From a virus, in the IMG/VR virus record IMGVR_UViG_3300042549_006752, positions 1 to 32,078 of that record: a stretch of 32,078 bases of DNA, one strand, 5' to 3'. The position numbers were made by a program, and so were the translations under genes. Positions 1 to 32,078 of this stretch are shown here, piece after piece (within the stretch, counting starts at the first letter, position 1; each line of letters opens with the position of its first letter). A model generated the notes under the pieces. It was not told the origin of the DNA, did not search any database, and saw nothing but the letters and a program-made list of their open reading frames with translations.

Positions 1-127
1 CATGGTCGCAGGCCTGCTGCTCCCGGTAAAGCCTCGCAGCCTCAGCTCCGGCGCACACGTGGCAGTCAGGCGCGCCGCAATCGCGAAGACGGCAGCCGCG
101 CATCGGTCGCGTCAAGTGCGTGCTCAC
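1..127 (-). CDS. Partial Cys-rich small protein, runs off left edge
   Basis: An open frame begins with GTG at 127-125 and is still open at the edge of the window. The start overlaps the TGA of the upstream gene as GTGA, the coupling seen throughout this genome. About 42 residues are visible. Cysteines occur as GCRLRDCGAPDCHVC, spaced like a small zinc-binding knuckle, followed by a charged helix-like stretch. No family was recognised. It is the last visible gene of the leftward early block. The GTG start rests on the overlap and no SD sequence is present; an in-frame ATG eight codons further in is the alternative. Confidence 0.5.
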   Translation of the reverse strand, partial: MSTHLTRPMRGCRLRDCGAPDCHVCAGAEAARLYREQQACDH

Positions 128-336
128 TTCGCGGCCTCCGCTTTGGTCAGTGCGTGAAACTCATTCAGTTCCTCTTGCGTCACGATTGGCCCAGCCTGCA
201 TTTCTCGGCAGGCCGCTCTTGACTTCCTCCACAGAGCGGCGGGATTCGTTCGCAGTCCCGCCGCGACCTTCGCGTTGTGAGCCTTCAACGCGGCGATGTA
301 TGACTGGAAGTTTTTCGATTCGTAGTTCGCTTTCAT
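124..336 (-). CDS. Small hypothetical early protein (70 aa)
   Basis: This 70-aa frame starts at ATG 336 and ends at TGA 124, where it overlaps the next gene as GTGA. The protein is basic and helical in the first half (MKANYESKNFQSYIAALKAH) and carries a WRKSRAACREMQ stretch in the middle. No family was recognised. It is separated from the gene upstream by the only clear gap in this part of the block. A good promoter candidate lies in that gap and ends about seven bases before the ATG, so it may have its own nearly leaderless transcript. Confidence 0.55.
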   Translation of the reverse strand: MKANYESKNFQSYIAALKAHNAKVAAGLRTNPAALWRKSRAACREMQAGPIVTQEELNEFHALTKAEAAK

Positions 337-343
337 GAGGTCG

Positions 344-371
344 AATGTAGCGGGCTGCGTCCGTGCGTCAA
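344..371 (-). promoter_or_regulatory. Candidate sigma70-type promoter for the leftmost genes
   Basis: On the minus strand a TTGACG -35 box (371-366) is separated by 16 bases from a TACATT -10 box (349-344). A run of ten A residues lies just upstream (plus-strand T run around 381-391) and could act as an UP element. The -10 box ends seven bases before the ATG at 336, so transcription would start at or next to the start codon. The boxes match consensus 5/6 and 4/6. There is no experimental support. Confidence 0.45.
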
Positions 372-402
372 CAATTATTTATTTTTTTTTTGTGGGAGGT
401 GT

Positions 403-525
403 TCACGGCCAAGGCTCCCAGAACTCCATCGCCTCAACCGCGCGCAGTAGCTCGGCAAATCCGGCGAGGATTTCGTCGTGCGTGAGGCGGCGCGGGATGT
501 GCGGGAAAAAGTCGAGTTGGGTCAT
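403..525 (-). CDS. Small hypothetical protein (40 aa)
   Basis: ATG at 525-523 overlaps the TGA of the upstream 119-aa gene as ATGA, and the frame ends at TGA 405-403. The product begins MTQLDFFPHIPRRLTHDEIL and ends EFWEPWP. A short helical middle is flanked by aromatic and proline-rich ends. Its size, coupling and composition fit a small phage accessory protein. No family was recognised. It closes this transcription segment, since an A-rich gap with a promoter candidate follows. Confidence 0.55.
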   Translation of the reverse strand: MTQLDFFPHIPRRLTHDEILAGFAELLRAVEAMEFWEPWP

Positions 526-881
526 TTGGAGAGTTGGGCGAGGGCTGCGCGTGCTGCCATCCAGTGCGGCTCGGTCTCGGCCTCGTCGGCGCTGAATCCA
601 TCCATTTGCCGCAACTCCATTTCCGCGATGAGCATTGCTTCCAGCGCGGTGCTCAGGCGCGCAACGTCGGCGCGAAGCACGGCGATCTCGTCGTCCCTGT
701 CCTTCGCATCGCCGTCCCGGTCTGCGCAGAGGCTTAGCGAGAGCGCGTTGGCGGTGTCCCGTTCGGCGCGGGCTGCGTCGCGCTCGCGCTCTAGACGTTC
801 GCAGAAGGCCACGATTTGCGCGTCCTCCGGCACGTTGTCCGTGAAGATTGCGTCTGTTTCGGGTGTGGGTTGGTCGGTCAT
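522..881 (-). CDS. Coiled-coil hypothetical protein (119 aa)
   Basis: The chosen start is ATG 881 (MTDQPTPETDAIF), preceded by the A/C-rich string CACATCCCACA typical of this genome and lying 17 bases after the stop of the primase-helicase. The frame stays open upstream, but only inside the helicase gene. Residues 20-75 are rich in Glu, Arg, Ala and Asp with heptad-like spacing (RLERERDAARAERDTANAL), so a coiled coil is likely. The N-terminal P-T-P-E-T-D motif also occurs in other small phage coiled-coil proteins. No enzymatic motif is visible. Confidence 0.7.
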   Translation of the reverse strand: MTDQPTPETDAIFTDNVPEDAQIVAFCERLERERDAARAERDTANALSLSLCADRDGDAKDRDDEIAVLRADVARLSTALEAMLIAEMELRQMDGFSADEAETEPHWMAARAALAQLSK

Positions 882-898
882 TGTGGGATGTGTTTGGG

Positions 899-2659
899 TT
901 ATTTCTTTTTGACGTAGCAAAGCAGCGCGGTGTTGAACTCCAGAAAGAACTCGCGAAACGTGCCTTCTTCGCGATCCTTTTCGACGATGATTTTTGCCGG
1001 TATCATTCCAGCGGTGGACTTGCCTTCCTCTACTGCGCGTTCCATTTCGATATTCCGCCACACGACAAGCACGTTATCGGCGTTGTCGCGGATGTGCCCG
1101 CTTCCCTTGATGTCGTGTCCCTGTGGTGCGTCTGCGCCGGGAGATTTACGAGGGTGCGCGATTAGGTGAACATGCACGCCGGTTGCGCGGCTGTATTCGG
1201 CGAGGTCGGTCACGAATTTGTTTTGCGCGGGGTAATCTTCCTCCAGGCCTTCCACGCGCATGAGTGAGTCAATGACGAGGTGCGCAATGCCGTAGCGCGC
1301 GTGCGCGTAGTTGATCATCTCGAAAAGCACGTCGCGCGAAATGCCGCCAGTCTTGTCGCAGAACAAAAGATGCTTCGACATTGCTTGCGCCATTTTCTTT
1401 GCGTCCCCTTCGTTTGCTACTCTCGCACCGATGGCGATGATAATCCTGCGGAGCACTTTCGCGGGCGTCATTTCCAAGCTAATGATTAGCGACGGCCTTT
1501 TCGTCTGCATCGCAAGGTGAATCATCGCGTAGTTCACCACGCTGCTTTTGCCGTGTCCGCTTGTGCCAGTCCAAACGGTAAGCTCGCCGGGGCGAAAGTG
1601 GAACGATAACGCGCAGTCCCGATGATGCACGGTCTGCGGGATCGTGTGCCCGAGCATTTCCTCCGTGCGAAAGAACTCCCGCGCGCACGCTTCTCCGAAA
1701 TGCCCTGCGTCGAACAGGTGCGCGACGGTCGGGTATTCGGACGATTCAAGCCAGCGCCGCGCGTCGTATGCCGTGACGTGCTGTTTCAGCGCGTCGTTTG
1801 CGTCCTTGTGTGGGAATTTCACCACGCGCACGCGATGCTTTCCGAGCCGAGAGATAGCCGTTGCAAGTGCGGCCTCGGTCTTTCCGTCGTTGTCGAAGCT
1901 CAGATAGATCGTTTTGAACGGTTCCAAGTTGTCCCATTCAAAGTCGATCCACGTTTGCCCGCTTCCGTTCGGGATACTGAGTGCGGGGATTCCCCATTGC
2001 GCCCACGTCATCGCGTCAATCTGGCCTTCGCAGATCAAGATTTCGCGGGCCTTGTAATTCTCCGGCGTGAGTGACTGCCAGCCCCAAAGCGAGGGCGCTG
2101 CGTCCTTGTCCTGCCACACCTTCTTGCGGCCCTTGTCATCCAGCGCGAGTGCCCGATAGGAGCGATTGAGCAACACGCCGCTTGGCGAGTAGGACGGAAA
2201 CACGATGGCTCGCCTTTCAGCGTCGCCTTGCACGCGGTAGCGATTCACGATTTCCGGCAGGAGCTTCCGCTCGTCCACCATCCAGTGCATCGCCCTTCCG
2301 TCCGCGCTGATTGCGGGCTTGTCGTCCTGCGGGCGGGTGTAAGACTTGGCCGGCGCTTCTTCCACGATGCCGAGCCAGCCCTTTGCCTCGGTGATGGCTT
2401 GCGGGAGCGAGACGCCCTTGACCGCGCACCAAAGGTCGAGCGCGTCGCCTTTCTGTTCTTGCCCGTTCCAGTCGCACCAGTTCCCGGCGTAGGTGCCGGA
2501 CAGATGCACAGAAAGGCTTTTGCCGCTTTCGCCATTCACGCCGCCGACGTGCCACGCTGCGCCTTGCTGCCGTCCACCCGGCAAAAGGTAGGTGACGAGG
2601 CCAAGCATGTTGCCTGCAAGCCGGGTTGAGACTTCCGCCGCTGAGATTTTCGCTTTCAT
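899..2659 (-). CDS. Bifunctional DNA primase-helicase (T7 gp4-like)
   Basis: This 586-aa protein combines a TOPRIM primase domain with a RecA-fold DnaB-type helicase and should open and prime DNA at the phage replication fork. The TOPRIM signature is visible as ICEGQIDAM (Glu about 211) and SFDNDG (Asp about 256 and 258). The helicase has Walker A GTSGHGKSS (about 365-373), Walker B LVIDS (about 461-465) and an AHPRKS motif near 501. The N-terminal 100 residues form a substrate-recognition-like region without the CxxC zinc finger of classical primases. ATG 2659 overlaps the stop of the replication initiator as ATGA, so the two are translationally coupled. Family assignment is firm; the exact subfamily is not. 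Confidence 0.93.
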   Translation of the reverse strand: MKAKISAAEVSTRLAGNMLGLVTYLLPGGRQQGAAWHVGGVNGESGKSLSVHLSGTYAGNWCDWNGQEQKGDALDLWCAVKGVSLPQAITEAKGWLGIVEEAPAKSYTRPQDDKPAISADGRAMHWMVDERKLLPEIVNRYRVQGDAERRAIVFPSYSPSGVLLNRSYRALALDDKGRKKVWQDKDAAPSLWGWQSLTPENYKAREILICEGQIDAMTWAQWGIPALSIPNGSGQTWIDFEWDNLEPFKTIYLSFDNDGKTEAALATAISRLGKHRVRVVKFPHKDANDALKQHVTAYDARRWLESSEYPTVAHLFDAGHFGEACAREFFRTEEMLGHTIPQTVHHRDCALSFHFRPGELTVWTGTSGHGKSSVVNYAMIHLAMQTKRPSLIISLEMTPAKVLRRIIIAIGARVANEGDAKKMAQAMSKHLLFCDKTGGISRDVLFEMINYAHARYGIAHLVIDSLMRVEGLEEDYPAQNKFVTDLAEYSRATGVHVHLIAHPRKSPGADAPQGHDIKGSGHIRDNADNVLVVWRNIEMERAVEEGKSTAGMIPAKIIVEKDREEGTFREFFLEFNTALLCYVKKK

Positions 2660-3453
2660 GCCTCGAAGATTTCCTCCAGTTCACCCGGCGCGCATGGCGG
2701 GCGGTTTGCTTCCTCCAGCATCCGGTGCAATTCCTCGGCCTGTTCCCGTGCGGCTTTGTCGCACGCTGCCTTGCGCCGCTCCTGTTCGGCGTGGTCGTCT
2801 GCCGTCATTTGGCGTGCCGGGGCGGATGCGGTTGAAATCGTCCGCGTGTCCGAAGATGCCCGGTTGAGCCAGTTCGTGAAAAAGCGGCGAGTGCATTGCC
2901 GTGAATTTGTTTTGCACCACACTTCCGCTTTTGACAGTTCTCGCTTCACGTCCAGATGCCGATACGCCTCTGCCGTTTGAAGCTGTTCCATCCATTCCGA
3001 ATCACTTGCTGACGGCCTCGGTTTCGAGGCTTTCCCTGTTCCCTGTTCCCTGTTCCCTGTTCCCTGTTCCAGCGGGGATGAGTCGGGGATAGGCAGGGGA
3101 ACGGTCGGGGATGAGTCGGGGAACGTAGCTAACTCCTTGAGTTTGCTAGTCTTAAACTTGTCTCCCTTTTGATGTTTCGAGAAATTCACCACATGCCCAA
3201 CTTCCCTCCCTTCTTGGTCAATTCCGATCCTGATATACCCTATACCGGACAGCTCCCCGACCGCTCCCCGAATCGTCCCCGAGTCGTCCACGAATGGAAA
3301 AAGCGCGGCGCGAATTAGGATCGGGTTGGCGTAGAAATACCCCTCGTCGTCCGCAAGATTCAGCAATCCGATTGCCATCAATCGCGTAAAATGTGGCAGT
3401 CGAGACAGCGTTTCGTGCGCCCAAAATTCCGGCTTCAATGTGCGGATTCTCAT
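2656..3453 (-). CDS. Replication initiation protein (winged-helix, phage O-like)
   Basis: The start is ATG 3453 (MRIRTLKPEFWAHETLSRLP), fixed by ATGA overlap with the HNH gene; the frame is open 12 codons further upstream. Residues 1-95 look like the winged helix of phage replication initiators (LPHFTRLMAIGLLNLADDEGYF). A Pro/Ser/Gly-rich linker follows. The C-terminal part has TAEAYRHLDVKRELSKAEVW and FFTNWLNRA, a pattern common in phage initiators that recruit the helicase. Position directly before the primase-helicase supports this. The linker is encoded by tandem heptanucleotide repeats (3032-3070) and a second imperfect repeat, so changes in copy number would alter the frame. Confidence 0.8.
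   Translation of the reverse strand: MRIRTLKPEFWAHETLSRLPHFTRLMAIGLLNLADDEGYFYANPILIRAALFPFVDDSGTIRGAVGELSGIGYIRIGIDQEGREVGHVVNFSKHQKGDKFKTSKLKELATFPDSSPTVPLPIPDSSPLEQGTGNREQGTGKASKPRPSASDSEWMEQLQTAEAYRHLDVKRELSKAEVWCKTNSRQCTRRFFTNWLNRASSDTRTISTASAPARQMTADDHAEQERRKAACDKAAREQAEELHRMLEEANRPPCAPGELEEIFEA
3032..3070. repeat. Heptanucleotide tandem repeat inside the initiator gene
   Basis: Five perfect copies of TTCCCTG followed by TTCC occupy 3032-3070. On the coding strand they give the linker pattern EQGTGNREQGTGK. Seven is not a multiple of three, so only steps of three units keep the frame. Just beyond, GGGGATGAGTCGGGGA occurs twice (about 3074-3089 and 3108-3123). Confidence 0.95.
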
Positions 3454-3812
3454 GCCGCCTCCAATCCGGCCTTGGCCTGCAACGTCCACGTATCATGCCA
3501 GCGCGCGTGACACTCCCGGCACAGCGCAACCACGTCCTCGGGGCGTTCAAAGCCCTTGCGGTCGTAGTTGACGTGGTGGGCATCCTTGGCGTCCTTTCCG
3601 CACAAGCACTGGTTGAGGTAGCGCCGGATGGCCGCAAGCCTCACTTCGCTCCAATGCTCCGTTTGCAGGTATTCGGCGTAGGGCATCGAGCGCAGCACAA
3701 GCACGCAGATGGCGGCGCTCTTTCCGGCTTCGTCCTTCGGCAAGTCCTCCCATGTCAGCTTCTCAACCGGGATTTTCAGCCACGGTTCTTTTCCAGTGAA
3801 TCGGCTTTTCAT
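3450..3812 (-). CDS. HNH endonuclease-like protein (120 aa)
   Basis: The start is ATG 3812 (MKSRFTGKEPWLKIPVEKLT), with ATGA overlap to a possible upstream 40-aa frame. The C-terminal half carries the HNH-type fold: YAEYLQTEHWSEVR, then CLCGKDAKDAHHVNYD and VVALCRECHARWH, giving two Cys pairs for zinc and a His-His catalytic pair. In phages such proteins act as homing endonucleases or packaging nickases. Here it sits inside the replication operon and is coupled to the initiator by ATGA, which argues for a resident gene rather than a recent insertion. It shares the EYLxxEHWxxxR pattern with the HNH gene at 9884. Specificity cannot be read from sequence. Confidence 0.8.
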   Translation of the reverse strand: MKSRFTGKEPWLKIPVEKLTWEDLPKDEAGKSAAICVLVLRSMPYAEYLQTEHWSEVRLAAIRRYLNQCLCGKDAKDAHHVNYDRKGFERPEDVVALCRECHARWHDTWTLQAKAGLEAA

Positions 3813-3931
3813 ATTACAAAAAATGCGCCCCCTACTGTGGGACGGAGCGGAGAATTTGCGCGGCCAGCCGAAACTGGTTTTTGCACTCCGCCCCACAATA
3901 GAGGGCGCTTGGTTTTTCGGGTTATGTTCAT
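3809..3931 (-). CDS. Possible 40-aa protein overlapping a structured repeat
   Basis: ATG 3931 (MNITRKTKRPLLWGGVQKPV) opens a 40-aa frame whose TGA overlaps the HNH start as ATGA. That overlap fits the local pattern. However, almost the whole frame is the 23-bp inverted repeat with its loop, so coding may be incidental to the structure. The product is basic with no recognised family. Confidence 0.3.
   Translation of the reverse strand: MNITRKTKRPLLWGGVQKPVSAGRANSPLRPTVGGAFFVI
3825..3908 (-). promoter_or_regulatory. Long RNA stem-loop followed by a U run (attenuator or terminator candidate)
   Basis: Arms at 3825-3847 and 3886-3908 are inverted repeats with 20 of 23 bases matching. Read as minus-strand RNA, all three mismatches become G-U pairs, so the full 23-bp stem can form; as plus-strand RNA they would be A-C clashes. 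The 38-base loop contains a CCAG/CTGG hairpin. The stem is followed on the minus strand by ATTTTTTG, then the ATG of the HNH gene. It may attenuate transcription into the HNH, initiator and primase genes, or it may be a palindromic repeat element. Confidence 0.6.
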
Positions 3932-3976
3932 TTGCGCTTACGGTTTTCTCAGGACCGGCCTTTCGGCACCTTCTAT

Positions 3977-4090
3977 CTACAGCATCCCCGCGCCCATTGC
4001 AAGCGCAATCTCGCGCGTGGTCATTTCCGGTTCATTTCCGCGCGCGTCTCTTATGCGCGAGCGAAAAGGGGCGTTTCGTTTCCGGGTCAT
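3977..4090 (-). CDS. Small basic protein (37 aa)
   Basis: ATG 4090 overlaps the TGA of the Lar-like gene as ATGA and the frame ends at TAG 3979-3977. The N-terminus is very basic (MTRKRNAPFRSRIRD). The C-terminus EMTTREIALAMGAGML resembles the first two helices of a helix-turn-helix. It is too short to be certain, but the coupling supports translation. No family was recognised. A gap of 45 bases separates it from the next possible frame. Confidence 0.45.
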   Translation of the reverse strand: MTRKRNAPFRSRIRDARGNEPEMTTREIALAMGAGML

Positions 4091-4587
4091 AGCAGCGGTT
4101 GCTGTGATACGCTGGCGGGTTGCGCGGCGAAGTTGAACGTGCCAGCCTCCAATTCGCGGCGGATGCGTTGCTCGGCGGTCGCGAAGTGAACCGGGTATTT
4201 CGTCCAGTCCACGTCAAAGCAGGCAGCGGCGAGCATCTTTGCCAGCGGCTCCGTCGTGTGCGGTCGGTAGCGGCCAATGACGTGAGGCCAGTCCCACACG
4301 CGGGCCTCGATAAGCCGCCCGGTATTGTCGAGGCTCCAGCCTAGGCCGCGCGATTCGAGGTCTGCGATGATGTCGTCAACGGTGGCGGCTTTCCTCGGCA
4401 GGCTATTCCACGCCGCGATTGCCAGCGGCACGGTGTCCTCTATCGGGCCGCTCAGTCCGCAGTAGTTGCATTGCGCGACGCAGGCTTTTCCCGCACTCCA
4501 CCGCGCCGCAATGACGGCGGCTTCCTCGGTTAATTCGTCCTTGTCGGTCTCGGTTTTGCCACAGTGCGGGCAGGGTTGGAGTGTCAT
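4087..4587 (-). CDS. Lar-like zinc-ribbon protein (166 aa)
   Basis: The N-terminal 65 residues match the Lar (restriction alleviation) family pattern: LQPCPHCGKTET, then QCNYCGLSGPIE and AIAAWNSLPR, giving two CxxC pairs and the typical A-x-x-x-W-N ending. Lar proteins in lambdoid phages modulate host type I restriction-modification. The remaining 100 residues (YRPHTTEPLAKMLAAACFD and following) are not part of classical Lar and have no family I recognise, so the full role is open. ATG 4587 overlaps a 34-aa gene upstream as ATGA. Proximity to the methyltransferase at 4770 fits a restriction-evasion pairing, which is inference. Confidence 0.65.
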   Translation of the reverse strand: MTLQPCPHCGKTETDKDELTEEAAVIAARWSAGKACVAQCNYCGLSGPIEDTVPLAIAAWNSLPRKAATVDDIIADLESRGLGWSLDNTGRLIEARVWDWPHVIGRYRPHTTEPLAKMLAAACFDVDWTKYPVHFATAEQRIRRELEAGTFNFAAQPASVSQQPLL

Positions 4588-4688
4588 GGTTTTGTTTTGC
4601 GTTTTGGTTCATCGGCTGGCCACGGGATGCGGTTGCGATGCGTGGCGATGCCGTGCGTGCGCTTAAACGTAGCGAGGGCCGTGCTCAT
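4584..4688 (-). CDS. Small basic protein (34 aa)
   Basis: The frame runs from ATG 4688 to TGA 4586-4584 and is coupled at both ends by ATGA, to a 27-aa frame upstream and the Lar-like gene downstream. The product MSTALATFKRTHGIATHRNR continues into a Lys-rich tail. No family was recognised. Its first bases lie in the 28-bp repeat that also covers the methyltransferase start. Confidence 0.45.
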   Translation of the reverse strand: MSTALATFKRTHGIATHRNRIPWPADEPKRKTKP

Positions 4689-4706
4689 TGCATGATGATG
4701 CTCTCG
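4679..4706. repeat. 28-bp direct repeat, copy 1 (downstream of methyltransferase)
   Basis: 26 of 28 bases match 5678-5705. The two copies flank the methyltransferase coding region, one across its start and one after its stop. Each spans a gene-end/ATGA/gene-start junction encoding ...ESIxMQ-stop and MST.... Confidence 0.9.
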
Positions 4707-4768
4707 TTCGGGGACTTCGGACTATCGCACGAGTCTTTCGCCACTAGCTCCGCACCCCCGCCGCCCAC
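4685..4768 (-). CDS. Possible 27-aa frame ending like the coiled-coil gene
   Basis: GTG 4768 starts one base after the methyltransferase stop and the frame ends at TGA 4687-4685, overlapping the next ATG as ATGA. It ends PNESIIMQ, while the coiled-coil gene upstream of the methyltransferase ends HAESILMQ. The shared end comes from the 28-bp repeat. It may be a remnant of a duplicated gene end or a real mini-gene. Confidence 0.3.
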   Translation of the reverse strand: MGGGGAELVAKDSCDSPKSPNESIIMQ

Positions 4769-4769
4769 T

Positions 4770-5687
4770 TCAGAAGCCGAAGCCGCGCGTCGTGTGTGTT
4801 CGTTGGTCAATGAGTTTTGCATAGTCAGGGTTCAGTTCGATGAGGATTGCTTGTCTGCCGAGTTCCAACGCCACCATTCCGGTTGTGCCGCTGCCGCCAA
4901 AAGGATCGAGCACCACGCCGCCGCTTGGGCATCCAGCCAAGATGCAGGGTCGAATCAGTTCAGGCGGGAACGTCGCAAAGTGGGCGTCCTCGAAAGGCTG
5001 CACAGGAACCTCCCAAACCGACCGGCGACGCGAACCGTTCTGCTTTATCGCTTCAACATCGAAGTGGTAGTTTTGCGACTTCGACAGCATAAAGACGTAT
5101 TCGTGCGCCTTGGTCACTCGGTCGATTACGCTCTCCGGCGTCGGGTTGGGCTTGCTCCAAATTATGTCGGATCGCAGATACCATCCATCCGCCCGAAGTG
5201 CCAAGGCCACAGTCCAGGGGATTCCAGCCAAGTCCTTTTCCTTTAGATTTTCCTGCTTGGTAGCCCTGCGGGCGCATCCGTTCGTTGGCTTTCCTCGCGC
5301 CCCATCGTGGAACGATTGAGCATTCAGGGAACCATTGTATCCGGTTCGGTAGTTGTAGTAGCTGTCACCGAGATTCAACCACAGCGTTCCATCGGGTTTC
5401 AGCACTCGCCGAACCTCCCGGAATACTTCGACCATCGTTTGCGCAAACTCGTCCGGCGTCGCCTCCTGCCCGATTTGGTCGGCGTGCCCGTAGTCGCGCA
5501 GTCCCCAATACGGCGGCGACGTGACGCAGCAGTTCACGCTCTCCGTTGGCAGCGTGGAAAGAAGTTTGCGGCTATCGCCGATGAGCACAGAAACTCCGCC
5601 CACCCCAAGGACTCCCGATCCGGCGCGTGGGGTAATTTCAACGGTCGGAAGAGAACCAGTTGCTGGTGCGAACAAATCCGTGCTCAT
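4770..5687 (-). CDS. Beta-class DNA methyltransferase (N4-C or N6-A)
   Basis: This 305-aa enzyme should transfer a methyl group from S-adenosylmethionine to an exocyclic amino group in DNA. The catalytic motif IV TSPPYWGLRDYG lies near residues 56-67 and the AdoMet-binding motif I DPFGGSGTT near 261-269, followed by ALELGRQAILIELNPDY. Motif IV before motif I defines the beta class. SPPY is common in N4-cytosine enzymes, but N6-adenine cannot be excluded. No partner nuclease lies nearby, so it is an orphan enzyme, probably protecting phage DNA. ATG 5687 overlaps the upstream stop as ATGA. A 28-bp direct repeat brackets the gene, suggesting cassette exchange. Confidence 0.93.
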   Translation of the reverse strand: MSTDLFAPATGSLPTVEITPRAGSGVLGVGGVSVLIGDSRKLLSTLPTESVNCCVTSPPYWGLRDYGHADQIGQEATPDEFAQTMVEVFREVRRVLKPDGTLWLNLGDSYYNYRTGYNGSLNAQSFHDGARGKPTNGCARRATKQENLKEKDLAGIPWTVALALRADGWYLRSDIIWSKPNPTPESVIDRVTKAHEYVFMLSKSQNYHFDVEAIKQNGSRRRSVWEVPVQPFEDAHFATFPPELIRPCILAGCPSGGVVLDPFGGSGTTGMVALELGRQAILIELNPDYAKLIDQRTHTTRGFGF

Positions 5688-5705
5688 TGCATCAGGATGC
5701 TCTCG
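5678..5705. repeat. 28-bp direct repeat, copy 2 (methyltransferase start)
   Basis: This is the partner of 4679-4706, with two mismatches. It covers the last codons of the coiled-coil gene and the first codons of the methyltransferase. Recombination between the copies would cleanly remove the methyltransferase and join the flanking genes with the ATGA junction intact. Confidence 0.9.
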
Positions 5706-6178
5706 GCATGGTTCAGCCGCTCCATCGCAGCGGCGAGGTCTGCGACTAGGCGCGCATTGACGGTGCGCAGGTCGCTGTTGATGCTCTGCATATCGTCGCA
5801 GTCCTGCTCGGCTGCGCGCAGGCTTTGCCTCGCTGTGTCCCGCTCGGCTACGGCCTTGTTCCAGCCAGCAACGGCGAACGACTCCGTGAGCTTGAGCTTG
5901 TCCCGCTCGGCTTCGGCGGCGCGAAGCTCGGCTATTGCCGTCGCGAGGTCGAATGCGGCGTCTTTACCGGCTGCCCTGAGTTGCTTTTGCAGCCGGTCGC
6001 GAAACTGGAAAAGCCGGACGTGTCGCGCATCGCATTCTTCTCGGCTGGCACCGTAGGGGCGATAGCTGCCAAGCTCCTCGTCTAACTTGCTATCGCGCAC
6101 CGGCAGCGGATACCAGTAGTTCAGCGCGTTGTTCGCTTCGGCGAGACAGTCTGTAAGTGTGATTTGTGGTGTGTTCAT
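5684..6178 (-). CDS. Coiled-coil hypothetical protein (164 aa)
   Basis: ATG 6178 (MNTPQITLTDCLAEANNALN) is preferred, preceded by an A/C-rich stretch ACACTAATACC. An in-frame ATG at 6274 would add 32 residues and cannot be excluded. The first 65 residues hold YWYPLPVRDSKLDEELGSYR. From about residue 90 to the end, heptad-like Ala/Glu/Arg/Leu segments predict a long coiled coil (AELRAAEAERDKLKL). No family was recognised. It is coupled to the methyltransferase by ATGA. Confidence 0.65.
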   Translation of the reverse strand: MNTPQITLTDCLAEANNALNYWYPLPVRDSKLDEELGSYRPYGASREECDARHVRLFQFRDRLQKQLRAAGKDAAFDLATAIAELRAAEAERDKLKLTESFAVAGWNKAVAERDTARQSLRAAEQDCDDMQSINSDLRTVNARLVADLAAAMERLNHAESILMQ

Positions 6179-6307
6179 GGTATTAGTGTAAAAGTGTTTT
6201 CCCCGGCTTGCGTAAGTGCAGCCCGCGCGATTCTCCGTCATCGGTTTAATCTCCATGATTACCAGTGATTTCATCGAATCGCGTGCATGGCACGGGAAAG
6301 TTGTTGG

Positions 6308-6649
6308 CTACTCAGTAGCGAAAGGGTTGTCCGTGCGGTATGTCAGCGAGAGGCACTCAGGGCGGAAGTGCCCGTCCCATTCGGTAATAGGCGTCCACGT
6401 GTGCATCGGTTTGCCGTGGCGTTCCTTTAGCTCGTATGCCCACACGACGCGGTTCTCGCAGAATGCCTCAAAAAACGGGCGCAATGCCACGGCCTCTTCG
6501 CGCGAAATCGGGTCTGCGTAGCGTCGGTCGAGTTCGTCAAACGTCACCTCGCCGCGCGTCGCCTCGCGTGCGTCTAGGTCTGCGAAAAGCTGCTGCGAGG
6601 CTGTCACGCGCTCGTCACGGTCGCTGATACTGTTGTGAAAGTCTGGCAT
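6308..6649 (-). CDS. Hypothetical protein (113 aa)
   Basis: The chosen start is ATG 6649 (MPDFHNSISDRDERVTASQQ), two bases after the stop of the 43-aa gene; a GTG at 6664 is an alternative. The protein is acidic in the first half with LFADLDAREATRGEVTFDEL. It is aromatic-rich later (ENRVVWAYELKERHGKPMHT, then TWTPITEWDGHF). It looks like a folded single-domain protein, but no family was recognised. It lies in the operon segment carrying recombination and modification genes. Confidence 0.65.
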   Translation of the reverse strand: MPDFHNSISDRDERVTASQQLFADLDAREATRGEVTFDELDRRYADPISREEAVALRPFFEAFCENRVVWAYELKERHGKPMHTWTPITEWDGHFRPECLSLTYRTDNPFATE

Positions 6650-6651
6650 GG

Positions 6652-6783
6652 CTAGAGTTCCCACGGCGGCACCTGCGACGCGCCTGCAAATGGTGATTCC
6701 GGCTCCTGCTCCCCACCTGTGGGGACAGGCTCGGGGCGCACGGTGTCGCGCGGGTTGATTTGTTCTGTGCTAGGTTCAGTCAT
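6652..6783 (-). CDS. Acidic proline-rich small protein (43 aa)
   Basis: ATG 6783 to TAG 6654-6652 encodes MTEPSTEQINPRDTVRPEPV followed by a Gly/Glu/Pro-rich tail ending PPWEL. The acidic tail with terminal aromatic residue resembles the C-terminal tails that single-strand binding proteins use to recruit partners, but no OB-fold precedes it. The next gene starts two bases after its stop. Function is unknown. Confidence 0.5.
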   Translation of the reverse strand: MTEPSTEQINPRDTVRPEPVPTGGEQEPESPFAGASQVPPWEL

Positions 6784-6847
6784 GGTGTCGTCCGCGTCCG
6801 TCGCGCCCCGGCCCTGTGCCGAGACGCGACGGGGATGCGGTGTGCGG

Positions 6848-7072
6848 TTAGATGTCTTCCTCGCGGCTGGCCTGCGCGGGCTGCTTGTCCTTGCGCTTCA
6901 CTTTGCCCGACAGCACCGGGGCTTTTTCGGGAGCGTCCTGAGACTTTTTCCACAAGTCCACGAAGTAGTCCACTCCGCCGATGTTCACAGTGCCGGTGTA
7001 GTCGGGGTGTTTTTCGGTTTCCTTCTTGGTGTTTTTCCAGATGCTGATTCTGTTGGTGTTGTCGTAGTTCAT
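6848..7072 (-). CDS. Small conserved-type phage protein next to ERF (74 aa)
   Basis: ATG 7072 overlaps the ERF stop as ATGA. The product reads MNYDNTNRISIWKNTKKETE, then DYTGTVNIGGVDYFVDLWKK, a compact beta-rich pattern, followed by a Lys-rich tail ending REEDI. Small proteins of this style (N-T-N-x-x-x-x-W/F-K-N ... HPDYTGTINVGG) are common in phages and plasmids, often near recombination genes, with unproven function. Coupling to an annealing protein suggests an accessory DNA-binding role, which is inference. Confidence 0.7.
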   Translation of the reverse strand: MNYDNTNRISIWKNTKKETEKHPDYTGTVNIGGVDYFVDLWKKSQDAPEKAPVLSGKVKRKDKQPAQASREEDI

Positions 7073-7578
7073 AGGTCGTCGATTTCTGCGGTTTGTGTTG
7101 TTGGTTTGCGGAATTTATCCCCGGAGTGCTTCATCGGCACATCGTCCGGTTCTTGTGCGCGCGTGGCAGGCTGCGTGCGCTGCGTAGGACGGGCAACAGC
7201 GGCCTCGCCGTCGTCATCGGCGGGACACACGCCCACAATCGCGGCGAGCGCGTAGCGGCGTCCGTAGGTGATTGCGGAGCCTAGCCCCTGCGCGTCTGCC
7301 TTGGTGAGCGGCACGGCGAGCGTAGAGGACACCCATTCGCCGGATGAGTGAGCGAGAATGGTTTCCACGATTGCGTGCGTAGGGTCGCTGCTGACAAGCT
7401 GGACGATGGACAGGCCAGCGTTCGCAAGCGGCGCGCGGGCTGCGTCCCAGATGGAAGCAAGGTCTGCGTAGGCCGTGCGGAAGTGTGGGTTCGTGCTGTC
7501 TTTCTTTGCGCCGCCCATTGCGGACTGCGCTTTGACAAGGGCTGCTGCGAGAGCGGCGATGGTAGGTGATGTTGGCAT
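7069..7578 (-). CDS. erf: ERF-family single-strand annealing protein
   Basis: This 169-aa protein belongs to the ERF family of phage recombinases, which anneal complementary single strands during replication-linked recombination and genome circularisation. The diagnostic blocks are NPHFRTAYADLASIWDAARA (residues 30-49), then LANAGLSIVQ and GLGSAITYGRRYALAAIVGV, with the following acidic DDDGEA. The C-terminal 40 residues are a disordered polar tail ending EIDDL. It starts at ATG 7578, two bases after the stop of the 64-aa gene. A RusA-like resolvase is encoded on the opposite strand, which together would make an annealing-plus-resolution pathway. Confidence 0.92.
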   Translation of the reverse strand: MPTSPTIAALAAALVKAQSAMGGAKKDSTNPHFRTAYADLASIWDAARAPLANAGLSIVQLVSSDPTHAIVETILAHSSGEWVSSTLAVPLTKADAQGLGSAITYGRRYALAAIVGVCPADDDGEAAVARPTQRTQPATRAQEPDDVPMKHSGDKFRKPTTQTAEIDDL

Positions 7579-7579
7579 G

Positions 7580-7774
7580 TTATTTCAGTAGGTCTGGTTG
7601 TGATTCGTCGGCTGTCTCAGGCCGGTAATACTCCACCGCAATGTCAGCCTCCAGCCGACTGTGCGCGGTCACGAGGAAATCGCGCCCGCCGTAGCGGATG
7701 GCGTATTCCGTCGCGCCCTCGGCGTCTGCGCGGCACTGTATCGCGCGGGATGAGATGCGAATGGGGTTGCTCAT
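7580..7774 (-). CDS. Small hypothetical protein (64 aa)
   Basis: ATG 7774 overlaps the stop of the upstream membrane protein as ATGA and sets the start; a longer open frame upstream has no matching junction. The protein reads MSNPIRISSRAIQCRADAEG, then YAIRYGGRDFLVTAHSRLEA and ends QPDLLK. It looks like a small beta-alpha domain. No family was recognised. Confidence 0.6.
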   Translation of the reverse strand: MSNPIRISSRAIQCRADAEGATEYAIRYGGRDFLVTAHSRLEADIAVEYYRPETADESQPDLLK

Positions 7775-7911
7775 TTGCAGCGAAGGATGAACCAGCCGAC
7801 AACGGCGGCAGTTGCGACGAGCAGCGGCGCGAGGCGCATAGTCAGCCGCGCATTGCGGCGGCGGTTGGCGCGACATTCCGCGCAGTTGCAGGGTGAGGGT
7901 GTGTAGGACAT
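7771..7911 (-). CDS. Small Cys-rich membrane protein (46 aa)
   Basis: The likely start is ATG 7911 (MSYTPSPCNCAECRANRRRN); ATG 7968 would add 19 residues. The N-terminus has CNCAEC, a possible metal knuckle, followed by an Arg-rich patch and one hydrophobic segment (RLAPLLVATAAVVGWFILR). That arrangement suggests a single membrane span with the Cys-rich part in the cytoplasm. Function is unknown. Confidence 0.5.
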   Translation of the reverse strand: MSYTPSPCNCAECRANRRRNARLTMRLAPLLVATAAVVGWFILRCK

Positions 7912-7977
7912 GGCAGGTGTCTCGCCGGGTATCGCCCGCCCCGTTTCCGAGGCGAGCGCACCCGACAAGGTGAGTGG

Positions 7978-8163
7978 TTAGGCGGCGAGGGCAAACACAG
8001 ATTGATTGGCATCAATCCCAGCGGCCACAAGCTCGTCGAGCGAGCCAGCGCGGAAGTGGCCCTCCGCGCTGTCGCTGCTGAGGTTTTCTACATTCGTTTC
8101 CGGAAGCTCGATGGACTTGATAAGAGTTTCGCCGGTGATGCTGTTGCAGATTTTGTAGTTCAT
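7978..8163 (-). CDS. Small hypothetical protein, first gene of early leftward block (61 aa)
   Basis: ATG 8163 (MNYKICNSITGETLIKSIEL) follows the context CCGACAAAATGAA. The identical context precedes the first gene of the late block at 31864. The TGA of the possible 32-codon TTG frame overlaps this ATG as ATGA. The product is acidic, mixed alpha/beta in feel, and ends NQSVFALAA. No family was recognised. Confidence 0.55.
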   Translation of the reverse strand: MNYKICNSITGETLIKSIELPETNVENLSSDSAEGHFRAGSLDELVAAGIDANQSVFALAA

Positions 8164-8258
8164 TTTGTCGGATGATTTGGTTTGGTTTCGCTCGGCTGGT
8201 TGCCTTGCTTGAAACCACTTAAGCGCACGTCGCCGAATCGCGCAAGAATTATTTTCAA
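8160..8258 (-). CDS. Possible 32-aa leader frame with TTG start
   Basis: TTG AAA at 8258 directly follows the TAA of the regulator and the frame ends AAA TGA, overlapping ATG 8163. The frame at 31861-31959 has the same length and the same ends. Twelve of 32 residues match, mainly the C-terminal QG..PS...P..PTK. It may be a leader peptide, but a one-base offset of the conserved CTTGCGCG block favours DNA-level conservation. Confidence 0.25.
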   Translation of the reverse strand: MKIILARFGDVRLSGFKQGNQPSETKPNHPTK

Positions 8259-8319
8259 TTATTTTAGTGCAGTCTTTTTAGCACTTCGTAAACCCTTGAG
8301 TTGCGGGGCAGCTACGCCG
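8160..8319 (-). promoter_or_regulatory. Duplicated leader, copy A (early block)
   Basis: Four blocks are shared with 31861-32010: CATTTTGTCGG (11/11), a 21-base block at 8188-8208 (18/21), CGCGCAAG (8/8), and a 33-base block at 8287-8319 (28/33). They occur in the same order and at nearly the same spacing in front of the two leftward blocks. Copy A overlaps the end of the regulator gene. A common operator, promoter or antitermination site is a reasonable reading; no clear -35/-10 pair was found in both copies. Confidence 0.65.
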
Positions 8320-8573
8320 GATTTCGCCACCGCTCTTTTCCGGTATTGCCCGCGCTTTTTCCCCGCGTCGCTGCGCTTTTTCGGCGCGAGATTCGTCCGC
8401 GATTCCACGATTGCGCGCAGTGATTCCGCCTCCTGCTCCGTGGGCGTCCATACGCCGTCAAACATCCGGCGCACGCAGCCGTAGTGCGTGCCGAGCAGTG
8501 CGGCGATGCGGCTGATTGCGCCGCGCTTGGGGCGGTTCGTCGAAGGGTCGGTGATGTATTTTTTCCAGTTCAT
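8259..8573 (-). CDS. Putative small DNA-binding regulator (104 aa)
   Basis: ATG 8573 (MNWKKYITDPSTNRPKRGAI) lies next to a divergent promoter region. Residues 15-60 (RGAISRIAALLGTHYGCVRR, then TPTEQEAESLRAIVES) fit a helix-turn-helix that tests the first residues of helix 3 against DNA. The C-terminal 40 residues are strongly basic with KKRSDAGKKRGQYRKRAVAK. Position, basic charge and divergent arrangement suggest a Cro/CI-like or early regulator. A terminal piece of it (GVAxPQxxxLR) seems to be duplicated at the right end of the window. The family is unproven. Confidence 0.6.
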   Translation of the reverse strand: MNWKKYITDPSTNRPKRGAISRIAALLGTHYGCVRRMFDGVWTPTEQEAESLRAIVESRTNLAPKKRSDAGKKRGQYRKRAVAKSGVAAPQLKGLRSAKKTALK

Positions 8574-8578
8574 TTGTT

Positions 8579-8607
8579 TTGACTTTAATTGCGGCGCGGT
8601 GTATTTG
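8579..8607 (+). promoter_or_regulatory. Candidate rightward promoter, overlapping the leftward one
   Basis: TTGACT (8579-8584), a 17-base spacer and TATTTG (8602-8607) precede ATG 8618 by ten bases, giving a nearly leaderless transcript. The -35 box is good (5/6) and the -10 box is weak (3/6). Confidence 0.4.
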
Positions 8608-8611
8608 TCAA
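8582..8611 (-). promoter_or_regulatory. Candidate leftward promoter for the regulator
   Basis: On the minus strand a perfect TTGACA (8611-8606) is followed after 18 bases by TAAAGT (8587-8582), eight bases before ATG 8573. Each promoter's -35 box overlaps the other's -10 box, so RNA polymerase cannot occupy both. The pair is bounded by TTGAC and GTCAA inverted arms. Confidence 0.45.
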
Positions 8612-8617
8612 GACTCT

Positions 8618-8776
8618 ATGACAAAAGGGCACCGCTTCACCGTCGTCGTGAAAACTGACATGAGTCGAAAACATGCCGCCGTCGCGCTAACGGCTGCGCT
8701 TGGCTGGAGCGCGCCCGGCAGGTGCGAATTTCACCTGCGGAAATCAGCACCGAAAACGAAAGGCGGCGCGAAGTAA
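8618..8776 (+). CDS. Small basic protein, first rightward gene (52 aa)
   Basis: ATG 8618 (MTKGHRFTVVVKTDMSRKHA) is taken as start because the candidate promoter lies just before it; an in-frame TTG at 8579 falls inside that promoter. The protein has a beta-strand-like start, a short helix (AVALTAALGW) and a Lys-rich end. Similar-sized basic proteins are often regulators, but no family was recognised. The next gene begins three bases after its stop. Confidence 0.5.
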   Translation: MTKGHRFTVVVKTDMSRKHAAVALTAALGWSAPGRCEFHLRKSAPKTKGGAK

Positions 8777-8779
8777 TTT

Positions 8780-9073
8780 ATGGACACCACCACCGAAAAG
8801 CTAAACGCCGTCGCAGCAAAGCGCCGCGCAAACGCGCTCGCGGAGACACGCACGCCACGCACCGACGCACTGCGCGCGAAGCTGGCACCGCTCGCGGCTA
8901 CGCTGTCCGAGGACAACTTCGGTGAGATAGCTGTGCAGTGCATCACGGAAAGCCTTGCTCAAGTCCGCGCATTGGAGCGCGAGCTTGCCCAGGCCCGCGC
9001 CGTGATTGCGGACATCGTCGACAAGGCTGTGCCTGCGAGTGCGGAGAGCGCCAAAGCATTCCTCGCGAAGTGA
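8780..9073 (+). CDS. Coiled-coil hypothetical protein (97 aa)
   Basis: ATG 8780 (MDTTTEKLNAVAAKRRANAL) to TGA 9073, which overlaps the next start as GTGA. Ala, Arg, Glu and Leu dominate. Residues 55-85 (SLAQVRALERELAQARAVIA) form a likely coiled coil. It contains a P-R-T-D-A-L motif near the N-terminus, similar in flavour to the T-P-E-T-D of the 119-aa coiled-coil protein at 522. No family was recognised. Confidence 0.65.
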   Translation: MDTTTEKLNAVAAKRRANALAETRTPRTDALRAKLAPLAATLSEDNFGEIAVQCITESLAQVRALERELAQARAVIADIVDKAVPASAESAKAFLAK

Positions 9074-9489
9074 CCGCCCTGCCCGCTAACGCCCGCCTGT
9101 GCCATCGCTGCGGAGAGCACTACATTGGCAGGACGTGCCCGAAGTGCCCGCCTTCGCACGCCAGCGCCCCGCCAGCGGCTCCAAGCTCTTATGACAATCA
9201 AACTGACCGTGCCGGGGAAGCTGCCAAGCTGGAACGCAATCTTAGGAATGGGCCACTGGCAAAGAGCGAAGCTGAAAAAGGAAATCCAGAGCGCGTTCTT
9301 GTCCGCGTTACGAGCGTGCGGCGGCGACTCATCGACGAGGACAATCTCGCAGAAAAGTATCACGTCGATTGCTGCCGATACGCTGGCCTCATACATGCAG
9401 ACTCGCCTGACCAAACGAAAATTGAAGTCTGCCAGCGCAAGGCGGAAAAAGACGAAGCGGAGCACACGATAATCGAAATCACCACATGA
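9070..9489 (+). CDS. Zinc-ribbon start plus RusA-like catalytic half (139 aa frame)
   Basis: GTG 9070 overlaps the upstream TGA as GTGA. Residues 10-28 form a zinc ribbon (CHRCGEHYIGRTCPKC). A stretch without clear family signal follows, covering 9191-9279. From about residue 71 the frame carries the catalytic part of RusA Holliday-junction resolvases: VRRRLIDEDNLAEKYHVDCC, then RYAGLIHADSP, with the D-x-D-N and later Asp of the family active site. TGA 9489 overlaps the next ATG as ATGA, so termination in this frame is probably real. The N-terminal RusA half is in another frame (9191). The product is either a fusion as written or one outcome of a -1 frameshift. Confidence 0.7.
   Translation: MTALPANARLCHRCGEHYIGRTCPKCPPSHASAPPAAPSSYDNQTDRAGEAAKLERNLRNGPLAKSEAEKGNPERVLVRVTSVRRRLIDEDNLAEKYHVDCCRYAGLIHADSPDQTKIEVCQRKAEKDEAEHTIIEITT
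9191..9472 (+). CDS. RusA-like N-terminal half in a second frame
   Basis: ATG 9191 opens MTIKLTVPGKLPSWNAILGM, then GHWQRAKLKKEIQSAF. The P-x-x-P-S-x-N-x-x-L start and following helix are typical of the RusA N-terminus, but the active-site residues are absent from the rest of this frame, which ends in a Lys/Arg/Thr-rich tail. A -1 shift at the AAA AAG codons (9275-9280) would join it to the catalytic half for a 99-aa protein with all RusA features. Unshifted, it is a 93-aa basic protein. Whether the shift happens is not shown. A sequencing indel is the other explanation, but both frames remain open for over 280 bases. Confidence 0.55.
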   Translation: MTIKLTVPGKLPSWNAILGMGHWQRAKLKKEIQSAFLSALRACGGDSSTRTISQKSITSIAADTLASYMQTRLTKRKLKSASARRKKTKRSTR

Positions 9490-9731
9490 GCGACACAATC
9501 ACCAAACTGGCCCGCCCTCCATTCCAGCATTGGCTGCGATTCCGAGCTTCCGAACGCGCGCACGTCGTGACTGGCACGAGCGGCCCGATGCTCATCACGC
9601 CCTGCGGATACGCAGCCCACGGCGCGACTGGCGTGCCGGACAAGCGGGCGAAGAAGTGCCGCTCCTGCTCGCGCGCTGTGCGTCCTGTGTCGCCGCAGGA
9701 GCGGCGCATGGCAGGCCACGCGCCGGAATAA
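9486..9731 (+). CDS. Hypothetical protein with a CxxC motif (81 aa)
   Basis: ATG 9486 overlaps the RusA-frame stop as ATGA. The protein reads MSDTITKLARPPFQHWLRFR, then HVVTGTSGPMLITPCGY and AKKCRSCSRAVRPVSP. The three cysteines could bind metal. No family was recognised. It ends the coupled rightward operon; an inverted repeat follows at 9823-9873. Confidence 0.6.
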   Translation: MSDTITKLARPPFQHWLRFRASERAHVVTGTSGPMLITPCGYAAHGATGVPDKRAKKCRSCSRAVRPVSPQERRMAGHAPE

Positions 9732-9822
9732 TTTCGCTTGCCAAGTGCCCGCGCTGCGCGGAAGATGCGCCATCGGCAATTCCTGCCGGTAGCTGATTTC
9801 AGCCAGCTTCAAAACATTTCCT

Positions 9823-9873
9823 TGCCCCGCTTGTGCCGCGCTCTTTCGAGCCGGGCTGAACACAGGCGGGGCA
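9823..9873 (+). terminator. Weak terminator candidate after the rightward operon
   Basis: TGCCCCGC (9823-9830) pairs perfectly with GCGGGGCA (9866-9873) over a 35-base loop that holds a smaller GCTC/GAGC hairpin. CTTTGAT follows, a poor U run. It separates the coupled operon from the HNH gene. Confidence 0.3.
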
Positions 9874-9883
9874 CTTTGATAAA

Positions 9884-10438
9884 ATGCAAATTCATCTAGG
9901 TCGCCATGAATACAGAAATGAATATCTGCGATGCGAACATTGGACTGATTTCAGATCCAAAATCGTCGCGAAGTTCCCGCGATGCCAGAAATGCAAGGAG
10001 CGCCCATCTTTGCATGTCCACCATTGCAACTACTACCGCCTTTATCGAGAGCGTGAATCTGATGTTTTGGCGCTTTGCCCTCCGTGTCACAAACTGATTG
10101 AAATGGCAAAATCGTTCAAACTTATCAGCCAAAATCACGATCAGTTTGCGGCTCGCTCTGTGAATCGAAAACAGATTGACGCACTGCGAAAAAGTGTGGG
10201 CACGCTCAGCTTAGAGCAAGCGATGAAAATCCAACATGCGAGCCTTTACATCCAACGGCGAATCGTAGGGTATTTGAAGCTGCCGTCGTTTCCATCCGAC
10301 TGGCGCAACATAGTCGGAACTAAGCTGACTGCGCGGAAGTTTTGGTTTATCCAGATGTCACTTTCTGGAAAACTAAGCGGCGCGCCTCTGCGGAAAAAAT
10401 CAAAAACTCTACTCAAGATTGTAAAAATCCACTACTAG
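9884..10438 (+). CDS. HNH endonuclease (184 aa)
   Basis: This freestanding gene encodes EYLRCEHWTDFRSKIVAKFP, then RCQKCKERPSLHVHHCNYY and VLALCPPCHKLI, the zinc and His-His elements of an HNH nuclease (residues about 14-72). The C-terminal 110 residues are Lys-rich and probably bind DNA (SVNRKQIDALRKSVGTLSLE). It is more A/T-rich than its neighbours, lacks ATGA coupling and sits at the convergent end of two operons. This is typical of homing endonuclease or moron insertions. Its core pattern resembles the HNH gene at 3450. Confidence 0.82.
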   Translation: MQIHLGRHEYRNEYLRCEHWTDFRSKIVAKFPRCQKCKERPSLHVHHCNYYRLYRERESDVLALCPPCHKLIEMAKSFKLISQNHDQFAARSVNRKQIDALRKSVGTLSLEQAMKIQHASLYIQRRIVGYLKLPSFPSDWRNIVGTKLTARKFWFIQMSLSGKLSGAPLRKKSKTLLKIVKIHY

Positions 10439-10509
10439 CTGCCCAGACCGCTCAAGCCTGTCCCGATGCAAGGTTTCGCGGACAATAAACTTGGCCAGTG
10501 TATCGTCCG

Positions 10510-10565
10510 CTGCGAGTTTAGCGAATATTCAATTACCGCGCGACTAAAACGCTTAGAACTCGCAG
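10510..10565. terminator. Inverted repeat between convergent operons
   Basis: CTGCGAGTTTAGCG (10510-10523) faces CGCTTAGAACTCGCAG (10550-10565). Nine outer pairs are perfect and the inner part is imperfect. It lies between the rightward HNH gene and the end of the late leftward block, where a bidirectional terminator would be expected. There is no strong U run. The rest of 10439-10582 shows nothing else I can name. Confidence 0.35.
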
Positions 10566-10582
10566 CCTAGCGGCAAAAACAA

Positions 10583-10654
10583 TTACCGCCGCGCGCAAAT
10601 CACGACAAGGCCAGCGAGGATGAGCACGGCGGCGATGCCGATTGCGAGGCTCAT
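10583..10654 (-). CDS. 23-aa single-span membrane peptide after the endolysin
   Basis: ATG 10654 overlaps the amidase stop as ATGA and the frame ends TAA 10583. The product is almost entirely a hydrophobic helix (MSLAIGIAAVLILAGLVVIC) ending Ala-Arg-Arg. Its location and topology suggest a lysis accessory such as a pinholin-like or spanin-like peptide, but the length alone cannot decide. It is the last gene of the late block. Confidence 0.5.
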   Translation of the reverse strand: MSLAIGIAAVLILAGLVVICARR

Positions 10655-11403
10655 TTCCCGAGGTCGGCTTCAAGTTCTGAGCGCAGCGCGGTTGTCGTCT
10701 CCGTGGTGCGGTCGTAGCGTGCCGACTCGATCCACATGCCGCCGACTAGCACCTGCCCGCTTGTGTTGCGGATGATGCGGAGTGATTTACCGGTCGCTCG
10801 CAGCCATGCGGAGATTGCCACGCGCTCATCAGCGGTCGGTGCGGGCGGTGCGGTCGGCTGCGGTGTGGAGTCCATCGCAGCGCGCACGCCTGCGAGCACC
10901 CATGCCGATGTGATGCTTTTGCCGGGGCACGACTTGTTTGTTTTCGGATCGTCGCGGTGGAAGTTGATCGTGCTGGCGTCGGGTTGCAGGCCGAGCCATC
11001 GCAGGATCTCCGCAATCGTCCAGAATGCGGTCTGCCAGCAGGCCAGCCCGCGCCCCGTCTTGGCGTCGTCACGTCCATCGTAGTCGCCAAGCACCTCGAT
11101 GCCGATGTGGGTGCGATTGAAGGCCGCCGCGTGGATGCCTTGCTCATCGGGCGGCGTGAGTCCCCAGACTCGCGAGTCGTCTGGGAAGAAGTGCGGCCCG
11201 CGATCCCATCCGCGTTCGTGCGTGTAGCCATACTCGACGTTTTTCATCAGTTGCTTGCTCCATCCGCTCGGGCGCATGGCGAGAGTCGGCGTGGCGGTGT
11301 GGTGACACGTCACGCCCTTGGCCCATTTCGGGCGTGCGATGGCTGCGAGATACTTGCAAAGCTCAGCGCGGTTCCACGATTTTCCGGTGTTGGCGTAGCT
11401 CAT
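10651..11403 (-). CDS. N-acetylmuramoyl-L-alanine amidase (endolysin)
   Basis: This 250-aa protein is an Amidase_2 (T7 lysozyme-like) zinc enzyme that cuts the bond between muramic acid and the peptide stem of peptidoglycan. Zinc ligands are visible as CHHT (His 34), FHRDDP (His 149) and KSCPGK (Cys 159); GIEVLGDY lies in the core. A Pro/Thr/Ala linker (residues 183-191) leads to a 55-residue C-terminal part that may bind cell wall. No signal peptide is seen, so export depends on a holin. ATGA overlaps join it to the lipoprotein upstream and the membrane peptide downstream. Confidence 0.92.
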   Translation of the reverse strand: MSYANTGKSWNRAELCKYLAAIARPKWAKGVTCHHTATPTLAMRPSGWSKQLMKNVEYGYTHERGWDRGPHFFPDDSRVWGLTPPDEQGIHAAAFNRTHIGIEVLGDYDGRDDAKTGRGLACWQTAFWTIAEILRWLGLQPDASTINFHRDDPKTNKSCPGKSITSAWVLAGVRAAMDSTPQPTAPPAPTADERVAISAWLRATGKSLRIIRNTSGQVLVGGMWIESARYDRTTETTTALRSELEADLGK

Positions 11404-11780
11404 TTGGCCCCGGCAAACGCTGCCTCGCTAAGTGCCGTCGCCACCGCGTTGATCACCGTGGATTTGCTTACGCTGCCATTCGCCAGAGCCTCCGCCGCGA
11501 TGCTCTCGACGGCCTTGGCGGCTGCGGGATGCCCCGTTGCGCTGCGGACAAGCTGGCCAATGTCGGCCACGTCCACCGCGCCCCAAGCGGCCTGCGCTGC
11601 GGCGTGCCCGTAGTCGCTACCGAGGTTGCCAGCGACGAGCGTGCGGAGTTGTGCCACTGCCACTTTGCCGAGGATGGCCCCGGCGTCACGGCGCACGGCG
11701 CGCCAGTCGGTGCCAGCGCATCCGGTCAGGGCATGGATGAGCGTGGCGGCGAGGGCGAGGATGATGAGTTGCTTTTTCAT
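11400..11780 (-). CDS. Phage lipoprotein in the lysis cassette (126 aa)
   Basis: The N-terminus MKKQLIILALAATLIHALTG is a signal peptide with lipobox LTGC and lipidated Cys 21. The mature part is Ala-rich and helical without transmembrane spans. It could serve as an outer-membrane spanin or as a superinfection-exclusion lipoprotein. Classical spanins are shorter and proline-rich, so this is open. It is coupled by ATGA to the holin candidate before and the amidase after. Confidence 0.7.
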   Translation of the reverse strand: MKKQLIILALAATLIHALTGCAGTDWRAVRRDAGAILGKVAVAQLRTLVAGNLGSDYGHAAAQAAWGAVDVADIGQLVRSATGHPAAAKAVESIAAEALANGSVSKSTVINAVATALSEAAFAGAK

Positions 11781-11998
11781 GGGTTGGGTTGGGTTGAGTC
11801 AGGCGTCGGCGATGGCGTCGGCGGCGCGTAGTATGCGAGGATTTTCAGCAGCACGGTCGCGATTGCCGAGGCGTATGTCACATACGGCGTCCACTTCGGC
11901 GCGATGAGTTGGAGGATGTCCTTGTCGTAGGACATGCCCGCGATGATGGTGAGCACGCCAGTAAGGGTGGCGAATAGGTCGAGTTTGCGTTTGTTCAT
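11777..11998 (-). CDS. Holin candidate (73 aa, two membrane spans)
   Basis: The protein has a short basic N-terminus (MNKRKLDLF), a hydrophobic segment at residues 8-22, a short loop (SYDKDILQLIAPKW) and a second span at about 39-57, then a Pro/Thr/Ser tail. Size, topology and position immediately before the lipoprotein and endolysin fit a class II holin. No holin family is certain by eye. Confidence 0.65.
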   Translation of the reverse strand: MNKRKLDLFATLTGVLTIIAGMSYDKDILQLIAPKWTPYVTYASAIATVLLKILAYYAPPTPSPTPDSTQPNP

Positions 11999-12615
11999 AG
12001 ATGGACAGGGACAGGGATTACTTTGCCTATGAGCGCGAGCGGCGTGCCGTCATCGTTTTTGACTATCTTGCCGGTAGCCTCAACGGTAAGAGGCTGGCCG
12101 TCTTGCATGACGCGGTATCGCACTTTGTATGGCCTGCCGTTGCGGATTGTTTCGAGGAAGTCGTTCTGGGTTCGCGCAAGGTCGTCCGCGTGGATTGCGG
12201 ATAGCCAGCCCCAGACGAGCATGTCGTGAGACTCCATGCGGAAAAGCTCCGCGCAGGCGGGGTTCACCCATTCGCACGCGCCTTCCGGCAATCGGCATTG
12301 CCACTGCGGAATGGGCGACTCATCCAGCATCATCATCGTTTGCTGGTGGTTCACGATGGCTCGGCAGTGCAGTTCCTTCACCTTGTTCTCAACGTGACTG
12401 AATCGCGCCTCGTTCACGCGCACGATTTCTTGCAGCGAGTGCGCGACTTCGCCGACGTGAATCGCGAGGTCGGAGATAGCATTGGCCCTGCGCTGCCACC
12501 ATTTGCCGAGGATGAGTAGCCAGCCCCAGATGCGTTTGGCCTGCGTGACGAATAGGATGAACGCGCCGATGAGGGCGAGAGCTTCGGCAAGCCAATCTGG
12601 GACTTCGTGCTTCAT
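11995..12615 (-). CDS. Membrane-anchored PAS-domain protein in lysis cassette (206 aa)
   Basis: Residues 8-38 form a hydrophobic anchor (ALIGAFILFVTQAKRIWGWL) and residues 45-85 a coiled-coil linker. Residues about 93-203 read as a PAS domain: WQCRLPEGACEWVNPACAEL, then LSAIHADDLARTQNDFLE and GTPLALIGKVIPV, the last strand pattern of PAS folds. No kinase, cyclase or other output domain follows. PAS domains sense ligands, redox or light and mediate dimerisation. Here it is coupled by ATGA to the holin candidate downstream and the coiled-coil gene upstream, so control of lysis timing is a plausible inference. Confidence 0.8.
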   Translation of the reverse strand: MKHEVPDWLAEALALIGAFILFVTQAKRIWGWLLILGKWWQRRANAISDLAIHVGEVAHSLQEIVRVNEARFSHVENKVKELHCRAIVNHQQTMMMLDESPIPQWQCRLPEGACEWVNPACAELFRMESHDMLVWGWLSAIHADDLARTQNDFLETIRNGRPYKVRYRVMQDGQPLTVEATGKIVKNDDGTPLALIGKVIPVPVHL

Positions 12616-13088
12616 TTCACGGCGGCGAGTTGCGCTTCAAGCTCCTTCACCCGCGCGGCTTTGGCAGCGGCCTCGCGCGCGGCGAACGGCGCGTTGATGG
12701 CGGCGGCGAGCGTCGCCAGCGTCGCGCGTGCGGCGTCATACTTCGCGGAGTTCGCTGCGAGCTTGGTTTGCAAGTCGGCATACTCCGCGTCAATCGCCGT
12801 CCAGTCCAACGCGGCGAGCAATTCGGCGGCGTGCTTCTGGTCTTGCGCGGTCATCGCGGCGAGTTCCGCAACGGCCTTGTCGCGCGCTGCGTTGGCCGTG
12901 GCGAGGGCTGCGTCGCTTGCGGCCTTGGCGGTCGCGGCGTCGGCGGCTGCTTTGTCAGCGGCTTCTTTCGATGTGGCCTGCGCCGCTGCGAGGGCGTCCG
13001 CGCCTTCCTTGCGGAGTGCGTCGAGTTGTGCGGAGATGTCCAACCAGAGTTGGCCGGATTCGGTTTGGATGTCGAATAGTGATTTCAT
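12612..13088 (-). CDS. Alanine-rich coiled-coil protein (158 aa)
   Basis: ATG 13088 follows the A/C-rich string AACCCACAAACCC, 18 bases after the fibre stop. After an N-terminal MKSLFDIQTESGQLWLDISA, nearly the whole protein is Ala/Lys/Asp/Glu heptads (ATSKEAADKAAADAATAKAA), predicting one long coiled coil. It could be a fibre chaperone, a structural spacer or a partner of the PAS protein whose linker is also coiled. No family was recognised. Confidence 0.65.
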   Translation of the reverse strand: MKSLFDIQTESGQLWLDISAQLDALRKEGADALAAAQATSKEAADKAAADAATAKAASDAALATANAARDKAVAELAAMTAQDQKHAAELLAALDWTAIDAEYADLQTKLAANSAKYDAARATLATLAAAINAPFAAREAAAKAARVKELEAQLAAVK

Positions 13089-13106
13089 GGGTTTGTGGGT
13101 TGTGGG

Positions 13107-16100
13107 TTAGGCTAAGAGTCCGGCGTTCCGCAGTGCTTTGACGACTTGTGCAAGCGTGTAGCCGTCAAACGTGTCGTCCGTTTTGATATTTGTCCCCCCG
13201 CCCGTGTGAGCAACGGTTGCGCTGGCAACTGCCGTTGTCGGCTGAACGATTGGCGTCGCATTCCAAAAGCCGAGTTTCTGTGAAGTCGTCGCGCCTATCT
13301 TCGTTCCGGTCGTCGTGTTGAAAGCGATGTTCTGCGCATCGCCTAACGTGATGCCGCCGTTAGCTGTGAGAAGCCCTGTAAGCGTGCTCGCGCCGGTCAC
13401 GGCGAGGGTGGAGGCAAGTGTCACCGCCTGCGTCGAGTCAATCGTGATTGCGGTCACGGCGGCATTCGCGGAAGAACCAGAGCCTCCTGCTGGCGTCGTG
13501 CGAATAAGGATCGAGCCTCCTGCCGCGCTGCCCGTTGAAGCGCCGCCGACGATGTGCAGGATGCCGCCCGCGATGTTTGTCCCTGACCCGTCGCCGCCTT
13601 TGAATGTGCCCGTGTTTGGGGTTGATGTTTTGTTTTCTGCGGCTTGAAAAACGGCTGTTGCAACCAACGTTCCGGAGAATGTAGTGTGGCCACCCACCGG
13701 AGTAATCAGCAGGGTATTGCCAAACGCGCCGTAGCCGCTAAAAACTAGCCCTCTAATGGAATTAGTGAGCAAGGTGACTGAGTTTGATTCAAGAATAAGT
13801 CCTGCTTGGTTTATCGAATTTGCCGCAACCGCGCTACGGCCAATTGAGGGCGATACTGACGTGTTATAGACGTATGAGCCGTCCGGCACCAGCACATGCC
13901 CTGCTGTTGCGTTCAGCGCGACATTGGCGGTGCCTCCGCTCGCCGTGAGCGTGAGCGCCTGATTCAGCGTGCCCGCGCCGGTCTTTGCGATTCGCACGAC
14001 TTGCCCCGCCGTGGTGCTGGCGCTGGTGCTGGAAAAGTCCGCGCCCGTGCCGGTCGTGAGGCTGTTCGCCGCAACCGCGATGCCGCTGGCCGTGGTCGTG
14101 CCGGTGGTCGTGGGCAGCGTGAAGGTGTTCGTGGTGCCGGTGTAGGTGTTGCTGCCCTGCAGCGTCGCCAGCGTGCCCGACAGCGGGAGCGTAACCGTGC
14201 CCGTGCCGAGCGCGCCCGCCGCAGGCTGGAGCGTCGTGGTGCCCGATGTGGCGTTGCGGAAGCCCACGTTGCCCACGGCGCTGCCTGCGGTGCCGAGGAG
14301 GAGGGACGTGGTTGCGCTTGCCGTCAGCGTGGTGAAGCTGCCTGCTGCTGGCGTGGTCGCGCCCACGGTGCCGTTGATGTTGATGCTCGCCGTGCCGCTG
14401 GCGTTCGTGAGGACGATTGCAGACGGGGTGCCGAGGTTGGGCGTTGTCAGCGCCATGTTCGTCGCCGTGGTGCCCGATGGAAGTGCGAGCAGCCCGCCCG
14501 TGGCTGACACGGAAATTGTTGCGCTGCCGCTGGTGCTGCCAAGAAACGTCGCCGTCCCATAAAAGCTCGCATTGTTTGTGCCGCCGTCAAACCTCATGTA
14601 ATTCAGCCCTGAGCGCCGCGCTATGTAGAAGTTATTGCCAGCGGGTGAACTTGCATTCGGGTCGGTGAAAATAGCCGCGCCGTTTTGGTTGCGTGTCGAG
14701 ACATACAGGTAACTTCCGCCGCTGGCTCCGCCAAAAATAGTGAGGCCTTCGCCGTAAGGACCGAACGCGGATTCCGTGTTGATGTCCGGGTAGCCAATGG
14801 CAACCGCTGTTTTTCCATCGTAAAGCGAAGACCAAACCGGGTTTTTCTGTCCCTGCTCAAGCATCGAAACTTTGTTGAGCAATTCCTGCGACGTGACTTG
14901 AATCCCATGCGGGTGCCCCATGTAACCTTGCGTCACCGCGCTTTGAACTGATCCCCACGTAACGAGGTCTGTTGAGTCTGAGTATTTCAGTCCCGCAGTG
15001 GACTGCTGGTAGTTTTGCTCCGCATAGAGTCTGTATGTTCCATTGGCGAGCGTGAATATCGCCGGGCCTTCCGTGGTGGACGGAAAGGATGGATAAGTTC
15101 CTGCCGTGTTGAAGCCGCTAGTGAGGCTGGTTGACGTGACGTGTCGGATGCCTCCCGCAGATGGCAGGTCGTAGAAAAGATGATAGGTCGAGCCAACCTT
15201 TACAACCGCCGGAGAGTTGCCAAGGTTGTTAGTGATCGCGCTGCCAGTGATTTGAACCGGCGTGCTCCATGCGGAATAATCGCCGGGAGTAGTTGGATGT
15301 GTCTCGTAAAGATACAACCCGCCAGCCGCCTGCGACGCTGTGGTGTTGGCGGCAAACAAAACGTGGTCGGTTCCGTCTGAATCAGTGAACCAATCGCCAA
15401 TCCAAACGTGGGCTGGCGTGCCAGTTGCAAGCGAGCCAGTGCTGATAGTGCTCCATGTCCATGTCCTCCCGTCTGTTGACGAGCCAAGCCCCCAACTATT
15501 TCCGCCAGTTAAAGCATTGCGCGTATAGGCCACATAAAACGTGCCCGTGGCTGCAACGTAGTGCAGCGCCGGATCGCGGATAGTGCCCTCAGTCGTGACG
15601 ATTGGCGTGGCGTGAGTGCGTTTCCACGTAGCCGCATCAGTGGACGATATGAACGTCATCCACTCGCCAAAATAATCGAATGTGGCGGCGAGGTATCCGA
15701 CTTGCGGTAACACGAACGTCCCGCCCGTCACCGTCTTGCCGGTGAATGTCAGCGCCGTAGGCAGCGAGAGCGTCGGCGTCGTCGTGCCGGTGACTGTGAT
15801 TTCGTTCGCTGTGCCGGTGATGGAGGTTACAGCCGATGTCAGGAACGCCCCTGCGCTGCCCACGTTGACCGCCAGTGCCGTCGCGACTCCGGTGCCGACT
15901 GGTAGCTCCCCAAGCACGCCCGCGTTGTCGTAGAGGATGCGGCCGCTGGTGCCGCTGGCGATGGCCGTGGTGCCGACTGTGAGTGAACCGCCAGCGAGAT
16001 TAGTAATCTGCGAACCGTCTAGCGCGGGATACCGTGCCGAGGCATCCAGCCGCACGAATCCCAGCGCGGTATTGATCGCGACTTTCAGCGCGGCGGCGAC

Positions 16101-16550
16101 GCCAGTTCCGAGGATGGACGGCGTTGGCACCGCTGTATCGGGGTCAATCACGCTGCGGTGAATGACAATCGGCGCGGAGAAAATCGTGTTGGTGTTTCCG
16201 CCTCGCGTGCGGACGACGCCGACGTTTAGCGTCAACTGATTCGCCGAGGTCGCCGCGAATAGCGCAACCATGCCCACGGTGTTAATCGCCATCGTGCCCG
16301 TAGCTGGCGATGCGCTGGACAGCTCGATGTAGCACACAGGCGCATTCACGCCGTCGCCGATGCCGATGTGCAACACGTCGCCCGCCACAAACGAATCGGT
16401 GATCACTCCCGCCGTGCGCGTGAAGGTCTGCACAGACACGGCCTGCCCCTCGTCAGCAACGGAAATGTCCGGCACGCTGCCGATGCCGCCCGTTGTGCTC
16501 GCAAAAAGGCCAGCGAGCGGCTTCGTTTCGTTGATGAGAAGTGTCAGCAT
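13107..16550 (-). CDS. Tail fibre/receptor-binding protein with GH43-like propeller (1147 aa)
   Basis: Residues 1-140 form a beta-rich N-terminal domain of the type that attaches fibres to the tail tip (MLTLLINETKPLAGLFASTT). Residues about 180-280 and 640 onward are Gly/Thr/Ser fibre repeats. Residues about 286-553 look like a five-bladed propeller of GH43/GH62 type: GTIRDPALHYVAATGTFYVA (Asp about 326), GNSPAVVKVGSTYHLFYD (Asp about 461), STTEGPAIFTLANGTYRLY (Glu about 494). Such domains cleave arabinan- or xylan-like glycans, so it may be a depolymerase. The C-terminus (KLGFWNATPIVQPT, then LRNAGLLA) resembles common fibre ends. Activity is unproven. Confidence 0.82.
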   Translation of the reverse strand: MLTLLINETKPLAGLFASTTGGIGSVPDISVADEGQAVSVQTFTRTAGVITDSFVAGDVLHIGIGDGVNAPVCYIELSSASPATGTMAINTVGMVALFAATSANQLTLNVGVVRTRGGNTNTIFSAPIVIHRSVIDPDTAVPTPSILGTGVAAALKVAINTALGFVRLDASARYPALDGSQITNLAGGSLTVGTTAIASGTSGRILYDNAGVLGELPVGTGVATALAVNVGSAGAFLTSAVTSITGTANEITVTGTTTPTLSLPTALTFTGKTVTGGTFVLPQVGYLAATFDYFGEWMTFISSTDAATWKRTHATPIVTTEGTIRDPALHYVAATGTFYVAYTRNALTGGNSWGLGSSTDGRTWTWSTISTGSLATGTPAHVWIGDWFTDSDGTDHVLFAANTTASQAAGGLYLYETHPTTPGDYSAWSTPVQITGSAITNNLGNSPAVVKVGSTYHLFYDLPSAGGIRHVTSTSLTSGFNTAGTYPSFPSTTEGPAIFTLANGTYRLYAEQNYQQSTAGLKYSDSTDLVTWGSVQSAVTQGYMGHPHGIQVTSQELLNKVSMLEQGQKNPVWSSLYDGKTAVAIGYPDINTESAFGPYGEGLTIFGGASGGSYLYVSTRNQNGAAIFTDPNASSPAGNNFYIARRSGLNYMRFDGGTNNASFYGTATFLGSTSGSATISVSATGGLLALPSGTTATNMALTTPNLGTPSAIVLTNASGTASININGTVGATTPAAGSFTTLTASATTSLLLGTAGSAVGNVGFRNATSGTTTLQPAAGALGTGTVTLPLSGTLATLQGSNTYTGTTNTFTLPTTTGTTTASGIAVAANSLTTGTGADFSSTSASTTAGQVVRIAKTGAGTLNQALTLTASGGTANVALNATAGHVLVPDGSYVYNTSVSPSIGRSAVAANSINQAGLILESNSVTLLTNSIRGLVFSGYGAFGNTLLITPVGGHTTFSGTLVATAVFQAAENKTSTPNTGTFKGGDGSGTNIAGGILHIVGGASTGSAAGGSILIRTTPAGGSGSSANAAVTAITIDSTQAVTLASTLAVTGASTLTGLLTANGGITLGDAQNIAFNTTTGTKIGATTSQKLGFWNATPIVQPTTAVASATVAHTGGGTNIKTDDTFDGYTLAQVVKALRNAGLLA

Positions 16551-16584
16551 TGCGGGTGTGTTTTAGGGTTTGCGGGTGCGTTTG

Positions 16585-16866
16585 TCAAATTGGTTTTCGT
16601 TCGGGCCATTTTCCTTCAGGGCAGTCCTCAGTAATCAGCGCGGCCTTTGCTTGCAAAAAGCATCCGCAGACGGCGCATCGCGCGCCTAGCACGCCATCCG
16701 GCATAAGGAAGTGCGGGCATTCTGTGCAAGCTGCCATCCGCCCCTTGCGAACATCCAGCGAAGCAATCAGCTTGCCTGTCGCGATGACGCCAATCACCGC
16801 CTTCGTCACGGCAACCGCAACTCGCCCTGCCGCTGTCACCGCGTTCTTTAAGCATCCGCAACTCAT
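16585..16866 (-). CDS. Small Cys-rich zinc-knuckle protein (93 aa)
   Basis: ATG 16866 (MSCGCLKNAVTAAGRVAVAV) overlaps the upstream stop as ATGA. Cys residues are arranged CGC, then CTECPHFLMPDGVLGARC, AVCGCFLQAKA and EDCPEGKWP, a pattern of small phage zinc-binding proteins encoded beside tail fibre genes. A short hydrophobic helix (VTKAVIGVIATGKLIASL) lies between the first and second clusters. It could be a tail-tip structural or chaperone protein. The exact family and role are not known to me. Confidence 0.7.
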   Translation of the reverse strand: MSCGCLKNAVTAAGRVAVAVTKAVIGVIATGKLIASLDVRKGRMAACTECPHFLMPDGVLGARCAVCGCFLQAKAALITEDCPEGKWPERKPI

Positions 16867-17411
16867 GGGCATGAAGCGCAAGTTATTTCAATGAGCGTGC
16901 CGCCGCTGTATAGGTTTTGTTCTCCGCTGCTGCTCAAATAGTAAATTGTGGACGACACGTAATCATCGCCGGGCGCAATATCTTCGCCGTTGACGCAGAT
17001 GGAGTATCCGCCAGTATTTGTCACTCGAATCTCTGTTGTCTCAGTGCCCGCGTATGTTCCGCAAGTACTGTAACGGTTATACCAAAAATGAAACTGGCGG
17101 ACGGTAGGAGTGTCGAATGTATAATTGCCGGTGATTATTTCTGGCGGATATGGGCTGCTGGCGCAAACCGGGTGTGCGTCTTCGTTAAGCGTAAGTGTGC
17201 CGCCGACTCCGACTTGAGAAAAGTTGCCGTAATATACCGCACTCAGCGCGTCCTCGCGGCCATACAAGTCGAGGTCGGTTCCATCCGTCCAATCCAGCGT
17301 GGCGGTGATTGTGAACGTGCATGTTTGCCCGCAATCCACAAGCAGCGTGGATGTCGCGCAGTTTGTTAGCAGAGTAGATGCCGCGCAGTTTGTTAGCAGT
17401 TTCGCAGCCAT
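16863..17411 (-). CDS. Cys-rich beta-structured tail protein candidate (182 aa)
   Basis: The N-terminus consists of repeats of about nine residues, KLLTNCAAS, TLLTNCATS, TLLVDCGQT, matched by 27-bp repeats in the DNA. The remainder is beta-rich with VYYGNFSQVGVGGTLTLNED and a C-terminus GGTLIEITCASCP. It is tightly packed between two tail genes. The alternating Cys may bind metal or form disulfides in the virion. No family was recognised. Confidence 0.6.
   Translation of the reverse strand: MAAKLLTNCAASTLLTNCATSTLLVDCGQTCTFTITATLDWTDGTDLDLYGREDALSAVYYGNFSQVGVGGTLTLNEDAHPVCASSPYPPEIITGNYTFDTPTVRQFHFWYNRYSTCGTYAGTETTEIRVTNTGGYSICVNGEDIAPGDDYVSSTIYYLSSSGEQNLYSGGTLIEITCASCP
17350..17403. repeat. 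Tandem 27-bp repeat in the Cys-rich tail gene
   Basis: Units 17350-17376 and 17377-17403 share GCGCAGTTTGTTAGCAG and encode LLTNCA(A/T)S blocks. A diverged third unit lies to the left. The period keeps the frame. Confidence 0.85.
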
Positions 17412-17414
17412 TGC

Positions 17415-18413
17415 TTAGGGGCATGTATCTGGCACGCTGGCGGTCGTGGTGATCAAGTCCACCCATTCGGGAGAGCTTGCTTCATCATCCATTACCCATA
17501 CCTTCTTGTATTGTCCCTGCAACTTCCCGCCATAAAGCCGTAAACCCACAAGCACGTCAATCTGCACATGCTCAAACGCAAGAGTCTCGGCGGGCGCGAT
17601 TGTTATTGCGCCGAGGGAATTGATCGTCACAGCACGAAGAAACGCCTTCAGGTTCCCATCGTCATTTACGAACCGAACAAAGCCCGATTTGTTCAACGTC
17701 ACTGAGTCGTAAGTTGGCGCGAGATTTGCCGCTCCTGTGTCCTTGCCCTTTCCCGTCTCAGTTAAATTCCAATAGTCTGTTTGCGCGGTGGTTTGCGTCC
17801 CCGGCGACGGCGGCATGAGATAAGGATTCGATGCCGTGCCGGGCAAGTCGTCAATCGGCCCCCATCGGCTCTGCGCGACGACGGGGATGTTTCCGGCTCC
17901 GAGCGTGATGCTGGCAAGCTCGTAGTAGCGCGTTGCCGTCAGCGGGTTATTCGTCGGCACCGTCGCATCCGCTTCGATGGTGCGGCTTGTGATTGTGCTT
18001 ACAATGTCGCCATTTGCCTTCACGCGGCGATCCCAAGTAATTGCCGCGTAAATCTTGTCGTTATTGGCAACTGTTAGCGTGAACATCGGGCTGTTGTTCA
18101 CGGCGAAGTCATCCGGCAATTCGCCGAAAAGCGTGCCGTTGTAAATCTTCACCGTGTTCGCGCCGAATGCGACAATCTGAAACTCGCGCTGCGATTGCAC
18201 CTGAGACGACGCGGGCACTTTCAGCCGCGTGAGGTCAACCACCCATCCGGTGTTGCTCACAAGTATCTTGCCGCTGCCCCACTCCGACGATGGCAGCTTC
18301 ACTTCGCCAGCGTGCCAAAGGTTGAGATGCCCCACCACGTTGAACATCCATTTCTTGTCGAGCACTCCGCCCTCGAATGCGTTCTCAGGATTGGCTAGTT
18401 TGACGGGTTCCAT
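17415..18413 (-). CDS. Distal tail/tip protein candidate (332 aa)
   Basis: ATG 18413 (MEPVKLANPENAFEGGVLDK) starts one base after the stop of the previous gene. The product is beta-rich (IVAFGANTVKIYNGTLFGEL, then FRLTVANNDKIYAAITWD-like strands) with an internal EPPS-like spacer. It lies between the tape measure/distal tail gene and the fibre genes, where baseplate or tip components are usual. No family was recognised, so the role rests on position. Confidence 0.6.
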   Translation of the reverse strand: MEPVKLANPENAFEGGVLDKKWMFNVVGHLNLWHAGEVKLPSSEWGSGKILVSNTGWVVDLTRLKVPASSQVQSQREFQIVAFGANTVKIYNGTLFGELPDDFAVNNSPMFTLTVANNDKIYAAITWDRRVKANGDIVSTITSRTIEADATVPTNNPLTATRYYELASITLGAGNIPVVAQSRWGPIDDLPGTASNPYLMPPSPGTQTTAQTDYWNLTETGKGKDTGAANLAPTYDSVTLNKSGFVRFVNDDGNLKAFLRAVTINSLGAITIAPAETLAFEHVQIDVLVGLRLYGGKLQGQYKKVWVMDDEASSPEWVDLITTTASVPDTCP

Positions 18414-18414
18414 A

Positions 18415-19074
18415 TTAGGCGGAAAGCTCGGCAATCGTCGGCGTGTTCACGTAGAGCGTTTTGCGCTCGATGATGCTGCCCTTGTAAATGCTGATTTCGG
18501 AATCTTTGGAAACGAACGTGCCGGTGTTTGGCGGGATGTTCGTCATTAGCAGGAATCCGAAAAGGGACGTGATTTTAGGCGCGCGAAGTGGTTGCGGCCA
18601 CACTGACAGAAAGTATTCGTAGAGGTAGTAGCCTGTGCAGACTAGCGGCCATTCTGCCACTTCCGGCGCGGGCGGTGGCTCCGTCCAGTCATAGCCGGGT
18701 TGCGTGCTGTAAAACTGGAACGAATGGACAACGGAAGTCCCTTCCTGCCGAGTGATTGGCAGGCTGGCATACACGCGCTTGAATTTGAGCCAGCCCTTGC
18801 AGGCGGTGTATTCCGGTTGATCCTCATGCACAAGGTATGCCGTGCCGAGCGGGGTCGTGACATACTGCATGTTTTCAACTGGCGACACGAAGCCGGTCGA
18901 GTACAAGCGCGCGTTTTGAAACGGCGTGAAATTCGCCGCTAGCTGGTAGCAGTCAATATGCCACTCGAAGCTCTGCGTGTCGCCCCGGTCTTGAAACGGG
19001 CGCACGTAGCGGCCCGGACCGTCAAAGGTGACGGATGAGAGCGTGCCCACCATTACTCTGTTTGGAGTGCTCAT
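18415..19074 (-). CDS. Distal tail protein candidate (219 aa)
   Basis: ATG 19074 overlaps the tape-measure stop as ATGA. The protein contains TFDGPGRYVRPFQDRGDTQS, then SFEWHIDCYQLAANFTPFQN and a C-terminal strand-rich half. The gene directly after the tape measure usually encodes the distal tail protein or its partner. Family membership cannot be confirmed by eye. Confidence 0.6.
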   Translation of the reverse strand: MSTPNRVMVGTLSSVTFDGPGRYVRPFQDRGDTQSFEWHIDCYQLAANFTPFQNARLYSTGFVSPVENMQYVTTPLGTAYLVHEDQPEYTACKGWLKFKRVYASLPITRQEGTSVVHSFQFYSTQPGYDWTEPPPAPEVAEWPLVCTGYYLYEYFLSVWPQPLRAPKITSLFGFLLMTNIPPNTGTFVSKDSEISIYKGSIIERKTLYVNTPTIAELSA

Positions 19075-21176
19075 TTGGATTTGATTTGGGTGACGATTAG
19101 CGTTTGAGCTTTGAACTCATTGATCTCATTTTTAGCTGCGGCCACGTTCTTGGGAGCGTTTCGCTCCGCCGCGTCCGCGATAGCCTTGCGCGTTGCTTCG
19201 CTGCCTCTTGTGCCGCTTCTGGTTCCACCACGGCTAATGGTTTCCAGCGGCGGCAATCCTTTAGCGACTCGCTCTTTGTTTATAGCATCGGCATCCTCGC
19301 CCTTGAACATTTTCTCCGCCATGCCGTGCGCTCTTGCAATTCGGTTATCATCGGCAAGTTTCTTGTCCTCTTCTGCCATCGCTGCACCGCGCGCCTTGTC
19401 CTGTGCCGCTGCCACGCGCAATGCGGCTTCGTTCTTGCGCTGCTCCCTTGCCTCTTTCGCTTTCTGCGCGGGCGTTTTCAAAAGCTCGTTTGCTTCCACT
19501 TGCAGGTCGTTAATCGCCTGCTGCTTTCCGAGCTGATTAGCAAGCGCCTCGTGCCCTTCGTGCAACGCCTTGGCAATCTGATTTGCAAACTGCACGCGGT
19601 TTTGTTCAATAGCTGCCACGCGCGCGGTGCCGCTCATTTGCACTTCCGTCAGGTTAATCGCGTTGGCAATTTCCATCTTTTGGTTCGCCAATGCAAAGAG
19701 CGCGACTTCCTCGCGCCGCTTTGCAAGGTCAACTTCAACCTGCGCCTGTCGAAATGCGATAGACCCAACCTTGAACAGGTCGCGCTTTGCTTCTGCTGCT
19801 TTCTGCGCGTTCTTAGCTGAGTTTAATTCCAGAGTGTAAATCTCCTTGCGCGCATCCGCATCGTCCTCCGATTGCGTTGTTTGAATCTGCGAAAGGCTCA
19901 TGTTGCGCTGCTGAACCGATAGTTCAGCATACGCCAGTTCCCGCTTTGTCTTTGCCGCGCGCGCGGCTTCCGCAGTGAGAGTTTGCGCGATTACTTCCTG
20001 CTCTTTTGCGGAGGTAACTGCAAGCATCGCGCCTTCAACTTGCCCCTCTACGCCGTCAAGCCTTAGCTTTGCCGTGTCACGCGCCAGCCCGTGATCAAGG
20101 TTAGCCATGTCAAATTCAGCGCGTGCCTCAAATGCCGTTGCCGCCGCCGCTTGCTTTTTTGTTTTCGCCGCGCGTTCCGCTTCCACCGTGAGCTTCTTTG
20201 CGATTTCATGCTCTTTGATTGCTGCTTTATAGGCAATCTCGGCTTCGTCCGCCTTGCTTCCTCCTGCCCTATTTTTTATCGAGTCACGGTTTTTCTGATC
20301 TTCGATTTTCGCGATTTCTTCCTCGGCTTCAATGCCCTGCTTTTGCGCTTCCAGCTTTAGCCTCGCGCCCTTTTTTTGCAAGGCGATAGCGTTCGCCATG
20401 TCATTCGATGTGTTTCCGGCTGCGTCTTTTCCGGCGTTTTCGAGGTCGGCGATTTCCTTTGCAGTAGCCAACTCCGCCTGCTTTATTTTTGTCGCCTTTT
20501 CCGACCCGGAAAGCAAAGAGTTTGACGCAATCAAGTTATCTTTGACGGCGGCGGAAATCTGAGACGCAACGCGGGCGCGCTCTTGGTCAATCTTCCAAAG
20601 CTCTTGATCTTTTAGGTCAGAACCGCCCTTGACTGCAAAAACGTTTGAATCATACACCGCTTTCCGTCTTTCGGTAAGCTGCATGTATTTCGCGCTCAGT
20701 CCTTCAACTCCTGTTGCGCTCATATTTATCAGCTTTTGAGTATCACGAACTGCAACCTCGAAATTTGCCGTGTTAGTCCAGTGCGCGGTCGCCAAGTCCC
20801 AAACCTGCCCAAGAACCGGCACCTTGGAAATGATAGAGCCGACTGCCCCAAGTGCCTCGCGCATTCCCTGCGTTGCGCTGTTGCCAAACTTTTCCGCTGA
20901 TTCCGCAGTCGCGCCGTAGCCTGTGGTGTCTAGCTTCTGCATTGCGGCTGTCATAGCCGTTGCGCCCTGCGCGCCGTTTGCCAGAGCATTGCCCAGAGTA
21001 ACCAATGCTGCCGCTGCCGCGCCTTGCTTTAGAGCACTGCCAACCTTTTCCAAGTTCTTCTCCAGCGATTGACTGCGAGCCTCCATTTTCAGCATGGAAG
21101 CATCCATGTTGGCAATATCCTTCTTCCATTGCTCCAAACTGATACCCGCCTGCGCTGTGAAATCGTTCTTGGCCAT
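19071..21176 (-). CDS. Tail tape measure protein (701 aa)
   Basis: This is the longest coiled-coil protein in the tail module; its length sets tail length in siphoviruses. It starts MAKNDFTAQAGISLEQWKKD, has a short Ala/Gly hydrophobic stretch near residues 50-70 (GAAAAALVTLGNALANGAQG), and then long Ala/Lys/Glu heptads. Two segments are repeated: HEIAKKLTVEAERAAKTKKQ and QEVIAQTLTAEAARAAKTKR. No lytic domain is visible. At about 700 residues it predicts a tail of roughly 100 nm, using the usual 0.15 nm per residue. It starts one base after the upstream stop. Confidence 0.8.
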   Translation of the reverse strand: MAKNDFTAQAGISLEQWKKDIANMDASMLKMEARSQSLEKNLEKVGSALKQGAAAAALVTLGNALANGAQGATAMTAAMQKLDTTGYGATAESAEKFGNSATQGMREALGAVGSIISKVPVLGQVWDLATAHWTNTANFEVAVRDTQKLINMSATGVEGLSAKYMQLTERRKAVYDSNVFAVKGGSDLKDQELWKIDQERARVASQISAAVKDNLIASNSLLSGSEKATKIKQAELATAKEIADLENAGKDAAGNTSNDMANAIALQKKGARLKLEAQKQGIEAEEEIAKIEDQKNRDSIKNRAGGSKADEAEIAYKAAIKEHEIAKKLTVEAERAAKTKKQAAAATAFEARAEFDMANLDHGLARDTAKLRLDGVEGQVEGAMLAVTSAKEQEVIAQTLTAEAARAAKTKRELAYAELSVQQRNMSLSQIQTTQSEDDADARKEIYTLELNSAKNAQKAAEAKRDLFKVGSIAFRQAQVEVDLAKRREEVALFALANQKMEIANAINLTEVQMSGTARVAAIEQNRVQFANQIAKALHEGHEALANQLGKQQAINDLQVEANELLKTPAQKAKEAREQRKNEAALRVAAAQDKARGAAMAEEDKKLADDNRIARAHGMAEKMFKGEDADAINKERVAKGLPPLETISRGGTRSGTRGSEATRKAIADAAERNAPKNVAAAKNEINEFKAQTLIVTQIKSK

Positions 21177-21177
21177 G

Positions 21178-21918
21178 TTAGCTCACCTTTCGCATCGGCA
21201 CAATCCACGGCGCGTCTTGCTGGCAAGCTGCCGGAATCGCGAGGTTGATTTTCTGAATCGGTTCACTGCACAGCTTATACCCTTCCGCGCACTTCGCGTC
21301 AACAAATGCGTCCATTTCGGCATCGAAGTCTTTCACGATGGAAAGCTCGAAGTGCTCAATCTCGGAAAGGAATTTGGAAATGAGCGGCGACGAGCGGCGA
21401 TTTTGCATGGAGCATCCGCGCGAATCGTCAGCGGCTTTGATCAACTGGTAGAGAACGCGCAGCGGAGTATCCAGAACGCGTTCTAGGTGCCATCCTGCGC
21501 CGGGATAGGCGGTATTCAGCGAACAGTAGAGGCCCGCCGTGCTGCCGTAGAATGACACGCCTTCACGCCCCGGCCCCGCGTCGAGAAAGGCGCGGTCGAG
21601 GTATTCGTCAATTCCATCGCGTGCTTCGTCCACGTCGAGGTCGAGGATGGCCGCTAGAAACGCCTTGCGCCGCTCATCGTCGCCAAACGCGAAGTCTTTG
21701 GTCACATACCAAATGAAGTCAGGAATGGCCGCAATCGGGCAATCCCCTCCGCACACAAACGGGTTGCCCATTGCGCGCAGCCATTCCAGCCGGCGCGGTG
21801 TCAGCGGCTCCACTTGCACGCCAGCGATTAGCTCAGGAAGCCCAAGCATCGCCACGGCGCGGTCTTTCCGCTCGCTGTCTAGCGCGTCCGCATGGTCATC
21901 AAGTGTGGCGTCCGACAC
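21178..21918 (-). CDS. Tail protein upstream of tape measure, chaperone position (246 aa)
   Basis: The protein starts MSDATLDDHADALDSERKDR and includes PLTPRRLEWLRAMGNPFVCG and ATLDLDVDEARDGIDEYLDR-like acidic helices. The gene immediately before the tape measure usually encodes the tail assembly chaperone, and the helical acidic composition is compatible. There is no room or second frame for the common frameshifted extension, because the tape measure starts at once. A family match was not made. Confidence 0.55.
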   Translation of the reverse strand: MSDATLDDHADALDSERKDRAVAMLGLPELIAGVQVEPLTPRRLEWLRAMGNPFVCGGDCPIAAIPDFIWYVTKDFAFGDDERRKAFLAAILDLDVDEARDGIDEYLDRAFLDAGPGREGVSFYGSTAGLYCSLNTAYPGAGWHLERVLDTPLRVLYQLIKAADDSRGCSMQNRRSSPLISKFLSEIEHFELSIVKDFDAEMDAFVDAKCAEGYKLCSEPIQKINLAIPAACQQDAPWIVPMRKVS

Positions 21919-21922
21919 ATGA

Positions 21923-22321
21923 TTAGAGGCTTGAGGTCGAGACGTTGCCTGCGCCGCCAGTGGCTTGCTCGGCTTCGATGGACGCCGTGCGGATTTTGGT
22001 CTCCGTGGTTTTCGCGACGATGGCTTTCAGCACGACAAACGTGACGGCGCTCGCTTCGTTTTCAACGGTGCGCGTGAAGGTCGCTCCGAACGTCGGCGGA
22101 AGCGTGCTGCTGCTGGAAAGCTGCCACTCGGCTTTGTATTGGTATAGACCTTTTTGATGCAACGCCTGATTCGGGTTGCCGTATTGGTCTTTGTTGTGGT
22201 CGCTCGTAATCTCAGGAGTGATTTCCTCGGTGTTGACGTTGTAGGAAACGCTTTCGCTGGTGGTAACAGGCGCGACGCCGGAGCCGGGTGCGAGAACAAG
22301 AACGCGATTAGGTGATGGCAT
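21923..22321 (-). CDS. Tail tube protein candidate (132 aa)
   Basis: ATG 22321 follows AACTAACCCACCATT. The protein (MPSPNRVLVLAPGSGVAPVT) is beta-rich with SVSYNVNTEEITPEITSDHN and YQYKAEWQLSSSSTLPPTFG. Size, fold impression and order (after tail completion, before the chaperone position) fit a major tail tube protein. Distinctive family motifs were not seen. Confidence 0.55.
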   Translation of the reverse strand: MPSPNRVLVLAPGSGVAPVTTSESVSYNVNTEEITPEITSDHNKDQYGNPNQALHQKGLYQYKAEWQLSSSSTLPPTFGATFTRTVENEASAVTFVVLKAIVAKTTETKIRTASIEAEQATGGAGNVSTSSL

Positions 22322-22330
22322 AATGGTGGG

Positions 22331-22831
22331 TTAGTTGAGTGTGGTTAGTGCTGCGGGATTTATGACGAGAATAAAAGTGATTGCGAGCGCCGTGTTGTCG
22401 AGGTTTTCCGTGTCCTGCTCTGAGTTGTCGCTTTCAGCCGGTTTGACTTGTGTGACGAGGCACGGAAGCGCCGCGCTGTTGCCCGCAAGCTGTTCGTTCT
22501 GGTATTGCAACAGATAGAACTCATTCAGGCGTTGCGCGACTTTGCCGACTAGCGTGTTGTGCGAGCCGCTGGTCGCCTCGGTCGTCCTGTTCGTGGTCAC
22601 GACAAGCTCGGCCCGGCATTCGTATGCGGAATGGACGAAATACGGCTCAACTCCAATGGCGAGCCGCTGTTCTTGAAACTGTGCGCCCACCATTACTGAG
22701 CACGAAATGCGCGGACTTTCGTTCGTGTCAATCTGCCGTGAGCCGTAAACATTCGGGCAAACAGATTCCATCGCGCCGATGAGCACGGCTTCTGCGTTTT
22801 CTTCAAGCTGGAGGATTTCGGAAAGTTCCAT
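22331..22831 (-). CDS. Tail terminator/completion candidate (166 aa)
   Basis: The protein begins MELSEILQLEENAEAVLIGA and includes ECRAELVVTTNRTTEATSGS and VGKVAQRLNEFYLLQYQNEQ. This pattern of an N-terminal helix, conserved beta strands and a C-terminal strand (ALAITFILVINP) is typical of tail terminators. Assignment rests on this and on order. Confidence 0.5.
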   Translation of the reverse strand: MELSEILQLEENAEAVLIGAMESVCPNVYGSRQIDTNESPRISCSVMVGAQFQEQRLAIGVEPYFVHSAYECRAELVVTTNRTTEATSGSHNTLVGKVAQRLNEFYLLQYQNEQLAGNSAALPCLVTQVKPAESDNSEQDTENLDNTALAITFILVINPAALTTLN

Positions 22832-22835
22832 GTGA

Positions 22836-23432
22836 TTAGCTCCTCGCGATTGCGGCGACGACGCGCTTCATCTTGCGCTCGCACGCACGGTTGAAAACGG
22901 GGAACTGCGCGGCCATGATAGGCGTCAGGATGCCTTGCCCGGTGAAGGGCTTGTATTTGCGCTCTGGCGCGTCAAGAAACGGCACTGAGATTGAAGCCGT
23001 GAGCTTCGTTTGCCCGCCGTGCCATCGCCCGCGCCCTTGCGGAATCTCAGGCTCATTGTGGTTGCGCGTGGTTGCCGAGAGGACTGCCGCCGACGCGGTG
23101 ACATTCACGCCCAGCGAATAGCCGACTTGAACCCATTGAAGCTGAAACAGGAAACGTGCGGGCGCGCGGTCTGCTAGCCATTGCTGGCGAGTAATATCAC
23201 CCGCTCCCCAATTTTCCAGCCATTGATCATATTGGCTGCGTCGCTTTTCGATTTGGTTGTATCTTATAATCCCCAAGTCTCGAACCGGTGTCGCCCTTTT
23301 TGCTTTATTCAGCGAAGGACGGAGGAAGTAATTGCTGATTTCCGGCTTGAAGATGCGCGCGGGGATGGCCGCAAGCTCCTTTTGCTTGCGACGAATCCCG
23401 CTCATGTCCATTTTGAAGCCGGAGTTTCTCAT
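22836..23432 (-). CDS. Head-tail/minor tail completion protein (198 aa)
   Basis: ATG 23432 (MRNSGFKMDMSGIRRKQKEL) overlaps the previous stop as ATGA. Residues 15-50 form a basic helix followed by LNKAKRATPVRDLGIIRYNQ, as in gp10/minor tail Z proteins that close the neck of HK97- and lambda-like phages. A basic C-terminus (ACERKMKRVVAAIARS) follows. Family membership is probable but not certain. Confidence 0.5.
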   Translation of the reverse strand: MRNSGFKMDMSGIRRKQKELAAIPARIFKPEISNYFLRPSLNKAKRATPVRDLGIIRYNQIEKRRSQYDQWLENWGAGDITRQQWLADRAPARFLFQLQWVQVGYSLGVNVTASAAVLSATTRNHNEPEIPQGRGRWHGGQTKLTASISVPFLDAPERKYKPFTGQGILTPIMAAQFPVFNRACERKMKRVVAAIARS

Positions 23433-23773
23433 TGTTTGAGGTTGCAAATCAGCCGCACGATTGAATCGTCTTTGTCGGGCTGGAAGTTTGCCACTTGGAA
23501 TGCCAGTGCCGTCCGCCCCTCGCCAAAGGCGGAGGCGTAGGGCGTTGCAAATTCAATTGTGTCCCTGAGCTTGATGCCCGCCGTCGCGCGGTCGCTTTCG
23601 AGTATCTGGAATGAGAACGTCACCTTGGCGTCGTAAGTGTTCGGGTTGATCGTCTTGAATAAATCCAGCGGCGGAGCGATGCACGCAATGGTTGCGCCGT
23701 TAAACGTGATGGAATCGGGGAAGATTGCCAGCAACGCCGTGTTCAGCGCGGCCATTGAAGCGGCCCAACTCAT
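23429..23773 (-). CDS. Small head-tail joining candidate (114 aa)
   Basis: ATG 23773 (MSWAASMAALNTALLAIFPD) begins three bases after the upstream stop. The product is mixed alpha/beta with ITFNGATIACIAPPLDLFKT and KVTFSFQILESD. Its size and position between the decoration and completion genes fit a gpFII-like joining protein. No motif confirms it. Confidence 0.5.
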   Translation of the reverse strand: MSWAASMAALNTALLAIFPDSITFNGATIACIAPPLDLFKTINPNTYDAKVTFSFQILESDRATAGIKLRDTIEFATPYASAFGEGRTALAFQVANFQPDKDDSIVRLICNLKQ

Positions 23774-23776
23774 GCG

Positions 23777-24196
23777 TTAGGGCTTCGCTACTGCGTCGCC
23801 GGTGATGCTCAGGCGCATCGTGGTTGCCGTGATCGCCTGTCCAATCGGGACAAGCCATTCACCGCTTGCCACGTCTGCCGGAGTCTCAGTGATTGACCCC
23901 GCCGTGGGCGAAAGGTAAATCACAGCCGCGACGGTCATCGTGCATCCCGGCGTGAGTGCGCTGTCTCCGCTCACGAAAAAGAACGGTTGCCCCGGCCCTG
24001 CTCCGCCGAGTGCCATTCCAGCGGGCACCTTGACGGCGGAAACATTCGCGTCGGCGAGCTTGTAGGTGTTGGTAGTCGAGTCGAGTGATACCATGTTACC
24101 GGCAACAATGGTGACGCCAGCAGCGGCGATGCCGGTGCCAATGACGCCGTTGACGGAGCGGAGAACGGAAGCGGGAGTTTGTGAGAGTGCGGCCAT
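23777..24196 (-). CDS. Capsid decoration protein candidate (139 aa)
   Basis: The product is beta-rich, low in charge and starts MAALSQTPASVLRSVNGVIG, with GVTIVAGNMVSLDSTTNTYK and PGQPFFFVSGDSALTPGCTM. Such sequences are characteristic of trimeric capsid-stabilising proteins of the DUF2190/decoration type. A 12-bp hairpin lies between this gene and the upstream capsid gene. Confidence 0.6.
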   Translation of the reverse strand: MAALSQTPASVLRSVNGVIGTGIAAAGVTIVAGNMVSLDSTTNTYKLADANVSAVKVPAGMALGGAGPGQPFFFVSGDSALTPGCTMTVAAVIYLSPTAGSITETPADVASGEWLVPIGQAITATTMRLSITGDAVAKP

Positions 24197-24216
24197 TTTA
24201 GTAGGTAGGAAAAGGA

Positions 24217-24252
24217 AAGACGCCGCGCCGCAATGAAACAGCGCGGCGTCTT
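24217..24252 (-). terminator. Strong hairpin between capsid-module genes
   Basis: AAGACGCCGCGC and GCGCGGCGTCTT form a perfect 12-bp stem (24217-24228 with 24241-24252) over a 12-base loop. On the minus strand it is followed by TCCTTTTCC, a broken U tract. It may be a partial terminator reducing expression of genes after the capsid, or an RNA stability element. Confidence 0.7.
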
Positions 24253-24270
24253 AGGTGGATTGTGTGTGGG

Positions 24271-24675
24271 TTAGAAGCGGAGCGTGTAGGTGATGGACGT
24301 TGCCGTGAGCGTGTCCGTAGCGCCGCACGTCTGGGAAAACGCGATGTATCGGCGGGTGTTGGGAGGCAGGCGGAAGCGGCAAAGAACCGCGACGCTGCCA
24401 GTGCTGACAACGCCGAGAACCTTCACCTGCGTCATCGGGACAACTTCAGCGAAGCTGGAATTGTCCGCGCTGTCGTGGAGCGTGATCGTCGTGTTGTTCG
24501 CGGTGACGTGGAGCGCCATTGCTGGCACACTGATTTCGACTTCCAGTTCCTCCGGCTTGAACCCGACATTGCCGAGGTCGAAGGAGTCAGAGACATTGGT
24601 TGCCGATGCTGCGGGGAGCGCCTTAGACGTGGTAAAAACCGCGTCTTGAATATTACGTCCGAATTCGTTAGCCAT
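24271..24675 (-). CDS. Capsid cement/decoration candidate (134 aa)
   Basis: ATG 24675 follows CTAACTAACACACCATC. The protein (MANEFGRNIQDAVFTTSKAL) has mainly beta strands: EELEVEISVPAMALHVTANN and DTLTATSITYTLRF. It lies directly after the major capsid gene, where cement or decoration proteins are common. No family was confirmed. Confidence 0.6.
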   Translation of the reverse strand: MANEFGRNIQDAVFTTSKALPAASATNVSDSFDLGNVGFKPEELEVEISVPAMALHVTANNTTITLHDSADNSSFAEVVPMTQVKVLGVVSTGSVAVLCRFRLPPNTRRYIAFSQTCGATDTLTATSITYTLRF

Positions 24676-24701
24676 GATGGTGTGTTAGTTAGTGGTTGAG
24701 G

Positions 24702-25643
24702 TTAAGCGATTGCTTCGGTGCTCAGGATGGAGTCCGTGCAGATAATCGGGATGCCGTCATAGCTGTCGGGAATCGGCGCGAGAAGCTCCTGATTCGGGCG
24801 GGTCGTGCCCTGTCCGAACAGAGTAACCGTGCGCGACGCCTGCAACTGCTGGCGCGAGCGGCGATTCATGAAGAAGTGCGTCGGCTTCACGCCAATCGGG
24901 AACTTCTGGATGAGCTGCGAAAGCAGCGAGTCGGTGAGCGTCTTTCCGCTCTGCGCGGTCAGATTCTTAATCTGGCCGACTGCGAATTTGCTATAGAACG
25001 CCGCGCCCACCCATCCTTCGAGGCTGTTCTTCCACGCGGTCAGTTCCTTGGAGCTGCGCGTGATGGTCTGCTTGCGCCATTCGCCGACTTCGAGCACGGT
25101 GTTCTTGCCGAAAATAAGCTCAAAAAACTTAGGCATCGCGCAGATAGCCCACACGGAGCTTCCGGTGTCAGCCGTGTTGCCAGTGGCGTCGAGCACAAGG
25201 TCGGAATCAACAACTTCCTTCGCGCCGGGAAAGCCTTTGGCGTCGCCGTTCGTGCCGCGTCCATACCAGACTTGCGGCCCGATGTCGAGCATGTAGCCGC
25301 GCGCCGCGCCGTCCGCTTCCATCGCGAGGGCGTGCTCAGGGCCATTCTCGTCGGCGCTGGCGATAGCAGCGTCCATTTCGAGTTGCAGGTCGTAGTAGAA
25401 CGTCTCATGCGTCCGGTTGAGGTAGGTGCTCTTAACCGGCTCAACGCCTTCGTTCGCGGAGCGGAAAGCGCCAGAAGGATAAGCGGTGCGGACGAGCGAC
25501 TTGAACGAAGTGCCAGAAACTTGACGCGCGGGAAGGATTGCAGCTTCTGGTGCGGCGTTCAGGTTTTCCTCGATAAGTCCAACGGTCTGGTCGGAGCCGT
25601 TGACCTTCGCGAGGTCGAGCATGGTGAGGTAGGAATATGCCAT
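24702..25643 (-). CDS. Major capsid protein (313 aa)
   Basis: ATG 25643 follows TAACCACCCACAAAA. The sequence starts MAYSYLTMLDLAKVNGSDQT and contains PARQVSGTSFKSLVRTAYPS and VWYGRGTNGDAKGFPGAKEV. The C-terminus reads YDGIPIICTDSILSTEAIA, an ending style common to HK97-fold major capsid proteins. Its place after the protease/scaffold and before decoration genes supports this. There is no N-terminal scaffold domain, consistent with the separate scaffold gene. Confidence 0.85.
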   Translation of the reverse strand: MAYSYLTMLDLAKVNGSDQTVGLIEENLNAAPEAAILPARQVSGTSFKSLVRTAYPSGAFRSANEGVEPVKSTYLNRTHETFYYDLQLEMDAAIASADENGPEHALAMEADGAARGYMLDIGPQVWYGRGTNGDAKGFPGAKEVVDSDLVLDATGNTADTGSSVWAICAMPKFFELIFGKNTVLEVGEWRKQTITRSSKELTAWKNSLEGWVGAAFYSKFAVGQIKNLTAQSGKTLTDSLLSQLIQKFPIGVKPTHFFMNRRSRQQLQASRTVTLFGQGTTRPNQELLAPIPDSYDGIPIICTDSILSTEAIA

Positions 25644-25655
25644 TTTTGTGGGTGG

Positions 25656-26609
25656 TTAGTTTTTCTGTTTTTCGAGTTGTGCGGTGATTGCTGCTTTGAC
25701 TTTCTGCATACCGAAAAGCGCGGTTTCGGCCTTGGATTTTTCAGCGGGAACCTTGACGCTTCCGAGTTCCGCGATGATTTGCGCCTTGGCTTCGATGAGC
25801 AAATCAGCTTTGGATTTCTCCTGCGCCTTCGTGAAGTCGGCAAGCTGCGCGGTGAGGCGAGCCTCAAACTTCTTTTCCAGCGCGGCCATAGCTGCGACGG
25901 CTCCGGCGTCATCGTTCGGGGTTTCCACGACTTCCGTGACTTCGGTTTCATCTTCGGGCTTGTCAGCCTTTTCGATGGATTTGAGCATCGCCTTTACTGC
26001 GGCGAGCGTGTGCGGGTCGGCCTGACAAGCCGTGCTCAACTTAGAGAGCAGGTCGTCAACATTAGGTGTGGTGGTTTCGTCCATAGGTGAGGTAGTTAAA
26101 TCGGCTGCGAGAAGTGCAGTGACACCCGCGCCCTTTTCCACAAGGTCAGCGGCTTGAAAATCCTGCGGGATGCAAAGCGGGTCATCAGGAAGAAACGAAT
26201 AAACCGCCGAGAGCATGAAATTCTCAGGGTCATTCTCCGCGTGCCAAAGCGCCGTCTCGCGAGTTGCGCCGGGAGCAAGATGCAAATCAGCGCGGAGGTT
26301 TTTGGAATCGTCGCGGTAAAATCCTTTCAGCGCGCCAGCCTTCGTCACAAGCCCGTCCTGTTCCTTGGACGTGTGGGAATGCGTCATGTGAACCGGGATG
26401 CTGCGATTGCCCGCGTGGTTCATCAAAGCGGCAAGGTGGGCATCGTCGAGCGTTACGGCCCTATGCGTTTTCGTGCCGTCGTCCCTGCGGGCGGAAAACT
26501 GCGCGAGCTTTCCAAGCTCCATCACATACACGCCGCGAATGATTCCAGCGGCGCGATCATCCGCCGTGATTTCCGGTTTACGAAAAGTTGCTTGAAAGGT
26601 TGCGAGCAC
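25656..26609 (-). CDS. Head maturation protease with scaffold region (317 aa)
   Basis: GTG 26609 is used (first codons VLATFQATF). Residues 1-165 resemble capsid maturation proteases: a His-rich segment SIPVHMTHSHTSKEQDGLVT (about 70-89) and a Ser in ENFMLSAVYSFLPDDP (about 130-145) are candidate catalytic residues. Residues 200-317 are acidic then coiled coil (MAALEKKFEARLTAQLADFT), the usual scaffold extension. It should act in the procapsid interior and be lost on maturation. Catalytic residues are inferred, not proven. Confidence 0.65.
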   Translation of the reverse strand: MLATFQATFRKPEITADDRAAGIIRGVYVMELGKLAQFSARRDDGTKTHRAVTLDDAHLAALMNHAGNRSIPVHMTHSHTSKEQDGLVTKAGALKGFYRDDSKNLRADLHLAPGATRETALWHAENDPENFMLSAVYSFLPDDPLCIPQDFQAADLVEKGAGVTALLAADLTTSPMDETTTPNVDDLLSKLSTACQADPHTLAAVKAMLKSIEKADKPEDETEVTEVVETPNDDAGAVAAMAALEKKFEARLTAQLADFTKAQEKSKADLLIEAKAQIIAELGSVKVPAEKSKAETALFGMQKVKAAITAQLEKQKN

Positions 26610-26662
26610 GGCGCATGTCTAGCGCGGCCATGCTATGACGTAAAGCGGCGACGCTTAACGCG

Positions 26663-26851
26663 TTATCTTTTCGCGGGAATCGCCGAGAGAAATGCCACCG
26701 CGCGTTGCACTAGGCTTGCGCTTTGCCTGCGTCCGTTTTCCACGTAGGATAGATGCACTGGATGAACGCCTAGCTCCCCGGCTAGCTCCTTTGCGCGCAC
26801 GTCTCGCGACGCGCGGAGCTTTGCAATCTGCGTGTGCGGGATAGGCTTCAT
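26663..26851 (-). CDS. Small XRE-type HTH protein inside the head operon (62 aa)
   Basis: ATG 26851 overlaps the portal stop as ATGA. The protein (MKPIPHTQIAKLRASRDVRA) is nearly all one Cro/C1 helix-turn-helix: IAKLRASRDVRAKELAGELG, then VHPVHLSYVENGRR. It is unusual to find a repressor-like protein between the portal and protease genes. It may repress or time late transcription. Its target cannot be read from sequence. Confidence 0.8.
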   Translation of the reverse strand: MKPIPHTQIAKLRASRDVRAKELAGELGVHPVHLSYVENGRRQSASLVQRAVAFLSAIPAKR

Positions 26852-28434
26852 TTCGATTCGTCGAATGCCAGTGCCGCCGTAGCGTTCGCAGGAGCCTGGC
26901 CTTGCGGTTTGTTCGCATCTGGCGCGGGTTGCGGTTGCTGTGCGGGGTTCGGCGTGTCCTGCGCGATGTTCAGGTCTGCCACGGTGGGCTTGTATCCGCG
27001 CCGCACAAGCTCCCGGTTCGCGTCCTGCGTTGCCATTTCGATGGCAATGGCTTCCTGCGTGCCGCGCGCAAGCACGTCCTCGAACGTGCCGTCGCCATTC
27101 TTGGCGATGATTGCCGTGCGCGTCGTGAGGCCCGCGCGCATCGCTTCCACGTCGCTTTTGTCGTCCCGGAATGCGTCTGCCGTGGGCAGCGAAGGCCAGT
27201 GCCAGTGCCCGTTGAGCACGCCAGCGCGAGCGGGTAGCTTTTTGCGCGCGATGCCGTCCATCAAGAAAAGGTATGCCATCTTTTCCAAGCGCGGCAAATA
27301 CACGTCATTGCGAAGGCGCATGATTTCCCGCCCTGCGCGGCTCATGTCGAATCGCGTAGGAGCGCCGCCGCCGTCGCGTGCGGAAATCAGGAATGCCTTA
27401 GGGAAGCCGAGCGAAAGGCATGTACGTTCGTCGGAGTAGTCAAGCCCCTGCAAAAGCGCGGGCCCCGGAGCTTCCGACTTCATGAACTGATACGAGTCGC
27501 CGTCGCTGAACTGGTATTTCACCACCGCGCCGTCTGCCATCTTTTCCGTGTAGGTGATGGTGCCGTCTGAGTTCGTGGTCGTCTCGTAGTCGAGCGGGTC
27601 TGGCGAGCCGCTGGCGTTGCTGGCGATGGCTGCAATTTTCGACTGAATGGCCATGCTGTCCATCCCGCTTTGCCAGATTTTATTCCGCTTCTGGATAGAC
27701 TGAATTGCAGGCGCAAACTTGGTCACTCCGCGATGCCCGTCGAATAGGTTGTCTTGGAAATAAATGACGTTGCACGCCGGGACGATTTGCGGGTTGAGAT
27801 AGGTCTGATTGTATCCGCGCTCGTAAATTTTGAACGCTTCATTCATCCCGTTTGGCGCGAGGAAAATTCCGGCGATGTAGCGCACGGATGGCGCGGGCGG
27901 CTGCACGAATGCCTCGGCACCGTAGCTGGCGGGATTCACAAAGCGGTAAAGCTCGCCAATTTGATCGGCGCACCGAACGATGAAACGAAGCTGCGTTTCG
28001 TCGTCATACCGCTCCAGAATCGAATCACCGCGCACTGGCATTTCAACGTGTGCGGCGCACGAAAAAGCGGAAAGCGCGGACTGGTTAATGCCGCCGCGTT
28101 TCATCACTTCCCGCATGTATTGGTTCACCTCGCTATCGAGCGCCGGATCGCCGGTCTGCGCGAGGTAGCCAATCGGCTGGCAGTATTGTTTCAGCGAATA
28201 GCAAACGGAAACCCAGTCGCTGTTCTTCACTAGGTCCTCGGCCTGCCACATAAGCGTCACGCGCTGCTGCTGCGCGTATGCCGAGTTGGGGTTCGTGCCG
28301 ATGCGACTCGACATCATCCGTGTCTTGTCGGGCATCGCGCCGTCGTAGCTCGCCATCGAAGCGAGCGCGAGGCCGCTGCGCTTTGACCGCTCAAGTGTTG
28401 CCGTGTGTTTCTGGTATCGGTTGCGCTTGCTCAT
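26848..28434 (-). CDS. Portal protein (lambda family, 528 aa)
   Basis: The protein forms the dodecameric ring through which DNA enters the head. It has an N-terminal basic segment, a core with WQAEDLVKNSDWVSVCYSLK, and the typical NVIYFQDNLFDGHRGVTKFA (about residues 225-245), where lambda-type portals have H-x-[FY]-x-x-x-R-x-x-Q-x-R-G. The C-terminal 40 residues are Pro/Gln/Ala-rich (NPAQQPQPAPDANKPQGQAP). Its place after the terminase and connector supports it. It is coupled by ATGA to both neighbours. Confidence 0.88.
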   Translation of the reverse strand: MSKRNRYQKHTATLERSKRSGLALASMASYDGAMPDKTRMMSSRIGTNPNSAYAQQQRVTLMWQAEDLVKNSDWVSVCYSLKQYCQPIGYLAQTGDPALDSEVNQYMREVMKRGGINQSALSAFSCAAHVEMPVRGDSILERYDDETQLRFIVRCADQIGELYRFVNPASYGAEAFVQPPAPSVRYIAGIFLAPNGMNEAFKIYERGYNQTYLNPQIVPACNVIYFQDNLFDGHRGVTKFAPAIQSIQKRNKIWQSGMDSMAIQSKIAAIASNASGSPDPLDYETTTNSDGTITYTEKMADGAVVKYQFSDGDSYQFMKSEAPGPALLQGLDYSDERTCLSLGFPKAFLISARDGGGAPTRFDMSRAGREIMRLRNDVYLPRLEKMAYLFLMDGIARKKLPARAGVLNGHWHWPSLPTADAFRDDKSDVEAMRAGLTTRTAIIAKNGDGTFEDVLARGTQEAIAIEMATQDANRELVRRGYKPTVADLNIAQDTPNPAQQPQPAPDANKPQGQAPANATAALAFDESK

Positions 28435-28670
28435 TTGTATCCGGTCAAATCCATGTTCACTTTTTTCGTCGTCACAATGCCCGCCCGAAAATCCATTTCA
28501 GCGTTGATTTCGTGCAGCCTCAACTTGGCCTCCGTGACGGCCTTCGTGCCGCTCTTCGCGCCTCCGCCAAGAGACTGCCAGCACTCCTCCAGTTCCTTCT
28601 TGGCCGTCGCGAACGCAGCCGCCAAATCCGGCGTGGAATAATGGCGATAAAGGCGTTGCGGAGATGGCAT
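28431..28670 (-). CDS. gpW-like head-tail connector candidate (79 aa)
   Basis: The protein begins MPSPQRLYRHYSTPDLAAAF and is mostly two helices (ATAKKELEECWQSLGGGAKS) with a short strand end. Lambda gpW sits between terminase and portal as here and is about the same length. It is coupled to the portal by ATGA. Confidence 0.6.
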   Translation of the reverse strand: MPSPQRLYRHYSTPDLAAAFATAKKELEECWQSLGGGAKSGTKAVTEAKLRLHEINAEMDFRAGIVTTKKVNMDLTGYK

Positions 28671-28684
28671 GGTTTGCCGTGTAT

Positions 28685-30535
28685 TTACACGGGCGGCGGC
28701 GGCGTGTCAATCTCGGATTCTTTGCCGAGAGGAAAGAAGCCGCTGCGAATCGCAATGACGAGTGCCATCACCTCTAAATCCCAATAGTGATCCTCGCGGA
28801 TTTTCTTCCACACGATTTTCTTGACCGTCGCTGTCTTTTTATCCGGTTCGATTAGCGGCATGAAGCCCGGCATGTTTTTCGCGTAGCACTCTGGCATATC
28901 GCTGGCAATGCCGAAATAGCGGCCCGATGCGCCCGTGATAAGCGCGTAGAGGTAGCCATAAAGCTCTGGATTGTGCGACGTAATGCAATATGCCCAGCCC
29001 TCCGGCAAACGGCCAACCTTGACCTTGCGTGCGCTTTTTGGCAGTGCCTCGCCGACGATGCCGGATTGCGGCTCCGGCTGCGAATATGGCATGGGATGAG
29101 TGACGTTCATCGCGTCCACGCCGATGCCCTGTTTGACGGCGTGGAACTGCTGGAGGTCGCTCCCCTTGAACGCATACCATCCGAACTGCCCGCACTCCCG
29201 AAACGTGCGGCGGGGTTCGTGTCCGCTGTCAATTATGACGTGCGAATTTTTGCCAGGCTTGCCTTCCTGCACGCCAAACTCAGCGGCCATTTCGTGAAGC
29301 TGCGCCGCCGTGTCAATTCGCCGGTAGCACACGCGCCGGGAGTTGCCCTTCCTGTCCCATTCCGTCACAAGCGCGTGCCGGTGCGCGGGTTCGCCAGCCT
29401 TGCCTGCCTGCGGGTCGCAGGATAAGACACGCAATGTATCACCCCCCGACTGCCACACGTCTCCGAGCCGGTAGTCACGATTGCCCTTGGCGTCGCCGAG
29501 CGATGGCATGGTCGGCGTCCAGATTCCGCAAATCTGCTTCTTCACGAAATTCTCCATCACGTCCAAATTGCCGAGCAAGGCATATTCGATTGCCTCAACG
29601 TATTTTTGCAGCGTGGATTTCCATTCCAGTTCGGGAACGGAGAAAACATTCCATCGATACGAGTCAGTCCCCGGCTGCGGGTTCGGGTTCATCGGCACGT
29701 AGTCATCGCCGCACAGTGATTCCCGATCCTGTGTCGTGTCGTGAAATATGGCGTCGCAGTGAGGGCATCGGGCGCGAATGGATTCGACAATCGGCTTCTT
29801 GTCCGGTGTCTCATCCCAAAGGAAAACGTCCTTCCCGTAAACCTCCACCGCGTGCTTTTGCGTCGGCGTCACTTCCCTCCACAACGGCCAAATGAGCTTC
29901 GCGCACTTGGGGCATTTCCAGTGATACTCATTCTGCGGCCCGGCGAGAAAAAACTGCGCAATCTCGCGCCCGTCATCCGGTGCCGTGGTGCCATAGACCG
30001 CCTTGCCAAGCCAGCCCGCGCTTTGAATTCGATCTTCGATTTCTTTCAGCGCGCCGTCCTCGAATGAATCGGGCAAATGCGCCTCGTCAATCCATACGGT
30101 TTGCAACTGGTCGGTCTGCCTCTGTGCTTTCGACGGGCCGGAAATGTGGAACGTGCAATTCCGAAAATACCACTTCGATTTTGTCACTCGCCCGCGTTCC
30201 GTGATGCTCATTTTGAGCAGCCGTCTGCATTCTGGAATCGGGAGGATAAAAGGCTGTCCGCGATCTTGGCTCCATGTGTCGCCCTTGTCGTCATTCTGCG
30301 CGAAGAATTTGCAGTCGCCACCTACGCGCGCGATGTGGTGCGCGATGCAAATTTGCAGCGCCACCGTTTTCATGCAGCCCGCCGCCGCAAGCATGACGAG
30401 CCGCTTTGTGCGGATGTCGTCATTGGCCGCGAGCGGGGCGCGCAGGCGCTTGTAGTGCTCGATATTGAAGCGCCCGGTGTAGAGGGACAACTTCTCAAAA
30501 ACGATGTTTTCTGCGGCGAATTGTAGCGTGCTCAT
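28685..30535 (-). CDS. Terminase large subunit, GpA family (616 aa)
   Basis: This enzyme cuts and pumps DNA into the prohead. Motor motifs are Walker A AAAGCMKT (about 50-57) and Walker B VWIDEAH (Asp 150, Glu 151). Two zinc pairs, WKCPKCAKLIWP and ARCPHCDAIFHD, follow. The RNase H-like nuclease begins with LSCDPQAGKAG (Asp about 374) and HVIIDSGHEPRR (Asp about 436). GpA-type enzymes with this zinc feature usually make cohesive ends, so a cos site may lie near; none was identified. ATGA overlap with the upstream gene. Confidence 0.93.
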   Translation of the reverse strand: MSTLQFAAENIVFEKLSLYTGRFNIEHYKRLRAPLAANDDIRTKRLVMLAAAGCMKTVALQICIAHHIARVGGDCKFFAQNDDKGDTWSQDRGQPFILPIPECRRLLKMSITERGRVTKSKWYFRNCTFHISGPSKAQRQTDQLQTVWIDEAHLPDSFEDGALKEIEDRIQSAGWLGKAVYGTTAPDDGREIAQFFLAGPQNEYHWKCPKCAKLIWPLWREVTPTQKHAVEVYGKDVFLWDETPDKKPIVESIRARCPHCDAIFHDTTQDRESLCGDDYVPMNPNPQPGTDSYRWNVFSVPELEWKSTLQKYVEAIEYALLGNLDVMENFVKKQICGIWTPTMPSLGDAKGNRDYRLGDVWQSGGDTLRVLSCDPQAGKAGEPAHRHALVTEWDRKGNSRRVCYRRIDTAAQLHEMAAEFGVQEGKPGKNSHVIIDSGHEPRRTFRECGQFGWYAFKGSDLQQFHAVKQGIGVDAMNVTHPMPYSQPEPQSGIVGEALPKSARKVKVGRLPEGWAYCITSHNPELYGYLYALITGASGRYFGIASDMPECYAKNMPGFMPLIEPDKKTATVKKIVWKKIREDHYWDLEVMALVIAIRSGFFPLGKESEIDTPPPPV

Positions 30536-30861
30536 GCGATTAAATTTGCGCGCCGATGTTCAAAACATTCCCGTCCGCTGTATTGAGTCGGGAATGCTCG
30601 CGTTGGCTTGTCGAGCTTTGCACAATGGCCATCGAAGTATTTCCCCGCGCCAAGGTGCAGCGTGCCGCCTTTCGGAAAAAGAGCAGGGATTTCGTCCACA
30701 ATCGCCCCACGCTTAAAGTGCGCGCAGTCATTGCAGTCACGGTCAATCGTCTGCATTTCGATGATGTCATGAGGTGTCAATTTCGCGTCAAACGCGTGCC
30801 ACTCTTTGGCCTCGTCCGCTGTCATTTCGCGGGGCTGCTGCGTGCTCCAATATCTTTTCAT
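30532..30861 (-). CDS. Cys-containing protein between terminase genes (109 aa)
   Basis: The protein starts MKRYWSTQQPREMTADEAKE and has RDCNDCAHFKRG, then GHCAKLDKPTRAF and GRECFEHRRA. Four cysteines with this spacing suggest zinc binding. It is coupled by ATGA on both sides, between terminase small and large subunits, so a packaging accessory role is possible. No family was recognised. Confidence 0.65.
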   Translation of the reverse strand: MKRYWSTQQPREMTADEAKEWHAFDAKLTPHDIIEMQTIDRDCNDCAHFKRGAIVDEIPALFPKGGTLHLGAGKYFDGHCAKLDKPTRAFPTQYSGRECFEHRRANLIA

Positions 30862-31379
30862 GCGCCAATAAACTTCGGCAGCACGCCGTCCTCCAGCGCG
30901 GAGCTAATCGCGTTCTTGACCTCCGCACTGAATGAGCCATCCGTGGCAGCAACAAAATCCTCCGGCGAGTTTGCTTTTGCTGCCACTTGCGCCATCGTGA
31001 TCCGGCACTTTTGGTGCGCGATTTGCACGCAATCGAGAATGTGCTTTATCCATTCCCGGCATTCTTCGATGCTGGCCTTCTCGCCCTCCTTGCGCTCGAT
31101 TGCAACGCCACGGTCGTAATTCAGCAACGCCTTGGCCGTCTTGTTGAAGTTGTCGCGCGCGTTGAGCAGATCGCACTCGGCGCGGGCAATCGCGCCTTTG
31201 TTTTCCTGCGTCTCGGCGGCGTTTGGCGATAGCGAGCGAAGCGCGTCAAGGCGAGCCTCCGCGTCGTCCTCCTGCGCGGCAAATTTGGCAGCGGACATTT
31301 GCAGCCGCTTGAGCACGGCAGGCGCGGCGAGTTCCTGCACGGCATCCGGCGCGGCATCGGGTTTGCGTTTAGCGGCCAT
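30858..31379 (-). CDS. Terminase small subunit candidate (173 aa)
   Basis: The protein starts MAAKRKPDAAPDAVQELAAP and is helical with VLKRLQMSAAKFAAQEDDAE and a long coiled segment (ARAECDLLNARDNFNKTAKA). Small terminases bind the packaging site with an N-terminal HTH and oligomerise through a coiled coil. Position two genes before the large subunit fits, and the C-terminus SALEDGVLPKFIGA is reminiscent of the tail that binds the large subunit. The family is not confirmed by eye. Confidence 0.6.
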   Translation of the reverse strand: MAAKRKPDAAPDAVQELAAPAVLKRLQMSAAKFAAQEDDAEARLDALRSLSPNAAETQENKGAIARAECDLLNARDNFNKTAKALLNYDRGVAIERKEGEKASIEECREWIKHILDCVQIAHQKCRITMAQVAAKANSPEDFVAATDGSFSAEVKNAISSALEDGVLPKFIGA

Positions 31380-31388
31380 GTGAGTCTC

Positions 31389-31547
31389 TCATAATTCGAG
31401 TAGGTGTTTCAAAAGTTTCGGCCCGCTAGTCGTGCCCTTGCGCGCGAGCCAAGCGGCGTGCAATTCCGGCGAGAGGCGCATACACAGCGCCACGGGCGCG
31501 GGCTTGCGCTTGCGGCCACTGCCGGGACGTTTGCCTCCGCGTGTCAT
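31389..31547 (-). CDS. Small basic protein with GGxRPGxGRK motif (52 aa)
   Basis: ATG 31547 overlaps the upstream stop as ATGA. It reads MTRGGKRPGSGRKRKPAPVA, then LCMRLSPELHAAWLARKG. The Gly/Arg/Pro start is a common phage DNA-binding or terminase N-terminal motif and the second half resembles a ribbon-helix-helix (RLSPELHxxWL). It may regulate or assist packaging. Confidence 0.6.
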   Translation of the reverse strand: MTRGGKRPGSGRKRKPAPVALCMRLSPELHAAWLARKGTTSGPKLLKHLLEL

Positions 31548-31864
31548 TTGCAAATCAGCGCAACGTGCGCCGCGCGGCTTTCGTCGAGGTATGCGCCAAT
31601 CTTGGCGGACAGCGCGGAGTCGTGCATGTCAGCGGCACCGCGTAGATGGCACAGCACCTCGCGGGCGGTGTAGAGTTCGCCGCTTTCGCTGCGGCGGGAC
31701 ATGGCGTCAATCAGAGTGGCGATGATGATGGAATCGGACGGCATAGCGGGAGTGCGTGCGAGCGTGTAGGGTGAAGGCGCATCCTGTTCGCGGATGGCGA
31801 AAAGATGCTCACGCTGTTCGCGGGGTGTCATTGTGAGGCTCATAGAGGGAAGTGATGCGTTCAT
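31544..31864 (-). CDS. First gene of late block (106 aa, hypothetical)
   Basis: ATG 31864 follows CCGACAAAATGAA, the same context as the first early gene at 8163. The product (MNASLPSMSLTMTPREQREH) is helical in the second half with IIIATLIDAMSRRSESGELY and REVLCHLRGAADMHDSALSA. No family was recognised. It is joined by ATGA to the next gene and, at its start, to a 32-codon TTG frame. Confidence 0.6.
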   Translation of the reverse strand: MNASLPSMSLTMTPREQREHLFAIREQDAPSPYTLARTPAMPSDSIIIATLIDAMSRRSESGELYTAREVLCHLRGAADMHDSALSAKIGAYLDESRAAHVALICK

Positions 31865-32010
31865 TTTGTCGGGTTTGTCGGGTTGTTGTCGCTCGGCGTG
31901 GTGCCTTGCGTTGGATGCAAGCTAGGCCCGCACTTGAAAGCGCGCAAGCATTTTTTCAAAGTATTTTTCAGGCCGTGCGTAAAGTGTTGACTTGCGGGGT
32001 AGCTACGCCG
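31861..32010 (-). promoter_or_regulatory. Duplicated leader, copy B (late block)
   Basis: This is the partner of 8160-8319. Block 31978-32010 matches 8287-8319 at 28 of 33 bases, 31889-31909 matches 8188-8208 at 18 of 21, and the last 11 bases before the ATG are identical. The 33-base block encodes a regulator-like GVATPQVNTLR end in one frame, followed at once by a stop, so this copy seems to include a cut-off end of the regulator gene. Confidence 0.65.
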
Positions 32011-32040
32011 CGCAATGAAACACCGCTTGCACGATTTCAT
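31861..32040 (-). CDS. Possible 59-aa frame in leader B
   Basis: ATG 32040 opens a 59-aa frame, or TTG 31959 a 32-aa frame, ending in TGA that overlaps ATG 31864 as ATGA. The 32-aa version has the same length and ends as the frame in leader A. The longer one (MKSCKRCFIARRSYPASQHF) is basic and could be chance. Confidence 0.2.
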   Translation of the reverse strand: MKSCKRCFIARRSYPASQHFTHGLKNTLKKCLRAFKCGPSLHPTQGTTPSDNNPTNPTK

Positions 32041-32057
32041 GCTGACAGTAATCCGCC

Positions 32058-32078
32058 ACGGCTGACGGTGGCTGACGG
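32058..32078. repeat. Short tandem repeat cut by right edge
   Basis: GGCTGACGGT is followed at once by GGCTGACGG, and a related GCTGACA lies at 32041. It may be the first part of a repeat array upstream of the terminase genes, such as a packaging or binding site. The window ends here, so nothing more can be said. Confidence 0.4.

Follow-up and report, generated by a model that had tools for sequence, protein, structure and literature searches.

Overlapping genes in uncultured phages probably encode the two halves of a RusA enzyme as separate chains

The question raised by this locus is how a RusA-like resolvase can be made when its N-terminal features lie in one reading frame and its active site in the frame one base behind. 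According to a preliminary description, ribosomes may slip by -1 at an AAAAAG sequence and thereby produce a complete RusA of 99 aa. The window, that is, the whole stretch of DNA analysed (32,078 bases, IMG/VR record IMGVR_UViG_3300042549_006752), carries genes of a tailed phage: terminase, portal, major head protein, DNA primase/helicase, Erf-like annealing protein, DNA methyltransferase and endolysin. The features of the locus are as follows.

8780..9073, + strand: upstream gene, 97 aa, without a PHROG match; its stop overlaps the F0 start
9070..9489, + strand: F0 gene, GTG start, 139 aa; zinc ribbon, linker and putative RusA catalytic half (beta2, DxDN, alpha2 and two more strands)
9100..9147, + strand: zinc-ribbon module CHRCGEHYIGRTCPKC of F0, recognised from the sequence; recurs in the related loci L010-L013
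9191..9472, + strand: F1 gene, ATG start, 93 aa, nested in F0 in the +1 frame; putative RusA N-terminal half (beta1-alpha1) and basic helical tail
9197..9313, + strand: F1 codons 2-40 with the beta1 region, PSWN, HWxRxKxK and alpha1, delimited by column entropies, hhalign and the AF2 helix
9275..9280, + strand: AAAAAG, the proposed slip site, preceded by G, within the alpha1 codons of F1
9290..9313, + strand: doubly constrained zone, the same bases encoding alpha1 in F1 (FLSALR) and beta2 in F0 (RVLVRVTS)
9334..9345, + strand: DEDN of F0, counterpart of RusA D70/D72 by conservation in alignment A3 and clade 2
9355..9357, + strand: invariant Lys of F0, counterpart of RusA K76 (invariant in alignment A3; 36/36 in clade 2)
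9383..9397, + strand: F1 tail motif LASYM (LxSYL in clade 1, EYLxMIRP in clade 2)
9400..9402, + strand: invariant Asp of F0, counterpart of RusA D91 (invariant in alignment A3; 36/36 in clade 2)
9486..9731, + strand: downstream gene, 81 aa, without a PHROG match; its start overlaps the F0 stop

The arrangement described earlier was found in the sequence. F1 reads MTIKLTVPGKLPSWNAILGMGHWQRAKLKK... from the ATG at 9191, the longer stretch being VPGKLPSWNAILGMGHWQRAKLKK and onward, and F0, which lies in the -1 frame relative to F1 (one base apart), reads the zinc ribbon from the GTG at 9070 and then RRRLIDEDNLAEKYHVDCC. Both frames are jointly open for more than 280 bases, F1 (9191-9472) lying inside F0, and the GTG 9070 frame does join a zinc ribbon to the catalytic half in 139 aa. 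The F0 start and the stop of the upstream gene share GTGA at 9070-9073, and the F0 stop TGA and the ATG of the downstream gene share ATGA at 9486-9489. Because these overlaps tie F0 to its neighbours, F0 is an ordinary operon gene with F1 nested in it, and the earlier claim that the catalytic frame is translated was upheld. An antisense frame of 179 aa on the minus strand (8959-9498 of the window) is also open over the entire locus; it is probably a by-product of high GC content and double coding.

The preliminary description had proposed comparing homologues both for the same split and for the AAAAAG motif. Searches with either frame yielded loci in IMG/VR and three more in genomes of Verrucomicrobiota, and the profile matches of the two halves were paired over all loci collected. 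Among Verrucomicrobiota strains, Verrucomicrobium sp. BvORR106 carries a homologue (locus L140). In clade 1, the same frame offset and a spacing of 74 nt were found in 137/137 paired loci, which comprise 58 distinct sequences at 97% identity; this agreement is far beyond chance. The distant clade 2, with the catalytic motif RHRLADPDGISAKALIDGL, showed the same split in 36 distinct sequences; these come from the phage record vir555, from one locus in a Verrucomicrobiota genome and from many in IMG/VR. The F1-F0 spacing was constant within each clade. Thus, the split is kept in more than ninety distinct phage sequences (58 + 36), and no locus with the halves as separate, non-overlapping genes was present among the homologues collected. 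In vir555 (L143 1446-1790, BK063671.1), F1 alone is annotated, as a hypothetical protein, and the catalytic F0 was missed. Matches to Bacteriophage sp. MT839294 and to Pseudomonas phage Persinger were followed, and no split gene was reached from either. No prior account of a split RusA was found in the open-access literature.

No RusA match was obtained when the frames of the window themselves were scanned against PHROG and Pfam, and neither the window proteins nor the A1 members matched PF05866 above the cut-off; profiles therefore had to be built. Single-frame RusAs were represented by an alignment of 29 sequences of the Listeria, Lactobacillus and actinobacterial phage types and their relatives. 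Codons 2-41 of the clade-1 F1 profile aligned with RusA columns 12-54 (hhalign, probability 94%, P 1.1e-7) with a score of 39.0, as against at most 15.2 after column permutation (0/60 permutations reached it). The clade-2 F0 profile aligned with RusA columns 63-114 (hhalign, P 5e-13), and the clade-1 F0 alignment matched single-frame RusA with P 1.6e-4. Among F0 homologues, 24/42 segments matched the RusA family phrog_34 at E <= 1 (best 2.2e-8), and the F0 of vir555 matched it at 1.2e-8. As judged from these profile alignments, F1 corresponds to one part of a RusA domain and F0 to the part that follows it. The DNA of about codons 33-40 would therefore finish alpha1 in one frame and begin beta2 in the other.

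Both Asp residues of the F0 DEDN are nearly or fully invariant in alignment A3 and invariant in clade 2, and the counterparts of the active-site residues (D47, D49, K54 and D69 in alignment numbering) are invariant or nearly so. The residues D70, D72, K76 and D91 of E. coli RusA are those that we take to form its active site. The AF2 model of F0 had a pLDDT of 82, and a Foldseek search with it against viral models retrieved a 'Putative RusA superfamily protein' and many other RusA-named models; the best match (BFVD) was a 125-aa F0-like protein that shares 65% identity with the F0 half. In the AF2 model of F1, alpha1 is a continuous helix (residues 22-46) running across the overlap, and beta1 is not formed in this single-chain model. 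Foldseek searches against the PDB did not retrieve RusA with the F0 half alone and gave zero matches with F1 alone; a single-frame relative from a Gordonia phage matched the E. coli RusA structures.

Selection on the two frames was assessed from column entropies and from substitution counts per codon position on a tree of 57 sequences. By entropy, F1 was conserved at codons 2-40 (codon 0 being the ATG at 9191) and F0 from codon 33 onward. Substitutions in F1 codons 4-32 fell at F1 third positions (about 17 per codon versus 6-7 at second positions), and from codon 40 onward F0 third positions had about 12-17 changes per codon versus 1.5-9 at F0 second positions. As read from the wobble position, F0 thus takes over from F1 as the coding frame near codons 33-34. 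At codons 35-39, all three positions were low (2.0/5.2/7.2 changes). The third base of F0 codon 38 was T in 42/42 sequences (z -22.5 against codon usage), and codons 35, 36 and 39 were also locked; the locked F0 third bases coincide with the hydrophobic helix residues F35, L36 and L39 of F1. Constraint was also found in the F1 tail. In clade 1, the third base of F0 codon 66 was A in 26/42 sequences; in clade 2, that of codon 65 was A in 35/36, mostly as the Ile codon ATA; F1 has Tyr at this codon in 35/36, and the I-R-P after it is locked.

Stop codons expected by chance were estimated by redrawing synonymous codons according to the codon usage of the locus concerned. The 58 clade-1 sequences had no F0 stops in the F1-coding zone (64 expected) and no F1 stops in the F0-coding zone (58 expected). 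The 42-sequence set, consisting of clade-1 sequences under 80% identical, gave 0 versus 46.5 for F0 and 0 versus 35.4 for F1, and in its third frame many stops were present. These counts come from related sequences and are not independent trials, a concern limited by the calibrated controls: 203 windows of other genes gave 248 stops versus 260 expected and 313 versus 333. In clade 2, F1 had 0 stops versus 110 expected, and upstream F0 had 9 versus 34, the upstream part of F0 not being open in every locus. By the substitution data and the stop counts together, both F1 and F0 are under selection and at full length.

The starts of the two frames were also compared. In many clade-1 loci, the upstream start of F0 is followed by a zinc ribbon or an FPNASxxFLxxN-type motif, and F1 has an internal start, usually ATG; about eight loci have only GTG or TTG starts near beta1. 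No obvious Shine-Dalgarno sequence precedes the F1 start in the window. In seven clade-2 loci, F0 is blocked by stops inside F1, and in 6/7 of these an ATG or TTG occurs at codon 27-30, just before beta2. Suitably spaced Shine-Dalgarno-like sequences precede this restart in L172 (GGAG-8-ATG), L207 (AGGAGG-7-TTG), L209 (GGGAGAGAAAGAA-ATG, with GGGAGAG) and L212 (AAAGG-7-TTG); in the blocked locus L215, no standard start was found. These restarts suggest that translation of each half is initiated separately.

The F0 N-terminus itself is often a conserved FPNASxxFLxxN (L033, L041, L059, L064, L017, L020 and L142), possibly a docking motif, and in clade 2 is of the LPERYQ or EEQYQxFL type. In L010-L013, around position 3001, the zinc ribbon of the window is joined, in one continuous frame, to another RusA of the single-frame kind, and the module therefore belongs with RusA. 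Comparison of these close relatives suggests that the RusA part was swapped behind a fixed zinc ribbon.

The conservation of the split, the selection on both frames and the RusA homology of both halves were thus shown in the homologues. Because the split is kept in more than ninety distinct sequences, the locus looks like an overlapping-gene split enzyme rather than a slip or an error. A single RusA enzyme is probably made here in two separate chains, each half encoded by one of the overlapping genes F1 and F0. F0 would be translated normally from GTG 9070 to give the zinc ribbon, the linker and the catalytic half from beta2 onward with DxDN/K/D. F1 in this phage would be initiated internally at ATG 9191 in the +1 frame to give beta1-alpha1 and the basic helical tail. 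About eight codons (9290-9313) would do double duty, closing alpha1 in F1 and forming strand beta2 in F0. Non-covalent assembly of the two chains would most likely give one RusA-type nuclease, a protein normally made as a single chain but here of two components, and the assembled chains may cleave Holliday junctions. With slightly less confidence, though still as the favoured view, we regard one globular domain built from two half-chains in overlapping frames, with about eight codons serving as helix end and core strand, as a widespread undescribed form of RusA in uncultured phages.

The alternative that survives best, although we consider it rather unlikely, is that F0 alone is the nuclease and that F1 is a separate overprinted protein, such as a regulator, an inhibitor or a DNA-binding partner, which resembles RusA by descent. 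F0 has its own start and N-terminal module, the best viral structure match is itself F0-like, and the F1 tail has a conserved motif of its own. However, the beta1-alpha1 segment missing from F0 is precisely what F1 carries, and the conservation of F1 is strongest over that segment. The upstream parts of F0, moreover, are variable (a zinc ribbon, the FPNAS motif or none) and therefore unlike a replacement of beta1-alpha1.

Less probable still, and to be counted as improbable, is the proposed frameshift, in which ribosomes start in F1, slip by -1 at the Lys codons and finish in F0 to give the 99-aa RusA, the unshifted F1 product possibly being used too. The switch of the coding frame near codons 33-34 agrees with such a slip, as do the A-rich runs near the switch in L172 and L173, and AAAAAG or AAAAAA occurs in phase at codons 20-33 in 24/58 clade-1 and 14/36 clade-2 sequences. 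However, no in-phase candidate was found there in 34/58 and 22/36 sequences, respectively, and at the proposed codons themselves AAAAAG/AAAAAA is present in 17/58 clade-1 and 0/36 clade-2 sequences. Homologues thus keep the split and not the motif. No unusual pseudoknot-free RNA structure that could act as a stimulator was found near AAAAAG in the window sequence (z 0.19 and 1.50). The slip product would have 18 residues from the conserved Lys to the first active-site Asp versus 33-41 in single-frame RusAs, and would be at least 15 residues short of every single-frame RusA aligned. Both frames are constrained across the site: F0 is open upstream of it in all clade-1 sequences, which a slip does not require, and F1 is constrained beyond it, in alpha1 and in the tail motif. 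Upstream F0 openness, the helix constraint and the F1 tail motif are left unexplained by frameshifting alone; overlapping genes fit better. Of the preliminary description, the division of the RusA features over two frames and the presence of AAAAAG after G at 9275-9280 stand; the -1 slip and the slippery role of this sequence are not supported, and it most likely represents plain Lys-Lys codons of alpha1. In the PRFect paper, RusA/RuvC appears in a list of genes 'known to contain a frameshift' (PMC10885494); the entry was rejected, the matching reference found, no. 40, concerning the ruvC gene product (PMC10885494).

It is very improbable that F0 is the sole functional gene and that the likeness of F1 to RusA is a shadow of codon choice. 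F1 does lie inside F0, the frame coupled to the neighbours; however, codons 4-32 change at F1 rather than F0 third positions, F1 stops are absent against the 35 expected, and the permutation test of the F1 profile rejects this explanation. Finally, one indel could yield such a split from a single decayed or mis-sequenced RusA gene, and an indel, error or decay had been named as what would overturn the preliminary description, but 58 + 36 distinct sequences share the split with both frames selected, and this explanation can therefore be dismissed.

If the two-chain reading is true, a known enzyme fold can work when its halves are translated independently from shared DNA. The enzyme would be a naturally split one whose parts are necessarily inherited together, and the locus a clear case of long dual coding within one protein domain. 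Annotation would also be corrected: the vir555 record has F1 only and the top BFVD match is F0-like only, and records with one frame only therefore miss the other half of the enzyme.

To our knowledge, all RusA members are one chain in one frame. Both halves found here align to RusA (PF05866; phrog_34, phrog_1682; E. coli structures 1Q8R and 2H8C), F0 has the D-x-D-N, K and D positions, and its predicted fold resembles RusA-like viral models. The RusA members aligned are single continuous polypeptides, whereas in the present loci the break in the domain falls between alpha1 and beta2 and, as read from the genes alone, the open frames are split in every locus. In -1 frameshift genes such as dnaX and those of the IS3 type with A AAA AAG sites, the frames are one base apart, as here, and AAAAAG occurs in the window too; unlike in those genes, neither a conserved slip site nor a stimulator was found, and selection acts on F1 and F0 alike before and after the site. 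The nearest parallel in layout is provided by the Rz/Rz1 spanins, for which embedded, overlapped and unimolecular versions exist (PMC6139136). In lambda Rz/Rz1, one gene lies in the +1 frame of the other and the products are interacting subunits of one phage complex (PMC6139136); the layout of F1/F0 is comparable, and their products would likewise interact. However, the spanin subunits are separate membrane proteins, whereas F1 and F0 would be the halves of one globular enzyme domain, with the same bases coding for a helix in one and a strand in the other.
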